A stretch of 64,000 nt of DNA from Actomonas aquatica (GTDB taxonomy: Bacteria; Verrucomicrobiota; Verrucomicrobiia; Opitutales; Opitutaceae). The notes under the pieces were generated by a model that worked only from the letters and a program-made list of their open reading frames with translations, was not told where the DNA came from and did not search any database. Below, piece by piece: positions 1 through 64,000 of the stretch. The position numbers and the translations under genes are program-made. Where the stretch lies: positions 186,001-250,000 of the forward strand of contig NZ_CP139781.1 of NCBI RefSeq assembly GCF_019679435.2. Reading direction: 5' to 3'. Positions within the stretch are counted from its first letter, which is position 1. Each line of letters opens with the position of its first letter.

Positions 1-188
1 GCGAAGAAGATGGCGACGCCCTTGAGCCACATCTTGGTGAGGGCGAGGGCGGATTCATCGCCAGTGCGCAGATGGCGGTAATGCGCAGCAGACATGAGGA
101 AGGGCATCACCATGCCGATGGCGGCAAAGATGATGTGAAAGCCCAGGGAGAAGGCCATCGTCGAGCGGGCGGCGAGCAAGTTGTCCAT
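1..188 (-). CDS. cydA: Cytochrome bd ubiquinol oxidase subunit I (N-terminal part)
   Basis: Only the first 62 codons are inside the window; the gene runs off the left edge. The translation begins MDNLLAARSTMAFSLGFHII and continues into a hydrophobic segment and a conserved YRHLRTGD-type stretch. This is the start of the heme-bearing subunit I of cytochrome bd-type quinol oxidases, with the N-terminal Arg-x-x-Met-x-x-x-x-x-x-His pattern that carries the b595-ligand His. The product would sit in the inner membrane and reduce oxygen with quinol electrons. The ATG at 188 follows directly from the conserved N-terminus; no clear Shine-Dalgarno precedes it. Subunit II would be expected further left. 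Identification rests on about 60 residues. Confidence 0.85.
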   Translation of the reverse strand, partial: MDNLLAARSTMAFSLGFHIIFAAIGMVMPFLMSAAHYRHLRTGDESALALTKMWLKGVAIFF

Positions 189-310
189 GGTGGTGCGGTG
201 CAAGCGGAGACACGGACGCAGAGGCGTCGGTGCGCAGTTAATGCAGAAACCGGCCAACGCCTAGGACGGTGGTGGATTTGGTGGGTGGTAGTAGGACGGG
301 GAATTCGGGG

Positions 311-337
311 GCTTAGCGTCGCTTCGCGACGCTAAGC
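311..337. repeat. Perfect inverted repeat (12-bp stem, 3-nt loop)
   Basis: GCTTAGCGTCGC, loop TTC, then its exact complement. No T-tract follows on either strand, so it is not a typical intrinsic terminator. It lies about 120 bp upstream of cydA and may be a repeat element or a leader structure. Confidence 0.8.
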
Positions 338-356
338 GGGTTCAAGGGGGAAGATT

Positions 357-392
357 AAGGTGAAGGTGAAGGTGAAGGTGAAGGGGAAGGTG
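357..392. repeat. Hexanucleotide tandem repeat AAGGTG
   Basis: Six consecutive hexamers: four perfect AAGGTG, one AAGGGG, one AAGGTG. It is purine-only apart from the T and lies in non-coding DNA between cydA and the SDR gene. Confidence 0.9.
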
Positions 393-417
393 GTGGCGGA
401 GGCCGAGGGGCAGGGAT

Positions 418-530
418 GTCGGGCGTGAAGCCCGACCCACATTTGGAGGGTGCCGGTGGGAGGGTGTAGGGCCGGTGCTTGCGCCGGCCGCGGTGGGGCG
501 GGGGCAGGGGGCGGCGTGCCGCAAGCGGCA
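418..530. repeat. Three short palindromes of a dispersed intergenic family
   Basis: Stems at 418-424/430-436 (GTCGGGC...GCCCGAC), 471-478/481-488 (GCCGGTGC...GCGCCGGC) and 517-522/525-530 (TGCCGC AA GCGGCA). The last two are flanked by TGTAGGG and its complement CCCTACA. The same flank TGTAGGGCCGGTGCT recurs at 11231-11245. Confidence 0.7.
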
Positions 531-589
531 GCCCTACATGGAGAGGCAGGGGGGGGCGGCGTGGGCGGACGCTGGCGTCGGGGCACAAA

Positions 590-620
590 AAGGGCCGGGC
601 GTTTTTTACGCCCGGCCCTT
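590..620 (-). terminator. Intrinsic terminator after the SDR gene
   Basis: 12-bp GC-rich stem (590-601 with 609-620) around a 7-nt loop. On the minus strand it is followed by TTTTTGTGCCCC. It lies 24 bp past the stop codon of the last gene of the sugar operon. Confidence 0.85.
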
Positions 621-643
621 GGGAGGGAGAGTTATCGTCTTTT

Positions 644-1417
644 TTAGAGGCGTGGCATGGTGAGGGCGCCGTCGACCATGATGACCTGGCCGGTGCTGTA
701 GGGCATGTCGCCGCGGGCGAGGGACGCGACCGCTTTGCCGACGTCGTCGGGGAAACCCCAACGCGGCTGCACACAGAGGCCTTCTTCGATGAGCTTGTCG
801 TATTTGCCGGTCACGCCGGAGGTCATGTCGGTCTTGATGACGCCAGGGCGCACTTCGTAAACCGGGATGCCTTCGGTGCCGAGGCGGGCGGCGAAGAGCT
901 GCGACATCATGCCGAGCCCGGCCTTGGCGATGCAGTATTCGCCGCGGTTGATGCTGACCACGGTGACGGAGATCGAGGTGATGTTGACGATCGCTGCGGC
1001 GAAGGACGGGTCGGCTTTTTTGGCCGCGACCATTTCGTTGGCGAACGCCTGGGTGAGGAAGAACGGACCTTTGAGGTTCGTATCGAGCACCCAGTCGTAG
1101 CTTTCCTCGCCCATCTCCAGCAGGTCGGCGCGGACCTTGGGGGCGACGCCGGCGTTGTTGACGAGGAGGTTGATGCAACCACCGGCGTGGGCGCGGGTGG
1201 CTTCGAGGATGGCTTGGCGGCCTTCGGCGCTGCCGATGTCGCCGCGGGCGTAGCCGACTTGGACGCCGTGGGCGCGGAGTTCCTCGAGGGGACCGGCCAC
1301 GGATTCCTCAGGGCGGACACCGTTGATGACGAGGTTCCAGCCTTCCTTGGCGAGAGCGGTGGCGATGCCGAAGCCGATGCCGCGGGAACCGCCGGTAACG
1401 AGAGCGTATTTGGACAT
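644..1417 (-). CDS. SDR-family NAD(P)-dependent oxidoreductase
   Basis: A 257-aa classical short-chain dehydrogenase/reductase. The Rossmann motif TGGSRGIG lies near residues 8-15, the NNAG strand near 90, the catalytic Ser in NITSIS and the YxxxK pair in EYCIAKAG. The C-terminus DGALTMPRL resembles FabG- and KduD-like enzymes. It oxidises or reduces a hydroxyl of an unknown substrate; as the last gene of a sugar operon it probably acts on a sugar, sugar acid or keto intermediate and not in fatty-acid synthesis. I chose the ATG at 1417 because it gives the standard N-terminus MSKYALVTGG; a start at 1444 would add nine unusual residues. It is separated from the upstream dehydrogenase by 154 bp that hold a dispersed inverted repeat. 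A terminator follows. Confidence 0.88.
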   Translation of the reverse strand: MSKYALVTGGSRGIGFGIATALAKEGWNLVINGVRPEESVAGPLEELRAHGVQVGYARGDIGSAEGRQAILEATRAHAGGCINLLVNNAGVAPKVRADLLEMGEESYDWVLDTNLKGPFFLTQAFANEMVAAKKADPSFAAAIVNITSISVTVVSINRGEYCIAKAGLGMMSQLFAARLGTEGIPVYEVRPGVIKTDMTSGVTGKYDKLIEEGLCVQPRWGFPDDVGKAVASLARGDMPYSTGQVIMVDGALTMPRL

Positions 1418-1435
1418 AGGAAATGGAGTTGGCCC

Positions 1436-1559
1436 ACGGAACACACGGAAAACGCGGAAGCCGTGGGGCAGGATCAGGAGTTAACCACGAAATACACGAA
1501 CCACACGAAAGCCTGCCGGCTCACGTTAGCTATTCGTGTATTTCGTGTGTTTCGTGGTT
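1436..1559. repeat. Dispersed inverted-repeat element (CCACGAAATACACGAA type)
   Basis: The left arm at 1483-1510 (AACCACGAAATACACGAA...) and the right arm at 1533-1559 are near-complementary over about 27 bp with a short middle section. A related CCACGGAACACACGGAA segment lies at 1436-1451. I recall very similar sequences scattered through many environmental bacterial genomes. Here it sits between two genes of one operon. Confidence 0.75.
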
Positions 1560-1571
1560 CTGAATTCCGAA

Positions 1572-2711
1572 TCAGAGTTCGGGGATGTCGACCCAGCGGC
1601 GTTCGGCCCAGGACTTGAGACCGAGCTCGGCGAGCTGCACGCCCTTGGCACCTTCCTTGAGGCTCCAGGGGAACGGGGTGTCGACGACAACGTGCTTGAG
1701 GAAGGCTTCCCACTGCACCTTGAAGGCGTTGTCGAAGGCCTGGTTGGTCGGCACGCGGGTCCAGCCGTCCTTGTAGTCGATCGGGCTGTCGATGTCCGGA
1801 TTCCAGACGCAGCGCGGGGTGTTGGCGAGGGACTGGCTTTTGCAGTCGCGCAGACCGGCGACGGCGGAACCGTGGGTGCCGTCAACTTGAAGGGTGAGCA
1901 GGTCTTCGCGATTCACGCGCACATCCCAGGAGGAGTTGAAGTGGCAGATGGTGCCGTTCTTGAGCTCAAAGGTGGCGTAGGCGGAATCGTCGGCGGTGCA
2001 CTCGTAGGGCTTACCATTCTCGTCCCAGCGGGTCGGGATGTGGGTGGCGCCGAGGCAGGTGAGGGACTTGATGTCACCGAAGAGGTTCTGGATGACATAC
2101 TGCCAGTGGCAGAGCATATCGACGATGATGCCTCCGTCGTCTTCCTTGCGGTAGTTCCAGGACGGACGCTGCAGGGCGTCGTGCTCACCGGTGAAGACCC
2201 AGTAGCCGAACTCGCCGCGCACGGAGAGGATTTTGCCGAAGAAGCCGGTATCGATGAGATACTTGAGCTTGAGCAGGCCGGGCAGCCAGAGCTTGTCCTG
2301 CACGACACCGTTCTTGAGGCCGGCGGCGGTCACCTCGTTGTAGAGGGCCATGGCTTCCTCGGAGGTGGTGGCGGTGGGCTTTTCGCAGTAGATGTGCTTG
2401 CCGGCGGCGATGGCCTTGCGCACGCCGATGGGGCGCTGACCGGTGAGGGTGGAGTCGAAGTAGATGATGTTCTCCGGCTTGGCCAACTCGGCGTCGAGGT
2501 CCGTGCTGATTTTTTGGATACCGACGCGGGCGGCGAGGGCGGCGAGCTTCTTTTCGCTGCGGCCGACGAGCACGGGATCGGGCATGATGACCTCACCGTC
2601 GGGGAGCTTCACGCCGCCCTGGTCGATGATGGCCTTGATCGAGCGGATCAAGTGCTGGTTGGTGCCCATGCGTCCGGTGACGCCGTTCATGATGATGCCG
2701 ATGGATTTCAT
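1572..2711 (-). CDS. Gfo/Idh/MocA family oxidoreductase
   Basis: A 379-aa NAD(P)-dependent dehydrogenase. The N-terminal Rossmann motif IIMNGVTGRMG covers residues 6-16, the conserved CEKP of the family is near residue 130, and a substrate-binding alpha/beta domain follows with a GGIIVDMLCHW segment in the usual place of the catalytic His. The long N-terminal domain (the GRSEKKL strand appears only after about 50 residues) is typical of a subgroup from Verrucomicrobia and Planctomycetes. It probably oxidises a sugar or polyol hydroxyl to a keto group. It lies 46 bp downstream of an AP-endonuclease-2-fold protein, a common pairing for keto-sugar chemistry. The substrate is not known. Confidence 0.88.
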   Translation of the reverse strand: MKSIGIIMNGVTGRMGTNQHLIRSIKAIIDQGGVKLPDGEVIMPDPVLVGRSEKKLAALAARVGIQKISTDLDAELAKPENIIYFDSTLTGQRPIGVRKAIAAGKHIYCEKPTATTSEEAMALYNEVTAAGLKNGVVQDKLWLPGLLKLKYLIDTGFFGKILSVRGEFGYWVFTGEHDALQRPSWNYRKEDDGGIIVDMLCHWQYVIQNLFGDIKSLTCLGATHIPTRWDENGKPYECTADDSAYATFELKNGTICHFNSSWDVRVNREDLLTLQVDGTHGSAVAGLRDCKSQSLANTPRCVWNPDIDSPIDYKDGWTRVPTNQAFDNAFKVQWEAFLKHVVVDTPFPWSLKEGAKGVQLAELGLKSWAERRWVDIPEL

Positions 2712-2757
2712 GTTTTTATGTAAGATGTGGGATGTGAGAGGTTAGATGTGGGGTGAG

Positions 2758-3591
2758 TCAGACGTGGTCGCGGTAGGCTTGGATGATTTTGGCGAGGTAT
2801 TCGTCCTGATCCATGGCCCAGAGGCGGGTGGAGAAGACTTCCACTTCGTTGAAGCCGCGGTAGCCGGTGGCTTCAACCCAGGCGCGGATCTGGCGGATGT
2901 CGATGCAGCCCTCGCCCATGAGTCCGCGGTCGTTGAGGAAGTCGATGGTGGGGGAGCGCCAGTCGCAGACGTGGAAGGCGAAGAGTTTGTCGAGTTCACC
3001 GCAGCGGGCGATTTCGGTCTCAAGCGCCGGATCCCACCAGAGGTGGTAAACATCGGCGGCGACGCCGACGTAGGGCGAGTCGAGTTGCGCGCACATGTCG
3101 TTGGCTTGGCCGAGGGTGTTCACGGCGGAACGGGAGTCGGCATACATCGGGTGCAGCGGCTCGATGCCGAGCTTCACGCCGGTGGTGGCGCAGTCGTCGA
3201 GCACGGCGGCGATGCCGTCGGCGATCTGCTTGCGCGATTCGCTGAGCGGCTGGCCGGGGACGGCGCCGCAGACGAGCACCACGAGGGGCGCGCCGAGGGC
3301 GTGGGCTTCGGCGATGGCCTTGCGGTTGTCGTCGATGGCTTTTTGGCGTTCGGCGGCGGTGGCGCCGGGGAAGAAACCACCGCGGCAGAGGGAGACGATG
3401 CTGAGGTCGTGGTCGCGCAGCATGCGACCGGACTCGGCGATGTCGCGGCCCTCGAGGGTGTCACGCCAGACCGTGATGCCTTTCACCCCGGCGGCGCTGA
3501 ACTTGGCGGCGGCGGTGGGCAGGTCCCACGGTTTTGTCGTGATGGTGTGGATACAGAGCCGATCGAGATCGGTGAGTGGAGCGGCTTTCAT
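2758..3591 (-). CDS. Sugar phosphate isomerase/epimerase family protein (AP_endonuc_2 TIM barrel)
   Basis: 277 aa, xylose-isomerase-like TIM barrel. Candidate metal ligands are Glu in GIEPLHPMY, Asp in AADVYHLWW, His in AFHVCDWR and Glu in EVEVFSTR, in the expected order. The family includes sugar isomerases, epimerases, 2-keto-myo-inositol dehydratases and lyases acting on 3-keto-glycosides, so the family alone does not fix the reaction. Its position between a GH88-like hydrolase and a Gfo/Idh/MocA dehydrogenase points to conversion of an oxidised or freed sugar. The ATG at 3591 gives MKAAPLTDLDRLCIHTI. The gene lies 32 bp after the hydrolase stop and so is probably co-transcribed. Confidence 0.87.
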   Translation of the reverse strand: MKAAPLTDLDRLCIHTITTKPWDLPTAAAKFSAAGVKGITVWRDTLEGRDIAESGRMLRDHDLSIVSLCRGGFFPGATAAERQKAIDDNRKAIAEAHALGAPLVVLVCGAVPGQPLSESRKQIADGIAAVLDDCATTGVKLGIEPLHPMYADSRSAVNTLGQANDMCAQLDSPYVGVAADVYHLWWDPALETEIARCGELDKLFAFHVCDWRSPTIDFLNDRGLMGEGCIDIRQIRAWVEATGYRGFNEVEVFSTRLWAMDQDEYLAKIIQAYRDHV

Positions 3592-3623
3592 AAAACGCTA
3601 AAAGGCTGAAATGGCGCGCCGAG

Positions 3624-4979
3624 TTAGCTCAGGCAGCCGTAGAAGGTGTAGTCGGGTTGCTGGGCGGTGACGGCGAGTTCGCGCAGGTGGTAGTCACCCC
3701 ACATGCAGGCCTCGCCGCAGGGGACCTTCTGGCCCTCGGGCACGTGGTCCCAGCCGTTGGGACGGTGGTAGACCGAGTGGAGGAGCAGGCCCTGGTGCGT
3801 CGGATCGACGCCGAGGTAGGTGTCGGTCAGGAGCGAACGCAGGGAGGTGAGGCCGGCCTGGTAGTAGCGCTTGCCCTCTTCGGTTTCGGTGCCGAGGTAG
3901 CGGCCGAGGCGGATGAGGCCTTGCGCGCCGATGGCGGCGGCGGAGCTATCGATCGGCTCGTGGTCGTTGAAAGGCTCGGAGTCGCGGTTGCGCCAGTCGC
4001 CCATGAAGGCGAGGCCGGGAGCACCGCCGTCCCAGTAGGGCACGCCGTCGGTCGGGGTGTTGGCGATGAACCAGTCGCAGGTGGCGCGGGCGCCCTTGAG
4101 CATGAGGGCCTCCCACTTGGCGCGACCGCCGAAGGGCTCGAGGTCGGCGTCGGAGAGCGTCTTGAGGAACTCGAGTTGTTCCGGGAAGCCGACCATGGCC
4201 CAGGCGAGACCGCGGGTCCAGGTGGTGAAACCGGAGAAGCCCTGTTGGGAGTTGGGGCAACGGAAGCGGCCGTCGTTCGGGTTGAAGACGGATTCGTGAG
4301 CGGTGCGGCCCCACTCGTCGTAGCTGTCGCGACCCTCGCCGTAGAAGACGGCGTATTTGGCGGTGGCTTCAATGTGTTGGAGGGCGCGGCCGAGCAGGGA
4401 ATGCGGCGCGTCGTTTTCGCCCATGAGGGTGTGGCCGAGGGCGTGGGCGACCATCACGATGCGGCAGGAGCGGATGGTATCGACGAAGAGGGAGTGCGGG
4501 CCGTTGAAGGAGTAGATGTAACCGCCGCCGCCATTGATCGGGGACCAGCGGGAGGCTTGGACGGCGCCGGAGATCTTGATGGCGAGCTCGCAGAAATCGA
4601 CCTGATCGGCGGGGAGTTTGCCGGCCTTTTGCAGGCGCAGCCAGTTGCCGTAGGTGGAGAGGTTGTTGAAGCCGTGGTCGTGCACGCCGATGTGGGACAC
4701 GTGCGAGGCCATGCGGGAAAGGGTGAGCTCCATGGCCTTCTTGGCGTGGTGCTCGTCGCCGGTGGCATCGAACTGGAGGAAACCGGAGCCGTAGTGGAAG
4801 CCCTCGGTCCATTCGGTCCAGCCGCGGGTGGTGTATTTGCCGGCGACGGTGAAGACGGGGGAGCCCTGGGCGGGGTCGTATTCGGCGTGGATGAGGTCGA
4901 TCTTCTCGCCGGAGAGTTTCCAAAAGCGCTCCAGCGCGGGAGCGAGATCTGCGATGGTCAGGGTGTTATCGATGTTCAT
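3624..4979 (-). CDS. GH88-like glycoside hydrolase (unsaturated glucuronyl hydrolase type)
   Basis: 451 aa with the features of an (alpha/alpha)6-barrel GH88/GH105 protein: WTEGFHYG near residue 55, a GFNNLSTYGNWLRL helix pair, TTWTRGLAWAMVGF, VPYWDGGAPG and the active-site-like EPIDSSAAAIGAQGLIRLG stretch. GH88 enzymes hydrate the 4,5-unsaturated uronic acid left by polysaccharide lyases and so release it. No signal peptide is visible, so it is probably cytoplasmic and acts on imported oligosaccharides. I chose the ATG at 4979; an upstream in-frame GTG at 5009 would overlap the palindrome at 5004-5022. It is the first structural gene after the regulator. GH88 versus a related unassigned family cannot be decided by eye. 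Confidence 0.78.
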   Translation of the reverse strand: MNIDNTLTIADLAPALERFWKLSGEKIDLIHAEYDPAQGSPVFTVAGKYTTRGWTEWTEGFHYGSGFLQFDATGDEHHAKKAMELTLSRMASHVSHIGVHDHGFNNLSTYGNWLRLQKAGKLPADQVDFCELAIKISGAVQASRWSPINGGGGYIYSFNGPHSLFVDTIRSCRIVMVAHALGHTLMGENDAPHSLLGRALQHIEATAKYAVFYGEGRDSYDEWGRTAHESVFNPNDGRFRCPNSQQGFSGFTTWTRGLAWAMVGFPEQLEFLKTLSDADLEPFGGRAKWEALMLKGARATCDWFIANTPTDGVPYWDGGAPGLAFMGDWRNRDSEPFNDHEPIDSSAAAIGAQGLIRLGRYLGTETEEGKRYYQAGLTSLRSLLTDTYLGVDPTHQGLLLHSVYHRPNGWDHVPEGQKVPCGEACMWGDYHLRELAVTAQQPDYTFYGCLS

Positions 4980-5003
4980 GCAAAAGAGGGGGTTAGGGGG
5001 AAG

Positions 5004-5022
5004 TGTCACGTAATACGTGACA
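5004..5022. promoter_or_regulatory. Candidate operator palindrome upstream of the GH88-like gene
   Basis: TGTCACGTAATACGTGACA: two exact 9-bp arms around one central base. It lies 25 bp upstream of the GH88 ATG and 12 bp past the stop of the XRE-cupin regulator. The position suits an operator controlling the catabolic genes, with the adjacent regulator as the obvious candidate ligand-responsive binder. This is inference. Confidence 0.55.
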
Positions 5023-5033
5023 AGTGGGAGGGG

Positions 5034-5570
5034 TTAGTAGCGTTTGTCTTTGCGGAGGTGGAGGATGAGAAAGCGAGTGTCGTCGAGGGCCTCGTAGGTG
5101 TGCTCCTGGATGGCGTCGAACTGGATGCTTTGGCCGGCGGAGAGGTCGAAGGTCTCGTGGGGCAGGCGTAGGCGCAGGGCGCCTTGAAGGACCCAGCAAA
5201 GCTCGGTGTCGTCGTGGTGGACCTCGGGGCGGGAGACGGCGGCGTCGCGGGGGGCCTCGCCGAGCAGGGCGACGGCGTTGGAGTAGCGGATCTCGCGAAA
5301 TTTGAACTCGCCCGTGCGGTGGGACTTCTCGGTCGCCCGGTGGGCGAGAGAAGATTCAGCCATGGCCAACAGGTCGGTGGCGCTGAGGCCGAACGCACGG
5401 GCGAGGTTGTAAAGGGTTTCGAGGGCGGCGGTCTGCTGGTTGCGCTCGAGTTTGGAAATAACGGCGACGGAAACGCCGGAACGCTCGGAGAGGGCGGCGA
5501 TCGTCAGGTCGTGCTGGCGGCGGAGATGGCGCAGCACCGAGAAATCGAACTTAGGGGTTACGGGGTTCAA
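5034..5570 (-). CDS. XRE-family transcriptional regulator with C-terminal cupin domain
   Basis: 178 aa. Residues about 10-65 form an HTH_3/XRE DNA-binding domain (LRRQHDLTIAALSERSGV, then VISKLERNQQTAALETLYNLA). Residues about 108-175 form a small cupin beta-barrel (EVHHDDTELCWVLQGALRL ... GQSIQFDAIQEHTYEALDD). Proteins of this build usually sense a small ligand in the cupin and regulate nearby catabolic genes. The start is probably the TTG at 5570: no ATG or GTG precedes the HTH and an in-frame stop lies shortly upstream. It heads the minus-strand sugar operon and is divergent from the cytochrome gene. It may bind the palindrome at 5004-5022. Confidence 0.85.
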   Translation of the reverse strand: MNPVTPKFDFSVLRHLRRQHDLTIAALSERSGVSVAVISKLERNQQTAALETLYNLARAFGLSATDLLAMAESSLAHRATEKSHRTGEFKFREIRYSNAVALLGEAPRDAAVSRPEVHHDDTELCWVLQGALRLRLPHETFDLSAGQSIQFDAIQEHTYEALDDTRFLILHLRKDKRY

Positions 5571-5698
5571 TTTCGCCGACGAGAAGAAATCGTCATAAAA
5601 TTATCAATAGAGAAAATAGCGTGGCGGCGGTTTTTTTAGCGGAGCAGATGGTGGGAGACGGCTTTACGTCGGTTGGGAATCGGGTTTGGGATGGCGAG

Positions 5699-8047
5699 AT
5701 GCCCCGTTCCGAATCTGCTGTTGCCCCCCTACGCTCCGGGGCGGCGGCGCGTTGGCGATGGGCGATCGGGCTGGTGGTGGGGTGGTGGACGATCGGGGGC
5801 GTGGTGTTGCTGGTGGGGGCGTGTCGGCGGGCTCCGGATGCGGAACGAGAGCGGGAGGCGGCGGGGTCAGCTGTGGCGGTGGCGGGACTCGCGGCGGGGA
5901 AGGTGGGCCAGGCAGTGCCTTCGGCGGCGCCGGAGCAGACGGCGGCGTATTGCGGGGCGTGTCATGCGGAGCAGCTATCGGCGTGGCATGGGACGGATCA
6001 CGCGCGGGCGAATCAGTTGCTGGCGGACGCGGAGCTGGGAGACGCGCTGGCGGAGGGGCGGCGTTTGGCGGATGGCGGCTCGGCTATGGTGGTCGGGCGG
6101 GATGAGGCCGGGGGCGTGGTGCTGGTCGAAGACGGGGGACCGGCGGATGGGGCGCGTTATCCGGTGAAGGCGGTGTTGGGATACCACCCGCTGCGGCAGA
6201 TGTTGGTGGAGACCAGCGACGGGGATGGGCGTTTGCAGCCGACTGACCTGGCGTGGGACGTGGAGCGGGAGGAGTGGTTCAACGTGTTTGGGCAGGAGGG
6301 GCGGCGGCACGGAGAGTGGGGGCATTGGACGGGGCGAGGCATGAACTGGAATTCGATGTGCGCGCAGTGCCACATGACGGGCTACCAGAAGCAGTATGAT
6401 GCGGCGACGGACACCTACGCGTCGACCTGGGTGGAGCAGGGCATCAGTTGCACGCAGTGTCATGGGCCGGTGGCTCCGGGGCACGGAACGGAAGGCGCGA
6501 CGGCGGCGACGGGGTTGGCGAGTTGGATCAAGGAGCGGGATCGGGCGGAGCAGTCGTGCGCGTATTGCCACGCGCGCAACGAGGCGCTGACGGCGGAGTT
6601 TCCACCGGGGGCGCGGTATGAGGATCATTTTCGGCTGACGCTGCCGGTGCAGGCGGGCGTGTTCTGGCCGGACGGGCAGCAGCGGGATGAGGATTTTAAT
6701 TGGACCTCGGTGAAGCTCAGTCGGATGCACCACGCGGGCGTGAGCTGCATGGATTGTCATGATCCACACACGACGAAGACGGTGCTGCCGGTGGAGAACA
6801 ACGCGCTCTGCATGCAATGCCACAGTGCGCCGGGCCGGGTGATGCCGCTCACGCAAGTGGCGACTCCGGTGATCGACCCGACGGCGCATTCGCGGCACGG
6901 GCTCGGGTCGACGGGCAACCAATGTGTGTCCTGTCACATGCCGACTACCCCCTACATGGAGCGGGCACCGCGCCATGACCACGGCTGGCTGAAACCGGAT
7001 CCGCTGCTGACCAAGGAGCTCGGCATTCCGAATGCCTGCAACGGCTGCCATTCGGAGGAGTCGGTGGATTGGGCCATCGCGCACACGCAGGATTGGTATG
7101 GCGATAAAATGGACTCGCGGCAGCGGGCGCGGGCACGCGCGGTGCATGCGGCGCAGACGGGCGACACGGGGGCGACGGAGGCGCTGCTGGGGTTGTTGGC
7201 GGGCGAAGACATTCCGGCGTGGCGGGCAACCTACCTGCAGTTGTTGGCGCCAGTAGCGGCGGAGCACGCCGAGGTGAGGGGGGCGGCGGTGGCGGCGACG
7301 GAGCACGCGGACCCGATGGTGCGATCGGCGGCAGCACAGGTGTTGGCGGGAACGGCTGAGGCGGCGCAGGTGTTGACGCCCTTGCTGGACGATCCGGTGC
7401 GACTCGTGCGATTGGATGCAGCGTGGGCCTTGCCGGAAGCGGTGGCACGACGACCGGATTTGGCGGCGGAACAGCAGGCTTATCTTGCGCTCACGTTGGA
7501 TCAACCGGGTGGGCGGTTGCGCCAAGGGCAGCATCTGGCGAACCAAGGACAGATGTTGGAGGCCGAGGCGGAGATTCGCTTGGCGGCGAACTGGGACCGC
7601 TATTCGCCCGGCATTCACGAAGCGCATGCGCAGGTCTTGCAGGCGCTGGCGCGGATGCCGCAGGCGGCGGCGGCGTTTTACCGGGCGGCGCAGCTCCGGC
7701 CGAAGGATGGCAACGCGATGTTTACGGCCGGGTTGGCTTATGCTGAGGCCGGCTTGATGGAGCAGTCGCAGCGGGCGTTGCGGGCGGCGGTGGAACGTCA
7801 GCCGGAGCTGGATCGGGCTTGGTATAATCTCGGTTTGCTGTTGGTGCAGACGGGTGCCCGGGAGGACGGGTTGGCAGCGCTGCGCGAGGCGGAGGCGCGG
7901 GCGCCGTCGGTGCCGGATTATGCGTATGCGATCGCGACGGTGTTGTGGCAGACGGGCGATCGGGAGGGAGCGCGGGCGGCGGCGCAGCGGGCGCTCGCGG
8001 CGGATCCGGGGTTTACGCCGGCGCGGCGGTTGTTGGGGATGCCGTGA
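5699..8047 (+). CDS. Octaheme c-type cytochrome with HEAT and TPR repeats
   Basis: 782 aa. An N-terminal hydrophobic segment ends in VGAC (Cys42), fitting a lipoprotein or membrane anchor. Eight CxxCH heme-attachment motifs start at Cys85, 221, 251, 287, 350, 371, 409 and 447. Residues about 470-600 are HEAT-like (pairs of helices such as DPMVRSAAAQVLAG and DPVRLVRLDAAWALP). Residues about 640-782 are TPRs (NAMFTAGLAYAEAGL, DRAWYNLGLLLVQTG). It should be exported, heme-loaded and active in periplasmic or surface electron transfer; the repeats suggest docking to a partner. No catalytic assignment (nitrite, hydroxylamine or other) is possible from sequence. An in-frame start 78 bp upstream exists but adds unlikely residues. 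The coding strand is very rich in G-ending codons. Confidence 0.85.
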   Translation: MPRSESAVAPLRSGAAARWRWAIGLVVGWWTIGGVVLLVGACRRAPDAEREREAAGSAVAVAGLAAGKVGQAVPSAAPEQTAAYCGACHAEQLSAWHGTDHARANQLLADAELGDALAEGRRLADGGSAMVVGRDEAGGVVLVEDGGPADGARYPVKAVLGYHPLRQMLVETSDGDGRLQPTDLAWDVEREEWFNVFGQEGRRHGEWGHWTGRGMNWNSMCAQCHMTGYQKQYDAATDTYASTWVEQGISCTQCHGPVAPGHGTEGATAATGLASWIKERDRAEQSCAYCHARNEALTAEFPPGARYEDHFRLTLPVQAGVFWPDGQQRDEDFNWTSVKLSRMHHAGVSCMDCHDPHTTKTVLPVENNALCMQCHSAPGRVMPLTQVATPVIDPTAHSRHGLGSTGNQCVSCHMPTTPYMERAPRHDHGWLKPDPLLTKELGIPNACNGCHSEESVDWAIAHTQDWYGDKMDSRQRARARAVHAAQTGDTGATEALLGLLAGEDIPAWRATYLQLLAPVAAEHAEVRGAAVAATEHADPMVRSAAAQVLAGTAEAAQVLTPLLDDPVRLVRLDAAWALPEAVARRPDLAAEQQAYLALTLDQPGGRLRQGQHLANQGQMLEAEAEIRLAANWDRYSPGIHEAHAQVLQALARMPQAAAAFYRAAQLRPKDGNAMFTAGLAYAEAGLMEQSQRALRAAVERQPELDRAWYNLGLLLVQTGAREDGLAALREAEARAPSVPDYAYAIATVLWQTGDREGARAAAQRALAADPGFTPARRLLGMP

Positions 8048-8212
8048 GGGGTTGGGGGGGCCGGCCGGAGCCACTCGTTCACACTCGTAGCCGCGCGGCG
8101 GGAGGGGGGGGAATTCGGCGACCTATGTGCGTGGGATGGTCGCGTTTGGGGCCACGCTTTCGCCTGGGGCTCAAGCGCAGCTACTTAGGGATGGAGCCAC
8201 GGGGCATGAAAA

Positions 8213-8239
8213 AGCGGCGTTCCGATGAGGGACGCCGCT
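8213..8239 (-). terminator. Intrinsic terminator after the 234-aa hypothetical gene
   Basis: Stem AGCGGCGT/ACGCCGCT with further pairs toward a 5-nt loop. On the minus strand it is followed by five T. It lies 25 bp past the stop at 8265. The remaining spacer back to 8048 shows no gene. Confidence 0.8.
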
Positions 8240-8264
8240 AGAAAGGGTAGAGTCTCGGTGGGGC

Positions 8265-8969
8265 TTAGTCCTCGTCGTCCTCGTCGGAGGGGCGCTCGAG
8301 TTCCTCGCGGCACTCGTTCATCACGCGCAGCCAGATCTCGCGCAGATCGAAGAGGCGCGGAGTGGCGAGGGCGGTGAAGTCGGCCAAAGCGCGGCTGGGG
8401 GCCTCGGTCTGGTTGAGCAGCGAGAAGCAGGCGTTGAGCTCGCGCATGGCGCGTTTGAGCAGGCTGATGGCCATCGCGTAGTCGCCGAAATCGAGGGCGG
8501 AGATGGCAAACATGGCCTGTTGCTCGGCGCGGTGCACCGCGGAGTGGAAGGCGAGGGCGAGGCGCTGCGGGACTTTCTCGGGACGGTCGGCGGCGCGTTC
8601 CCAACCGCGGATGAGGGTCAGGAAAATACCCTTGGTCGCGATGAAGACCGGGTTTTTGTGCAGCGTGTAGGGATCGGTCTCGCGCTCGTTGCTGGCCGGG
8701 GAGGGCTCGGCGGTGGGCGCATCGCCGAACGCGGCGGGCGGTTCAAAATCGTTGTCGGAACTCCAACTGTCCTCGTCCCAGCCCATGCGGTGCGCGGCTT
8801 CGTCCAAGCGCTCCGGGCGGCCTTCGAGTCGTTCGTAGTGTCCGATGTAGCGGTGGATCAGTTCGTCCTGCTCGCGGAGGTATTGCTCCCAATCAAACTC
8901 GTTCCACGCCAGCTCGCCTCGTTCGTCCCATTCGTTATCGGAGGGACTGTCGGAATTGTAATTGCTCAT
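8265..8969 (-). CDS. Conserved hypothetical protein, acidic N-terminus
   Basis: 234 aa, not assigned to a family. The first 110 residues are acidic and low-complexity (MSNYNSDSPSDNEWDERGEL, then Trp/Glu/Asp-rich stretches). Residues about 115-225 look helical and compact (HKNPVFIATKGIFLTLIRGW ... AMFAISALDFGDYAMAISLL). The C-terminus is again acidic (ERPSDEDDED). There is no signal peptide or membrane segment, so it is probably cytoplasmic. The ATG at 8969 was preferred over a start at 9002, which would add MGDRSPTTTSR. It is a single-gene unit with its own terminator. Confidence 0.65.
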   Translation of the reverse strand: MSNYNSDSPSDNEWDERGELAWNEFDWEQYLREQDELIHRYIGHYERLEGRPERLDEAAHRMGWDEDSWSSDNDFEPPAAFGDAPTAEPSPASNERETDPYTLHKNPVFIATKGIFLTLIRGWERAADRPEKVPQRLALAFHSAVHRAEQQAMFAISALDFGDYAMAISLLKRAMRELNACFSLLNQTEAPSRALADFTALATPRLFDLREIWLRVMNECREELERPSDEDDED

Positions 8970-9143
8970 TCTAGATGTGGTGGTCGGGGACCTGTCGCCC
9001 AACGTGGGAGGGGGTTCCCAAAATGCAAATCAGAAATCGGGCACCGACCGGTGTGTGCTTCGATAGCCTAAAACGGGCCGATTGCGGCGGATTTTGTGGA
9101 TTGCTGAAAGGTGCTGATGCCACGTAGCTTGCCGACTTTAACC

Positions 9144-9419
9144 ATGGCAGACGTTGTTCACGAAACAGTGCATTTTTCCGGTCGCGTGCAGGGCGTGGGC
9201 TTCCGCTACAACGTGCTGCAGGCGGCCAAGGAGTTCGAAGTCTGCGGGTTTGTGCAGAACCTGACCGACGGTCGCGTGCTGCTGGAAGTGGAGGGGGCGA
9301 AGGCCGAAATCGACGGTCTGGTGGAGGAGGTGCGCGACCGCATGCACGGTTATGTGCGGCAGGTGGAGCGGGTGGCGCAGAAGCGTCCGGCTGAGTTTCG
9401 GGGCTTCGTGATTCGCTGA
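9144..9419 (+). CDS. acyP: Acylphosphatase
   Basis: 91 aa, the usual length. The catalytic Arg lies in GRVQGVGFR (Arg21) and the catalytic Asn in GFVQNLTDGRV (Asn39); both are present. It hydrolyses acyl phosphates such as acetyl phosphate or carbamoyl phosphate in the cytoplasm. The ATG at 9144 gives MADVVHETVHFSGRVQGVGF; an in-frame start at 9111 would add eleven non-conserved residues. It stands alone on the plus strand, with the next gene 84 bp on. Confidence 0.93.
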   Translation: MADVVHETVHFSGRVQGVGFRYNVLQAAKEFEVCGFVQNLTDGRVLLEVEGAKAEIDGLVEEVRDRMHGYVRQVERVAQKRPAEFRGFVIR

Positions 9420-9503
9420 GCCAAGCGGAGGGACGAATTGAGCGGGATGTGCCTTTGACAGGGGCAGTTCCGCCACTTCGAATGCGCTCTTTCCCAAACG
9501 CCT

Positions 9504-10169
9504 GTGATTCGCGATCTTGTCTTTCTTCTTATCGGTTTAACGTTGCTTTGGCTGCCGCGCAGTTGGCTGCGCCTGGGGCGTCCGGAGGGCAGCGGCCGAC
9601 GGAAGAAGACCAAAACCTCGGGGGGCGCCAACCGGGATCGCTTGCCAGGCGACTACAGTGTGTGGGCCGGCGAAGAGTTTGCGCGGCGGCGCAACTGGAT
9701 CGATTTGCTGCGGGCTTTGGCGGGTGGTTATGCGGTGATGGCGACCGTGCCGACGTTGGTGCACACGATCGTCGCGGTGCCGGAAATGCCGTTGGGTAAT
9801 GTGATTTTGGGCACGCAGGCGGTGATTCTGTTCGCGGCGGTGCTGATCCAGATGGTGCGGGTGGAGGAGAAGTTTACCTTGTCGCCGCCGTTGTTTTTTA
9901 TCCTCGGTCTGGCGTTTCCGATCGTGGGGGTGAAAGCGGCGCTCATCGGGTTTTTCGCCATCTGGGCGATCAATGTGGTGCTGCCCAATCCGGCGATCTT
10001 CCTGGCCGCTTACGGTGGTGGCATCGCCATTCTGGCCGTGTTTCTCGGTGCGGGACCGCGCGCAGGGGCATTGATGGCGGGGCTGGCTTTGTTTCCGCCA
10101 GTGATGGCGGTGCTCTTTCGGCGTAGGCTGGCGCAATACCGGAAGCGCACAAAGATCGTGGTGCGATGA
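9504..10169 (+). CDS. Putative integral membrane protein
   Basis: 221 aa, not recognised. The first 20 residues are a hydrophobic helix (IRDLVFLLIGLTLLWLP), followed by a basic linker (GRRKKTKT). There are then about five membrane segments, including VILGTQAVILFAAVLIQMV, LFFILGLAFPIVGVKAALIG and IAILAVFLGAGPRAGALMAG, and a basic C-terminus. The start is a GTG at 9504. The stop codon overlaps the ATG of menA (ATGA), so the two are co-transcribed. A role linked to menaquinone synthesis is possible but only by position. Confidence 0.7.
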   Translation: MIRDLVFLLIGLTLLWLPRSWLRLGRPEGSGRRKKTKTSGGANRDRLPGDYSVWAGEEFARRRNWIDLLRALAGGYAVMATVPTLVHTIVAVPEMPLGNVILGTQAVILFAAVLIQMVRVEEKFTLSPPLFFILGLAFPIVGVKAALIGFFAIWAINVVLPNPAIFLAAYGGGIAILAVFLGAGPRAGALMAGLALFPPVMAVLFRRRLAQYRKRTKIVVR

Positions 10170-11074
10170 AAACGGCGACCGCTTCGTCGGGGGGGGGCTT
10201 GGCGCTGTGGTGGGAGGCGGCGCGGCCGCGCACCTTGCCGGCGGCGATCGCGCCCGTCATGGCGGCGACGGCGCTGGCGTGGCATGACGGGGTCTTTCAC
10301 GGCGCGGCCGCCCTGACCTGTCTGGCTTTTGCGGTGCTGATTCAGATCGGGACCAACTACGCCAACGACTACTACGACTTCGTCAAAGGAGCCGATACGG
10401 CGGCCCGGGTGGGTCCGCGGCGAGCGGTGGCGGCGGGGCTGATCGCGCCGGCGACGATGAAGCGGGCGATGATGGCGGTGTTCACGGCGGCGTTTCTGGT
10501 CGGTCTGTCGCTACTGCAGTTTGGCGGCTGGCCGTTGCTGGTGATCGGCGTGCTGTCGATCGTGTGTGGGGTGGCTTACACGGGCGGGCCGTATCCGCTG
10601 GCCTACCACGGTTGGGGCGACGTGTTTGTTTTCATCTTTTTTGGCCTGGTGGCGGTGGCGGCGACCTACTTTGTGCAGGCGGGCACGGTGTCGACCGGAG
10701 CCTGGCTGGTGGGGGCGGGGATCGGTGCGCTGGCGACCAATATTTTGGTGGTGAACAACTATCGGGACATTGAGACTGACCGCGTGGCCGGCAAACGCAC
10801 CACGGCAGTGCGCTTTGGGCCGGTGTTTGCCCAGCTGCAGTTTGCGTTGGGGCATGCCGTGATGATTTCCGTGGTGGTGGGGCTGGGCGCGCTGGGAGTG
10901 CTGGCTCCTTGGGAAAGTGCGGTGCTGGCGGTGACCGGAGCGGCGATCGGTGCGCGGCAGTTGCAGACGCTGCGGCGGACGACGGACGCTCCAGGGTTGA
11001 TCGCTTTGCTGGGCGCGACGGGTCGGTATGTGGCGCTGATGGCGCTGCTGCTGAGTTTGGCGTTGGTTTGGTAG
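10166..11074 (+). CDS. menA: 1,4-dihydroxy-2-naphthoate polyprenyltransferase
   Basis: 302 aa, UbiA-superfamily membrane prenyltransferase. The first Asp-rich motif is NYANDYYDFVKGAD and the second is NNYRDIETDRVAGKRT, the pattern that separates MenA from UbiA. At least seven hydrophobic segments are visible. It joins the polyprenyl chain to DHNA in menaquinone synthesis, in the inner membrane. The ATG overlaps the preceding stop. A menaquinone supply fits the bd-type oxidase at the left edge. A G-rich tandem repeat begins directly after the stop. Confidence 0.93.
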   Translation: MKTATASSGGGLALWWEAARPRTLPAAIAPVMAATALAWHDGVFHGAAALTCLAFAVLIQIGTNYANDYYDFVKGADTAARVGPRRAVAAGLIAPATMKRAMMAVFTAAFLVGLSLLQFGGWPLLVIGVLSIVCGVAYTGGPYPLAYHGWGDVFVFIFFGLVAVAATYFVQAGTVSTGAWLVGAGIGALATNILVVNNYRDIETDRVAGKRTTAVRFGPVFAQLQFALGHAVMISVVVGLGALGVLAPWESAVLAVTGAAIGARQLQTLRRTTDAPGLIALLGATGRYVALMALLLSLALVW

Positions 11075-11075
11075 G

Positions 11076-11127
11076 TGGCTGGGTGGCTGGGTGGCTGGGT
11101 GGATGGGGGGCTAGGGGCTAGGGGCTG
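11076..11127. repeat. G-rich tandem repeats after menA
   Basis: TGGCTGGG three times (11076-11099) plus TGGATGGG, then GGGGCTA twice and GGGGCTG (11107-11127). Many runs of three or more G on the plus strand could form a G-quadruplex in the menA 3' untranslated region. Confidence 0.85.
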
Positions 11128-11177
11128 GGTCTGGGCCGACGGGGGGGAGCGGCGGTTTTAGGCTGAGGGGCAACGAG

Positions 11178-11196
11178 AGCGGCCGAGACGGCCGCT
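11178..11196. repeat. Dispersed palindrome (AGCGGCC...GGCCGCT)
   Basis: 7-bp arms around GAGAC. Together with its right flank it matches, in opposite orientation, the element at 18611-18643 (21 identical bases at 11190-11210). Confidence 0.8.
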
Positions 11197-11255
11197 GCTA
11201 CACTGGGACGAAGAGGGGCGGGTGGAGAGGTGTAGGGCCGGTGCTGGGGCACAAA

Positions 11256-11282
11256 AAGGGCGCGCCGGGGAGGGCGCGCCTT
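11256..11282 (-). terminator. Intrinsic terminator after trxA
   Basis: A GGCGCGCC-based stem (left arm with one bulged G, loop about 6 nt) is followed on the minus strand by TTTTTGTGCCCC. The 16-base flank GGGGCACAAAAAGGGC is identical to that of the terminator at 580-595. Confidence 0.8.
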
Positions 11283-11309
11283 CGGGGGAAGTGGGACTGA
11301 AGGGTTGGC

Positions 11310-11633
11310 TCAGAGGTGGGCGTTGACCTTGCCGAGGAGGGCGTCCTTGGAGGTCATGCCGACGATCTGCTCAACCACGGTGCCGCCCTTGAAGAGGAGG
11401 AGGGTCGGGATGGCACGCACGCCGAATTCGGCGGAGATGGCGTCGTTCTCATCCACGTTGACCTTCGCGACGGTCAGCTTGCCGTCGAGCTCGGTGGCGA
11501 TCTCTTCGAGCACCGGGGCGATGGCCTTGCAGGGGCCGCACCAGGGAGCCCAGAAATCGACGAGAACGGGCTGATCACCGCTCACGGTGGTTTGGAAGCT
11601 GGAGGAATCGAGGTTTGCGATATTGGCGGACAT
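11310..11633 (-). CDS. trxA: Thioredoxin
   Basis: 107 aa, the standard length of thioredoxin 1. The active site WCGPC lies at residues 31-35 (Cys32, Cys35), the conserved Asp in VLVDFWAPW, and the cis-Pro in VRAIPTLLLFKGG. It is a cytoplasmic disulfide reductase working with thioredoxin reductase, which is not in the window. It is transcribed leftwards with its own terminator; 105 bp separate it from the 89-aa gene upstream. Confidence 0.96.
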   Translation of the reverse strand: MSANIANLDSSSFQTTVSGDQPVLVDFWAPWCGPCKAIAPVLEEIATELDGKLTVAKVNVDENDAISAEFGVRAIPTLLLFKGGTVVEQIVGMTSKDALLGKVNAHL

Positions 11634-11738
11634 AAATGGACGGAGGTTAAATCGGCGAAAAAAAGGGAGAGGCGCTTAGGGAAAGTCAGAGTAGCCAAAG
11701 CCGCAAGTGCGCGGGGGCAGGTTCCGGGAGGATGGGGC

Positions 11739-12008
11739 TTATTGCGGGGTGGATTTGTGGATGATCTCGGCGAGTTCGCGTTTGTCGACGGTCTCGAGGT
11801 GTTTGTCGCGGCGCTTGAGTTCCTCAAAGGTTTTGAGGGTGGTCTCAGTCATGCGCTCGTGGGTTTCCTGCGAGCCGCCAACGAGGACAAATTTCTCGCC
11901 GCGGGTGATGCGTTTGTGGCCGTCCTCGTTGTCGAGCCCCACGCCGAGCAGACCGGAGCGAGGTTGCGGACGGGACGGGCGTGAAGGTTGTTCGGAGGAG
12001 GAACTCAC
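11739..12008 (-). CDS. Hypothetical small protein coupled to scpA
   Basis: 89 aa, not recognised. The N-terminus is Ser/Pro/Arg-rich (MSSSSEQPSRPSRPQPRSGL); residues 23-50 may form beta strands (GLDNEDGHKRITRGEKFVLV); residues 52-85 are a charged helix (HERMTETTLKTFEELKRRDK). No membrane or signal segment. The GTG start overlaps the scpA stop (GTGA), so translation is coupled. In many bacteria scpB follows scpA, but this is far too short and unlike ScpB. Confidence 0.65.
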   Translation of the reverse strand: MSSSSEQPSRPSRPQPRSGLLGVGLDNEDGHKRITRGEKFVLVGGSQETHERMTETTLKTFEELKRRDKHLETVDKRELAEIIHKSTPQ

Positions 12009-12790
12009 GCGGTCACGCTGTCCGTATCGACCGGGGTTTCAAGTGGGATCTCGTCTTCGCGGGCTTCGCAAAGGATGTCGGCAAAGGCTTCGGTCTGGCG
12101 CACGCGCAGGCGGTTCATGCGGGTGAGTTCGAGCACGGCGAGGAAGGTCGCGACGAGGACGCGCACGGTGAGCGGGCCGGTGAAGAGAGAGGTGAAGACG
12201 AAGGATTTCTCCGTCTTGATCTTCTCCATCAGCATTTCCATCTGGTCGGCGACGGTGATCTGCTCGTCCTGAATTTCGCCGATGACGAGTTTTTCGGCGA
12301 GGCGACGCAGGACCATGTTGAACGCGTTCCAGAGGTCGACGCGGTCGATCGGTTTGAGCGGGCGTGCCTGCTGGGGGACGGTGAGCTTCGAGACGTGGCG
12401 GGAGAGCAGGCCTTGTTGGTATTCGACGAGGCGGTCGAGTTCCTGGGCGGCTTCCTTGAACTTCTTGTATTGGAGCAGCTGGTGCACGAGTTCCCAGCGC
12501 GGATCCATGCCGTCGTCGCCGTCGCCCTCGGTGTCGACTGCGGCGAGTCCGCGGGGTAGCAGCATGCGGCTCTTAATTTCCATAAGGGTGGCCGCCATGA
12601 CGAAGAAGTCGCCGGCCACCTCGAGGTTGAGCTCCCGCATGGAGTGGAGGACCTCGATGTATTGTTTGGTGACCGATTCGATGGGGATGTCGTAGATATC
12701 CAGCTCGTTCTTCCGGATGAGGAAGAGGAGCAGGTCGAGCGGGCCCTCAAAGACGGGCAACTTGATACGTAAATCGGAATCGGGAACCAC
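12005..12790 (-). CDS. scpA: Segregation and condensation protein A
   Basis: 261 aa, kleisin subunit of the SMC-ScpAB condensin that organises the chromosome. The N-terminal signature FEGPLDLLLFLIRKNELDIY binds the SMC neck. Middle motifs VAGDFFVMAATLMEIKSRML and the C-terminal winged-helix part fit the family. Residues 84-100 form an acidic linker. The start is a GTG at 12790 with the conserved KLPVFEGPLD ten residues in. The 54-bp gap to the methyltransferase gene suggests one transcript from lptD leftwards. smc and scpB are not in the window. Confidence 0.93.
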   Translation of the reverse strand: MVPDSDLRIKLPVFEGPLDLLLFLIRKNELDIYDIPIESVTKQYIEVLHSMRELNLEVAGDFFVMAATLMEIKSRMLLPRGLAAVDTEGDGDDGMDPRWELVHQLLQYKKFKEAAQELDRLVEYQQGLLSRHVSKLTVPQQARPLKPIDRVDLWNAFNMVLRRLAEKLVIGEIQDEQITVADQMEMLMEKIKTEKSFVFTSLFTGPLTVRVLVATFLAVLELTRMNRLRVRQTEAFADILCEAREDEIPLETPVDTDSVTA

Positions 12791-12844
12791 GGTTGGCGGG
12801 AGGCTTGGGGGCGGTGATGGGGTCGCAACAAAATTCCGGCGGAC

Positions 12845-14011
12845 TCAGGAGCGCTGAAAGGCGGCCACAAAATAGGCGTCGGAATCGAGTTCCGCGGGCA
12901 GAAAGGTCCAACGTCCGTCGGCCTGCGGGCTGGAGTGGCCGGGCGGCCGCAGCGGGAGCGGGCGGTATTCGCGGTGGTGTTCGAGGAAGGCGTCGACGAC
13001 GGCCTCGTTTTCGCGGTGGCAGAGCGAGCAGGTGGCGTAAACGAGGGTGCCGCCGGCGCGGACCATGGCGGCGAACTTGCCGAGAACAAACTGCTGGCGC
13101 TCGGCGGCGGCGGCGATGGTGGCGTGCGAGGTCGTCCACTTGAGATGCGGCGCGCGGCGCCAGGTGCCGCTGCCGGAGCAGGGAGCGTCGACCAGCACAC
13201 CGTCGAACGGGCCGGAGGGGGCGCGCTCGATGGTGACGTTGTCCAAGCCGGCGCGTTGGGCGCGTTGTTCGAGTTCACGCAGGGCGGGGCCGCGGATGTC
13301 GTGGGCGGTGACGCGGCCGGCGTGGCCGAGGCGGCGGGCGAGTTGCAGGGTCTTGCCGCCGGCGCCGGCGCAGGCGTCGAGCCAGTGGCCGGAAAGGGCG
13401 CCAGGCAGGCTGGCGAGCAGGGCCTGGGAACCGAGGTCCTGGATCTCAAAATCGCCGCGACGAAACGCCTCGGTGTTGAGCACGGGGGCGTCGGCGGCGA
13501 CCTGCCAGGCGTCGGGCAGCAGCGCCGAGGGTGAATGGGCGATGCCGAGCGAGTCGAACTCGGCGGCGACGCGGGGCGGCTGGGCGGTTTGTAGGCGAAT
13601 CCACAACGGGGCGCGCGAGAGGAGCGCGTCGCGTTGGGTCGGGTCCTGGAGGACGGCCGGGCATTCGTCGCCGAGCCAGGTCGGCAGCAAGGACTCGGGT
13701 GGGCCGGGAGGCGCGGAGGTTACGGTCGGATCGGCGAAGGCCTCGATGAAGGGGGCGGTGGCTTTGCTGGGGGAGGCGAAGCTGGCTACGCGGCGGACGA
13801 GCAGCTCGGCGGAGGTGTCCTCGATCCACGGCAGGATGCGCCAGGCCGTGTAACACAATTCCCGATACAGGCGGCGGTCGCGGCTGCCGGCGCGATGACG
13901 GGCGAGCCAGTCGGCGAGGCGCTGCGGCTGGGCCGGATCGTGGTGCCAGTGGGGGCGCAGTTCCTCGATGAGCTCGAGGAAGAGGCGACGTTGGTTGTCG
14001 ACGCGACTCAC
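12845..14011 (-). CDS. RsmB/NOP2-family RNA (cytosine-5) methyltransferase
   Basis: 388 aa. The C-terminal half is a class I SAM methyltransferase: LDACAGAGGKTLQLA (SAM binding), VLVDAPCSGSGTWRR (motif IV, catalytic Cys) and LVYATCSLCHREN (motif VI, release Cys). This two-Cys arrangement is specific to m5C RNA methyltransferases such as RsmB, which methylates 16S rRNA C967. The first 130 residues are helical and may be a divergent NusB-like or RNA-binding region. The GTG at 14011 was chosen because it follows the lptD stop; earlier starts would overlap lptD. RsmB itself is likely but RsmF or a tRNA target is not excluded. Confidence 0.87.
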   Translation of the reverse strand: MSRVDNQRRLFLELIEELRPHWHHDPAQPQRLADWLARHRAGSRDRRLYRELCYTAWRILPWIEDTSAELLVRRVASFASPSKATAPFIEAFADPTVTSAPPGPPESLLPTWLGDECPAVLQDPTQRDALLSRAPLWIRLQTAQPPRVAAEFDSLGIAHSPSALLPDAWQVAADAPVLNTEAFRRGDFEIQDLGSQALLASLPGALSGHWLDACAGAGGKTLQLARRLGHAGRVTAHDIRGPALRELEQRAQRAGLDNVTIERAPSGPFDGVLVDAPCSGSGTWRRAPHLKWTTSHATIAAAAERQQFVLGKFAAMVRAGGTLVYATCSLCHRENEAVVDAFLEHHREYRPLPLRPPGHSSPQADGRWTFLPAELDSDAYFVAAFQRS

Positions 14012-14034
14012 GGCTTGGCGGACGGACGGCTTGC

Positions 14035-16149
14035 TTAGAAATTGATGGCGTCGAGCACCACGTTGAAGCCGAAGTCGCTCTCGCGGCGCTGTCCGGAGTA
14101 GAAGGAGAGCTCGTAGCCGACGATCCAACGGTTGGCGATGGTCTGGCGGATGCCGTAGGTCTGCTCGACAAAACGATCGCGGCGGGAGTCGTAGTGATGG
14201 CGGGTGTAGCCTTCCCAGACCTCGTTGAGGCGGTAGGCCAGACCGGCGATGAACTCTTGGATATCGCCTTCAAGGTAGTGGTTGGCGAACTGCACACTCC
14301 AGCGGTCGGCGCTGCGCAGGGTGATGGCGGTGTTGAGTTCGCGCATCGTCCAATCACCCGGGGTGGCGCGGTGATAGAGCTCGAAGTCGATGAACGGGGC
14401 CGGCGTGAGTTTCAGTTCGGTGTGAAGCGCCGAGAGCGTGCGTTCGCTGGGGGCGGTGTCGAAGCGGGAATCGATGGCGACATTGAGGCGCACCAAGTCG
14501 CGGGAACCGTAGATCTCGTCGCGAGTTTGCAGACGTTGGTCGAGCGCGAGACGCAGGGTGTGGAGGGAGCCGAGTTGGTCGATCTGACGGCGGGCGCCGA
14601 GACCGAGGGGATCGAGGTAGGTGGCAAAAACGCGGCGGTCGATCGCGGGGATGTAGGCGGTGCCTTTGTCGGCCTCGGGCACGTAGCGGTAGGAGAGCTT
14701 GGGGGTGACGAGGTGGCGGAGTCCATTGATGCCCCAACGCTCGTTTTGGTAGTCGAAGACAGCGTTGGCGGTGAACTGAGCGTCGACGCCGAATTCACCG
14801 AGGGAGCGAGTGTAGTCGGAGCGGCCGGCGAGGGCGCGGTCGTAGTGGGTGACGCGCGCACCAACGACGGGCGCGATGCTCAGCCAGGACTCCGGCGTCC
14901 ACGGGCGGGTGAGGGCGTAATAAAAGTCGAAGCGATCCGAGCGCAGCACGGGACTGCCGGTGGGTGGGTCGTCGCGGAGCAGGGCGACGGCGGCGTGCGC
15001 CTCGTGGACCCAACCAGCGGCGACGGGCGTGGGCAGGACGTCGAAGGTGACCTCCGGCAGGCGTTCGCGGACGCGGTGGTAGTCGTTGGGTTGAGCGCGG
15101 AAGAAGAGCCCCGAAACGGTGTTGGCCGTGGTGTAGGTCAGTTCGGCGAAGGAATCCGGCACCTGCACGGGGAAGAAGCCCTGCGGCAGGAAGTCGCGCA
15201 CGACCTCGGAATCGCTCCAGTAGTTGAGCTCGGCGTTGAAGGTGAGGCGTGGGGAAAACTGTTGGCGGTGCGACCACGAGATGATGCCGCGGTCGGGATC
15301 AATCGGATCGCCGAGAAGATCGGTGAGGCGGTCGCCGGTATCGTGAATGTAGCCGGTGGAAATGCGTCCAGTGGCGCCCAGACCGGTGTCGGCATCGGTG
15401 GTGTCATAGCGGGCGGAAGGGCCGGCCATGACGCCGCGTTTGGTGTAGATACCGAGTTCGGCACCGAGCTGCAGCCAGTCGGTGGAGGCGACCTTGGCAC
15501 CGACCAAGAGGTGAGGACCCAGCCGGGAGGTGTAACCGCCGTCAAAAGTGAGATCGCTGACGAACGGCACGTCGGTCGGCAGCGGGGTGCCGGGCAGCGG
15601 CAGCGGCCGGAAAAAGCCAAGGCCCACGCGACCGCCGTCGGCCTCGATGAGGTCACGCTCGGGGTAGTAGGTGAGGGCATCGGCGGTGACGGTGGGGGAC
15701 CACGGGTGAGGTTCGCCGAAGCTTACGGTGGCGTTGCGGAAGGTGAGACGATCGGGTGCGCCCTCGACGGCTTCGCCGGAGACGTAGATCGGGCTGCGGC
15801 CGAAACGCAGGTCGGTGACGGTGTAATGACGGGTGTCGCGGTCGTAAGTGATTTCCTGGGCGAGGATGCGACGGCCGGCCTGCTGCGCGACGACGCGGCC
15901 GGTGGCGGTGACCTCATTGGTCGCGCGGTTCCAACGCATCTCATCGGCGGTAAGGCGAATGTCGTCGAAGTTCGCCACGACATTGCCGCGGTAAATCACG
16001 ATGCCCTCGGCGTAGCTGGCATCGAGTTCATCGGCCCGAATGGAGGGCGGTTGCGTGGCAGCGGCCGGGGTTTGAGCGCGCAGCGGGGCGAGACCCACCG
16101 CGAGGGAGATGAGCACTGAAAAGAGAGGAAGAAGGCGCAGGCGTGGCAT
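14035..16149 (-). CDS. lptD: LPS-assembly outer membrane protein LptD
   Basis: 704 aa. A signal peptide (LLPLFSVLISLAVGLAPLRA) is followed by an OstA/LptA-like beta-jellyroll domain (IRADELDASYAEGIVIYRGN ... DDIRLTADEMRWN ... GRVVAQQAGRRILAQEITYD). A long beta-barrel rich in alternating aromatic strands ends in Phe (VVLDAINF). LptD forms the outer-membrane LPS translocon with LptE, encoded separately here at 21282-21824. ATG 16149 was chosen over a TTG two codons earlier. The 157-bp gap to the divergent glgB holds both promoters. Confidence 0.9.
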   Translation of the reverse strand: MPRLRLLPLFSVLISLAVGLAPLRAQTPAAATQPPSIRADELDASYAEGIVIYRGNVVANFDDIRLTADEMRWNRATNEVTATGRVVAQQAGRRILAQEITYDRDTRHYTVTDLRFGRSPIYVSGEAVEGAPDRLTFRNATVSFGEPHPWSPTVTADALTYYPERDLIEADGGRVGLGFFRPLPLPGTPLPTDVPFVSDLTFDGGYTSRLGPHLLVGAKVASTDWLQLGAELGIYTKRGVMAGPSARYDTTDADTGLGATGRISTGYIHDTGDRLTDLLGDPIDPDRGIISWSHRQQFSPRLTFNAELNYWSDSEVVRDFLPQGFFPVQVPDSFAELTYTTANTVSGLFFRAQPNDYHRVRERLPEVTFDVLPTPVAAGWVHEAHAAVALLRDDPPTGSPVLRSDRFDFYYALTRPWTPESWLSIAPVVGARVTHYDRALAGRSDYTRSLGEFGVDAQFTANAVFDYQNERWGINGLRHLVTPKLSYRYVPEADKGTAYIPAIDRRVFATYLDPLGLGARRQIDQLGSLHTLRLALDQRLQTRDEIYGSRDLVRLNVAIDSRFDTAPSERTLSALHTELKLTPAPFIDFELYHRATPGDWTMRELNTAITLRSADRWSVQFANHYLEGDIQEFIAGLAYRLNEVWEGYTRHHYDSRRDRFVEQTYGIRQTIANRWIVGYELSFYSGQRRESDFGFNVVLDAINF

Positions 16150-16305
16150 CAACAAGCGGGGAGCAAAGGAAGGCCGTCGCCCGGAAGCAAGCCGGGGGAC
16201 CGGGCCAATCGGGGGTGGTCGCGGGGCGATGGGGCGAATTGCGGCATCGCGACTCGACGACCTCCGGTGGAGTTTACAGAGTGCCTCTCAAGCATCTGAC
16301 CCACC

Positions 16306-18516
16306 GTGACTTTGACCCCTGCGCAAATCGATACCCTCCTCACTGCCAAAGAAGCCCAACCGCACTCCGTGCTGGGGCTCCATCTCGGAAAGAAGGGTAA
16401 AAGCGCCGGCCTGGTGGGCCGCGCGTTCGTCAAGGACGCGGTGAGCTGCGAGCTGATCGATCTCGAGGCAGACAAAGCCATCCCGATGGAGCAGATCGAT
16501 GAGGCGGGGTTGTTCGACGTATTCATCCCGCGGAGACGCAAGGTGTTTCGCTACCAGTTGCGGGTGCAATACCCCTCGGGCGAGATGCGGCAGTTTTTTG
16601 ACCCCTACAGCTTCCTGCCGACGCTGGGTGAACAGGACCTGTATCTGTTCAACGAAGGCACCGAGCATTGCATCTACACGAAACTCGGCGCGCATCTGCG
16701 GGAGATGGACGGCGTGGCGGGCGTGTCGTTTGCAGTGTGGGCCCCGAGTGCCAAGCGCGTCTCGGTGGTGGGTAACTTCAACCAATGGGACGGCAGGTAT
16801 TTTCCGATGCGCCCGTTGGGTGCCTCGGGCGTGTGGGAGTTGTTCATTCCCGGTCTCGGCGAGGGCGAACTCTACAAGTTCGAGTTGCTCGATCAGGGCG
16901 GCAACATCCACCTCAAGACCGATCCCTACGGCACCTACTTTGAGGCGCCTCCCGGCAACGCCTCGATCGTGCACAATACCCGCAAACACGAGTGGGGCGA
17001 TGGCGAGTGGATCGCGCAGCGGGAAGCGCAGGCCAAGCAGATCGACCGGCCGATCTCGATTTACGAGGTGCACCTCGGCTCGTGGAAACGGCAGGTGGAG
17101 GATGGCGGTCGTCCCTTCAACTACCGCGAACTGGCGCCGATGCTGGCCGACTACGCCATCGACATGGGTTTCACTCATATCGAAGTGATGCCGCTGGCGG
17201 AGCACCCGTTTGAGGGCTCATGGGGCTATCAGGTGACCGGTTTCTACGCGCCGACCCATCGGTTTGGCTCGCCGGACGATTTTGCCTTCTTTGTCGATCA
17301 TCTGCATCAGCGCGGACTCGGCATCATCCTCGACTGGGTGCCGGCGCATTTCCCGCGCGACAGCTTTGCGCTGGCGGAGTTTGACGGCACGCACCTCTAC
17401 GAGCACGCCGATCCGCGTCAGGGCGCGCACATGGACTGGGGCACGTTGATCTTTAATTTCGGCCGCCATGAAGTGCGTGGTTTCCTCATCGCCAATGCGT
17501 TGGCGTGGTTGGACCGCTACCACATCGACGGCCTGCGGGTCGACGCGGTGGCCTCGATGCTTTACCTCGACTATTCGCGCAACGAAGGGGAGTGGATCCC
17601 CAACAAGTTCGGCGGGCGCGAGAATCTCGAAGCGATCGACTTCCTGCGCGAAACCAATCGCCTGGTGCACGACTACTATCCGGGCGTGTTGATGATAGCC
17701 GAGGAGTCGACCGCCTTTGCCGGCATCAGCAAGCCGGTGGACGAAGGCGGCATCGGGTTCGATTTCAAGTGGAACATGGGATGGATGCACGACACCCTGC
17801 GCTACTTCGAGAAGGATCCCATCCACCGCAAGTGGCACCAGAACGACCTCACGTTTGGCGCGCTCTACCAGTGGTCGGAAAACTTCATCACGGTGTTTTC
17901 CCACGACGAAGTGGTGCACGGGAAGAACTCCATGCTCTACAAAATGGGCGCGTGGCACATCCCGGAAAAGGCGGCCAACTTACGCGCGCTTTACGCCCAC
18001 ATGTGGGCATGGCCGGGCAAAAAGTGTCTCTTCATGGGCTGCGAGTTCGGCCAATCGCACGAATGGAAATATGCCGGTTCGCTCGATTGGCACCTGTGCC
18101 AATACCTCGACCACGAAGGCATTCGCCTGCTGGTGCGCGACCTCAACAAACTTTACCGCGACGAGCCCGCGCTCAGTTCGCGCGACCTCGATCCCACGGC
18201 GTTCCGCTGGATCGCGGCGCATGATACCGAGGCGAGCATCATCTCCTACGTGCGCAGTGACGCCGAGGAGCAGACGCTCATCTTCACCGTGGGCCATTTC
18301 ACGCCCACGGCCCGCGAAGGCTATCGCATCGGCGTGCCGCGCCGTGGTCGCTGGGTGGAGGTGATCAACACCAACAGCGAGTATTACGGCGGAACTGGCG
18401 TCGGCAACGGCGGCGAAGTGCATACGGAAGATGTAGAAGCCGACGGCTGCGCGCAGAGCCTTGTGCTCACCATTCCGCCGCTAAGCACCACGATCTTCAA
18501 GTGGACGGCGGAGTAA
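16306..18516 (+). CDS. glgB: 1,4-alpha-glucan branching enzyme
   Basis: 736 aa, close to the 728 of E. coli. N-terminal carbohydrate-binding (CBM48) domains (GVSFAVWAPSAKRVSVVGNF ... DGRYFPMRPLG) precede a GH13 catalytic barrel. The catalytic Asp413 lies in GLRVDAVASMLYLD, the acid/base Glu466 in MIAEEST, and the third carboxylate in FSHDEVVHGK. A C-terminal all-beta domain follows. It makes alpha-1,6 branches in glycogen. The start is a GTG at 16306 with no clear ribosome-binding site. No other glycogen gene is adjacent. Confidence 0.95.
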   Translation: MTLTPAQIDTLLTAKEAQPHSVLGLHLGKKGKSAGLVGRAFVKDAVSCELIDLEADKAIPMEQIDEAGLFDVFIPRRRKVFRYQLRVQYPSGEMRQFFDPYSFLPTLGEQDLYLFNEGTEHCIYTKLGAHLREMDGVAGVSFAVWAPSAKRVSVVGNFNQWDGRYFPMRPLGASGVWELFIPGLGEGELYKFELLDQGGNIHLKTDPYGTYFEAPPGNASIVHNTRKHEWGDGEWIAQREAQAKQIDRPISIYEVHLGSWKRQVEDGGRPFNYRELAPMLADYAIDMGFTHIEVMPLAEHPFEGSWGYQVTGFYAPTHRFGSPDDFAFFVDHLHQRGLGIILDWVPAHFPRDSFALAEFDGTHLYEHADPRQGAHMDWGTLIFNFGRHEVRGFLIANALAWLDRYHIDGLRVDAVASMLYLDYSRNEGEWIPNKFGGRENLEAIDFLRETNRLVHDYYPGVLMIAEESTAFAGISKPVDEGGIGFDFKWNMGWMHDTLRYFEKDPIHRKWHQNDLTFGALYQWSENFITVFSHDEVVHGKNSMLYKMGAWHIPEKAANLRALYAHMWAWPGKKCLFMGCEFGQSHEWKYAGSLDWHLCQYLDHEGIRLLVRDLNKLYRDEPALSSRDLDPTAFRWIAAHDTEASIISYVRSDAEEQTLIFTVGHFTPTAREGYRIGVPRRGRWVEVINTNSEYYGGTGVGNGGEVHTEDVEADGCAQSLVLTIPPLSTTIFKWTAE

Positions 18517-18876
18517 GCCGGCGATCCCAGACACGCCGGCGGCTTCGTGGCGCTGCGAACGTAGACCGTGAGGCAACGAGACGCGGGCGACACGCCCGCG
18601 GCTACATTCCCGTCCCAGTGTAGCAGCGGCCGTGTCGGCCGCTCCGCTGGCTGCCATCCATCGTAGCGCGAGCAAGCTCGCGGCCTACATTGTGCATGCG
18701 TGGCCCAGTGGCGAGGGGCGGGGTAGGCCTTTCCCGGATACACGCGCGGGAAGCGGCTCACCCGTTCGGGGTATGGAGCGTGAACGCGAATGCAGATAAG
18801 GTGGATGTCAGTCCGTTGACCGGTGTGCCGCGGCTGAACCTTACCACCGATCCTCCACCTTCTGCTTCGTTCCGTC
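18517..18876. other. Intergenic region of 360 bp with palindromic repeats
   Basis: No gene is visible. The first half is a cluster of dispersed palindromes (18583-18682). The second half (18690-18876) should hold the promoter of the PEP-CTERM gene, but I see no strong -35/-10 pair. Confidence 0.7.
18583..18682. repeat. Cluster of three dispersed palindromes
   Basis: GCGGGCG ACA CGCCCGC (18583-18599) followed by GGCTACA; AGCGGCC GTGTC GGCCGCT (18625-18643) preceded by TGTAGC; CGCGAGC AA GCTCGCG (18667-18682) flanked by CGTAG and CCTACA. Flanks are conserved while stem sequences vary. Confidence 0.85.
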
Positions 18877-19707
18877 ATGCGTGTCTCTCCTCGTTTTGTA
18901 TTTACCCTCGCGCTCTGTGCCGGGCTTGGTGCCACCGCCCACAGCCAAGTCCTCGTCCGCGCCACCAGTTCCATCAACCTGGCCGGAAGTCTCCAGGTTC
19001 TGGATACGGATCATACCTCGTCCAGCTCGCCGGCGGCTTCGGCGAGCAGTGAACGGAGTGACTATTTTTATCTGCTGCCAGAAAGCTGGGGCACGGTGAA
19101 CTCACTGCAGGTCGTGTATACCGCCTTCAGCCTGACCTTGGCCGGCGATGCGCGTGGCTCCGACATCACCGGCACGTCGCCGAGCAACCAGTTTGGGGCG
19201 CAGACCACGCTCGATGTGAATGTGGAGGCCACCGACAATTCGATTCTCTTCAACCCGGGGTTTGCCTCGTTGGGCGCGGGCGACACCAATTTTCACACGG
19301 CATCGTTTGGTGAAACGATCGACCCCGTATTGTCATCGGGGATACAGAACGTGAACCCGGCGTTGTTGACCACGCGCTATTATCTCACGGATGCGCTCGC
19401 TCCCAGTTATGGAAATATCTTTGCCTACACGGAGTTCGATGCCGTAACCGGCATCATCGACACCGCGTTGGCGCAGAACCCGTCGGTGCAAGCCAACGCC
19501 AGTTTCATCGGCACGGTGTATTTGGTTTACGAATTCGAGGCGTCCAGCGCGTTTCTGGACGCCTACGGTGACATTGGAACAATCGAGCTGAATCCGTCGA
19601 TGTCGGCCGTGCCCGAGCCCGGCACCTATGCGGCGATGGCCGGCGCAGCCGCGCTGGGTTTCGGCATCTGGCGCCGACGTCGGACGAAGACCCTGTGTAA
19701 GGGTTAG
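18877..19707 (+). CDS. PEP-CTERM sorting domain-containing protein
   Basis: 276 aa exported protein. A signal peptide (residues about 1-23, FVFTLALCAGLGATAHSQ) leads to a Ser/Thr-rich beta-type passenger without a known domain. The C-terminus is a PEP-CTERM anchor: VPEPGTYAAMAGAAALGFG, then the basic tail WRRRRTK. Such proteins are recognised by exosortase, cleaved and moved to the surface or extracellular matrix; exosortase genes are not in the window. The function of the passenger is unknown. The ATG at 18877 gives a standard signal peptide. Confidence 0.88.
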   Translation: MRVSPRFVFTLALCAGLGATAHSQVLVRATSSINLAGSLQVLDTDHTSSSSPAASASSERSDYFYLLPESWGTVNSLQVVYTAFSLTLAGDARGSDITGTSPSNQFGAQTTLDVNVEATDNSILFNPGFASLGAGDTNFHTASFGETIDPVLSSGIQNVNPALLTTRYYLTDALAPSYGNIFAYTEFDAVTGIIDTALAQNPSVQANASFIGTVYLVYEFEASSAFLDAYGDIGTIELNPSMSAVPEPGTYAAMAGAAALGFGIWRRRRTKTLCKG

Positions 19708-20159
19708 GGAGACGGGAGCGACTCTTGGGCAGCAGCTTTCTCCGCCCGACGAAGCCGGACCTCTTCGGCAATCTCTTCAAGCCGCAATAACTCGTCGGCC
19801 GACGGATCAAAGTCGGTAGCCTCTTGCGTTTGCTGAGGTATTCCCGCTGTCGACAGCATCTCAATCATAGGCACTCCCTCATACCAAGAGGCTGTCGGTT
19901 CGTAGTGTTGAATTACGGAAGCGGCTAGTTCGATGTCGGACCAAGGAGCGTCCCAGACGTCCAAAATCAGCCACATCCCTGATTCTTTGTGCACGATCTC
20001 CAACGAGGTTTTATCGTTCGCTTTTGCCGCTATCAGGCCGAGTTCCTGATTCTCTACGATCGTAATCTCGGTGAAGGACCAGAATCTCATGGCTTTCAAC
20101 CCGAGCAGGATGATCTCGCGTTTCGTCCACGCGGGTCCGTTGAAGAGACGTTCTTTCAA
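19704..20159 (-). CDS. C-terminal part of a frameshifted hypothetical gene
   Basis: The open frame beginning at TTG 20159 encodes 151 aa (MKERLFNGPAWTKREIILLG...) with a helical, Glu-rich C-terminus (DELLRLEEIAEEVRLRRAEK). The same frame stays open without a stop well upstream of 20159 and there encodes a plausible continuation (residues such as DDPILNWHDLGVRAARAQ). It has no ATG or GTG start there. I infer that this is the rear part of one gene whose front part is at 20207-20584 in another frame. The last 4 bases overlap the 3' end of the PEP-CTERM gene. Function not recognised. Confidence 0.5.
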   Translation of the reverse strand: MKERLFNGPAWTKREIILLGLKAMRFWSFTEITIVENQELGLIAAKANDKTSLEIVHKESGMWLILDVWDAPWSDIELAASVIQHYEPTASWYEGVPMIEMLSTAGIPQQTQEATDFDPSADELLRLEEIAEEVRLRRAEKAAAQESLPSP

Positions 20160-20206
20160 TCCAAATGGTTGTGCCCGGGCCGCGCGAACCCCGAGGTCGT
20201 GCCAGT

Positions 20207-20584
20207 TCAGAATCGGGTCATCGGGCGCGTTATAGAGGAGATTTCCGCCAGCATCTCTACGAATTGGGGGGCTCGGGTGGATTGGGGCGCTCCAAACAAA
20301 ATTCGATATCCGCTGGCCGGCTCGCTCAGCACGAACGGCCCATCGCCGGCATGGGAGAGCTCACGAGGAAAATCCGACGGGACCGCTATAGAGGCATATC
20401 CGAGGTCCAGAATTCGCGTCTCGTAGGACGGCAATTCAGTCTCTTCCGAAATTGCCAGTGACGTGACATCGATTTCCGAGATGGCCGAGCGGATCCGATG
20501 GTCCCACCAAACCAAGGCTCCGGCAATTAACGCGAGTAGGAGCGCACCGGCGGCAAAGTCTTTCGCGCTGCGCTGTCGCTTCAT
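20207..20584 (-). CDS. N-terminal part of a frameshifted hypothetical membrane-anchored protein
   Basis: 125 aa. Residues 11-27 form one membrane anchor (AAGALLLALIAGALVWW). The rest is a soluble domain (LDLGYASIAVPSDFPRELSH, then PFVLSEPASGYRILFGAPQS) that stops early at 20207. Codons in the minus-one frame just beyond read on naturally into the open frame ending at 19704. A run of six G on the plus strand at 20266-20271 is one possible slip site. The combined product would be about 290 aa. It lies 3 bp after the rpe stop. Whether it is a pseudogene, a sequencing error or a programmed shift cannot be told here. Confidence 0.5.
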   Translation of the reverse strand: MKRQRSAKDFAAGALLLALIAGALVWWDHRIRSAISEIDVTSLAISEETELPSYETRILDLGYASIAVPSDFPRELSHAGDGPFVLSEPASGYRILFGAPQSTRAPQFVEMLAEISSITRPMTRF

Positions 20585-20587
20585 ATA

Positions 20588-21259
20588 TTACCAGCTCGCC
20601 ACGGTGGCGGCGAAGGCGGCGCGGTCCGCGGCTTTGAAGAAGGCGGTGCCGGCGACGAAGGTGTCGGCGCCCGCGGCGTGGCAGAGGGGGCCGGTTTTGA
20701 GGTCGACGCCGCCGTCGACTTGGAGGCGGAAGTTGAGTCCGCGTTCGCGGCGCCAGGTGTCGAGCTGCTCCAGCTTCGGCATCATGGCGGTGCGGAAGCT
20801 CTGGCCGCCGAAGCCGGGTTGCACCGTCATGACCAGCACGAGGTCAACTTGGTCCAGGAGGTGTTCGACTGCGCTGGCCGGGGTGTCGGGGTTGAGCACG
20901 ATGCCGTTTTTGCAGCCGAGTTCGCGGATTTGGCGCAGGGTGGCGGCGTGGTCGTAGTCGGGCTCGATGTGGATGGTGATCTGGTCGGATCCGGCCTGGG
21001 CGAAGGCTTCGACGTAGCGGTGGGGCTCGTCGAGCATGAGGTGCGTGTCGAAGAAGGTGTCTTTGAGTGCGGGGCGGCGGCGGAGGGCGGCGACGACTTC
21101 GGGACCAAAGGTCAGGTTGGGCACGAAGTGGGCATCCATGATGTCGACGTGCAGCCAATGGAGGCCGTGGGCGGGCACGACTTCGGCGCTTTCGCCGAGG
21201 GCGGCGTGGTCGCCGGCAAGAAGAGAGGGGGCGAGGAGAGGAGCGTGCAGTGGCTTCAC
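20588..21259 (-). CDS. rpe: Ribulose-phosphate 3-epimerase
   Basis: 223 aa TIM-barrel enzyme interconverting ribulose-5-P and xylulose-5-P. Seen motifs: LLAPSLLAGD at the start, HVDIMDAHFVPNLTFGP (metal His/Asp), THLMLDEPHRYV, VMTVQPGFGGQSF (phosphate and flap loop) and VDGGVDLKT (metal Asp). The GTG at 21259, with a GGAGC just upstream, gives the family-standard N-terminus; upstream in-frame starts would overlap lptE. It is the last intact gene of the envelope cluster. Confidence 0.93.
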   Translation of the reverse strand: MKPLHAPLLAPSLLAGDHAALGESAEVVPAHGLHWLHVDIMDAHFVPNLTFGPEVVAALRRRPALKDTFFDTHLMLDEPHRYVEAFAQAGSDQITIHIEPDYDHAATLRQIRELGCKNGIVLNPDTPASAVEHLLDQVDLVLVMTVQPGFGGQSFRTAMMPKLEQLDTWRRERGLNFRLQVDGGVDLKTGPLCHAAGADTFVAGTAFFKAADRAAFAATVASW

Positions 21260-21281
21260 TGCTCCGAGTCGAAACGCTCGT

Positions 21282-21824
21282 TTACCAGACGTCGAGCACG
21301 GCGTGCGCGACCCAGTCGGCGAGTTGATCGGCGAGGTGGGGCAGGGCCTGATATTCGGCCGGATTTTGACCGTCATCGACGAAGATCTGGCGGGTCACGC
21401 GCACGGTGCGGTTCTTGAAAATGGGTTCGCCGGTGCGCTGGTTGACGAGGGTGCACTGGGCGCCGAGGGCGAGATCGAATTTGCGCGCGAGGGCGGTGTC
21501 GTTGGGCTGCACGGCGGTGAGGGTGCGTCCGTAGTCAAAGAGGTTGACGGAGAGCACGGCGTCGGCGGAGGCCGCATCGGGGGCGAGCGTGACACGGCCG
21601 TCGCGGAGCAGGGCGGTGCGGAGCTCGCGGGTGACGAGGGCGACGGCCTGCGGCAAGGCGGCTTCGTTGCTGACCGGCTCGACGTAGAGGGTCGAGAACG
21701 CGAGCGGCTCGGTGGCGCCGGTGCCGAGCGAGTAGTGGGCGCAGCCGGAGAGGCCGAGCAGGCTCAGGCAGGCAAGCAGCAGGAGGCTCGCGGCGGAGGG
21801 GAGCCGGTCACGAAGGCGAGCCAT
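21282..21824 (-). CDS. lptE: LPS-assembly lipoprotein LptE
   Basis: 180 aa. The signal peptide ends in the lipobox LSGC (Cys near residue 28). HYSLGTGATEPLAFSTLYVE and the following VTRELRTALLRDGRVTLA match the LptE/RlpB fold, and so does a C-terminal helix. It should be an outer-membrane lipoprotein plugging the LptD barrel (lptD at 14035-16149). It lies 26 bp after bamD, which suggests co-transcription. Related lipoproteins of the DUF799/DUF4136 kind are an alternative, but length and context favour LptE. Confidence 0.82.
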   Translation of the reverse strand: MARLRDRLPSAASLLLLACLSLLGLSGCAHYSLGTGATEPLAFSTLYVEPVSNEAALPQAVALVTRELRTALLRDGRVTLAPDAASADAVLSVNLFDYGRTLTAVQPNDTALARKFDLALGAQCTLVNQRTGEPIFKNRTVRVTRQIFVDDGQNPAEYQALPHLADQLADWVAHAVLDVW

Positions 21825-21850
21825 GGGAGCGGTGCGGGAGTCTCGGGCGA

Positions 21851-22903
21851 TCAGAAGATGCCGAGGAACTTCTTACGCTTGGTCGGTTTGGTGGCGGGCT
21901 GCTCGCCTTGGGCGAGGGCCTCACGCTCGGCTTCGATCGAGTCGATGATGTCGAGCTGCGAGCGAGCGCGATCGGCGACCTCGGAACCCGGGAAGGCGGT
22001 GATGGCTTCGTTGTAGAAGACGCGGGCGCCTTTGTAGTTCTTGCGGTATTTGAAGTAGTAGTCGGCGAGGATCATTTTGCTCTCGGCGAACACGGACTTC
22101 ATCTCGTCGAGACCTTCCTGGGCTTCGGCCAGGCCGTCATCTTCGGGGAAGAGGATCATGAAGTCCTCAAAATAGGTGATGGCTTCGCGGGTGGACTCCT
22201 GGTCGTAGGCGGGACCGTCGACGAGCGAGGAGTGGGTTTTGGCGAGCTCGAGGTAGGCGTCGGGGGCAAGGAGGCTCTGGCTGTAGTTGTTGATGAGCCG
22301 GTCCAACGCATCGATGGCGTAAGGGGTGTTGTTGAGGCGGCGGTGCAGCTTGGCGTTGTTCATCAACGCGAGCGGCGCGTAGTCGCTGTAGGGGGCGTTG
22401 GCGACGACCCACTCGAAATAGGTGATGGCGCGTTCGCGGCTGCGGAAGCTCGGCAGCCAGCCCCAGTTGTAGTTGCGCTCGCCTTCCATGAGGCGGGTGG
22501 CGATTTGGAACTGTTCCCCGAGGACTTCATTGAAGCGGTCGCTGTTGGGGTAGCGCGTCATGATCTGCTGGAAGGTCTCGAAGGCCTTGTAGAGCTGGCG
22601 ACGCTGCAGGTAGATCTTGGCGGTGCGGTAAGAAGCCTCGGACGAGTAGATCGAGTTCGGGTAGTTCTTGGTGACGCGACGGTAGGCGCGCAGGGCGGTG
22701 CGGGTGTTACCGGCTTCCTCGGCCGTGCGGGCGCGGTTCATGGTCTCCAAGGCGTTGCGGGCATCGGCACCGACGAGGCCGGAGAGAGCACCGCCCTCGA
22801 TGCGCCAGCCTTCGCCGGGAGTCCACACCAACTCGGCGCGGGTGCCGGCGGCGGACAGAACAAGGACAAGGGCGAGGGAGAAAAAGGCGCTGAGACGACG
22901 CAT
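21851..22903 (-). CDS. bamD: Outer membrane protein assembly factor BamD
   Basis: 350 aa. A signal peptide (RLSAFFSLALVLVLSAAGTRA) precedes about five TPR-like repeats: NTRTALRAYRRVTKNYPNS, QLYKAFETFQQIMTRYPNSD, STREAITYFEDFMILFPEDD and NYKGARVFYNEAITAFPGSE. This is the BamD architecture, but I see no lipobox Cys after the signal peptide, so it may be periplasmic and not lipidated. An insertion near residues 135-170 (NYNWGWLPSFRSRERAITYF) is longer than in E. coli. The start could also be the ATG at 22918. It is located between fabH and lptE. Confidence 0.82.
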   Translation of the reverse strand: MRRLSAFFSLALVLVLSAAGTRAELVWTPGEGWRIEGGALSGLVGADARNALETMNRARTAEEAGNTRTALRAYRRVTKNYPNSIYSSEASYRTAKIYLQRRQLYKAFETFQQIMTRYPNSDRFNEVLGEQFQIATRLMEGERNYNWGWLPSFRSRERAITYFEWVVANAPYSDYAPLALMNNAKLHRRLNNTPYAIDALDRLINNYSQSLLAPDAYLELAKTHSSLVDGPAYDQESTREAITYFEDFMILFPEDDGLAEAQEGLDEMKSVFAESKMILADYYFKYRKNYKGARVFYNEAITAFPGSEVADRARSQLDIIDSIEAEREALAQGEQPATKPTKRKKFLGIF

Positions 22904-22927
22904 TGAAAGTGGGAGCATGAGAAAGAG

Positions 22928-23920
22928 TTACCAGCGAACCAGCGCGCTACCGTAGGTCAAGCCCGCCCCAAAGGCGACGAACAGAGTCAGGTCGCCGGGT
23001 TTGATGCGGCCGACCCGACGGGCCTCATCCAAAGCGAGCGGAATCGAGGCAGCGGAGGTATTGCCGTAGCGGTCGAGGTTCACAAAAAAGCGGTCGACGG
23101 GAAGCTCCAGGTATTGGGCGATGGCGTCGATGATGCGCAGGTTGGCCTGATGCGGGATGACGCAGTTCACTTCGTCCGGTGAGACGCCGTGTTGTTCCAG
23201 AATGTCGCGGGCGGCGTCCTTCATTTCGCGCACGGCGAACTTAAACACCTCGCGGCCACGCATCTGGACATGGCGGGGGGGATCGCCCGCGGCGGGTGTC
23301 GGGTGGTTGGAACCGCCCCCCGGGATGCAGAGCAAATTGGTGTTGCCGCCCTCGGAGTAGAGCTTCGCCCCGCGAATCTCCGCGGTGGAGCCAGCGGGTT
23401 GAGGGCCGATGACCACGGCGCCGGCGGCGTCGCCGAAGAGCACGCAAGTGGAGCGATCCGACCAGTCGAGGACGGAAGAAAATTTTTCGGCCCCGATCAC
23501 GATGGCGTGACGGTAGCGACCCGACTGGAGCATGGCCCAGGCGGTATCGAGGGCGTAGATGAAGCCGGAGCAGGCGGCCTGCACGTCGAAGCAGGCGGCT
23601 TCGGGGCGGGCCCCGAGTTTGGCCTGCACGATGCAGGCGGTGGCGGGCATCGGCATGTCGCCGGTGACGGTGGCGACGATGATGAGGTCGATCTGTTCGA
23701 TGCTGAGACCGGCGTCGTCGAGGGCGGCTTGGGCGGCCTTGGCGGCGAGGTCGGAGGTCATCTCGCCTTCGGAGGCGATGTGGCGCTCACGGATGCCGGT
23801 GCGGGTGATGATCCACTCGTCGGAGGTCTCCACCAAGTCGGCGAGATCTGCATTGGTCATCACGCGTTCGGGCGCGAAGGAGCCGGTGCCAAGGATGGCG
23901 AAAGGGGTGTCAGAGGCCAT
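22928..23920 (-). CDS. fabH: Beta-ketoacyl-ACP synthase III
   Basis: 330 aa thiolase-fold enzyme that starts fatty-acid elongation by condensing acetyl-CoA with malonyl-ACP. The catalytic triad is visible: Cys117 in QAACSGFIY, His in VIPHQANLRI and Asn in DRYGNTSAASIPL. The N-terminus GTGSFAPERVMTNADLADLV is typical. It lies 17 bp after plsX in the common rpmF-plsX-fabH order. Confidence 0.96.
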   Translation of the reverse strand: MASDTPFAILGTGSFAPERVMTNADLADLVETSDEWIITRTGIRERHIASEGEMTSDLAAKAAQAALDDAGLSIEQIDLIIVATVTGDMPMPATACIVQAKLGARPEAACFDVQAACSGFIYALDTAWAMLQSGRYRHAIVIGAEKFSSVLDWSDRSTCVLFGDAAGAVVIGPQPAGSTAEIRGAKLYSEGGNTNLLCIPGGGSNHPTPAAGDPPRHVQMRGREVFKFAVREMKDAARDILEQHGVSPDEVNCVIPHQANLRIIDAIAQYLELPVDRFFVNLDRYGNTSAASIPLALDEARRVGRIKPGDLTLFVAFGAGLTYGSALVRW

Positions 23921-23937
23921 GAATAGGTATCCGGGCC

Positions 23938-25008
23938 TCAGGGGGTTTTGGCGTCCGCCGGTTCGGGGCGAAGGATTTTGTTGGCGCGTTCGATGTCGCT
24001 TTCAATGCGGCTGGTGAAATCGACGCGAATGAATTCGCTGGCGTCGCCGATGGCGTTCATGAGCGCGTAGCGGTTGGCGGAACCGTGGGCCTTGAGGACC
24101 GTGCCGCGGAGGCCGAGGAGGGGGGCGCCGCCGTAGCGTTCGGGTTGGATGCGGTGACGCAGGCCGGTGAACGCGCCCTTGGCGAGCAGGCCGCCGAGGC
24201 GACGCACCGGGGTGGAGAGCATCTGCGCCTTGAGCTCGTTGCGGAAAAACTTGGAGAGCGATTCCCAGCTCTTGAGGCAGATGTTGCCGGTGAAGCCGTC
24301 GCAAACGATGACGTCAACGTGGTCGAAGAAGACTTGGAAGCCTTCGACTGGCCCCACGTAGTTTACGAGATCGCCGAGCGCCTTGAGGCTCTCGTGGGTG
24401 CCGTTGATGAGGCTGTTGCCCTTGCCCTCTTCGGTGCCGATGGTGAGCAGACCCACGCGGGGGCGTTCGACGCCAAGCTCGAGTTGGGCGTAGTGGCTGC
24501 CGAGGATGGCGTTGTGCACCAAGTGGGTGACACGCGCATCGGGGTTGGCACCGGCATCGATGAGAATGAAGTGGCCGCCTTCGCGCGGGATGACCGGGGA
24601 AAGGGCGGGGCGCTCAACGCCCGCAAGAGTGCGGAGTTTGAGCGTGCCGGCGGAGACGAGGATCTTGGTATTCCCGCTGGAAACGACCGCGCGCGCCTCG
24701 CCGTTTTTGACCAACTCGATGGCCTTGATCATGGACGAGTCACGCTTGCGCTTGATCGCGGTCATGACCTCGTCGCCCATCGTAATCACCTCGCTCGCAT
24801 GGAGCAGGGCGACCTTGGGATGGTCGAGCAGGTTGGCTTGCTGGAGCAGCGGGGTGAGCTCTGCCTCGTTACCAACGATGGTAACGGGGCAAAGATCCGA
24901 AAACTCCCGCAAGGCCAATTGGAGGGCCGCGACGACTTCGGTCGGGCCCATGTCCCCGCCCATCGCGTCGAGCGCGATACGGCGGGTATCAGCTGAAAAG
25001 TTTTCCAT
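23938..25008 (-). CDS. plsX: Phosphate acyltransferase PlsX
   Basis: 356 aa. RIALDAMGGDMGPTEVV at the N-terminus, KRKRDSSMIKAIELVKNGEA and VVSSGNTKILVSAGTLKLR in the middle, and VVCDGFTGNICLKSWESLS near residue 235 are diagnostic of PlsX. It makes acyl-phosphate from acyl-ACP for phosphatidic-acid synthesis by PlsY, which is not in the window. It is a peripheral membrane protein. It sits between rpmF and fabH on the same strand. Confidence 0.96.
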   Translation of the reverse strand: MENFSADTRRIALDAMGGDMGPTEVVAALQLALREFSDLCPVTIVGNEAELTPLLQQANLLDHPKVALLHASEVITMGDEVMTAIKRKRDSSMIKAIELVKNGEARAVVSSGNTKILVSAGTLKLRTLAGVERPALSPVIPREGGHFILIDAGANPDARVTHLVHNAILGSHYAQLELGVERPRVGLLTIGTEEGKGNSLINGTHESLKALGDLVNYVGPVEGFQVFFDHVDVIVCDGFTGNICLKSWESLSKFFRNELKAQMLSTPVRRLGGLLAKGAFTGLRHRIQPERYGGAPLLGLRGTVLKAHGSANRYALMNAIGDASEFIRVDFTSRIESDIERANKILRPEPADAKTP

Positions 25009-25050
25009 CCGTTTGGCTACCCGGACGGATCAGTGCTGTGGGGGAGGGGC

Positions 25051-25230
25051 TCAGACGTTGACGTCGAGCACCTGGCGGCCGCGATACATGCCCGTGTTCG
25101 GGTTCACGCGGTGCGGACGGACGGCGGAACCATCCGTGGGATCAATGGCGAGTTCGGGCGCCTTGAATGCGTTGGCGGCGCGGCGGTGAGCGCTGCGTCG
25201 TTTGGACTGTTTGCGTTTCGGTTGGGCCAT
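25051..25230 (-). CDS. rpmF: 50S ribosomal protein L32
   Basis: 59 aa: MAQPKRKQSKRRSAHRRAA, then FKAPELAIDPTDGSAVRPHR and VNPNTGMYRGRQVL. It is short and basic, with the family N-terminus (MAxPKRKxSKxRR). The zinc-binding Cys pairs of C+ L32 are absent, so this is a zinc-free type. It leads the rpmF-plsX-fabH run, 42 bp upstream of plsX. The ATG is at 25230. Confidence 0.93.
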   Translation of the reverse strand: MAQPKRKQSKRRSAHRRAANAFKAPELAIDPTDGSAVRPHRVNPNTGMYRGRQVLDVNV

Positions 25231-25369
25231 GTTGGGCGGTGTTTAAAGGGTTCTGCGGCGACGGCGAACGAGGTCTCCGGCGTTGGTAAAGGCGAGGACG
25301 TAAAGAGTGCGTGAACGGGGCGTCAAGCGATTATCCCCCGGTGATTTGCTGCGAAGCGGACATTATTTT

Positions 25370-26401
25370 TCAATCCAACATCCACAGCGCCAGCACGATG
25401 GCGAGCACGACGCGGTAGATGGCGAAGGCGCCAAGGCCAAATTTTTGCAAATAGGCGACGAGGAAGCGCACCGCGGCGGCGGCGGCTACGGCGGCGACGA
25501 GGCCACCGATCAGCATCTCGCTCCAGCCGAACACGGCGACCATGGCGGGGCCGGCCTTGAGACCCTTGTAGAGGGCTGCGCCGCCGAGCACGGGCAGGCC
25601 GACCAGAAAACTGAACTCGGCGGCGCGAGCGGGGGCGAGGCCGCAGAAGTAGCCGCCGACCATTGTCACCATGGACCGACTCATGCCGGGCCAAAGGGCA
25701 AGGCATTGCACGCAACCGACTTGCACGGCTTCGCGTGGAGAGAGATCGCAGGGGCGTTTTTCGGCGGCGGCAGCCGGAGCGGAGGCGGGCAGGTGTTTTT
25801 TGCGCCAACGTTCGGCGAAAACCATAAATCCGGCGCCCACGACGAGCGCGGCGATGACGGTCCAGATCGAAAACAGGTTGGCGTCGATCCAGTCGTCGAA
25901 GGCCAGACCGACGATCACGACCGGGAAAAAGGCGAGGGCGATGTTGCGCAGGAGGAGCAGGCCTTCGCGGGATTGGCCGCGCACGCCCTGCAGCATCAAC
26001 ATGAGGGAGGGCCAGAAAATGAAGACCACGGCGGCAATTGCGCCGACTTGGATGACCACGATGTAGGTGTCGGCGGCCAGTTTCAGGGTGAGCGGCTCGC
26101 CAGCCGGGTTTTCAGCCGACGGGGCCTCGGCCCAGAGGAGCTGGCCGTCGGCGTCGACAAGCTGGGCGTCGTTGTCGAGCCCGAGGGCGGTGTTGGTGAT
26201 GATGAGGTGGCCGGTGGAAGAGATGGGCAGGAACTCGGTGATGCCTTCCACGATACCGAGAATGACCGCGTCGGTTTTGCTCATGGCCTGCTGGGCTTCC
26301 TCCACGGGTTGAGGGGCGGACGCAGAGGTGGACGAAACGTCGGGTTGCGCGGCCAGGTAGGTCACGAGCGAAAGAAAGATGGTGGCAAAAAGAAGACGCA
26401 C
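25370..26401 (-). CDS. uppP: Undecaprenyl-diphosphate phosphatase (UppP/BacA family)
   Basis: 343 aa, longer than the usual 265-280. Family motifs are clear: GIVEGITEFLPISSTGHLII (basic/Glu motif) and WPGMSRSMVTMVGGYFCGL (PGxSRSxxT). It recycles undecaprenyl phosphate for peptidoglycan and LPS synthesis in the inner membrane. Two additions explain the length: an N-terminal signal-like helix plus Ser/Pro/Ala linker (about 40 residues) and an insert of about 40 residues after the first motif (NDAQLVDADGQLLWAEAPSA...). The GTG at 26401 was chosen. It is divergent from trpD with 80 bp between. Confidence 0.9.
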   Translation of the reverse strand: MRLLFATIFLSLVTYLAAQPDVSSTSASAPQPVEEAQQAMSKTDAVILGIVEGITEFLPISSTGHLIITNTALGLDNDAQLVDADGQLLWAEAPSAENPAGEPLTLKLAADTYIVVIQVGAIAAVVFIFWPSLMLMLQGVRGQSREGLLLLRNIALAFFPVVIVGLAFDDWIDANLFSIWTVIAALVVGAGFMVFAERWRKKHLPASAPAAAAEKRPCDLSPREAVQVGCVQCLALWPGMSRSMVTMVGGYFCGLAPARAAEFSFLVGLPVLGGAALYKGLKAGPAMVAVFGWSEMLIGGLVAAVAAAAAVRFLVAYLQKFGLGAFAIYRVVLAIVLALWMLD

Positions 26402-26481
26402 GGGCTTGTGGGTTCCACAAGGCGGCGAGTCTGTCCAGATTAGGCTTTGCGCGCCGGGGAATTCCGCTTGGTTTGGGAACA

Positions 26482-27528
26482 ATGTCAGACCTCGCTTCGT
26501 TGACCGAACAACTGCGCGCCGCGCAGGACCTGCAGGACGATCAAATTCAGACGGCGGCCGATGCCCTCGCGGCGGAGACGGAGGACGCCCAGATCAAGGC
26601 CGACTTCCTGAGCGCATGGTCGGACAAGGGCGAGTCGGCGGCGGAGATCGCCGCGCTGGCGCGCGCCTTTCGGGCCAAGGCGGTCGACCCCGGGGTGGAG
26701 CGTTTTTCGGCCGAAGCCATCGATATCGTGGGCACAGGCGGCGATCATTCCGGCGGTTTTAATATTTCAAGCATGGTCGTTCTGACCCTCGCCAGTGCGG
26801 GCGTGAAGGTGATGAAGCATGGCAATCGCGGCATGACGTCGGCCTGCGGCAGTGCGGACCTGTTGTCGGCCTTGGGCGCGCAGCTCGATGCCCCGGCGGC
26901 CAAATTGCGCGTGGCGCTCGACGAACTCGGCTACTGTTTCTTTTTCGCGCCGGCTTACCATCCCGCGTTCAAACACATCGTGCCGGTGCGCAAGGCGCTG
27001 GCAGCGCAGGGGCGGCGCACGGTCTTCAACATCCTCGGCCCAACGATCAACCCGGGGCGTCCGGCGCACGTGATGTTGGGCGTATTCTCTCCGGATTGGG
27101 TAGATCGCATGGCGGAGGTGCTCAACCGGCTGGAGACGACCGCCGGTCTGGTGGCCCATGGTGTCCTCGGCGAGGGCAAGGGGATCGACGAAGTCACGAC
27201 CGCCACGCGCAACCAGGTGCGCGGCGTGGGGCGAGTGCAGGATTTGCAGGCAGAGTGGACGGCGGCGGACTTCGGTCTCGAGCCGTGCGACTTCAGCGAA
27301 CTGCAGGGCGGTGATGTCGAACACAACGTGGGCATCGTGAACGCTGTGCTCGATGGCAAAGGACCGCGGGGACTGGTCGACACGATTACGCTGAACGCCG
27401 CGATCGGCCTGTGGGTCACGGGCAAAGTCGACAGCGTGCGGGACGGTTTGCCGGCGGCGCGCGAATGCCTGCTGGGCGGTGGGGTGCGCGCCAAGATCGC
27501 GGCCACGAAGGAATTTTTCAGCGCATGA
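26482..27528 (+). CDS. trpD: Anthranilate phosphoribosyltransferase
   Basis: 348 aa. The PRPP-binding signature VGTGGDHSGGFNISSMVVLT (residues about 84-103), KHGNRGMTSACGSADLLSALG, and FNILGPTINPGRP are all typical. It transfers the phosphoribosyl group to anthranilate in tryptophan synthesis. The first 60 residues form the helical domain. ATG 26482; the TGA overlaps the glmM ATG. No other trp gene is nearby, so the pathway is dispersed. Confidence 0.95.
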   Translation: MSDLASLTEQLRAAQDLQDDQIQTAADALAAETEDAQIKADFLSAWSDKGESAAEIAALARAFRAKAVDPGVERFSAEAIDIVGTGGDHSGGFNISSMVVLTLASAGVKVMKHGNRGMTSACGSADLLSALGAQLDAPAAKLRVALDELGYCFFFAPAYHPAFKHIVPVRKALAAQGRRTVFNILGPTINPGRPAHVMLGVFSPDWVDRMAEVLNRLETTAGLVAHGVLGEGKGIDEVTTATRNQVRGVGRVQDLQAEWTAADFGLEPCDFSELQGGDVEHNVGIVNAVLDGKGPRGLVDTITLNAAIGLWVTGKVDSVRDGLPAARECLLGGGVRAKIAATKEFFSA

Positions 27529-28859
27529 AACGCCGCTATTTCGGCACCGACGGTGTTCGTGGTCCGTTCGGCGGTCCGGTGATTAACACGACCTTCGCTG
27601 CGCGGCTCGGTCACGCGGTGGGTTCGTGGATTGGCGGCTCGGGCCGCGTGCTGATCGGGCGGGACAGCCGCGCTTCGGGCGAGGTCCTGGAACAGGCCGT
27701 GGCGGGTGGCTTGGTCGCAGCGGGCTTGGATCCGGTCTCGCTGGGCGTGTTGCCCACGCCGGCGGTGGCGCGGGCGGTGCGTGAGGGGGAGGCGGTGCTG
27801 GGCGTGGTGATCACGGCCTCGCACAACCCGGCGACGGACAATGGTATCAAGTTTTTCAATACTCGGGGCGAGAAGCTCAGCGATGCCGAGGAGCTGGCGA
27901 TCGAAGCGGCGATGGTCGAGGCTCCGGCCGATCTGGCGGCGGCGGGTTCGCTGAGGTCCGATGCGACCGCGCGGGCGGATTATGTGGCGGCACTGGTGGC
28001 GGCGTGGCCGTCGCAGGCGCTGGCCGGATGGAAGATCGTGTTGGATACGGCGCACGGTGCGACGGTTGACACGAGTCCGGTGGTGCTGCGCGAATTGGGC
28101 GCCGAGGTGGTGGGCATCGGCGATGCGCCCGATGGTCACAACATCAACGCAGCAGTGGGCAGCGAACACCCTGCGCAATTGGCCGCGCGGGTGGTGAGTG
28201 AAGCGGCCCGGATCGGCATCGCGCACGACGGCGACGGCGATCGTTGCGTGTTGTGCGACGAGACGGGAGCGGTGTTGGACGGAGACGAGATTTTAACGCT
28301 GTTGGCGGTGGATGCGCTGCGCCGCGACGAGCTCACCAAGCAAACCTTGGTGGTGACCAAACAAAGCAATCTCGGCGTCGATCGCGTGGTGACGGCGGCG
28401 GGCGGTCGCGTGCTGCGCACCGATATCGGCGACCGTTACGTGAGTGAATGCATGCGGGCGGAGGGCGCGGTGCTGGGCGGAGAGAGCAGCGGCCACATCA
28501 TCTGTGCGAAACTGGGCCCAACGGGGGACGGACTGGCGGCGGCGCTGCAGGTGTTGCGGATCATGCATGAGACCGGCGAACCGCTGAGCCGCTTGCGTTT
28601 GGTGCTGCAAAAGTTTCCCCAGAAAACGGGCGCGCTGCGCGTGGAGGAGAAGGTGCCTTTGCCGGACTGCCCGCACCTGCAGGCGGAAATGGCCAAACTG
28701 GAAGCGGAGCTGGGAGCGTCCGGTCGCTTGCTGGTGCGTTATTCGGGCACGGAACCGAAACTACGTCTTCTGGTGGAAGGTCCGGACGAAATCACGGTGG
28801 AGTCGGCCTTCGCCCGCTTGGTGGTGGCGACTGGTCAGGACCTGAAGGTCGTAGAATGA
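27525..28859 (+). CDS. glmM: Phosphoglucosamine mutase
   Basis: 444 aa. RRYFGTDGVRGPFG at the N-terminus, the phospho-Ser99 in ITASHNPATDNGIKFF, the metal loop HDGDGDRCVLCD, the sugar loop LGGESSGHII and the phosphate loop RYSGTEPKLRLLVEG are all present. It converts glucosamine-6-P to glucosamine-1-P for UDP-GlcNAc. Translation is coupled to trpD through ATGA. Confidence 0.96.
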   Translation: MKRRYFGTDGVRGPFGGPVINTTFAARLGHAVGSWIGGSGRVLIGRDSRASGEVLEQAVAGGLVAAGLDPVSLGVLPTPAVARAVREGEAVLGVVITASHNPATDNGIKFFNTRGEKLSDAEELAIEAAMVEAPADLAAAGSLRSDATARADYVAALVAAWPSQALAGWKIVLDTAHGATVDTSPVVLRELGAEVVGIGDAPDGHNINAAVGSEHPAQLAARVVSEAARIGIAHDGDGDRCVLCDETGAVLDGDEILTLLAVDALRRDELTKQTLVVTKQSNLGVDRVVTAAGGRVLRTDIGDRYVSECMRAEGAVLGGESSGHIICAKLGPTGDGLAAALQVLRIMHETGEPLSRLRLVLQKFPQKTGALRVEEKVPLPDCPHLQAEMAKLEAELGASGRLLVRYSGTEPKLRLLVEGPDEITVESAFARLVVATGQDLKVVE

Positions 28860-28878
28860 GGAAGGCGCGAGCGGCGGC

Positions 28879-29481
28879 ATGACGAACGAGGTTTCCATCA
28901 CCGCTCTGCCACCGCGCTTACAGGAACTGGCGCACAAAGCACGGCGGGCACTGACCCAAGGTGATGCGGCGTATGCCAGTGAGATGCTCAGCGCGATTCT
29001 CGCGGAGCAGCCGGCCTGTGCGGATCTGCGGAGACCCTGGTGGGAGGCGCTGAAACAGACCAAACCGCAGGGCGCGCTGGGGTGGCTGAAGAAGCTGACC
29101 CGCGGCGGCGCGAGTAAGTCGTCGGCGGGGGCAGATCCGCTGGGGCAATTGGGCGCGGCGGCGAAGGCTTTGGAGGCCGATCCGCAATCAGTGGGTGCCT
29201 TGCAAACGATGGCAGACGCGGCCGGGTCAATGGGTTGGACGGGAACGCAACTCTTTGCGTTGGGGGCGGTGTGGGAGCTCGCTGCGCGCGATAAAGCGGC
29301 GGGATTGGCCATGCTCGCGGCCCAGCAGAGCGCCGGACGCTTTGCCGAGGCGGAGCAGAGTCTGGCGCGGCTGGTGCAGGCGTATCCAAACGACGGAGAC
29401 GTCGTCGCCGCGTGTCAGGCCTTGGGGGTGGCTCGCACGATGCGGGAAGGGCGTTGGGGCGGCGACACGCCCGCGTCCTGA
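28879..29481 (+). CDS. TPR-like protein with shortened C-terminus
   Basis: 200 aa, helical repeats without signal peptide. The order is a basic N-terminal helix pair (LQELAHKARRALTQGDAAYA), a linker with LGWLKKLTRGG, and TPR-like pairs (DPLGQLGAAAKALEADPQSV ... FAEAEQSLARLVQAYPNDGD). It resembles a verrucomicrobial family in which ARTMREGGW-type sequence is followed by a longer conserved tail (from memory). Here the tail is replaced by GRWGGDTPAS, encoded by a dispersed palindrome (29457-29475), and the gene stops 3 bp before the stop of the convergent GH97 gene. It is probably truncated; function unknown. It lies 19 bp after glmM. Confidence 0.7.
   Translation: MTNEVSITALPPRLQELAHKARRALTQGDAAYASEMLSAILAEQPACADLRRPWWEALKQTKPQGALGWLKKLTRGGASKSSAGADPLGQLGAAAKALEADPQSVGALQTMADAAGSMGWTGTQLFALGAVWELAARDKAAGLAMLAAQQSAGRFAEAEQSLARLVQAYPNDGDVVAACQALGVARTMREGRWGGDTPAS
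29457..29475. repeat. Dispersed palindrome inside the 3' end of a gene
   Basis: GGGCG...CGCCC arms. The 15-mer GGCGACACGCCCGCG is identical to part of the intergenic palindrome at 18583-18600. Here it is translated as the last residues of the TPR-like protein. Confidence 0.7.
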
Positions 29482-29484
29482 TGC

Positions 29485-31452
29485 TCAATGAACCGGCTCG
29501 AGGATGGCGGTCCAGCCACCGCCGCCGCTGAGCTGCAGCTTGAGCGTGGTGGTGGCGTCGACCGTGCGTTCTTCGCGGCGATAATCTTCGGCGTGTTGGT
29601 GGGCATTGACGCCGTCGCGCAGGATGGTGGCGGTGTAGTCCCCGGCACCGAGGAAGGAGAGATCGACTTCGATGTCGCGCGGTTCTTCGTCGGTCATGGC
29701 GCCGATGAACCACGTGTCGCCGGAGCGGCGGGCGATGACGGCGTAGTGGCCGACGGAGGCGTGGAGCGGTTTGGTTTCATCCCACACGGTCGGGATGCGG
29801 GTCATGAAGGCGATGGACTCGGCTTCCTTGAGGTAGAGCGACGGCGAGTCGCAATACATCTGGAGCGGGCTTTCGAAGACGACGTATTTGGCGATCTCGT
29901 GGGCGCGGGTGCCGATGCCCATGGGGCGGAAGTGGCTCACGCGATGATCGCGCAGGTGGGTGTTCACCATGGCGCCGGGAGTGTAATCCATCGGGCCAAC
30001 CGCCATGCGAATGAAGGGCAGGGTAACGTTGTGGGTGGGCGTAATGTCGGAGCTCCACTTGTTGTTTTCGTTCCCTTTCACGCCCTCGTAGGAAATGACG
30101 TTGGGATAGGCGCGGCGCAGGCCGGAGGGTTTAAAGGAGCCGTGGTAGTCGACGAGCAGATGACGTTCGGCGGCGGCGCGGGCGGTCTCATGGTAGAACT
30201 CGACCATGGGCTGGTCGTTGCGCTGCATAAAATCGATCTTCACACCTTTGACGCCCCAACTGGCGTAGAGGTCGAAGAGCGCCTCGCGGTCCTTGGCGAG
30301 CGGCTCGTTGAGGGACCAGAGAATGATGTCCACGCCGCGCTCGGCGCCGTAAGCGACAAGCTCCGGCACATCGATATCGGGGTTGGGCTCGAAGAGGTTG
30401 GTGGTGGAGGCCGACCAGCCCTCGTCGAGGATCACGTAGTTGATGCCGTAGCGGGAGGCGAAATCGATGTAGAACTTGTAGGTGGCGTTGTTGATGCCGG
30501 CCTCGAAATCGACGCCCGTGATGTTGTTGGCGTTATACCAATCCCAGGCGACGGTGCCGGGTTTGATCCACGACGGATCGGCGATCTCGTTTTCGCGGGA
30601 GAGGAGGAAAATCAGCTCGCTGGCCAACAGATCGCGGTCGTCGTCCGACACGATGTAGGCGCGCCACGGATACGTGCGGTGACCGTCGGAGCGGGCGACG
30701 TAGTCGGCGGTTTCGGTGAGCACGACATTGCGGTCGGAGGTGCCGTTGTCGGCCGGTTCGATGGTCAGCGGGTAGGGCGGAAGTTTGGCGGTGAGCGCCG
30801 GGCCGCCGGTGCCGCTAAGGAAGAGGCCAGGATAGTTGTAGAGGTCGGCGTCGGAGAACACGACGCGCACGCCGTCGGGCGTGGTGAAGAGCACGGGCGT
30901 GGAGGCGAAACGGTCGGCGGACACGTCGGCCAAATCCACATCGAGGTAGAGGCGCTCGTTATGCGACATGATGGACTCCTCTTCCGGGAAAAGAGAGCGG
31001 GTGCCGCGGGGGAAGCTGAGGGCGAGAGATTCGTCGCGCACCAGCACCTCACCGTCGATGGCGGTGGTGAAACGGTAACCAAATCCATCGTTCAAGACCC
31101 GGATTTCGAGGGCGTGGTCGCCGAGGTCGACTGTGAGCTCGTGGTAGTGATCAGCGAGCTCGGCGAATTTGCGTTTTACGACCGGTCGCACGGTGCTGTC
31201 GTGGGAGCGGCGGGAGATCGTCGCGGTCGAGGCGTCGGCGCCGAGGTCGCGGCCGCCGATGAGATGGAGGCGCACGGGAGTGGGCGTGATCACGGTCTTG
31301 CCGTCGAGCGCGGCGGAAAGGCTGAGTCCGTCGTCGGTCGATAGGGTGACGGCCAGACGCGAGTCGGGGGAGCTGACAGAGTGCACGGCGGCGAAGAGCG
31401 TTGAGACAGAGGTGAAGGCGGCCAAGGCCGTGAGTAAACGGAGAGGTAACAT
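29485..31452 (-). CDS. Glycoside hydrolase family 97 protein
   Basis: 655 aa secreted enzyme. A signal peptide (LLTALAAFTSVSTLFA) precedes an N-terminal beta-supersandwich with LNDGFGYRF, a (beta/alpha)8 barrel with TVAWDWYNANNITGV, NYVILDEGW, GVKGVKIDFMQRNDQ and VDYHGSFKPSGLRRAYPNV, then a C-terminal beta domain. GH97 cleaves alpha-glucosides or alpha-galactosides in the periplasm. The Asp in VKIDF sits where retaining GH97 alpha-galactosidases have their nucleophile (from memory), which argues against the SusB-like inverting type. It lies 27 bp after the EamA gene. No SusC/D pair is present. Confidence 0.92.
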   Translation of the reverse strand: MLPLRLLTALAAFTSVSTLFAAVHSVSSPDSRLAVTLSTDDGLSLSAALDGKTVITPTPVRLHLIGGRDLGADASTATISRRSHDSTVRPVVKRKFAELADHYHELTVDLGDHALEIRVLNDGFGYRFTTAIDGEVLVRDESLALSFPRGTRSLFPEEESIMSHNERLYLDVDLADVSADRFASTPVLFTTPDGVRVVFSDADLYNYPGLFLSGTGGPALTAKLPPYPLTIEPADNGTSDRNVVLTETADYVARSDGHRTYPWRAYIVSDDDRDLLASELIFLLSRENEIADPSWIKPGTVAWDWYNANNITGVDFEAGINNATYKFYIDFASRYGINYVILDEGWSASTTNLFEPNPDIDVPELVAYGAERGVDIILWSLNEPLAKDREALFDLYASWGVKGVKIDFMQRNDQPMVEFYHETARAAAERHLLVDYHGSFKPSGLRRAYPNVISYEGVKGNENNKWSSDITPTHNVTLPFIRMAVGPMDYTPGAMVNTHLRDHRVSHFRPMGIGTRAHEIAKYVVFESPLQMYCDSPSLYLKEAESIAFMTRIPTVWDETKPLHASVGHYAVIARRSGDTWFIGAMTDEEPRDIEVDLSFLGAGDYTATILRDGVNAHQHAEDYRREERTVDATTTLKLQLSGGGGWTAILEPVH

Positions 31453-31479
31453 GGGGAGGGGGGCTGCCCGAGTGATGTT

Positions 31480-32337
31480 TTAGGTCACTTTGGCGGAGGG
31501 GCGTTTTTCGGTGAGGTAGAGGGCGAGCGCCATCAGCGCAAAACTGACGGCGAGGTGCGGGAGACTGACGGCTTCGTGAAAAACGAGCAAGGCCACGACC
31601 ACGCCGAGCGGAATCTTGAGATTATTAAAAACCGCGAGGGTGCCGGTGCTGACTTTGGTGGCGCCGAGATTCCAGAGGAAGAAGCCGACTCCGGAGGCGA
31701 GGGTGCCGAGATAAGCGAGCGCGGCCCATTGCGCGCCACTGGGGCGGAAGGCCGTCCAATCGGTGATGAAGAGCGAAACGGCTCCGGCGGCGATCACCGC
31801 ACCGAGGTAGAGCCACGCGAAGATGCCGGCGTCGGAGGCGCGTTGCCATTGCTGGCGGTAACGTTGGTAAGCGACCTGACCGACCGCGAAGCAGAGGTTG
31901 GAGCTCTGCATGAGCAGCACGCCGAGCAGACCTTCGCGGCTGATGCCGCCCTGCCATTTGAGCACGGCGGCGCCAAACAGCGCGACGACGGCGGCGAGCA
32001 GGGCGCGGCGGTCGAGACGGCCAACGAGGGCGCCATCGAAGAGCACGACGTAGATCGGCGTGAAGATGGTGAGCATCACCACCTCGTAGGCCTGCAGGTA
32101 GCGGAAGGCGGCGATGTAGAGGGCATACATCAAACCAAACTGAATCGCGCCGATGGCCATGAAGGTGAGCACGGCGGGGCGGGGCACAGCCTTGGGTTTG
32201 AAGAAGGGCAGAAACGCGAGCAACGCGAGGGCGAGCCGGACCGTGGCGACACCGGTGGAATCGAGGTCGGAGAAACTGGTCTTAATCAGCCCGAACGAAA
32301 AGGCCCAGAGCAGGGAAACGGCGATGAGGTAGAGCAT
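31480..32337 (-). CDS. EamA/DMT-superfamily transporter
   Basis: 285 aa with ten predicted membrane segments in two EamA repeats (first SLLWAFSFGLIKTSFSDL, second starting near VLLMQSSNLCFAVGQVAYQR). A conserved Pro-containing helix (MLTIFTPIYVVLFDGALVG) and a C-terminal TEKRPS tail are visible. DMT proteins mostly export or import amino acids and other metabolites; the substrate is not predictable. Same strand as the ABC permease upstream (49 bp) and GH97 downstream (27 bp). Confidence 0.88.
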   Translation of the reverse strand: MLYLIAVSLLWAFSFGLIKTSFSDLDSTGVATVRLALALLAFLPFFKPKAVPRPAVLTFMAIGAIQFGLMYALYIAAFRYLQAYEVVMLTIFTPIYVVLFDGALVGRLDRRALLAAVVALFGAAVLKWQGGISREGLLGVLLMQSSNLCFAVGQVAYQRYRQQWQRASDAGIFAWLYLGAVIAAGAVSLFITDWTAFRPSGAQWAALAYLGTLASGVGFFLWNLGATKVSTGTLAVFNNLKIPLGVVVALLVFHEAVSLPHLAVSFALMALALYLTEKRPSAKVT

Positions 32338-32386
32338 GGACGCGTTCAGCTTTCAGCGGTCAGCCAACAGCGGAAGCCGACCGAGA

Positions 32387-34081
32387 TCACACGCGAAAGA
32401 TCGCGCCGAGTTTTTTGCCGAGGAGCAGGCTCATGCCGACGATGGTCACGCCGAGGAAGGCCATGGCCCAGACGCCGAGCGCGCTGGCGATGAACTTTCC
32501 GTCACCGAGCAGTTGGAAGAGTTCCAGGATGGCTTTGGTGATCGGATAGAAGGCCTGTTTCTGAGCGAGAATGAGCGAGTCGGACACCTCCAGCATGGCG
32601 AAGGCGAAGGCGAGCAGGCCGCCGGCGATGAGGTTGGCGGCGATGAGCGGCAGCGTGACCTTGGCGGTGGCCTTGAGCGGCGGGCAGCCAAGATTCTGCG
32701 CGGCTTCTTCGAGGGTTTCGCTGGTCTGCTGGAAGCCGGCCGAAGCCGAACGCACCACGTAGGGCAGGCGGCGCACGGAGTAAGCGATGATGAGCAGGAA
32801 GGTCGGGTTCTCGATCGGATTGAGGAAGGCGAAGAAGCGGCCCTCCTGACTCATGGCGAGGTAACCGAAGGCGAGCACGAGGCCGGGGACGGCGAGCGGC
32901 AGCATCGAAAGGAAGTCGAGAATCTGGCGCCCGCGGATCTTGGAGCGCACGACCACGTAGGCGATGGCGATGCCCAGGATGATGTCGATGAGGGTGGAGA
33001 TGCTGGCGAACTTAAGGGAGTTGGCGATGGCCGGCACGGTGAGGCCGTGGCCGAGGGCGATCTCGTAGTTCTGCAGGGTGAAACTGTTGGGCAGGACGGA
33101 GCCATACCAGTCGGAGGCGAAGGACACCAAGATCACACCCAGATGCGGGGTGACGGCCGCCAGCGTGACGGCGAGGAAGAGACCCGTGCAAAGCCAGCCG
33201 CGCAGACCGCCGAGCGGGCGGGGGCCGCCGGTGCTGGTGGCCTTGGCCATCATGGCGTGGGCCTTGCGGCCGAAGAGACCCTTGCCCAACGCGTAGAGAG
33301 CTACGGTGCAGGCGAGCATGACCGCCACCAAGGTGTAGGGGAACGGGTTGCCGCCGATTTCCTTCAGGCCGTAGAAAATCTGCACCGAGGTGACCCGCGG
33401 GTAGTCGAAGATGAGTGGCACGCCGAGCTCGGTGAAGGCCCAAATGAAGACGATGGTGCCACCGGCGAAGAGGCCGGGGCGGATGAGCGGCAGTGTGATT
33501 TTAAAGAATTTGCGGAAGCCGCGGCAGCCGAGGTTTTCGGCCGCTTCTTCCATGGCAGGGTCGATGTTGGCGAGGGAGGCGACGGCGTTGAGGTAAACGA
33601 TGGGGTAGAGCGAGAGCGCCTGGACGCAGGCGATGCCCCAGAAACGATTGGCGGCGAACCAGTCGAAGGCCCAGCCATCGGGACGCAGGCCGAGGGCGAT
33701 GATGCCGGCGTTGAGGGCGCCGTATTGGCCAAAGATTTGTTTGATGCCGATGGCGCCGACGAAGGGCGGCAGGATCATGGGGATGAGCACGACGGAGCTG
33801 AGCGCGGCTTTGAGCGGAAAGTTGAAGCGGTCCGACAGGAAGGCCAAGGGGATGGCGATGCCGAACGCGATCGAAGTCGTGGCGCAGGCCAACATAAACG
33901 AGTTGGCGAGGCCCATCAGGTAAACCGGATCCTGCAGCAGCGCGACGAGGTAGGAGAGCGTCAGGTGCCCATCGGCATCGACGAAACCTCCCTTGAGGAT
34001 CTGCAAAATGGGCCACACAAAGAAAGCCGCGAAGAACGCGGCGGTGACGGCGAAAACGAGGCGGGCGAATCCCTGCGACAT
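32387..34081 (-). CDS. Fused double ABC-transporter permease (iron(III)/FbpB-like)
   Basis: 564 aa, two BPD_transp_1 permease domains in one chain (about residues 45-270 and 330-550). Each carries an EAA loop: EEAAENLGCRGFRKFFKITL and EEAAQNLGCPPLKATAKVTL. This double form is typical of FbpB/AfuB-type ferric-iron importers and some phosphonate or thiamine importers. No ATPase or binding protein is adjacent, so partners must lie elsewhere. The neighbouring feo operon makes an iron substrate attractive but not proven. ATG 34081 was preferred to a GTG at 34117. Confidence 0.87.
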   Translation of the reverse strand: MSQGFARLVFAVTAAFFAAFFVWPILQILKGGFVDADGHLTLSYLVALLQDPVYLMGLANSFMLACATTSIAFGIAIPLAFLSDRFNFPLKAALSSVVLIPMILPPFVGAIGIKQIFGQYGALNAGIIALGLRPDGWAFDWFAANRFWGIACVQALSLYPIVYLNAVASLANIDPAMEEAAENLGCRGFRKFFKITLPLIRPGLFAGGTIVFIWAFTELGVPLIFDYPRVTSVQIFYGLKEIGGNPFPYTLVAVMLACTVALYALGKGLFGRKAHAMMAKATSTGGPRPLGGLRGWLCTGLFLAVTLAAVTPHLGVILVSFASDWYGSVLPNSFTLQNYEIALGHGLTVPAIANSLKFASISTLIDIILGIAIAYVVVRSKIRGRQILDFLSMLPLAVPGLVLAFGYLAMSQEGRFFAFLNPIENPTFLLIIAYSVRRLPYVVRSASAGFQQTSETLEEAAQNLGCPPLKATAKVTLPLIAANLIAGGLLAFAFAMLEVSDSLILAQKQAFYPITKAILELFQLLGDGKFIASALGVWAMAFLGVTIVGMSLLLGKKLGAIFRV

Positions 34082-34181
34082 GGGCAGGGAGTCTGCTGAG
34101 CGGAAAGCGACGGCCACAAGGGCGAAGTCGACGTAATTAGCAGATTAAGCCGGTGCTGAAAGATACCTTGTTAAAACAAAG

Positions 34182-34200
34182 TTTGACTAGGCTAATATTT
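34182..34200. promoter_or_regulatory. DtxR/IdeR-like operator and probable feo promoter
   Basis: TTTGACTAGGCTAATATTT matches the 19-bp DtxR/IdeR consensus (recalled as TTAGGTTAGSCTAACCTAA) at about 12 positions, including the TAGSCTA core. It overlaps a TAATAT -10-like hexamer (34193-34198); a TTGTTA -35-like hexamer is at 34168-34173, with a 19-bp spacer. It lies 60 bp upstream of the DtxR-FeoA gene, in an unusually AT-rich patch. Binding here would block transcription when iron is plentiful. Confidence 0.55.
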
Positions 34201-34259
34201 GAGATCTGCCTGACTCACGTGCATGATCGTGTTTCCGCACGAACTTGATCCCACCAACT

Positions 34260-35228
34260 ATGGCTGAATCGAAATCCTATCACTCCCTGGCCGCGCTCCC
34301 GGCGCCCGACCGCATTGCGGTGGAGGATGTGCTCCGCGCGTTGTTGGAATGCGAATACCGCGGCCACGAAGCAACCGAGGCGCATTTGGCGGGACTCAGT
34401 GATATTGGGCGTCAGCGCACTGGGCGGGGTTTGGCGGAGGCGGGGCGTTTGGAATTGGTGACCACGGCGCTCGCCGGCACGTGGACACTGAGTGTGGCGG
34501 GGCGGGTGGAGGCCGTGCGCATCATGCGGGCGCATCGTCTGACCGAAACGCGACTGGCGCGGGAGACGGGCGTGCCGGCGAAGCAATGGCACGATGTCGC
34601 CCACAGCCATGAACACGCCATGACCGAGGGCGAAGTGGATGCCTTGGCGGATCAGTTGGGCAATCCGCGCTTTGATCCGCACGGCGATCCGATCCCGACC
34701 CGCGAAGGGCATCTGCCGGAGCCGGAAGACCATCCGCTCCTCGAGTGGCCGTCGGGTGAAACCGGAGTGATCGCGCACGTGGAGGATGAGCCCAAGGATT
34801 TGTTTGCCGAGTTGAACGCGCTCGGCGTGGTGGCGGGACTGCGCTTTGTGCGGGTGCGGGGCGACCGGGAGTTGGAGCTGCGGGTCGAAGGTCGCAAAGT
34901 TACCCTTTCGCCGGAGTTGGCCCCGTTGGTGCGGGTGCGGGCGTTGCACCGGGACGAAAACGACATGGTGCCGAATGCGGTGCGCCTGAGCGATCTGGAG
35001 GATGGCGGGGTCGCGCAGGTGGTGACCTTGCTGCCGAGTTGCGCGGGCTCGGAACGGTCGCGGCTGCTGGATCTGGGCTTTGTGCCGGGCAGTCGGATCG
35101 AGCGGGTTTTGAACAGTCCGCTCCACGGGCCGGTGGCCTACGAAGTGCGGGGCACGCTCATCGCGCTGCGACGTTCGCAGGCGGATCACGTTTTGATTAA
35201 AAGAATAACCCAGGAGCAACGCGCATGA
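34260..35228 (+). CDS. DtxR-family metal-dependent repressor fused to a FeoA domain
   Basis: 322 aa. Residues about 15-80 form a winged helix (DRIAVEDVLRALLECEYRGH ... GRGLAEAGRLELV); residues about 80-150 form the dimerisation and metal-binding region (RAHRLTETRLARETGVPAKQ, WHDVAHSHEHAMTEGEVDAL, NPRFDPHGDPIPT) typical of DtxR/MntR. Residues about 245-315 form a FeoA/SH3-like domain (LPSCAGSERSRLLDLGFVPGSRIERVL). It probably senses Fe2+ and controls its own operon; the C-terminus may also act as the FeoA partner, since no separate feoA exists. The ATG at 34260 is preferred to 34245. Its stop overlaps the start of the next gene. Confidence 0.87.
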   Translation: MAESKSYHSLAALPAPDRIAVEDVLRALLECEYRGHEATEAHLAGLSDIGRQRTGRGLAEAGRLELVTTALAGTWTLSVAGRVEAVRIMRAHRLTETRLARETGVPAKQWHDVAHSHEHAMTEGEVDALADQLGNPRFDPHGDPIPTREGHLPEPEDHPLLEWPSGETGVIAHVEDEPKDLFAELNALGVVAGLRFVRVRGDRELELRVEGRKVTLSPELAPLVRVRALHRDENDMVPNAVRLSDLEDGGVAQVVTLLPSCAGSERSRLLDLGFVPGSRIERVLNSPLHGPVAYEVRGTLIALRRSQADHVLIKRITQEQRA

Positions 35229-36031
35229 GTGAAGCCTGTCCTCCCTCGGCCTGCGATTCGTGTCGGGCCGCCCGGGGCGAATTAGAACGCCTCGGACTCA
35301 ACCTCGCCAAGTGGGACCACGTGGTCGCGCTCGCGGGCAATCCCAACACCGGCAAGAGCACGCTCTTCAATCGGCTGACCGGTCTGCGGCAGCACACCGG
35401 CAACTGGCCGGGCAAAACGATCGCACGCGCCGAAGGTGGCTTCGGCTACAACGGCCAGCGCTACAAGATCGTGGACCTGCCGGGCACGTATTCGCTGCGT
35501 TCGGCTTCGCCGGACGAAACGGTGGCGCGCGAGTTTTTGTTGTTTGGTCAACCCGATCTCACGCTCGTGGTGGTGGACGCCACCAGCCTGGAGCGGAACC
35601 TGAATCTGGTGCTGCAGATCCTGCAGATCACCGATCGGGTCGTGGTGGCGATCAACCTCATGGACGAAGCCAAGGCGCACGGCATCCTGATCGATGCGCG
35701 CAAGTTGGCGAAGGACCTCGGCGTGCCGGTGGTGCCTTGCGTGGCGCGCTCGGGCGAGGGCGTGGACGACCTGCTGGCGGAGATGGATGCGGTGGCGAAC
35801 GGCAAGGTCGCGACCAAACCCTATCGTCTGAAACTCGATGTGCCCGGGCTGTCGCGTTCGATGGACGCCTTGGTTGAGAAGTTGAAGCAACGTTTCCCGG
35901 GCCTGCCGCATGCCGAGTGGATCGCTCTGCGCTTGCTCGAAGGCGATCGCACGATCGCGGCGAAAGTGGCGGATGGCTCCATCGGCAAACTCACCGAGGA
36001 CGCGGCCGAGAAAGTGAGGCAGTCGGCATGA
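35225..36031 (+). CDS. feoB: FeoB G-protein domain as a separate protein (ferrous iron transport)
   Basis: 268 aa. GTPase motifs: G1 GNPNTGKST (38-46), G3 DLPG (84-87), G4 NLMD (144-147), G5 VARSGEG. A helical GDI-like region follows and ends at about residue 268 (LKLDVPGLSRSMDALVEKLK). There are no membrane segments, unlike ordinary FeoB of about 700-770 aa. The N-terminal 30 residues carry Cys5, Cys10 and Cys13 before the G-domain, which could bind metal. Start and stop overlap both neighbours (ATGA), so three genes are translated together. The product gates Fe2+ passage through the membrane protein encoded next. Confidence 0.88.
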   Translation: MSEACPPSACDSCRAARGELERLGLNLAKWDHVVALAGNPNTGKSTLFNRLTGLRQHTGNWPGKTIARAEGGFGYNGQRYKIVDLPGTYSLRSASPDETVAREFLLFGQPDLTLVVVDATSLERNLNLVLQILQITDRVVVAINLMDEAKAHGILIDARKLAKDLGVPVVPCVARSGEGVDDLLAEMDAVANGKVATKPYRLKLDVPGLSRSMDALVEKLKQRFPGLPHAEWIALRLLEGDRTIAAKVADGSIGKLTEDAAEKVRQSA

Positions 36032-37443
36032 GTGACGCGAACGTGAAGGACGACCTGTTGCAGATGGCGGAGCAGATGCGCTGGGACTTGCCGCGCAATT
36101 TTAACGACCATCTCACCGAAGCGATTTACGCCGAAAGCACGCGTTTGGCGGAAGGCAGCGTGGCGCGCAAAGGCGAGTCGCGCCGACTGGATCGGCAGCA
36201 CAAAATCGACCGTCTGCTCACGAGTCCGCGCACCGGTTTCGCCATCATGGCGCTGGTGTTTGCGAGCGTGTTGTGGGTGACGATCGTCGGCGCCAATTAC
36301 CCGAGTGGCTGGCTGGCGTGGCTGCTCACCGAGCAGGCGTATGGTTGGCTGCGCGAACTCGCGTTTGGCGCGCTGCCGGCGTGGGTGGCGGGGCTGCTCG
36401 TCGACGGCATGTTTCTGGCGACCGCGTGGGTGATCAGCGTGATGCTGCCGCCGATGGCGATCTTCTTCCCGGTCTTCACGATGTTGGAGGACTTGGGTTA
36501 TCTGCCGCGGGTGGCGTTTAACCTCGATCGCGTGTTTCATCGAGCCGGCGCGCACGGCAAGCAGGCGCTCACGACGGCGATGGGTTACGGTTGCAATGCG
36601 GCCGGCGTGATCGCGGCGCGCGTGATCGATTCGCCACGCGAGCGCTTGATCGCGATCATCACCAACAACTTTTCACTCTGCAACGGACGGTGGCCGACGC
36701 AGATCCTGGTGGCGTCGGTTTTTCTCGGCGCGCTGGTGCCGGCGCAGTTTGCCGGCTTCGTGGCGACGGGCGCGGTGTTTGTGGTGGCGATGCTGGGGTT
36801 CGGGCTGACCTTGCTCAGTTCGTGGGCGCTCAGCCGCACGCTGCTGCGCGGCGAAGCGTCGACGTTCAGTTTGGAACTGCCACCGTTTCGGCCGCCGAAT
36901 TTGTGGCGCACGCTCTACACGTCGTTGATCGATCGCACTCTGTTTGTGTTGTGGCGTGCGGTGGTGTTTGCGATGCCGGCCGGCGCGGTGATCTGGCTGG
37001 TGGCGAATGTGGATATCGGCGACCAAAGCGTGGCGGCGTGGTTCATCAACGGCGTGAACCCGCTGGGCGTTTTGATCGGTCTGAATGGCGTGATCCTGTT
37101 GGCCTACATCATCGCGATTCCGGCCAACGAAATTGTGATCCCGAGCATCCTCATGTTGACGGTGCTGATGACCGGGCAGGCGGATGCCGGCGCGGGCGCC
37201 GGGGTGATGTTTGAAGTCGGCGACGAAGGCGTGAAACAGATCCTGACCGGCGCGGGGTGGACCGCGCTAACGGGCGTGTGCCTGATGTTGTTCAGCCTCT
37301 GCCACAATCCTTGCAGCACGACGCTCTACACCATCTACAAGGAAACCGGCTCGGCCAAGTGGACGGCGCTCTCGGCCCTCATGCCGACGGTGATCGGCTT
37401 CGTGCTCTGCGGCGCGGTCGCGTTTGTGTGGCGGCTGATGTGA
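36028..37443 (+). CDS. FeoB membrane domain as a separate protein (ferrous iron permease)
   Basis: 471 aa. About 75 soluble residues (KDDLLQMAEQMRWDLPRNFN) equal the linker after the FeoB G-domain. Then come two Gate (nucleoside-recognition) domains and the FeoB C region. Conserved Cys motifs: GYGCNAAGV (Cys189), NFSLCNGRWPTQI and HNPCSTT (Cys429). About nine membrane segments are visible, such as TGFAIMALVFASVLWVTIVG. It forms the Fe2+ path in the inner membrane and needs the separate G-protein at 35225-36031. There is no frameshift: the G-domain ends in a stop that overlaps a good ATG. Confidence 0.88.
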   Translation: MSDANVKDDLLQMAEQMRWDLPRNFNDHLTEAIYAESTRLAEGSVARKGESRRLDRQHKIDRLLTSPRTGFAIMALVFASVLWVTIVGANYPSGWLAWLLTEQAYGWLRELAFGALPAWVAGLLVDGMFLATAWVISVMLPPMAIFFPVFTMLEDLGYLPRVAFNLDRVFHRAGAHGKQALTTAMGYGCNAAGVIAARVIDSPRERLIAIITNNFSLCNGRWPTQILVASVFLGALVPAQFAGFVATGAVFVVAMLGFGLTLLSSWALSRTLLRGEASTFSLELPPFRPPNLWRTLYTSLIDRTLFVLWRAVVFAMPAGAVIWLVANVDIGDQSVAAWFINGVNPLGVLIGLNGVILLAYIIAIPANEIVIPSILMLTVLMTGQADAGAGAGVMFEVGDEGVKQILTGAGWTALTGVCLMLFSLCHNPCSTTLYTIYKETGSAKWTALSALMPTVIGFVLCGAVAFVWRLM

Positions 37444-37476
37444 GCCGGTGACGGGCGCGCGAAGCGGGAACTGAAG

Positions 37477-37536
37477 CCGGGCTCGGTGAGCCCGGGGTGT
37501 GCCCGTCCGCCGGTCTACCGGGGTCAGCGACCCCGG
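37477..37536. repeat. Two dispersed palindromes after the feo operon
   Basis: CCGGGCTC GGT GAGCCCGG (37477-37495) and CCGGGGTC AGC GACCCCGG (37518-37536), the second flanked by GTCTA and ATACAG. Neither has a T-tract. They lie between the convergent feo operon and adenosine deaminase gene. Confidence 0.85.
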
Positions 37537-37566
37537 ATACAGTTGTCTCGTTGTTGTTGATGCGTG

Positions 37567-38997
37567 CTATCGGCTGACCTCGGCGAAGGGGAACCCCCAG
37601 TTGCGGTGGCCGTAGCCGTAGGTGACGGGCGCGACGTCATCAAGCAGCGCGAGCGCGTCGGCCACGGAGCCCGCGGCGAAGCGTTGTTCGAAGGCGGTGA
37701 CAGCGGCGTCGTAATCGGCGAGGAGGCGAGCCTTGGTGGGCTCCTCGACGAAGGCGTGGGTGAGGGAGTTGCGGCCGAGGGCGACGAGTTCGGCCCAGGA
37801 CAAGTTGTAGTGCGTGACGGCGGTGTAATACTCGTCGGTCAGATTGCTGTCCCACATGCCGCGGTCGTCGGTGTTGAGGCAGACGGGCACGCCGGTGCGC
37901 AGCAGTTCCGGGAAGGGGTGGCGGTCGAGGTCGGGCACGTATTCGAGCAGGCGATTGGAGATGAGGTTGATCTCAATGAGCGTGCGGTCGCTGTGCTGGA
38001 GCAGGAGGAGCGTTTCGGGGTCGCCGAGGAGGTTGAGGCCGTGGCCGATGCGGGAGGCGCCGAGGAGCAGGGTTTCGCGGATGTTGCGATCGGGGCTGTC
38101 CATCTCGCCGGCGTGGATGGAGAGCGGCAGGGTGGGGTATTGCGCGCGCAGGCGACGGTAGGTTTCGAGGAAACGCAGCGGGTAGCCGTGGCCGTTTTCC
38201 TCGATGCCGGCCATGTTGATGGCGACCCATCGATCGCGGTGCGCGTCGACCCAGGCGTAGGTTTTGGCCAACTCGGCTTCGGCATCGGGCGCGAAGCGCA
38301 GCACCATTTCCTGGAAGCGCACGACGAGTCCGGTGTCGGCCACGTCGGGTCGGGCGAGGCGCGCCTCCAGCAAGGCAAGGGCTTCGTCGTCGGAGAGCGG
38401 GGTGAGGTCGTTGTGGTGCAGGCCGGTCACGCCGAACTGCAGCTCGAGGTAACGCAGGCCTTCGGCGGCGAAGGCTTTGATGTTTTCGGCGAGCAGTTCG
38501 AAGCGGACATGCGGGTTGTCGTTGATGTCACCGAGGCGGGGCCAGTGGTCGTCGAAAAACACGTCGCGGCCTTCGCCGGGTGCATCGAGACGGAAGCCGT
38601 CGAGCCAGCCGCGGCGCTCGGCGGCGGTCATCGCGGTGAGCGCCACGTATTCGCGCTGCACGGCGGGCGATAGCTGATCGTAGGTGGCTTGGCGGACCGT
38701 GTGATGGCGGGCGGTGGCGGCGATCGCATCGGGCGCGGCGGCGAAACGCTCGCGGGCGTAGAAGGTGTCGCCGCCGTTGCGCGTCGGGTCGGTGAGCACG
38801 GCCCACATCCATTCCGCACGGTTGGCGCCGCCGAAGTGGTTGTGCAGGTCGCCGCCCTTTGGCAGGGCGTAAAGAAAGGTGTAGAGTTGGGCGGGCGTGG
38901 CGGCGGCACGAAGCGCATCGTAGCGAGCGCCAAAATCGTCGGCGCGGAGGCCGGTGAGGCAGCAACAGGCGAGAAGGACGAAGCGCAGTCGAAGCAT
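37567..38997 (-). CDS. Secreted adenosine deaminase family protein
   Basis: 476 aa. A signal peptide (RLRFVLLACCCLTGLRA) precedes an amidohydrolase barrel: zinc motif GGDLHNHFGGA (HxH), IHAGE with the catalytic Glu, RIGHGLNL with the active-site His, and LNTDDRGMW with the zinc Asp. It is longer than cytoplasmic adenosine deaminases (about 340 aa) and resembles the secreted growth-factor-type ADA2 group. It would deaminate adenosine to inosine in the periplasm. ATG 38997 gives the signal peptide; a start at 39048 does not. It is divergent from adenine deaminase with 77 bp between. Confidence 0.88.
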   Translation of the reverse strand: MLRLRFVLLACCCLTGLRADDFGARYDALRAAATPAQLYTFLYALPKGGDLHNHFGGANRAEWMWAVLTDPTRNGGDTFYARERFAAAPDAIAATARHHTVRQATYDQLSPAVQREYVALTAMTAAERRGWLDGFRLDAPGEGRDVFFDDHWPRLGDINDNPHVRFELLAENIKAFAAEGLRYLELQFGVTGLHHNDLTPLSDDEALALLEARLARPDVADTGLVVRFQEMVLRFAPDAEAELAKTYAWVDAHRDRWVAINMAGIEENGHGYPLRFLETYRRLRAQYPTLPLSIHAGEMDSPDRNIRETLLLGASRIGHGLNLLGDPETLLLLQHSDRTLIEINLISNRLLEYVPDLDRHPFPELLRTGVPVCLNTDDRGMWDSNLTDEYYTAVTHYNLSWAELVALGRNSLTHAFVEEPTKARLLADYDAAVTAFEQRFAAGSVADALALLDDVAPVTYGYGHRNWGFPFAEVSR

Positions 38998-39074
38998 GGC
39001 AGGAGCGTGGCGGCAGCCGGAATTGCGCCAATGAAAAAGGTCGCGCATGGCACCGGGTTTGCTGAAAACGGTTC

Positions 39075-40880
39075 ATGCCGCTGACTCGTTTCTCCGTCCC
39101 CGCCCTCCACACTGTCACCCGTCAGCTCGCCGCCGTGGCGATGGGTCAAGCCGAGCCCGATTTGGTGATCACCGGTGGGCGCGTGTTTTCCTCCTACACC
39201 GAGCGCCTGCACGACAATCGCGAGGTGTGGATCAAGTGCGGTCGCATCGCGGCGGTGAAGCCAGCCGGCACGGCCAAGAAGCAGCGGGGTGGGGCGACGA
39301 AATTTTACGACGCCAAAGGTGGCATCATCGCCCCGGGTTTGGTCGACCCGCACATCCACATTGAGAGCTCGATGATGGCGGCCTGCGCCTACGCAGAAGG
39401 CGCGTTGCTCAACGGCACCACCACCATCTTCTGCGACAGTCATGAGATCGGCAACGTGTGTGACGTGGCGGGCGTCGAGTGGATGCTGAAAGACGCGCGT
39501 CAGGCTCCGCTCAATATCTTCCTCACGGTTCCGAGCACGGTGCCCGCGACCTCTTCCTATTTTGAAACCGCGGGCGGCGATCTGACGGCGGAGAAGATTG
39601 GCCAACTCTTCGACAAGTGGCCGGAAGCCGTGGCGCTGGGCGAGAAGATGGACTTCGTGCAGGTGGCGATGGGCGACGAACGCAGCCATGCGATTCTCGG
39701 CGCGGCCATCCAGCGCGGGAAGCCGATCAGCGGTCACATTTATGGCCGCGAGTTTGTGGCGGCGGGCGCGGCCAGCGGCATCAACGACACGCACGAGGCG
39801 ATCGATCGCGACATCGCCGACGACTTTTTGGAGAACGGCGTCTGGGTTTTCCTGCGCGGTGGCCCGCCCACCACGCCGTGGCACTCCCTGCCGGAGGCGA
39901 TCAAGACGGTCACGGAACTCGGCGCGAATCCGAAGCGGGTGTGCGTGTGCACCGATGACCGCGACGCCGACGACCTGTTTATGTTTGGCCTCGACTGGGT
40001 GGTGCGCGAGGCGGTCAAGGCCGGCATGTCGCGCGAGACCGCGTTGAGTATGGGCTCGCTGCATCCGGCGACGCGTTTCCATTTGGACAACGAGATCGGC
40101 GGACTCGGTCCGGCGCGTCGGGCGGATCTCGTGCTGATGAACGACGACCTGGAGCCGCAGTGCACCTGGTATGGCGGGGAGCTGGTGGTGAAAAATCGCA
40201 AGGTGACGCCGCTGCTCGAAGAGACCCTCAGCCAGCCCTACCGCTATCCCAAGGCGGCCTACCGCACGGTGAAGTTGCCGCGCAAACCGAAGCTCACGCC
40301 GGACCTGCCGACGGAGACGGTGGTGGCCAACACCATTCGCACGGAGTTGCCTGGCATCATCCTGTTCCATGATCAGGTCACGCTGGAACCGGCCGCCTCG
40401 TGGGAAGAGCAGTTTGCCAAGCACGACCTGTGTTTCGTCACGGTGGTCGAGCGTCACGGGAAGTCGGGCGAAGTCGCCCACGGCCTGCTGCGCAATTTTG
40501 GGCTCAAGGAAGGCGCCGTCGCGAGCAGTGTGGGCCATGATGCGCATAACATCATTCTGGCCGGCACCAACGAGGCCGACATGGCGGTCGCGTTGGAAAC
40601 GATCAAAGCCAGCAAGGGCGGCGTCTGCATTGTAAAGCAGGGCAAGGTGGTCGCGGAGGTGCCGCTGCCGATCGCGGGTCTGCTCTCCGACAAGCGCGCC
40701 AAGGTCGTGGCCAAGGAGTCGACCAAACTCAAAAAGGCATGGGCGGCAGCGGGTTGCACATTGCCCTATATGGGTTTCAACCTCATCCCGCTCTCGGTGA
40801 TTCCGGAGATTCGGATTACGGACAAAGGACTGGTCACCGTGCCCGGAATGAAGATCGTGCCGTTGTTCGAAACGAAATAG
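39075..40880 (+). CDS. ade: Adenine deaminase
   Basis: 601 aa amidohydrolase. After a short beta domain ([20 protein letters not shown]), the metal motif [14 protein letters not shown] and [10 protein letters not shown] follow. Then come [19 protein letters not shown] and a C-terminal beta/alpha domain with [16 protein letters not shown] and [13 protein letters not shown]. This is the type-1 Ade architecture. It converts adenine to hypoxanthine in the cytoplasm. The pairing with a secreted adenosine deaminase suggests salvage of purines from nucleic acid debris. Confidence 0.93.
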
Positions 40881-40914
40881 TTAAAGCACTGCGTATCAGG
40901 AGGAAGGGAATTTA

Positions 40915-40953
40915 GGCCCGAAAGGACCCCTCTGAAGGGAACCTTTCGCGGCC
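40915..40953 (+). other. Long hairpin in the leader of the TonB-dependent receptor gene
   Basis: GGCC-CGAAAGG (40915-40925) pairs with CCTTTCG-C-GGCC (40942-40953) with one bulged C; inside it CCCC/GGG can extend the stem. A second hairpin GCACG TAG CGTGC follows at 40979-40991 before TTTC. No T-tract marks the first as a terminator. It could be a 5' leader structure of the receptor mRNA or an end signal for ade. Confidence 0.5.
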
Positions 40954-41032
40954 CATGAGCGTTATTTCTGGAATGCAGGCACGTAGCGTGCTTTCAAGGC
41001 GCTCGACCGACTTGGACTATTAACTAGCTAAA

Positions 41033-43384
41033 ATGAACCGAACTTATCTCAAACACCTTTCGCTGGCCGCCTTGGTGGCTGGTTCCGCCTCGTTCCTGGG
41101 GGCTCAAGCCGAAGAGGAAGAGCCCATCGAGATGGAGAGCTTCGAAGTCAGTGATGTTCCCATCGAGGAGAACATCATGCCGACGTCGCGCCCCTTCAAC
41201 TCCGTGTTCGGCGTGGGCGACAACATCCTCAACACCCCCCGCAGCGTAACGGTGATTTCCCGTGAGCAGCTCACGGCGATCGCGATCACCGATGTGCGTG
41301 ATTTCGCCAAGCTGACCTCCAGCTCGTTCACGCGCTCCAACTTTGGTGCTCCGGCCAACCCGGATATCCGCGGCCAATACGCCGACGTGTTCCTCAACGG
41401 CATGCGCGCTGGCACCACCTCCAACGGCAATGGTATGCCGGTGGACTTCAACTGGGTGGAATCGGTTAACATCGTCAAAGGTCCGGCCACCGCTGTCCAA
41501 GGCGCTTCCGCCTATGTGGGTGGTTTCATCGACTACGTGTCCAAGCGTCCCTTCTTCGATGCCGCCAAGGGGGAGACCTGGGTGACCATCGGCACCGACG
41601 AGATCTTCCGCATGGGCGTCGACTACGGTGCCCCGATCTCCGACACGCTGGCTTACCGCATTTCCTACTCGGGTGAAGACTCCGATGGCTGGTATGACGA
41701 CTCCTACCGCAAGAGCCACGCGCTCTACGGTGCGCTGACTTATCGCCCATCCGACGACTACGAGCTCTTCCTGAATGCGCAGGGCTTCTATGCCGAGTAT
41801 ACCGAAAACTTCGGTATCAATCGCCCGACCAACAACCTCATCCAAAACGGTCTCTACCGCACCGGCGTGAACATGAATCAGGGCGCCGGCGTCCCGAACT
41901 CCGATCCGCAGAACTCGGCGTATGTCACCAGCGGCTTCCCGTCCAACGTCATGGACTGGGGACCTGAGGTGTATATCAACCGTCGCAATCGTCTGCTCAA
42001 GCCGGGCGATAACTCGATCGGGCGCAGCTTCAAAGCGCAGGCCGTCCAGACCTTCAAGGGCAACCCGGACCTCACCATCGTGAACAACACCCTGTTCACC
42101 TACCTCCGCCGCGAGACCTATAGCTCCTACTATTACTCGGAAATCGTCGACCCGACCATCACTCTCGAGTCCCGCCTTGAGTTCATCAAGAACTGGGGTG
42201 AGGGGAATACGTTCAACGCCGGTGTCGCCGCGCGTTACATGAGCAACAAGGCCTATAACGACTTCTACTTCGAGCCGGCCGCCGTCTGGGATCTCACCCG
42301 TGACCACAACTTCATCGACGTCACCAACTCGGTGAACTTCCCCGGCTACGGCCAGGGCGCCTTCGGCTTCGACGGCGGCCCGGTCCCCGGCTATCCGGGT
42401 CGCGTGGCCAGCGCGCAGCTGGAGAACGGCGACACCAACGAGTCGCACGCCTGGAGCGGTTCCCCGTTCATCCAGAGCTTCTTCAAGCTCTCCGACACCG
42501 TCCGCGTCATCGCGGGTGGACGTCTCGACTTCCTCGATGTCACGACCGAGGACCCGTTCACGGCCGACTCCGAGCGTTCGATCAGCGTCACGCTGCCCAA
42601 CGTCAACGCCAGCATCATCTTCGAGCCGATTCCCGACTACACCTTCTACCTCACCGGCAACTACAGCGAGAACACGTCCGGTGCGACCGGCAACGGTGGT
42701 GGCTTCGCCGGCCTGACCCGCGACGGTAGCGGCGAAATCGTCCTCCAGAAGTCCGACTTCACCCAGCCCAGCGAACTCATCGAAGCCGGTGTGAAGCGCT
42801 CCATGATGGACAACACCCTGTTCCTCGGCGCGGCCGTGTATCACCAGACCCGCCAGAACAAGCCGATCAACAGCCCGGTGGCGACCTACACCTACAACGG
42901 CTTCGAGCTCGAGGCCAACTACCAGCCGAACAAGAAGTTCTTCGCCACGGTTTCGATGGGTTACATCCACGCTTGGGTCCCGGGTCAGTTCCTCGGCTTC
43001 GAGGCCCTGAACGTTTCGCCGCCCGCCGCTCCCGAGGTGCAGCGCAACTCCGTGACCTCCGGCAAGGTGAAGATCCAGGGTCTGCCGAGCTTCCAGTTCA
43101 ACGCCCTCGTTTCTTACAAGTGGGACAACGGTTGGGGCATGACCGTCAACGGCACCTTCCACAACGAGATGAACAACAACTGGGCCGGCACCCTCGTGAT
43201 CCCGTCCCAGTTCGAGTTTGATACCAGCATCTACTACGGCACCGACACCTGGGAGGCTCGCCTCTCCGTGCTCAACTTCACCGACGAGCAAAACTGGTCC
43301 CCGCCGAATGGCACCTACGGCAACGAGTCCATCGTCGCCGAGGAAGGCACCCGCGCGGAGCTGACTTTCAAATACAAGTTCTGA
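41033..43384 (+). CDS. TonB-dependent outer membrane receptor
   Basis: 783 aa. A signal peptide (HLSLAALVAGSASFLGAQA) precedes an acidic N-terminal segment with the TonB-box-like IEMESFEVS. The plug domain holds LNTPRSVTVISREQL, NPDIRGQYADVFLNGMRAGT and WVESVNIVKGPATAVQGASA. The 22-strand barrel ends FKYKF with terminal Phe. It imports a substrate too large for porins (siderophore, cobalamin or oligosaccharide), energised by TonB-ExbBD, which is not in the window. The substrate is unknown; the siderophore-type plug wording is suggestive only. Codons are notably C-ending, unlike most neighbours, which fits high expression. A terminator follows. Confidence 0.93.
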   Translation: MNRTYLKHLSLAALVAGSASFLGAQAEEEEPIEMESFEVSDVPIEENIMPTSRPFNSVFGVGDNILNTPRSVTVISREQLTAIAITDVRDFAKLTSSSFTRSNFGAPANPDIRGQYADVFLNGMRAGTTSNGNGMPVDFNWVESVNIVKGPATAVQGASAYVGGFIDYVSKRPFFDAAKGETWVTIGTDEIFRMGVDYGAPISDTLAYRISYSGEDSDGWYDDSYRKSHALYGALTYRPSDDYELFLNAQGFYAEYTENFGINRPTNNLIQNGLYRTGVNMNQGAGVPNSDPQNSAYVTSGFPSNVMDWGPEVYINRRNRLLKPGDNSIGRSFKAQAVQTFKGNPDLTIVNNTLFTYLRRETYSSYYYSEIVDPTITLESRLEFIKNWGEGNTFNAGVAARYMSNKAYNDFYFEPAAVWDLTRDHNFIDVTNSVNFPGYGQGAFGFDGGPVPGYPGRVASAQLENGDTNESHAWSGSPFIQSFFKLSDTVRVIAGGRLDFLDVTTEDPFTADSERSISVTLPNVNASIIFEPIPDYTFYLTGNYSENTSGATGNGGGFAGLTRDGSGEIVLQKSDFTQPSELIEAGVKRSMMDNTLFLGAAVYHQTRQNKPINSPVATYTYNGFELEANYQPNKKFFATVSMGYIHAWVPGQFLGFEALNVSPPAAPEVQRNSVTSGKVKIQGLPSFQFNALVSYKWDNGWGMTVNGTFHNEMNNNWAGTLVIPSQFEFDTSIYYGTDTWEARLSVLNFTDEQNWSPPNGTYGNESIVAEEGTRAELTFKYKF

Positions 43385-43406
43385 GCCAGATAGCAGTCTA
43401 AGCTCC

Positions 43407-43439
43407 AAAGGCCGTCGGCGTTCGCCCGGCGGCCTTTTT
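43407..43439 (+). terminator. Intrinsic terminator after the TonB-dependent receptor
   Basis: AAAGGCCGTCGG pairs with the downstream CCGGCGGCCTTT (one G-T pair), followed by TTTTT. It lies 22 bp past the receptor stop codon. Confidence 0.88.
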
Positions 43440-43600
43440 GTGGCCAGCGGGAGACCCGCCCCCGGAAGGGGGAGGGCACCTCGGCATTCCCGCCCAAACA
43501 GCGGCCGACGGGAGGTCAAACCGGGCGGAAACGCCGCCAGGGCTCGGAATTGCCCTGGATTATGACCGCATTAAATGCTCTAAACCTCTGCAAAACAGGG

Positions 43601-43631
43601 ACTCACATTCCTTGTGAGTAAACCATTGACA
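43601..43631 (+). promoter_or_regulatory. Inverted repeat and -35 element upstream of rpmJ-rpmE2
   Basis: ACTCACA TTCCT TGTGAGT (43601-43619) is a 7-5-7 inverted repeat. A perfect TTGACA -35 hexamer follows at 43626-43631; the -10 is weak (TGTGTT near 43649). The position suits an operator for the ribosomal-protein pair, for instance for a zinc-responsive repressor. This is inference from what is known of zinc-free paralogues. Confidence 0.45.
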
Positions 43632-43666
43632 GCGGGTGACGCGCCCGGTGTGTTCAGTCTTTTTCC

Positions 43667-43792
43667 ATGAAAGTCGTCTCTTCTATCAAGTCCGCCAAGA
43701 AGCGCCATCCGGCGTGCCAAGTGGTTCGCCGCAAGGGCCGCATCTACGTGATCAACAAGGTCGAGCCTCGTTTCAAGGCCCGCCAGGGTTGA
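43667..43792 (+). CDS. rpmJ: 50S ribosomal protein L36, type B (zinc-free)
   Basis: 41 aa: [20 protein letters not shown] followed by [20 protein letters not shown]. This is L36, whose KxxKxRH...VVRRKGRxYVI pattern is clear. Only one Cys remains, so the zinc ribbon is missing (C- form, about 41 aa instead of 37-38). It lies 31 bp upstream of the L31 gene and is probably co-transcribed. Confidence 0.9.
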
Positions 43793-43823
43793 TTCGCGTC
43801 CAATTCATTAAGGAGTAACGCAC

Positions 43824-44081
43824 GTGAAAGCCGATACGCATCCCAATCTGAACAACGTCTGCTTCGTCGACGTCGCCACGGGTAAGAAGTTCCTCACCCG
43901 CTCCGCCCTCAAGTCCTCCCGCAAGGAGACCATTGATGGCGTTGAGTATCACGTCGTCGTTCGCGACGTCACCAGCGACTCGCATCCCGCTTACACCGGC
44001 GAGAAGCGCCTCGTCGACACCGCCGGCCGCATCGAAAAGTTCTCGAACAAGTTCCGCCGCCAGCGCGCCGCTGCCAAATAA
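43824..44081 (+). CDS. rpmE2: 50S ribosomal protein L31, type B
   Basis: 85 aa: MKADTHPNLNNVCFVDVATG, then FLTRSALKSS and the RIEKFSNKFR tail. The CxxC pairs of zinc-binding L31 are absent, so this is the type-B (C-) form. The start is a GTG with a clear AAGGAG 8-9 bases upstream. It is followed by a strong terminator. With L36 type B it forms a pair that in many bacteria is induced when zinc is scarce. Confidence 0.93.
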   Translation: MKADTHPNLNNVCFVDVATGKKFLTRSALKSSRKETIDGVEYHVVVRDVTSDSHPAYTGEKRLVDTAGRIEKFSNKFRRQRAAAK

Positions 44082-44105
44082 GGCAGGGTCAGACGACTTT
44101 TCTTC

Positions 44106-44136
44106 AACCCGTTCCGCCTTGCGGAGCGGGTTTTTT
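44106..44136 (+). terminator. Intrinsic terminator after rpmE2
   Basis: AACCCGTTCCGC, loop CTT, GCGGAGCGGGTT and six T. It lies 24 bp past the L31 stop and 37 bp before the serB start. Confidence 0.92.
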
Positions 44137-44173
44137 ATTGCCCGCGCGCCTCGCGCCGGGTGCCCTGCGCGCC

Positions 44174-44830
44174 GTGTCCATTACCAGTTCCGGTCCCCGT
44201 CTTCTTGTCATCGATTGTGACAGCACGCTCAGCGCCATCGAGGGTGTCGACGAGCTCGCCCGCGTGCGCGGTGACGAGACCTTCGCAGCCGTCGAGGCCA
44301 TGACCCACGATGCGATGGATGGGCGCCTCGCGGTGGAAGCGGTCTTCGGCAAACGCCTCGAGATTATTCAACCGACCGCGGCACACGTCGCCGAGATCGG
44401 TCAGCGTTACATCGACACAGTGGAGCCCACCGCGGCCGCCACACTTGCGACCCTCTGCGCCCGCGGTTGGACGCCCATCATTTTGAGCGGCGGCTTTCGT
44501 CCGGCTATCCGCCCGCTGGCCGACATGCTACAGATCGAGCGCGTCGAGGCAGTCGACCTGTATTTTGATGCCGACGGCAACTACGCCGGTTACGCCGAGA
44601 ATTACCCGACGACCCGCTCCGGCGGAAAGCCCGAGATGATTCGCCAGTTGAAGGCCGAGCTCTCGCCTCAACAGATCGTCATGGTGGGCGACGGCGTGAG
44701 TGATCTCGAAACGCAGCATGACGTGGATCTGTTTGTGGGCTTTGGCCGATATGTGGCGCGCGAAAAGGTGAAGGCGGGTGCAGCGCATTTTGTCACGCAG
44801 TTCGCGGATTTAGCACCGATTTTGGGGTGA
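44174..44830 (+). CDS. serB: Phosphoserine phosphatase (HAD superfamily)
   Basis: 218 aa. HAD motif I is LLVIDCDSTLSAIEG (nucleophile Asp in DCDST), motif II is IILSGGFRPAIRPLA, and motif III is VMVGDGVSDLE; the cap contains EGVDELARVRGDETFAAVEA. This is the SerB pattern (DxDST and the EGVDELA helix), so the last step of serine synthesis is likely. The GTG at 44174 was chosen; a TTG at 44138 directly follows the terminator T-tract. Transcription must come from read-through or a promoter I cannot see. Confidence 0.87.
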   Translation: MSITSSGPRLLVIDCDSTLSAIEGVDELARVRGDETFAAVEAMTHDAMDGRLAVEAVFGKRLEIIQPTAAHVAEIGQRYIDTVEPTAAATLATLCARGWTPIILSGGFRPAIRPLADMLQIERVEAVDLYFDADGNYAGYAENYPTTRSGGKPEMIRQLKAELSPQQIVMVGDGVSDLETQHDVDLFVGFGRYVAREKVKAGAAHFVTQFADLAPILG

Positions 44831-44882
44831 ATTCGGTCTGAATCGCTTGCGCCGGACCGGTGGGCCCCTATCCGTCGGGGCA

Positions 44883-46439
44883 ATGCCTGCACGGTCATCC
44901 CTTACCCGCCTGTTCCTCCTTGCACTTTTACTGACTGGTCTAGCTTCCGCTGCTTTCGCCGCTGGTGGTGGTGGCCATGGAGAGGAGGTCAACTTTCCGC
45001 TGCCGCTGGAGTCTTACGGCGACCATGGCAGTGGTAGCATTTTGGATACATTGAAGGGCCGCATTGCGGCGGAGCCCTTCAATCTGGTGGCGACGGTCAT
45101 CTTCTTTTTGGCCATTGTGCACACCTTTCTCACCGCCAAGTTCCGTCACTGGGCGCATGAAGTGGAGCACGAACATGCGGAGAAATTGAAAGCCCGCCGT
45201 GCCAGCGAACCGGATACGGACTACGACGAAGACGGACGCCCCGATGAAGTCAGCTTCAAGGGGCAGATCCTGCACTTCCTCGGCGAAGTGGAGGCCGTGT
45301 TTGGTATCTGGGTGTTGGTCCTGGTGAGCGCGCTGGCCATCGACAAAGGCTGGGGCACGGTCGTCGACTACATCGACTACGGGGTGAATTACACCGAACC
45401 GATGTTTGTGGTCGTGATCATGGCCATGGCGTCGTCCCGCCCGGTGCTGCGCTTTGCGCGCATCTGTCTCTCCGCCATCGCATCCATCGGCAAACGTTCT
45501 ATTGGCGCGTGGTGGCTTTCGATTCTCATTGTGGGACCGGTGCTCGGTTCCTTCATCACCGAGCCCGCGGCCATGACGATCGCGGCGCTGCTCCTCGCGC
45601 GTCAGTTCTACGACCTGAAGCCGTCGCCCAAGTTTGCCTACGCGACGATCGGCCTGCTCTTCGTGAACATCTCGGTGGGTGGCACCTTCACCCACTTTGC
45701 GGCTCCGCCCGTGCTGATGGTGGCCGGTCCTTGGGAGTGGAACATGCCTTACATGTTCACCCACTTTGGTTGGAAGGCCCTCATCGGCATCATCATAGCG
45801 ACCGCCGTCTACTACGTGATCTTTAAGAAGGAATTTAAGATCATGGAAGAACGCGCCAAGCAGGAGCAATCGCAGTCCAGCAAGTCTCGCGATGGCGAGC
45901 CCGTGCCGGCGTGGATCACCTTCGTGCAGCTCATGTTCATGGCGTGGACTGTGTTTGTCGCTCACCATCCGGCGTTCTTCATTGGCGGCTTCCTCTTCTT
46001 CCTCGCCTTCGCCCAAGCGACCGCCCACCACCAGGCCAAGATCGACCTCAAGCCGCCGTTGTTGGTCGGCTTCTTCCTCGCGGGTCTGGTGACCCACGGT
46101 GGCCTGCAAGGCTGGTGGATTGAGCCGGTGCTTAAGAGTCTCGGTGAGGTGCCGCTCTTCACTGGCGCCACGGTGCTGACGGCCTTCAACGACAACGCCG
46201 CCATCACTTATCTTGCTACGCTCGTCCCCGGCTTCACCGAGGAATTGAAATATGCAGTGGTCGCCGGTGCCGTTACGGGCGGTGGTCTCACCGTGATCGC
46301 CAACGCGCCGAATCCGGCGGGCCAGTCCATCCTGCAGCGTTACTTCCCGAGCGGTGTCTCGCCGCTGGGTCTCTTGGCCGGTGCGCTTTTCCCGACCTTG
46401 GTGATGAGCGCCTGCTTCCTGCTTTTCGGCACCCTCTGA
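44883..46439 (+). CDS. Putative Na+/H+ antiporter (PF07399-type)
   Basis: 518 aa. A signal-like N-terminal helix (RLFLLALLLTGLASAAFAAG) and a Gly/His stretch are followed by a long soluble loop (residues about 85-125, charged). About ten membrane segments follow with motifs VGPVLGSFITEPAAMTIAAL, NISVGGTFTHFAAPPVLMVA and AFNDNAAITYLATLVPGFTE. It belongs to a putative Na+/H+ antiporter family distantly related to NhaD and ion transporters; substrates are assigned by family only. ATG 44883 was preferred to 44847. A bidirectional terminator follows. Confidence 0.87.
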   Translation: MPARSSLTRLFLLALLLTGLASAAFAAGGGGHGEEVNFPLPLESYGDHGSGSILDTLKGRIAAEPFNLVATVIFFLAIVHTFLTAKFRHWAHEVEHEHAEKLKARRASEPDTDYDEDGRPDEVSFKGQILHFLGEVEAVFGIWVLVLVSALAIDKGWGTVVDYIDYGVNYTEPMFVVVIMAMASSRPVLRFARICLSAIASIGKRSIGAWWLSILIVGPVLGSFITEPAAMTIAALLLARQFYDLKPSPKFAYATIGLLFVNISVGGTFTHFAAPPVLMVAGPWEWNMPYMFTHFGWKALIGIIIATAVYYVIFKKEFKIMEERAKQEQSQSSKSRDGEPVPAWITFVQLMFMAWTVFVAHHPAFFIGGFLFFLAFAQATAHHQAKIDLKPPLLVGFFLAGLVTHGGLQGWWIEPVLKSLGEVPLFTGATVLTAFNDNAAITYLATLVPGFTEELKYAVVAGAVTGGGLTVIANAPNPAGQSILQRYFPSGVSPLGLLAGALFPTLVMSACFLLFGTL

Positions 46440-46480
46440 TCGACCTGTTGGCGGGTAACACGACGCCTTCCATTCTAAAA

Positions 46481-46512
46481 AAATCCCGGCACCAGTAGAG
46501 GTGCCGGGATTT
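46481..46512. terminator. Bidirectional terminator between antiporter and glutamate dehydrogenase genes
   Basis: AAATCCCGGCACC and GGTGCCGGGATTT form a perfect 13-bp stem with a 6-nt loop. A T-rich run follows on each strand (TTTTTG on plus, TTTTTTT on minus). It serves both convergent genes. Confidence 0.95.
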
Positions 46513-46554
46513 TTGTTTTGAGGCGGGAGCACCGCCGCAAGGGGTGCTGCTGGC

Positions 46555-47847
46555 TCAGGGGAAGAGGCCGCGGCCGGACTTAGCGTCAGCGACACGCTGG
46601 ATACCCAGCGTTTGCGCGGCGAGGCGGCGACTGAAGCCGAAGGCGCGCTGCTGTTTGTCGACCGAGACCTTCGCCTTTTCGAGAATGCGGAACAGCTTGG
46701 TCATGACCTCATCGCGGTCCCAATAATAGTTCTGCTTGTTCTGCAGCCACTCGAAGTAGGAGACGATCACACCGCCGGCATTACAGAGCACGTCGGGGAT
46801 GATTTCGATGTCGCCGCGCTTTTCGATGATGCGGTCGGCCTGGACGGTGGTGGGACCGTTAGCGGCTTCGGCGAGCATGCGGCACTGCAGCTTCGGGGCG
46901 TTCTTGGGCGTGATCACGCGGGGCAGGGCGGCAGGAATGAGCACGGTGCACTTGGTGGTGAGCAGCTCGTCGTTGGTGATCGGTTCACCTTCGTCGCAGT
47001 CCTTGAGCACGCGGGTGTATTGCACGTATTGGGCGGCCTTGCGGGTGTTGATGCCCTTGGCGTTGTAGATGCCGCCGGTGTAGTCGGAGATCGCGATGAT
47101 CTTGGCGCCGTAGTCCTCAAGCGCGAAGGCCGCTTCGGAACCCACGTTGCCGAAGCCTTGGATGGCCACGGTCGCGTCCTTGATCGGGATGCGCATATCC
47201 TCGAGGTATTGTTTTACCAAATACGCCACGCCGGCGCCGGTGGCCTCGCGGCGGCCTTGGGAACCGCCGAGGGAGATCGGTTTTCCGGTCACGATGGACG
47301 GTTCGATATGGCCCACGTGATTGGAGTAAGTGTCCATCATCCAACCCATCATCTGTTCGGTCGTGCCCATGTCGGGCGCGGGCACGTCCACATCGGGACC
47401 GATGAAGGGGATGAGTTCCTGCATGTAGCGGCGCGCGAGCCGCTCCAATTCACGATCGGTAAGCTGGTCGGGGTTTACAATGACACCGCCCTTGGCACCG
47501 CCGTAGGGCAGACCGACGAGCGAACACTTCCAGCTCATCCACATGGCCAAGGCGGCGACTTCGCCGATCGTCACGTGTTGATGGAAGCGAATGCCGCCTT
47601 TGGACGGACCGGTGGAGAGGTTGTGCTGCACCCGGTAACCCTCGTAGACGGTCACCGTGCCGTCGTCGCGCCGAATGGGCAACGATACGGCAAAGGACCG
47701 GCGCGGATACTTGGTGCGGTCACGAATCTCCTCCGGGAGACTGATAGCGTCGGCGGCCTGGTCGAACTGACGGCACGCCATTTTAAATACGTCCGACTGA
47801 TAGAGGGACGAGATGATGACTTTGGACATCGATTTTGAGGTTTTCAT
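46555..47847 (-). CDS. gdhA: Glutamate dehydrogenase (Glu/Leu/Phe/Val dehydrogenase family)
   Basis: 430 aa. Substrate-binding motifs: GYRVQHNLSTGPSKGGIRFH and GLPYGGAKGGVIVNP with the catalytic Lys; PAPDMGTTEQMMGWMMDTYS; the NAD(P) Rossmann GFGNVGSEAA; and EAANGPTT. It links 2-oxoglutarate and ammonia to glutamate. Length and motifs fit hexameric bacterial/archaeal GDH (about 420 aa). The ATG at 47847 is chosen; ATG 47829 is equally possible. It is divergent from the membrane coiled-coil gene with 92 bp between. Confidence 0.93.
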   Translation of the reverse strand: MKTSKSMSKVIISSLYQSDVFKMACRQFDQAADAISLPEEIRDRTKYPRRSFAVSLPIRRDDGTVTVYEGYRVQHNLSTGPSKGGIRFHQHVTIGEVAALAMWMSWKCSLVGLPYGGAKGGVIVNPDQLTDRELERLARRYMQELIPFIGPDVDVPAPDMGTTEQMMGWMMDTYSNHVGHIEPSIVTGKPISLGGSQGRREATGAGVAYLVKQYLEDMRIPIKDATVAIQGFGNVGSEAAFALEDYGAKIIAISDYTGGIYNAKGINTRKAAQYVQYTRVLKDCDEGEPITNDELLTTKCTVLIPAALPRVITPKNAPKLQCRMLAEAANGPTTVQADRIIEKRGDIEIIPDVLCNAGGVIVSYFEWLQNKQNYYWDRDEVMTKLFRILEKAKVSVDKQQRAFGFSRRLAAQTLGIQRVADAKSGRGLFP

Positions 47848-47939
47848 CAGTCTACGAAGCTTCCCGCGTGAATCAACCGGGATCAGAAGCAGACAAGCGC
47901 GATTGAAATTCGCCGGAAGAGTCGCCCACACTTCTTTTG

Positions 47940-49358
47940 ATGTATGGTTTCCTCTATCGCCTGGGCACATGGTTGCTGCAAAAGGTCGGCGTCGCGGTGC
48001 TTATCGCGGTGATCGGGCTCGTGGGCGTGGGGCTATGGTTCTTTCTGCGGGACCAGGTGGACCTGGAGACGCGACGTCTGGAATACGTGGCGGAGCTTGA
48101 GGCGCGCCGGGTGGAGATCGTGAGCGCCAAAGCCGAGGCGCTGAAACTGGCGGAGGAAGTCAAAGCCTCCGCCAGGGTTCAGGAGGAGCGCATCGCGCAA
48201 GCCAATCGCATCATCGAGAGCCTGCGCGCCCTCGAGAGCTGGTGGGATCGCTGGTTTGGCGACGCGGAGCAAAAAGCCACCGACCAGGAACGCATTGAGC
48301 GGCTCACCAACCTGCGAGGTGAAGCCTCGCGCGAGCTCGATGGGCTGCGCGAGACCTTGAGCGACATCACCCTGCAGACCGAGACGTATGATTTTCAGCT
48401 CAACAGCATCGAAAAGGACCTGGAGGGCAGCGCGGCCTCCGAGAGTGCGGTCTCGCACTATGTGCGCGAGGCTTGGCAACACTCCAAGACCTATTTGGCG
48501 GTAGCTTTGTTGGTGTTTTTCTTCGGTCCGACGGTGGTGAAGCTGCTCGCCTACTACCTGCTCGCGCCGTGGTTATCGCGCGGCAAGGCCATCCGGTTTC
48601 AGGAGGAAGACGCGATCGCCGTGCCCCACGTGCGGCCGAGTGCGGTGTCCTGCGAGGTGGGGCTGTGGCCGGGCGAGGTGCTGCGGGTGAAGGAGAAGTT
48701 CCTGCAGACCAGCGACGATGACCTGCGGCGCAAAACCCGCTTCCTCTTCGACTGGTCGATCCCGTTTACCAGCTTGGCCTGCGGACTCAGCGAATTGGTG
48801 GAGCTGCGCAACGGCAAGGCGGGCGAACGCGCGGCGCTCACCCTGTCCAACAGCGACGATCCGCACGTGGAGCTTTCCGTCATTGAGGTGCCCGACGGTG
48901 CCTCGATCGTGCTGCGGCCGAGTTTTTTGGTGGGCGTTATCACGAAGGATGAGGAGCAGGTGGAGATCCGCCGCCGTTGGACGCTGTTGCGTTGGCAGGC
49001 TTGGATCACGCTGCAGTTCCGTTTCTTCGAATTTGTGGGCCCCTGCCGTTTGGTGGTGGCCGGTAGTCGCGGAGTGCGGGCGGAGGTGCTTAAACCGGAT
49101 CCGCTCAAAGCCACCCGCACGGCGCGACGCACCAACCAGCGCGCCACCATCGGTTTTACGCCGACGCTCGATTATCTGCCGGTGCGGGCCGAGACTTTCT
49201 GGGGCTACTACCGCAACATGAACCCGCTCTTCGACGACCTCTTTGCCGGAGCCGGTATCTTTGTGATGCAGGAGACCGCGACGGAAGGTGAGCGCGCCAA
49301 GCCGCAACGCTTCTGGGAGGCGATCTGGAACAGCGTGCTTAAGGTGTTCGGCATCTAG
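47940..49358 (+). CDS. Membrane-anchored coiled-coil protein of unknown function
   Basis: 472 aa, not recognised. One membrane helix lies at residues about 15-37 (VGVAVLIAVIGLVGVGLWFF). A charged coiled coil follows at about 40-160 (QVDLETRRLEYVAELEARRV ... ERIERLTNLRGEASRELDGL), then a second helix at about 180-205 (TYLAVALLVFFFGPTVVKLL). A mostly beta C-terminal domain (residues 220-472) has repeated short strands (VSCEVGLWPGEVLRVKEKFL ... FVGPCRLVVAGSRGVRAEVL) vaguely like AIM24/TRAP-type domains. The coiled coil is probably periplasmic between the two helices. It could be a membrane-stress or organisation protein; no function can be claimed. Confidence 0.75.
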   Translation: MYGFLYRLGTWLLQKVGVAVLIAVIGLVGVGLWFFLRDQVDLETRRLEYVAELEARRVEIVSAKAEALKLAEEVKASARVQEERIAQANRIIESLRALESWWDRWFGDAEQKATDQERIERLTNLRGEASRELDGLRETLSDITLQTETYDFQLNSIEKDLEGSAASESAVSHYVREAWQHSKTYLAVALLVFFFGPTVVKLLAYYLLAPWLSRGKAIRFQEEDAIAVPHVRPSAVSCEVGLWPGEVLRVKEKFLQTSDDDLRRKTRFLFDWSIPFTSLACGLSELVELRNGKAGERAALTLSNSDDPHVELSVIEVPDGASIVLRPSFLVGVITKDEEQVEIRRRWTLLRWQAWITLQFRFFEFVGPCRLVVAGSRGVRAEVLKPDPLKATRTARRTNQRATIGFTPTLDYLPVRAETFWGYYRNMNPLFDDLFAGAGIFVMQETATEGERAKPQRFWEAIWNSVLKVFGI

Positions 49359-49410
49359 GCCGCGCCGTTGGGCCGCTGGCGACCGTCCGTCGGCCATTTA
49401 CCGTATTTTC

Positions 49411-50088
49411 ATGACCATTACACCCGATCAATTGGGCATGCTGTTCGACTGGGACGGCGTTATCATCGATTCCTCCCGGCAGCACGAAGAGAGCTGGGAA
49501 CGCCTCGCCGCCGAGGAAGGTAAGGCGCTGCCAGACGATCACTTCGTCAAAGGCTTCGGCAAGAAGAACGAGTTCATCATCCCCAACCTCCTGGGCTGGG
49601 CGACGGGCCCAGCTGAGGTGCACCGCCTGTCCCTGCGCAAAGAAGCGCTCTATCGCGAGATCGTGGTGGAGAAAGGACTCGAGGCGCTGCCCGGCGTGCA
49701 CACCTTTCTCGACCGCCTGCGGGCCGCGGGCATCCCGACCTGTGTGGGCTCCTCCACCCACCGGCAAAACATCGACACGATCCTCGAAGTGATGGGCTTC
49801 ACTGGCCTGTTCGACGACATCGTCACGGCCGAGGACGTGAGTGAGGGCAAACCGCACCCCGAGGTCTTCCTCAAAGCGGCGGGCAAAATCGATCGGCCGC
49901 CGGAGCGCTGTGTGGTCTTCGAAGACGCCTTTGCCGGCATCGACGCCGCCCGCGCCGGCGGCATCAAAGTCGTGGGCGTCGCCACCACGCACGACGCCGC
50001 GACGCTCGCGCCCCGCGTCGACCGTGTCGTGCATCAACTGGACGAGTTGTCGATTGAGAATCTTTGCGCATTGGTAACAGCTAGATGA
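49411..50088 (+). CDS. HAD-IA family phosphatase / beta-phosphoglucomutase-like
   Basis: 225 aa. Motif I is LFDWDGVIIDSSRQHEESWE (Asp nucleophile and second Asp), a four-helix cap follows, motif II is PTCVGSSTHRQNIDTIL, motif III is GKPHPEVFLKAAGK and motif IV is VVFEDAFAGIDAARAGG. The W in FDWDG is unusual (most have FDMDG). The substrate is a small phosphorylated metabolite, possibly a sugar phosphate. ATG 49411. The stop overlaps the uvrB ATG, so the pair is co-translated, although a functional link is not obvious. Confidence 0.87.
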   Translation: MTITPDQLGMLFDWDGVIIDSSRQHEESWERLAAEEGKALPDDHFVKGFGKKNEFIIPNLLGWATGPAEVHRLSLRKEALYREIVVEKGLEALPGVHTFLDRLRAAGIPTCVGSSTHRQNIDTILEVMGFTGLFDDIVTAEDVSEGKPHPEVFLKAAGKIDRPPERCVVFEDAFAGIDAARAGGIKVVGVATTHDAATLAPRVDRVVHQLDELSIENLCALVTAR

Positions 50089-52151
50089 GCCTCTTCCAAC
50101 TTGCCGCCGATTATCAGCCGACTGGGGACCAGCCCCAAGCGATCGAAGCCTTGGTCAACTCGATCAATGCGGGTAACCAGGCGCAGACGCTGCTCGGCGT
50201 CACGGGCAGCGGCAAGACCTTCACGATGGCCAACGTCATTGCGCGCTGTGACCGGCCGACGCTCATCATTTCGCACAACAAGACCCTGGCGGCGCAGCTC
50301 TTCTCGGAGTTCAAAAACTTCTTCCCGAACAACGCGGTCGAATACTTCGTTTCCTACTACGACTACTACCAGCCCGAGGCCTACATCTCGTCGTCGGACA
50401 CCTACATCGAGAAGGATTCGTCCATCAACGAGGAGATCGAGCGCCTGCGCATCGCCGCGACCAGTGCGCTGGTGTCGCGCCGCGATGTGATTGTGGTCGC
50501 GTCCGTCTCCTGCATCTACGGCCTCGGTTCGCCGGAGGATTTCACCACGCTGCGTGTCGAACTGCGACGCGGCGGACTCATGCCGCGACAGGAGTTGTTG
50601 GAACGACTCGTCGACAACCTTTACGAGCGGAACGACTACGACCTGAAACGCGGTCGTTTCCGCGTGCGGGGTGACGTCATCGACATCATGCCGGCCTACA
50701 GCGAACAGGGCCTGCGCGTGGAGCTGTGGGGCGACGAGGTCGAGGCGATCAGCGAGTTTGATCCGCTCACCGGAAACACCCTGCGCGAGCTGCAGCAGTT
50801 TGATCTGTATCCTGCGAATCAATACGTGACCACCAAGGGCAAGCTCGATGCCGCGGTCGGTGCAATCAAGACGGAGCTGGATCAGCGCGTGGCGCAGTTT
50901 GAAGCGGAGGGCAAATACCTCGAGGCACAGCGCATCCGCATGCGCACCAACTACGACCTCGAGATGCTGCAGGAGATGGGGTTCTGCAACGGCATCGAGA
51001 ACTACTCGATGCACCTCTCAGCTCGTAAACCCGGGGAACGCCCCTTCTGCCTGATCGATTTCTTCCCCGAGGACTTCATGCTCTTCATCGACGAGAGCCA
51101 TGCGACCGTGCCGCAGATCGGCGGCATGTTCAACGGCGACAAGGCGCGCAAAACGGTGCTGGTTGACCACGGGTTCCGTCTGCCGTCGGCTCTCGAAAAT
51201 CGTCCGCAGTCCTTCGCGGAGTTCGAACAAATCACCGGACAAACCCTCTACGTCTCAGCCACCCCGGCCAAATACGAGATGGAGCGTTCGGCCGTGGTCG
51301 CGGAGCAGGTGATTCGACCGACGGGGCTGCTGGATCCGGAAATCGTGCTGCGGCCGACGAAGGGCCAGGTGGAAGACCTGATGGGCGAAATCCGCGCCGC
51401 CGTCGAAGCCGGTGAACGCGTGTTGGTCACGACGCTCACCAAACGCCTTTCCGAGGACCTCACCAGCTACCTGCGCGAAGCGGGTGTGCGGGTGGAATAC
51501 CTGCACTCCGATATCGATGCGATCGAGCGCGTCGAGATCCTGCGCAATCTACGGCTGGGCAACTTCGATGTGCTGATCGGCATCAACCTGCTGCGCGAAG
51601 GTCTCGATCTGCCGGAAGTGGCGTTGGTGGCCATTCTCGACGCCGACAAAGAGGGTTTCCTGCGCAGCGCCACGTCGCTCATCCAGACGGCCGGCCGCGC
51701 CGCGCGTCACGAACGCGGTCGCGTGATCTTTTACGCCGACAATCAGACCGACTCCATCAAGCACACGCTCGCAGTGACGATGGACCGTCGCGAGAAGCAG
51801 ATCGCCTACAACGAAGCGCACGGCATCACACCGCGCAGTGTGGTGCGCGCCGCGCAGGCGAGCTTGCACGTTTATGACGGTAGCGGTCGCGGCGTGGACG
51901 AAGAGGCGGCGGTCGCCGAGGGCAGCGACGAGGATGTGTCGGCGGTGATCGAGGAGCTCGAGGTCGAGATGACCGAAGCATCCGGTCGCTTGGAATTTGA
52001 GCGGGCGGCGCTGCTGCGCGATCAGATCGAGGCGCTCAAAACCGGCGACTACAAGAAGCTCGCCAAAGTGAGCGACCAAGCCGCCCGTGGGGGCCGCAAA
52101 AAAGGCAAAGGCAAGGGCGGCGTCTATCGTGGTGGCAAGTGGCGGAAGTAG
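50085..52151 (+). CDS. uvrB: UvrABC system protein B
   Basis: 688 aa. Walker A GVTGSGKTFT lies near residue 40, the DNA-clamping beta hairpin VSYYDYYQPEAYISSSDTYI near 90, Walker B FIDESHAT, helicase motifs including TLTKRLSEDLTSYL and INLLREGLDLPEVALVAILD, and a C-terminal UvrC-binding UVR motif (about 625-660) followed by a Lys/Gly-rich tail. It verifies damage and loads UvrC in nucleotide excision repair. ATG overlaps the preceding stop. Confidence 0.97.
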   Translation: MSLFQLAADYQPTGDQPQAIEALVNSINAGNQAQTLLGVTGSGKTFTMANVIARCDRPTLIISHNKTLAAQLFSEFKNFFPNNAVEYFVSYYDYYQPEAYISSSDTYIEKDSSINEEIERLRIAATSALVSRRDVIVVASVSCIYGLGSPEDFTTLRVELRRGGLMPRQELLERLVDNLYERNDYDLKRGRFRVRGDVIDIMPAYSEQGLRVELWGDEVEAISEFDPLTGNTLRELQQFDLYPANQYVTTKGKLDAAVGAIKTELDQRVAQFEAEGKYLEAQRIRMRTNYDLEMLQEMGFCNGIENYSMHLSARKPGERPFCLIDFFPEDFMLFIDESHATVPQIGGMFNGDKARKTVLVDHGFRLPSALENRPQSFAEFEQITGQTLYVSATPAKYEMERSAVVAEQVIRPTGLLDPEIVLRPTKGQVEDLMGEIRAAVEAGERVLVTTLTKRLSEDLTSYLREAGVRVEYLHSDIDAIERVEILRNLRLGNFDVLIGINLLREGLDLPEVALVAILDADKEGFLRSATSLIQTAGRAARHERGRVIFYADNQTDSIKHTLAVTMDRREKQIAYNEAHGITPRSVVRAAQASLHVYDGSGRGVDEEAAVAEGSDEDVSAVIEELEVEMTEASGRLEFERAALLRDQIEALKTGDYKKLAKVSDQAARGGRKKGKGKGGVYRGGKWRK

Positions 52152-52208
52152 CCGTCGGCTGCGGTGGTGTTCTTGCCATTGTCGCCGGGCAAACCTTCGC
52201 TCTGCGCC

Positions 52209-53999
52209 GTGACGCGTTGGTTTCGAATTTGCGGGCTGTGGTTGCTGGCGGGGCTGTTAACAGCTCACGCCCAACTGGAGGTCGCGCCGGACGATGCACA
52301 ACGTCCGCCGACGGCGGAGTGGTTGGAAAACGTGCTTGGCGCGGGCGAGCAAATGACCTGGTCGCAGCTCTCTCGCGCGGCGAGTGATGCGGCTATCGTC
52401 GCCGCCGAAGCCAATCGCAGTGAGGCGATGGAGGGTTGGTTGGTGGTGGCGCGCTGGGCCCGCGTGATGGGCTCCAATCAACGCGACGTCAGCGATCGTT
52501 GGATTCTGGCCATGAACCAGGCCGGGCTCGGTCATCCCAACATGCCCAGCGAATACGACGTGCCCGACGCGATTGTGAGCGAGCGGCTCACCGAGGCGTT
52601 TGTCGTGCAGCTTTTCACCGATGTGGAGCTCTCGCGCAGCCTGTTCGATCTCGTCTCGCCCTACGACAACTTGCTGGTGGTGCTCGATCATCTGCAACGC
52701 CTGCAGCAGGTGGGGGGCGCAGACTTTACGCGTTATCGGCAACTGGCGCTGGCACTGGCCCTCGTGTTCGACACGCCGCCCCCGCCGACCTGGCCGCATG
52801 GTCAGGTGTCGTCGCGCCTGCTGCCTCGGGAACGGCCGGACATCGTCGAGGCGTTTGGCTTTTGGATCCAATCCGACCGTCGTCGGATGACGCTGCACCG
52901 GCTCGATCAACTGAGTGCGGCGGAACTGAAGTTTGTGGTCGATGCGGCGGCGCCGTTTGCGGAACTCGCCTGGGTGCAGCGTCAGCCGCGCTTTGATTTT
53001 GCCGGTCTGCCCCGGGCGTATGATGCGGTTGAATACGCGACGGCGCGCGCCGATCAGGGGATCTATCTGTGGCCTGGGTCGAGCTACGCCTTGCCGGCCA
53101 TTCTGAGCGCGGGCGGCATTTGTATTGATCAGGCCTACTTCGCCAGCGAGGTGGGCAAGGCGCGCGGCGTGCCCACGCTGCTGTTTCGCGGAGCCGGGTT
53201 GGATGGTCGGCATGCGTGGTTCGGCTACCTCGATGCGCGCCGCCACTGGCAGTTTGATGTGGGGCGTTATGAGGAACAGCAGCTCGTGGCGGGGCTGGCG
53301 TTTGATCCGCAAACGTGGTCGGTCGTCAACGACCACGAACTGGCGTTTCTGGCGGAGGGTTTCCGGCGCCTGCCAGCGTATCACCAATCGCGAGCCTGGC
53401 AGTATCTGGCCGCCGAGCAGCTTGGGCGGGGCGATCCGGCTGCGGCGGTGGCAGCGGCCAAGCGCGCGACGGGTCACGAGACGCGCAACGTCGCGGCATG
53501 GGATATCCTAAGTCTGGCCGAGCGCGAAGCTGGCGTGAGTGCGCGCGAGCGGGAGGGCACCCTGCGGCGGGCGGCGTGGGCGCTGCAGCGCTATCCGGAT
53601 CTGCATCTGCGCTTCATGCGCGAAGTGATCGCGTTGATGCGGGAGCACGGACAAGTCAGTGCCGCAGCGCAGGAGGAGCGTATGTTGGCGCGCAGGTTCA
53701 CCGGGGAGCGCATCGATCTGGCCGTGGCGCAGGCGGCGGAGCGCATGAGTCGTTCGCTGTCGGAAGATCCGCCGGCCCTGCAGATGCGGGTGTTTGCGAG
53801 CGTGCTGCGGCAGTTTGGGCCGGGCGCGGGCATCAAGGCCTTTGATGTGTTGGTCGAGCCGCGCGTGATTGCTTTGCTCAGAGCCCGGCGGGTCGACGAA
53901 GCGAGGCAGGTGGTGGCGGTGGCGCGGCAGACCTTGGCACCGGAAGCGGGCAGTCAATTGGCCCGCGAGTTCGCCAATCTGGAGCCGATGTTGCGGTAG
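52209..53999 (+). CDS. Secreted protein with transglutaminase-like core and helical repeats
   Basis: 596 aa. A signal peptide (RWFRICGLWLLAGLLTAHA) is followed by a long helical region (about 30-260). Residues about 295-350 hold a Cys-His-Asp set in transglutaminase-like order: GGICIDQAYFASEVGKARGV (Cys), GLDGRHAWFGYLDA (His), RHWQFDVGRY (Asp). Residues about 380-590 are TPR-like helices. Bacterial proteins of this kind act as peptidases, cross-linkers or scaffolds in the periplasm. GTG 52209 gives the signal peptide. It lies 57 bp after uvrB; the pairing is probably positional. It ends 15 bp before the convergent response regulator. Confidence 0.72.
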   Translation: MTRWFRICGLWLLAGLLTAHAQLEVAPDDAQRPPTAEWLENVLGAGEQMTWSQLSRAASDAAIVAAEANRSEAMEGWLVVARWARVMGSNQRDVSDRWILAMNQAGLGHPNMPSEYDVPDAIVSERLTEAFVVQLFTDVELSRSLFDLVSPYDNLLVVLDHLQRLQQVGGADFTRYRQLALALALVFDTPPPPTWPHGQVSSRLLPRERPDIVEAFGFWIQSDRRRMTLHRLDQLSAAELKFVVDAAAPFAELAWVQRQPRFDFAGLPRAYDAVEYATARADQGIYLWPGSSYALPAILSAGGICIDQAYFASEVGKARGVPTLLFRGAGLDGRHAWFGYLDARRHWQFDVGRYEEQQLVAGLAFDPQTWSVVNDHELAFLAEGFRRLPAYHQSRAWQYLAAEQLGRGDPAAAVAAAKRATGHETRNVAAWDILSLAEREAGVSAREREGTLRRAAWALQRYPDLHLRFMREVIALMREHGQVSAAAQEERMLARRFTGERIDLAVAQAAERMSRSLSEDPPALQMRVFASVLRQFGPGAGIKAFDVLVEPRVIALLRARRVDEARQVVAVARQTLAPEAGSQLAREFANLEPMLR

Positions 54000-54014
54000 G
54001 TCCCGTCCGTCGCG

Positions 54015-54896
54015 TTACGACGGGCGCAGCATGTCCTGGGCGGTGACGGCGGCGGCGGCGCGGGTTTCGCAGCCGAGTTTGCGGAAGATGTTTTCCACGT
54101 GCTTGTGGATGGTGCGCACGCCGGCGCCGAGGATGGTGGCGATGTCGGGATTGCTCTTGCCCTGGGCGATCCACCAGAGGACCTCCGCCTCGCGGGCAGT
54201 GAGGCCGAGCTGCAGCAACGCGGAGGGGTTGGGCGAAGGGGCCTTTTCCTCGAGCACGAAGAAATGCAGGTCGTCGCGACCCGGCTCGGTGAAGCGGCGC
54301 AGGTGCAGGCCGCAGTCGGCGCGCGAGAGACTGGCGGGAAGTTTGCCCACGATGCCGTAATCGGCGCAGTGGCGGTGCAGAAGCGACTCGGCGAGGCGGG
54401 TGGTGAAGACGACCTCGTTGTCCATGTCGGTGATGACGACGGCGCGGTCGAGCGATTTGGCGAGTTGGTTCTCGGCGTCGATGCGCAGCGCGAGTTCGTC
54501 CTCGAGGTTGCGGCGCAGGGTGAGCAACTCGAGGTGGGTCTGCACGCGGGCGAGCACCTCCTGCTCGAAGAAGGGTTTTACGATGTAATCGACGGCGCCG
54601 GCGGTGAAGGCACGGACCTTCTGCTCGGGCTCGTCGACCGCCGTCATGAAGAGCACCGGAATGGTGCGCCATTTGGGGTGTCGCTTCAGGCGCGCGCAGG
54701 TCTCAAATCCGTCGAGACCGGGCATCATCACATCCAGTAAGATGAGGTCAGGCACGCTGTGCTCCAGCTGGGCGAGGGCACTCTGGCCACTCTCGGCGAC
54801 CAAAACTTCATAGCCGGAGTCGCCGAGTGCCTCCAAGAGGACACCGATGTTGGCGGGGGTATCGTCGACGACGAGAACGCTGGCGGGGGCTGGCAT
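54015..54896 (-). CDS. Response regulator with receiver, PAS-like linker and LuxR-type HTH
   Basis: 293 aa. Residues 5-120 form a receiver domain (VLVVDDTPANIGVLLEALGD; phospho-acceptor Asp55 in LILLDVMMPG; Lys in YIVKPF). Residues about 122-150 form a coiled coil (RRNLEDELALRIDAENQLAK) leading to a PAS-like region (RAVVITDMDNEVVFTTRLAE). Residues about 228-290 form a LuxR/GerE HTH (LTAREAEVLWWIAQGKSNPD, IHKHVENIFRKLG). It is probably the output DNA-binding partner of the two hybrid kinases upstream on the same strand; the gap to the nearer kinase is 67 bp. ATG 54896 was chosen because it opens directly on the receiver. Confidence 0.9.
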   Translation of the reverse strand: MPAPASVLVVDDTPANIGVLLEALGDSGYEVLVAESGQSALAQLEHSVPDLILLDVMMPGLDGFETCARLKRHPKWRTIPVLFMTAVDEPEQKVRAFTAGAVDYIVKPFFEQEVLARVQTHLELLTLRRNLEDELALRIDAENQLAKSLDRAVVITDMDNEVVFTTRLAESLLHRHCADYGIVGKLPASLSRADCGLHLRRFTEPGRDDLHFFVLEEKAPSPNPSALLQLGLTAREAEVLWWIAQGKSNPDIATILGAGVRTIHKHVENIFRKLGCETRAAAAVTAQDMLRPS

Positions 54897-54963
54897 GAGA
54901 GTGAGTCGAGAGAGAATTTGATGCCAGCCAATGGCGTCAGATCCGTCAACCCATGGCTGAGGA

Positions 54964-57900
54964 CTAGCCCTCAGTTTCTGCGAGAACCTGTCGAATCCGG
55001 TCCATTTGGTAGGCTGCGATGAGCGGCCGCAGGGACTCGGCCAGCTGGCGGGTGGTCGGGTTGTGCGCGGGCAACTGCTCGACGAGTTGGCGGAGGCCAC
55101 GAATGTCGCCGCGTTGCGCGCGTTGCCGGAGTTCGGCGAGGAGTTCGTCGGACGCGGGTTCGTCGCTGACATTCTCGGCGGGCTCCGCGATGGCCGGAAT
55201 CTCGCGCTCCCATTCGAGTTTTAATGCGCGACCGAGTCGCTCGAGCAAATCGGACTCCCGGAAGGGTTTGGGAAGGAAGTCGTCGCATCCGGCGTCGAAC
55301 GCGACCTGCGGGTCAAAGGCCAGGACCGACGCCGACATGAGAATGACTTTCGGACTGGTGCCGTGATCGCGACGAATGCGGCGGGTGAGTTCCAAGCCGT
55401 CGATGCCGGGCATGCGCAAATCGAGGATCAGACCATCGGGCAAGGGACCGCTCTGTAGGGATGCGAGCGCAGCCTCGCCGTCGGCGGCTTCTTCGACCGT
55501 GAAACCGAGCGGCTCCAGCAACTCGCGCAGCAGCGAGCGATTGACGGCGACATCATCGACGACGAGCAGGCGGCGAGCGGACCCCTTGTATCCGGTGATC
55601 GGAGACGCGGGGGCCGTGGCGTCTTCCTGCAGGGCCTCGACCTCCTGCAATTGCAGACGGAACTGGAAACGGCTGCCGCGACCGAGGGTGCTGTCGACGA
55701 CGATGTGGCCGCCCATGAGTTCCACGAGGTGCTGACTGATCGAGAGGCCCAGACCGGTGCCGGGCTCGGGCGGACGCGAGTCGACGGCCTGGTGAAACGG
55801 TTGAAAGAGGCGTGCCTGATCGTCCGCGCTCAGGCCGACGCCCGTATCGCTCACAGTGATGTCAATCGTGCTGCTCGCGCCGGGCGCCGCGACGGCATCG
55901 AGGCGCACCTCGCCGGTGGCGGTGAATTTTACGGCATTACTCAACAGATTTTCGATGACTTGGCGGAGTTTCTGGGCGTCACCGATCACCTGGACCGGCA
56001 AGTCGTCGGCCATGGTGAGGCTGAAGCCCAGGCCCTTGTCGTGAGCGCGGGGCTCGAGGTTGGCGGCGATGTCGCGCAGGAGCGACGGCAGGTTGAAGGG
56101 CGCGGGACGCAGATCGATTTTGCCGGCCTCGATTTTGGAGAAGTCGAGCACCTCGTTGATCATGCGCAGCAGGTGTTCGCCAGAGTTGGCCACGACGCCA
56201 ATGCGCTCGCGGTTGCGGGTGGTGAGTTCCTGATCCTTGAGCAGGATGTTGGCGTAGCCGATGACGCCGTTGAGAGGCGTGCGCAGCTCGTGGCTCATGT
56301 TGGCGAGGAAGGTGGACTTGGCGCGGTTGGCGGATTCGGCCTCTTCCTTGGCGACGGCGAGGGCGGCGGTGCGGTCTTCCACCAGCGCAGCGAGGCGGCG
56401 GTTTTCCCGTTCGTCGGCGGCGTGACGCCACCGCACGAAACCGGTGAGCAGGCCAAAGCCGACCAAACCGTAAGCGAGATAAGCAACGTGGCTACGATAC
56501 CACGGCGGGGTGACACTGAAGGTGAATTGGTTGATCTCGCTTTGGTGGCCGGCCGAATCGGTGGCGCGAACTTGGAGCGTGAAGGGACCGCCCTCGAGAT
56601 TGGTGAACGAAACCTGCGGGATGGCGCTCGGCGTCGACCAGCGATCGCTGTAACCGAGCAGCCGGGTGGAGAATTCGAGTTCGTCGCCGGCATCAAAGCG
56701 TGGACTGGCGAACTCAAACACCAACGGATCGCGCGAAAAGGGTAAGGTGAGTGCCGCCGACGATTCGTCGCGCTCGAGCAGCGGCACGGTGTGGTCGGCT
56801 TGGCGCAAGGTGCGCACAATCGGTTGCCAGCTCGCGGGCGTGCTCTGGAGCTCATCGAGCACGAAGCGCACGTGATTGTCGTAGCCGCGGGCCCAGAGCA
56901 CGGGACGATCACCGGTGTCGTCGGAGTAAACCACAGCCACGCCGGCGAAGCCGATCTCGTTGAGCGCGTTGCCGGGCGCGGATTGCCATTCCGGCTCGCC
57001 AGCAGCGTTGGCCCGGAAACGGCCGAAGGGGTGCAGCGCGGTCATGGCACTCTCGCCGAAGACGGAGGCCCAGGTGGCACCGTCGGGCGTGACAATGGTG
57101 GGCGTCATCGCGTGATCGGTGGAGCCTGCAATGGGGTAGCGGTCATCCGGGAGAAACTGGCGGTTGGACGCGTCAAACTTGAGGCCGCCGGCGTCGGTGA
57201 AGAACACGGTGCCAAACGCACCTTCGGTCACGGTGCACCAGGTGGTGGCCTCGGGCACGCCGCGCTCGCGGAAGTAGTTTTCCAGCGGATACTCGTTCCA
57301 ATCGGTGATGCGGTCGGCGGCCGGGATGCGCCAAAACCCGCTGCGGTAGCTCGCCACCCAGAAGTCGCCGTTGGCCTCTTCGACGCCGGTGAAGCAGGCC
57401 CCGATGTCGGTTTTTTCGGCGACGATTTTCCAGCCGGTGGCGTTGTCATGTTGTAGCACTGCGAAGCCGTCGTTGCCGGCGAGATAATAGCGACCCGGCA
57501 CCAGGCGAGACGGGAAAAGCATCTTCGGGTGGCTGTGCGAGAGATCGAGCACGAGCTCGTGTTGATCGCCGGGGAGGAGCCGGTGCAGGCCAGCCGAGCT
57601 GGTGAAGTAGAGTTCACCGTCCTCGGCGGCAAAGGCGAAGCCGTTGGTGATGTCGTCGATGATGCGCTCGAAGCGGGCGGGGCGACCGGTGGTGAAATCG
57701 GGTGGACTGAGGCGGTAGAGGCCGTCGAAGGCGCCGGCGTAAACCTTGCCGTCATGGCGGAACCAGCCGTCGATCGTGCCGGGGGTGGGGCCGTTGGAGT
57801 TGTCGAACACCGTCACCGGACTGCGATAGTCGATGCGCACCAGGCCGGAGTTGAGGCCGGCCCAGAGTCCGCCGCGGTCGTCGAGTTTGAGGTTGAGCAC

Positions 57901-58830
57901 GGCGTTGTCGGCCAGGCCGGTTTCGCGATCGAGACGGCGGATGCGTTGGCCGTCGGGAGAGGTGATGATCAGGCCACTCTGGCTGGTGGCGAGGGCGAGC
58001 GTGCCGTCGCCGAGGTTGACGAGGGCGTTGACGCGGTTGGTGCGGGCAACGTCGTCGAGTGGGCCCGGAATGCGCACGAGGGTTTGGGTGGCCTCATTGA
58101 TCTCGAAGGCGCCGCGTTGGCCGATGACCCACAGGGGGGGCTGACCGTCGCGGGGGGCGGCGACGGGCGCGCGACCGCTGATGACCTCGGTGTCGTGGGC
58201 GACGACGGTGGCGGTGTCGCCCTCGATGCGGGAGAGATCGGTGTCACTGCTTTTCCAATACAGTTGGTCGCCTACCACGATGAGATCGCGCGCCTGGCCG
58301 GGCGTGACTGCGGGGTAGTAGTGCAAATCGTCGCCGCGTTTGCGGACGAGGGCGTTGGGGGTTGAGATGTAGAGGGCGTCACCCACCGCTTTCACGTCGG
58401 CGGCGCGGGCGACGTGGCGGAGCTCTTCGGGCAGCGAGGGCAGAAAGGACGTGTAGTGCAGCGCACCGGTGTCCGGGTCGGTCTCGTAGTAACCGACTTG
58501 ATTGGCGCTGGCCGCCCAGATGCGCCCCTCGGGGTCGAGGGCGAGTCGGTAGGTGTAGGTGAGCGGGGCGCGGTGGTGCTGCCAGCGAATGCCGTCGTAT
58601 TGGAGGATGCCTTGGACGTTGGCCAAGTAGATGAAACCGTCGGCGCCTTGGAGGATGTCGAAGACCTGCGGGTGACCGAGGTAGTCGGTGGGACGGAAAT
58701 CGCGGAATGGTGGACGACCCGACTCAGGGTCGAGCAGGTTGGCGTGCAGCGGCGCGAGAGTGCCCGGGGCGAACGCAAACAGCGTGCCGAGCAGGAGGGC
58801 GGCGAGGCGGCGACGGAGGGGGCGGACCAT
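54964..58830 (-). CDS. Hybrid sensor histidine kinase with propeller sensor (copy 1)
   Basis: 1288 aa. A signal peptide precedes a periplasmic two-component regulator propeller ([20 protein letters not shown] ... [17 protein letters not shown]) and a Y_Y_Y domain ([20 protein letters not shown]). One membrane helix ([18 protein letters not shown]) and a coiled coil follow. HisKA has its phospho-His847 in [13 protein letters not shown]; the HATPase has N box [16 protein letters not shown] and G boxes [10 protein letters not shown] receiver carries Asp1137 in [11 protein letters not shown]-terminal helical extension (about 1215-1288) lacks an HPt histidine motif. Such proteins sense oligosaccharides in Bacteroidota, but here no AraC-type HTH is fused. 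A paralogue lies 33 bp upstream. Confidence 0.93.
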
Positions 58831-58863
58831 GGACAAGGAGGGGAGTTGCAATCGGGTGGCGGG

Positions 58864-61800
58864 TCAATCGCGCGGCATCAGCTCAGCGATGCGCTGGCGC
58901 AGGCGATCCATTTGGAAGCGGTTGGCCAGGTCTTCGAGCTCGGCCGCGAGCGCGGAGTCGAATTTGGGGGATTCGCGGAGGTGGTGCAGAGCGGTGCGCA
59001 GGCGACGAATGTCGCCGCGGGCGGCGGCTTCACGGAGGTGTTGCCATGCTTCGCTGGCTGGCAAATCACCGTCGATGGCGGCGCTGTCGGCGAACGGCGG
59101 GGCGGAGTCGGTGTCACGTTCGCGGATCCACTGCAGGTTGAGGCGTTGGGCGAGGCGGCGCAGGAGGTCCTCTTCGTCGAAGGGTTTGGCGAGGAAGTCG
59201 TCACAGCCCGCGTCGAAAGCGACCTGAGGGTCAAAGGACATCACCGAGGCGCTGGTGAGAATGATCAGCGGGTGGCGCGAGTCGTCGGCGCGGATCTTGC
59301 GGGTGAGTTCGAGGCCGTCCATGTCGGGCATGCGCAAGTCGACAATGACGGCGTCGGCCGGTGCTTCGCGCAGGCGGGCGAGGGCGGCGGCGCCACTCAT
59401 GGCGGTGTCGACGCGGAAACCGAGGGGCGTGAGCAGGTCGGCGAGCAGGCGGCGGTTGGTTTCAACGTCGTCGACGATGAGCACGCGACGGCGTGGACCT
59501 TCGTAACCGGCGAGGTTGGTATTGCTGCCAACCGGCGCGGAGAGCACCGGTGTCTCCAGGTTCTCAAGCGCGATGGCGAAGGCGAAATCACTGCCGCGAC
59601 CGATCTCGCTCTCGATGGTGATTTCGCCGCCCATGAGGCCGACGAGGCGTTGGGCAATGGACAAGCCCAGGCCGGTGCCGGGTTCGGGGGGGCGACCGTC
59701 GGCCGCCTGTTGGAAAGGTTGAAAGAGCGTCGCCTGATCGCGTGAGGACAGGCCCACGCCGGTGTCGCGCACGAGGAATTGAAAGCGCGTGCGGTCGTCG
59801 GCGGCCGGGCGGCAGGACACCTCGAGGGAGACGCGACCGCGGGCGGTGAACTTGATCGCGTTGCTGAGTAGATTGTCGATGACCTGGCGCAGCTTCTGGG
59901 CGTCGCCCAGCACCTGCGGCGGCAGGCGATCGGTGGTGATGAGTTCGAAGTGCAGCCCCTTGCCATCGGCGCGCGGTTGGGCGGCGGCGGCGATGTCACG
60001 CAGGAGGGCGGACGGATCAAAGGGGCCGATGTGCAGGTTGAGAGCGCCGGCTTCGATTTTGGAGAAGTCGAGCACCTCATTGATCATGCGCAGGAGGTGC
60101 TCACCGGAGGAGGTGACGATGCGCGCCTGTTCGCGGCCGGCTTCGTCGAGGGTAGTATTGCGCTGGAGGATACGGGCGTAGCCGATCACGCCATTGAGGG
60201 GCGTGCGCAGTTCGTGGCTCATGTTGGCGAGGAAGGAGGACTTGGCGCGGTTGGCGGTCTCGGCCTGTTCCTTGGCGACCGCGAGTTCGGCGGTGCGCGA
60301 GGACACGAGGTCCTCCAGGCGTTGACGTTCGCGCTCGCCGCGGGCGAGGCGCCAGCGCACGAAGCCCATCACTGCGCCGCCGGCGGCGAGCAGGTAGAGC
60401 GCGATCATGGCGGGGGCGCGGAACCACGGGGGGCGGATGGTGAACCGGAACCGGGCCGGTTCGCCGGTGATGCCGCGGTGATCGACGGCGCGCACCTCGA
60501 ACGTGAGGGGACCACCACTCAGGTTGGTAAAGGACACCTCGGCGCGGGCATCGGGCGCGGACCATTCGTCGTCGAAGCCGATGAGGCGGTGCTGAAAGCG
60601 CACCGTGCTGCCGTTGCGGTAACTCGTAGAGGAAAAGCGGATACGCAGGGCTTGGCGGGAGAAGGGACGCACGGTGCGGGTTTCGCGCGCGGCCAGCCAG
60701 GATTCGCCGCCGCGGCTCACCTCGCGGATGACCACGGTGGGAGGCGCGGAGGCTTCGATGCCGTCGTTGCGTTCCATGCGCACGATGCTGTCGGGTCCGC
60801 CAAACCAAAAGGTCTCGGCATTGGCGCGGGGGGCGGCGGAGACATCGATGGCGCCGTTGACACCAAGAATACTGGCGGCGGCGGCGGGCAGGCCGTGCCA
60901 GGCATAAGGCGCGTCCGGATCCTGCGCGGAACTGAACCAACCAAGCCGCGGCTGGTGGGGAGCGAGGGCAGTGAAGAACTGACCAAAGAGACGGCCGGTA
61001 TCATCGGAGCCGATGGCGGTGGTGGAGATGATCTCCTGACCATCGATGCGGTATTCGGTCGGCTTGACGAAGCGGTCGGTGGCCGGGTCGTAGCGGTAGA
61101 GTTGATTCTGGGTGACCGTGAAGATCTCGCTGCCGACGTTCTCGACGATGGCGGATCCACCGTCCTGCGGCAGGCCATCGGCAACGCCGTAGAAGCGAGG
61201 CGTGGGCGCGGATTCGGCGGCGGGCGTGGCGAAGGTGAGGCGGACGACACCACGAGTGATGGTGCCCAACCACCAGACGCCGGGTTCGGTGGGTTTGAGC
61301 CAGACCACCGGCGTATGCAGATCCTGGTTACGGGCGAATTCGATCCACTCGCCGTTGACCTGATGGGCGAGGAAGTAGCCGAGGTCGTTGCCCACCATCA
61401 GCACGTTGCCTTGGCGGGCGATGCCGATGGCGGCGGGGCGGGTTTCGATGATGTTTTCCAGCTTGTTGTCGCGGAGCACGGCGAGGTGGCGGGAACGGCC
61501 GACGAAGAGGGTTTCGCCGTCGGAGTAGAGATTGCGCACTGTGTCGTTGTCGGTCGGCAGGCGCACCCAGCGGGCGGGTTCGTCGTCGGTGGCCGGTTCC
61601 ACCCAGTAGAGCCCGTCCTCGCCGATGGCGTAGACGCGACCACGGTGGGAGATGAAGTTGGTGAGGGTCTCGGCGCCGAACCCGCTCTCCGGACCGAAGA
61701 CGGTGACGTGGGGGTTGAGTTCGAGGCGGGAAGCCCCGCGATGATGGGAGAGCCAGACGCCGCCCTCGTGGTCGAGACTGGCGAAGTTGACCACGTCGCT

Positions 61801-62748
61801 GATGAGTCCGCGGTTTTCGCCGAGTTCGTGGAGCAGGGCACCGTGCTGATCGAGGATGAAGACGCCGCGGCCTTGGGTGGCGATGACCAAGTGACCGGTT
61901 GGAGTGCCGACGGCGGAGCGCACGACGCGACCGGCACCGCGTTGGGGCAGCGGGGTCGTCCAGGTGCTCTGGTTGCCCTGGGCGTCGAAGCGATGGACGG
62001 TGGCATCTTCCATGACCAGCACGAGTGGATAGCCGGGCAGGTGGGTGATGGCGCGCATGAGCGGATCGCGCAGTTCCGGGATGTCGGGGTAGGGTTCGGT
62101 CCAGCGGCCGTCGGAGTAACGCTCCAAACCGCGGCCGTTTTGGAAGATTTGGATCGAATCCTCGCGGCGCAGGAGCGTGGGGGCGTTGGGGCCGGGCCGA
62201 TCCCAGATGCGTGTTTGGGTGGCATCGTTTTCCACCCAGCGCACGACGCGATTGGGCAGGGAGAACCAAACGGCGTCGTCCTCGACCAGGATGGTCCAGA
62301 TCTGGGTGACCGGCAGCACGGTGGCGGGCAACTGTTCGATGAGGCTCTCGTAGCGCCAGGAGCCGTCGACTTGGCGGCGGATGCGGCCGAAGTCGCCCAT
62401 GGGCGACACGTAGATGGTGCCGTCGGCGGCGGGCGCGACGGCGAGGATGGGGCGATCGGTGACGGGGATGCGTTCCCACGTGGTGCCGTCGTAGACGACC
62501 ACGCTGCCGAAGTTGGCGAAGTAGAGCAGGCCGTCCGGACCTTGGCGCCCACCAAAGAGCAGCGGGCGGGATTCGTAGTCGCGGATGGGGAAGTTCTGAA
62601 TGAGCGGCAGACCGCGTTCGTTTTGGGCGGGAAGTGTTGCGGGCGTGAACAGGCCACTCAGAACCAATACGAGAATGAGCAGACCCCGACTCAACCTGAT
62701 GGCCGACGAAAGCGCGTGGGGGAGGGATGGCGATGAGGCGGGGGGCAT
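58864..62748 (-). CDS. Hybrid sensor histidine kinase with propeller sensor (copy 2)
   Basis: 1294 aa, same domain order as copy 1: signal peptide ([20 protein letters not shown]), beta-propeller sensor, Y_Y_Y ([20 protein letters not shown]), one membrane helix ([19 protein letters not shown]), HisKA (His845 in [13 protein letters not shown]), HATPase ([25 protein letters not shown]), receiver (Asp1137 in VIVDLRMPD) and the same C-terminal helical extension ([20 protein letters not shown] ... [16 protein letters not shown]). The kinase half is strongly similar to copy 1 and the sensor half much less so, as expected for a duplication with new ligand recognition. ATG 62748 was chosen to open on the signal peptide. 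The two kinases and the response regulator form one minus-strand run. Confidence 0.93.
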
Positions 62749-62768
62749 AACCAAGGAGGAAGAGAAAA

Positions 62769-64000
62769 TTAGCGGAGCACGGACCAAAGGCTGGCGAATT
62801 CATCGGTCCACGTGACACCTTCGAGTTCGGTGGGCGCGGCGAGGCCGGTCCAGGAGGTGATGGCGCGGTCGTCGAGGGCGGCGCGTTGGGGCGCGAGGGC
62901 GATCCACTCGCTGGAGAATGCCCACCAACGGTCGGCCTCGGGCCGATGAATCAGGTGAGCGAGGGTGAGGCCGAAGTGTTGAGCATGGGCCTCCAAAATG
63001 CGGCGCAGGTCGACGAGGCGGTTGGAGACATTGACGACCAGCACGCCGTCGGGCGCGAGGCGGCGCAGGTAGGTGGCAAAGGCTTCGCGGGTGAGCAGAT
63101 GCACCGGCACGGCGTCGCTGCTGAACGCATCGAGCACGAGCACGTCGTAGCGCGGCGCGTTGGTGTCGGCGGCCTCTTGTTCGAGCAGGCGGCGACCGTC
63201 ACCAAGTCGCACGTCGACCTCGGCGGCGGTGTCGGCGAGGTAGGTGAAACGGGTATGGGCCAAGTCGACCACGTTGGGATCGATTTCGAAAAAGGTCAGA
63301 TGATCCTGCGCCATGCCGTAGGCGGCGAGGGTGCCGCTGCCGAGCCCGATCACGCCGATGTGGCGGCCGGGTTGTTGATTGGCGCGGGATAGCACCCGCC
63401 AGATGCCGCTGCCTTCGCTGTAGTAACTGGTCGGATACGAACGATAGTCGGGGTGGCGCAGCTGGATACCGTGGGTGGTGTTGCCATGGCCCATGAAGCG
63501 GCTGGCGGCCCGGGGATCGTCGCTGGGGTAGTCGGTCACCGTAACTTCCCCGAAAAATCCCCGACGGCTCTCGACCAAGCCGGGCGGAGGGCGCAGGGCG
63601 CTACCCACCGTGTGCCACGCGGAAAACGCCACCAAGAGGATGAGACCCACGGTGGTGCGCCGCGTCCATTGGCGAGCCCAGCCAGGAGGCAGACGAAAAT
63701 CGATCGCGACCACAAGCACGGCAAGACAGGCCAAGGTGAGCGGGTGTTGTTGCGCCAGATCGAGCAGCAGGTGCAGGCGAGCGCCGAGGCCGGGTTCTTC
63801 CACGGGACGCAGGAGCGGAGCGAGGACCGACGCGGCCAGGAAGCCGGCGGCCAGAAGGCGGGCTAGACGCAGGTCGCGTTCGCGAGTGAGTTGCAGCACG
63901 AAACCCGCTAGCACCGCGGTCCAGAGAACGGGCAGATCGACGTCGAAGTTGAACCAGGCGGGCGAGGCAACGGCGACGAGCAAGGTGCCCAGCACGCCCC
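62769..64000 (-). CDS. Fused membrane/spermidine-synthase-like protein (N-terminus cut by window edge)
   Basis: At least 409 codons are visible; the frame is open to the right edge, so the N-terminus is missing. Residues about 1-140 of the visible part hold four or five hydrophobic segments. The C-terminal 260 residues are a class I SAM-type domain of the polyamine synthase family: [18 protein letters not shown] (nucleotide loop), [25 protein letters not shown] and [18 protein letters not shown]. Membrane-fused forms of this kind are common but their reaction is unproven; aminopropyl transfer is only inferred. It lies 20 bp upstream of kinase copy 2 on the same strand. Confidence 0.8.

Follow-up and report, generated by a model that had tools for sequence, protein, structure and literature searches.

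We describe a three-gene operon in the bacterium Actomonas aquatica that is probably intact and probably encodes a divalent metal importer from a FeoB subfamily of its own. FeoB would act there as a pair of proteins, and the importer would take up mainly Mn2+ or both Mn2+ and Fe2+. The operon lies in a 64,000-nucleotide stretch of contig NZ_CP139781.1 (positions 186,001 to 250,000), here called the window, whose numbering is used throughout; all features given are on its plus strand. The first gene (34260..35228) encodes a DtxR/MntR-type regulator of 322 amino acids with two C-terminal FeoA-type domains, as judged from the ORF and Pfam. The second (35225..36031) encodes a free-standing FeoB G protein of 268 amino acids that carries the first part of the GDI domain (ORF, Pfam, alignment, and model), and the third (36028..37443) a FeoB membrane protein of 471 amino acids comprising the last GDI helices, two Gate domains, and FeoB_C (ORF, Pfam, and alignment). 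ORF analysis of the window finds all three frames open and linked by two ATGA overlaps, one between regulator and G protein (35225..35228) and one between G protein and membrane protein (36028..36031), the latter being the split itself. A preliminary description of this DNA had reported the overlapping genes and the sizes of the two FeoB proteins, and the ORFs and Pfam confirm both.

The same description placed the split exactly at a domain border, which alignment with fused relatives and structural models contradict. The G protein has a FeoB-type G domain by its GNPNxGKS, DLPG, and NxxD motifs (alignment) and by Pfam (FeoB_N, 1.8e-60, with part of FeoB_Cyto slightly below the cutoff). Its model matches the solved NFeoB 3k53 with Z 24.4 and an rmsd of 2.5 over 219 aligned residues. 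This match covers residues 1-225 of the 268, and for the model of a fused relative the match to 3k53 runs over 1-268. The linker of the fused relative is predicted to be disordered (residues 259-276 at pLDDT < 50), and across 26 split rows aligned with 16 fused rows the cut lies in one common linker region. Alignments and models thereby place the cut within the helical GDI domain, in a flexible loop, and not at the soluble/membrane border. A cut at this position leaves the last two GDI helices on the N-terminal soluble stretch of the membrane protein (about residues 1-46; 36028..36165, with approximate borders taken from the alignment with fused relatives and the fused relative's model), where they could dock the G protein.

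The many split relatives led us to reject the idea that the split is a peculiarity of one genome. Among 178 distinct relative loci, 100 are split, three are undecidable, and 75 are single-chain; because these 75 do without it, the split itself may be neutral. Named records with the split come from nine phyla, some represented by one record each, and within the same family 26 strong relatives, a count that includes the genome described here, comprise 16 split, eight single-chain, and two unknown. Having the G and membrane domains on one chain is usual for FeoB; here they are on two, and within the clade the trait is not a defining one. The arrangement recurs in many other bacteria and is therefore real and inherited, in keeping with the earlier view that it is true architecture and not a frameshift. 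We give almost no credence to a recent break of a single-chain gene, by indel or assembly error, with halves that are now decaying. The single-chain relatives within the family would fit such a break, but the split also occurs in a relative from the same genus and in 14 other genomes of the family, start codons are present at the joint, the genome is a single contig, and dN/dS against the same-genus relative, with synonymous changes near saturation, is ∼0.13 for the G protein and ∼0.11 for the membrane protein (∼0.26 for the regulator). A frameshift or assembly artifact is rejected on the split relatives, the joint start codons, and these ratios. The preliminary description had named two signs that would point to such an error: single-chain FeoB in close relatives does occur, in the eight of 26 above, whereas nothing pointed to an indel error. 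We read the single-chain family members as reflecting repeated natural switching.

On a quick tree of 91 rows, the split and single-chain states change ∼12 times, compared with at least 23 changes in 200 label shuffles; the number is 11 or 12 across quick trees, and at least eight or at least six when branches below 95 or below 99, respectively, are collapsed. These counts are of switches between the two states, irrespective of direction. A single origin of the split is not supported, given the repeated changes on these trees. The tree was built from the 118 loci that remained after like sequences were thinned and certain rows were dropped, with the Bacillota and the L217-L245 set then limited to eight each. 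The dropped rows (L003, L005, L002, L116-L119, L036, L027, L096, L105, L050, L235, L260, L101, and L079) were duplicates, ordinary FeoB, undecidable loci, or short or odd ones; L133 and L264 were retained, on long branches whose placement is unsure.

A fused FeoB might still be produced if frameshifting at the junction were programmed or if the junction were read through, which we also regard as highly unlikely. ATGA overlaps are frequent at the junctions, and at these a one-base slip would be enough. Of the 87 split loci that have a start codon close to the joint, 24 show the −4 overlap, more than any other type of joint. However, the offset from the G-protein stop to the membrane-protein start varies and takes all three frames (remainders 1, 2, and 0 in 46, 36, and 5 of the 87 loci), so that one and the same slip could not work at all of them. 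Start codons at the joint were picked by rule other than for L079, where a script search returned none near the joint, and L260, where the nearest lies 160 bases beyond it. Among the literature matches listed (open-licence PubMed Central, mostly judged from the listing), there was no description of a FeoB divided into two proteins; the word "split" in the available excerpt of PMC10353542 concerns the operon and not the protein.

The membrane protein belongs to the FeoB family by its two Gate stretches and FeoB_C (Pfam). Compared against PDB sequences with phmmer, it gave no match at E up to 1; in a fold search, the membrane part of a fused relative matches concentrative nucleoside transporters (4pd5, Z 16.9, rmsd 5.1, 322 aligned residues, 13% identity). 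Canonical FeoB, with its stand-alone FeoA, shares with the window system the G domain, two Gate domains, FeoB_C, the pore cysteines, and a conserved Glu and Arg. It differs in being a single chain with separate FeoA genes and in carrying CSAR where the window protein has CNGR and Arg/Lys-Glu where it has PANE, and the two membrane parts are ∼26% identical. The pore signature of the window protein contains a conserved Cys189 and Cys218-Asn-Gly-Arg (36592..36690). Cys189, Cys218, and Asn219 occur in 91 of 91 clade rows, so that the clade keeps the pore cysteines of ordinary FeoB, and CNGR does not vary across the aligned proteins, 29 fused and 46 split. The Asn367-Glu368 pair of the PANE motif (37126..37131) occupies the position of Arg/Lys-Glu in canonical rows, and an HNPC motif follows (His426 and Cys429; 37303..37314) whose His is absent from the canonical rows. 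The combination of CSAR with Arg/Lys-Glu that marks canonical iron FeoB is found in none of the 91 clade rows and in all 13 canonical rows, one gene being represented there twice. The clade, with its own pore signature of CNGR, PANE, and HxxC, is on these alignments a separate FeoB subfamily.

The regulator had been described as a DtxR-type repressor with a FeoA domain at its C-terminus. The FeoA domain is indeed on the regulator, and Pfam detects two domains of this type rather than one. Downstream of the metal-binding and dimerization domain (Fe_dep_repr_C, residues 80-147; 34497..34700) lie a first FeoA/SH3-type domain (34734..34940; PF04023, 29.7 bits, above the cutoff), which we take to be the ordinary third domain of DtxR proteins, and a second FeoA domain (34980..35201; PF04023, 61.8 bits), which corresponds to the FeoA gene that Bacillota relatives have with no DtxR part attached. 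The regulator carries the only FeoA of the split operon. In the phylum of the genome with locus L006, both FeoA domains are present in the regulators of all of the 30 best loci, and each of the 30 has a FeoB G protein of this kind next to it. FeoA is also joined covalently to another protein of its system in FeoAB fusions of the Bacteroides fragilis type, where it sits on the FeoB G domain; here it is in the regulator frame, and FeoB itself is split.

The metal site of the regulator points away from the iron repressors. DtxR and IdeR have the same three-domain layout with an SH3/FeoA-type third domain, but they use Met10 and Cys102 as ligands, where the window regulator has Asp23 and His115 (aligned with the Met and Cys of DtxR structure 7b1v) and an extra FeoA domain. 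Neither Met nor Cys is present at these two selective positions in any of 60 aligned regulator rows: Asp replaces the Met in 58, and the second position is Glu in 52, His in four, and Asp in four. All 60 conserve the His, Glu, and His at the positions of DtxR 79, 83, and 98. A closer parallel is MntR-FeoB2 of Porphyromonas gingivalis, in which a regulator of the DtxR family, ending in two FeoA domains and carrying the metal-site Asp, likewise shares one operon with a FeoB-type transporter. The window regulator has that Asp and stands beside FeoB; at the Cys102 position, its His115 is neither the Cys of PgMntR nor the Glu of BsMntR. PgMntR, described in 2016, shares its operon with the Mn transporter FB2 and binds neither Mn2+ nor DNA without its second FeoA domain (PMC4805248). 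Counting against a manganese reading, it also binds its own promoter without metal, and Fe2+ inhibits binding; its authors left open which metal acts on it in vivo (PMC4805248). The P. gingivalis Mn transporter clusters with several Feo systems of Firmicutes (PMC8749426), and we infer that FeoB2 belongs in the clade described here.

The MntR-type Asp, the PgMntR parallel, and the pore signature cast doubt on the earlier label of an iron operon; manganese or a mixed use is the better fit, and the split system may well handle manganese rather than iron. The same two-protein transporter and regulator could instead form an iron importer under iron control, with the changed residues only tuning affinity, which we consider possible though less likely. 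Both halves are FeoB family members with the pore cysteines retained across the clade, His115 replaces the MntR Glu, and PgMntR binds Fe2+ tightly too (PMC4805248). Against this stand the near-universal MntR-type Asp, the studied relative being a Mn system (PMC4805248, PMC8749426), and the presence in the same genome of a separate, ordinary single-chain FeoB with two FeoA genes, which are the only PF04023 matches in this genome outside the regulator. A point against the manganese reading is that elsewhere in the genome there is a Nramp-like frame that might take up Mn. A second DtxR-type frame lies at 2.06 Mb, with no transporter recognized beside it when three neighboring or other frames were scanned.

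Upstream of the regulator, a motif match, TTTGACTAGGCTAATATTTGA (34182..34202), is suggestive only as a candidate operator. It is the sole match in the window at ≤3 mismatches, and the pattern with two free positions has one match in the genome; a backwards control matches once as well, so that being unique does not establish an operator function. Similar elements lie upstream of some relatives' regulators, the motif having been drawn up post hoc. A first palindrome, TTWGNCNNNGNCWAA, matched 29 of 81 sequences at ≤2 mismatches, little above the shuffles (at most 28). TTTAGGNNNNCCTAAA (six of 81 at ≤1 mismatch; shuffled mean 0.1) and TTWGRCNWGYCWAA (10 of 81; shuffled mean 0.25) are enriched, both having been designed after the sequences were viewed and the unthinned 81 including related and duplicate ones. 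A sigma-70 scan gave one promoter-like site, and a terminator scan found none.

In the manganese or mixed-metal reading that we prefer, the two halves would come together at the membrane, where their parts of the helical GDI domain would make it complete, and the rejoined G protein would hydrolyze GTP as it does in ordinary FeoB. The regulator's FeoA domain would double as the transporter's FeoA and as part of the repressor. Plentiful Mn2+, possibly with Fe2+, would lead the regulator to repress the operon, and such repression would make the system an importer of mainly Mn2+ or of both metals, working alongside the separate ordinary FeoB. More speculatively, and in our view rather improbably, the regulator is also a FeoA subunit whose second FeoA domain binds the free G protein, so that the nucleotide state of the transporter holds the repressor at the membrane or releases it. 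If so, transport activity would feed straight into gene control, and the separate G protein would make a three-way exchangeable complex.

The way in which metal import is driven by FeoA and the GTP-binding portion of FeoB is an unsettled question. Here is a FeoB clade that shows repeated cutting or joining at one GDI loop and often has FeoA on the metal sensor. It supplies ready-made soluble partners for testing how G protein, GDI, and channel communicate, and it lets one ask if a transporter is able to signal directly to its own repressor. A survey, in the excerpt available, suspected sequencing errors behind some FeoA-NFeoB proteins (PMC8980893); a FeoB protein that lacks the membrane part is not necessarily such an error, and genes of the split type annotated as iron uptake may serve manganese.

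Three open reading frames on the forward strand encode a DtxR/MntR-type regulator (34260-35228, 322 aa), a FeoB G protein (35225-36031, 268 aa) and a FeoB membrane protein (36028-37443, 471 aa). The three-gene layout with ATGA joins that the preliminary description had proposed is present, with an ATGA overlap at each of the two gene joints and matching Pfam content: FeoB_N in the G protein, two Gate stretches and FeoB_C in the membrane protein, and, in the regulator, Fe_dep_repr_C together with the claimed FeoA domain, which is found in two stretches. We take the first FeoA stretch to be the ordinary third domain of DtxR proteins; the second is a true extra domain. The NCBIfam FeoB model runs over positions 1-170 in the G protein and 203-594 in the membrane protein, and either half scores under the whole-protein cut-off, as halves should.

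Relatives of the membrane half were collected from named genome records (best 80 of 93 found), from same-family genomes (26 of 150 matching at E <1e-100, own genome counted; 10 more at a looser cut, with matches of 26-32% identity only), from same-phylum genomes (25 of 387 at E up to 1e-60), and, at E up to 1e-100, from the phyla of a Gemmatimonadetes record (L007; 43 of 150 genomes) and a Bryobacteraceae record (L021; 20 of 149). A locus was classed as fused when one open frame holds both the G and membrane parts, and otherwise as split. From 188 classed loci we removed five ordinary FeoB (L002, L116-L119) and five duplicates in the membrane stretch; the remaining 178, near-identical sequences included, comprise 100 split, 75 fused and 3 cut by a contig end. 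The 26 strong relatives in the window's own family divide into 16 split, 8 fused and 2 unclassed. Among the best 80 named records, the split form occurs in nine phyla, several of them represented by one record each (Acidobacteriota, Armatimonadota, Bacillota, Calditrichota, Omnitrophota, Chloroflexota, Ignavibacteriota, Planctomycetota and Verrucomicrobiota). In the phylum of L007, all 29 newly fetched loci are fused and the remaining matches have open frames of at least 718 aa. We note that in four Gemmatimonadota loci (L011, L013, L016, L081) the fused FeoB is followed by another frame with a FeoB-type G domain, ∼650 aa from stop to stop.

Against a same-genus relative (G090, L091), identical in sequence to an Opitutaceae bacterium record (L003), dN is well below dS for the G protein (0.153 and 1.17), the membrane protein (0.121 and 1.13) and the regulator (0.294 and 1.13), so that all three genes are under purifying selection, with dS near saturation. 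Taken with the 100 split loci of 178, selection on both halves upholds the initial view of the split as real architecture, and this architecture is inherited. A quick maximum-likelihood tree built from 91 selected rows (53 split, 38 fused) requires 12 or more changes of state, or at least 8 and 6 when branches below 95 and 99, respectively, are collapsed; an earlier 99-row tree gave 11 changes. Since 200 label shuffles of the 91-row tree gave a minimum of 23 changes (mean 29), the state is inherited yet often flipped, the changes being counted without direction.

The preliminary description had set the split exactly at the domain border; this is wrong, and both alignment and models place the cut inside the helical GDI domain. 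When 42 chosen proteins are aligned (26 split and 16 fused, 2 of the latter ordinary FeoB), the cut falls in one variable linker region, after the ALRLL(E/D)GD motif and ahead of the LTEAIYAES helix of the window's protein, and somewhat further along in the Bacillota rows. The predicted G-protein structure (mean pLDDT 83) covers residues 1-225 of the 268 in the solved NFeoB chain 3k53 (Z 24.4, rmsd 2.5, 219 aligned), whereas residues 30-321 of the model for L098, a relative whose FeoB is naturally fused (mean pLDDT 78, pTM 0.61), cover chain residues 1-268 (Z 29.0, rmsd 3.2, 265 aligned); L098 residues 259-276, equivalent to the cut site, have pLDDT <50. It follows from this difference that the free G protein lacks ∼43 residues (two helices) of a standard NFeoB, which lie at the N-terminus of the membrane protein. 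The GDI domain is thus modeled as common to both proteins and would offer the two FeoB halves a natural docking place. At the G-protein N-terminus (35237-35263) there is a C-x4-C-x2-C motif, and a CxxC is present at this end in 30 of 31 aligned non-Bacillota split rows, being absent in L024. E. coli FeoC contains CX4CX2CX5C (PMC8749426); the likeness is one of cysteine motif only.

The membrane half shares only ∼26% identity with the genome's other FeoB (703 aa). All 91 clade rows, split and fused, have Asn after the second pore cysteine, Asn before the conserved Glu and His three residues ahead of the third cysteine, whereas all 13 ordinary FeoB rows (two being the same gene) have CSAR and Arg/Lys-Glu and lack that His; the pore cysteines, the conserved Glu and a conserved Arg are common to both types. 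Alignments of 29 fused proteins and of 46 split ones show no departure from CNGR or PANE. Because split and fused rows share the signature, the subfamily is defined by sequence and not by the split.

In the literature searched we found no published account in which FeoB functions as two proteins. Twin-FeoA MntR and fusions of FeoA to FeoB and to DtxR have been published (PMC4805248; PMC8980893), and PMC8980893 suspected possible sequencing errors in FeoA-NFeoB proteins that lack a membrane part. The features that seem to be undescribed are a split within the GDI domain across the clade, how often it has been reversed, the subfamily's pore signature, and the tie to MntR-type regulators.

At the regulator's metal site, across 60 aligned rows (the window and 59 relatives whose regulator is full-length, similar sequences included), the position of DtxR Met10 holds Asp in 58 and Asn in 2, and that of Cys102 holds Glu in 52, His in 4 (window included) and Asp in 4; aligned with the DtxR structure 7b1v, Asp23 of the window's regulator lies opposite Met and His115 opposite Cys. 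According to PMC4805248, Asp8 and Glu99 of B. subtilis MntR are manganese-type ligands, and P. gingivalis MntR has two FeoA domains, is encoded in the same operon as the manganese transporter FB2, and binds neither Mn2+ nor DNA without its second FeoA domain. The same source reports promoter binding also without metal and inhibition by Fe2+, which argues against a simple Mn switch. Several Firmicutes Feo systems group with the P. gingivalis transporter, according to PMC8749426.

A 21-base element upstream of the regulator (34182-34202, forward strand) is an operator candidate only. It has no second copy within 3 mismatches in the 64-kb window, nor in the genome with two free positions, where one match is also given by a backwards control; half-palindromes of similar form stand ahead of the regulators of several relatives, the motif having been drawn up after seeing them. 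Divergent from the regulator lies a double-length ABC permease gene (32387-34117, reverse strand; two BPD_transp_1 stretches), next to an EamA transporter ORF, and downstream of the operon adenosine deaminase-type and adenine deaminase-type genes stand back to back (37567-40880).

The phylum of a Melioribacteraceae record (L006) is Bacteroidota in the wide sense. There, a regulator match at E up to 1e-20 is present in 55 of 247 genomes; the 30 strongest, which were fetched, reach over the second FeoA domain, and the other 25 are shorter DtxR-type proteins. At all 30 loci the regulator is followed by the clade's G protein. Its frame runs on in 2, which longer stretches show to be fused, and closes before the membrane part in 28, with the membrane part next in 27 (in L162 a weak match, ∼500 bases on) and not seen within the stretch examined in L158. 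Two regulators of this phylum, L175 and L183, have 2 and 1 in-frame TAA codons inside the match, through decay, error or a different code. In eleven Acidobacteriota loci (L022, L023, L025, L028-L034, L069) a second DtxR-like match lies just upstream of the twin-FeoA regulator.

Among the best 80 of 93 named-record loci, 29 have the complete DtxR-FeoA-FeoA regulator immediately upstream and 44 a FeoA lacking any DtxR part, these 44 including 42 of the 44 split Bacillota loci; 5 have nothing directly upstream by our rule, and 2 have no G part. In two of those 5 (L061, L072) an earlier scan has a FeoA match, lost under the overlap rule. L004, L027 and L036 are clade members without a directly upstream FeoA or regulator by this rule, L027 having a FeoA-like match ∼1.4 kb upstream. 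In our reading, the second FeoA domain of the regulator is probably a former free FeoA. Across the whole genome, a single 6.11-Mb contig, FeoA is matched four times at E up to 0.001: twice within this regulator and once in each of two small frames that immediately precede the ordinary FeoB; the split operon therefore has no FeoA other than that on its repressor. Mainly for this reason, a bold reading, which we regard as unlikely, is that the repressor might also serve as a subunit of the transporter.
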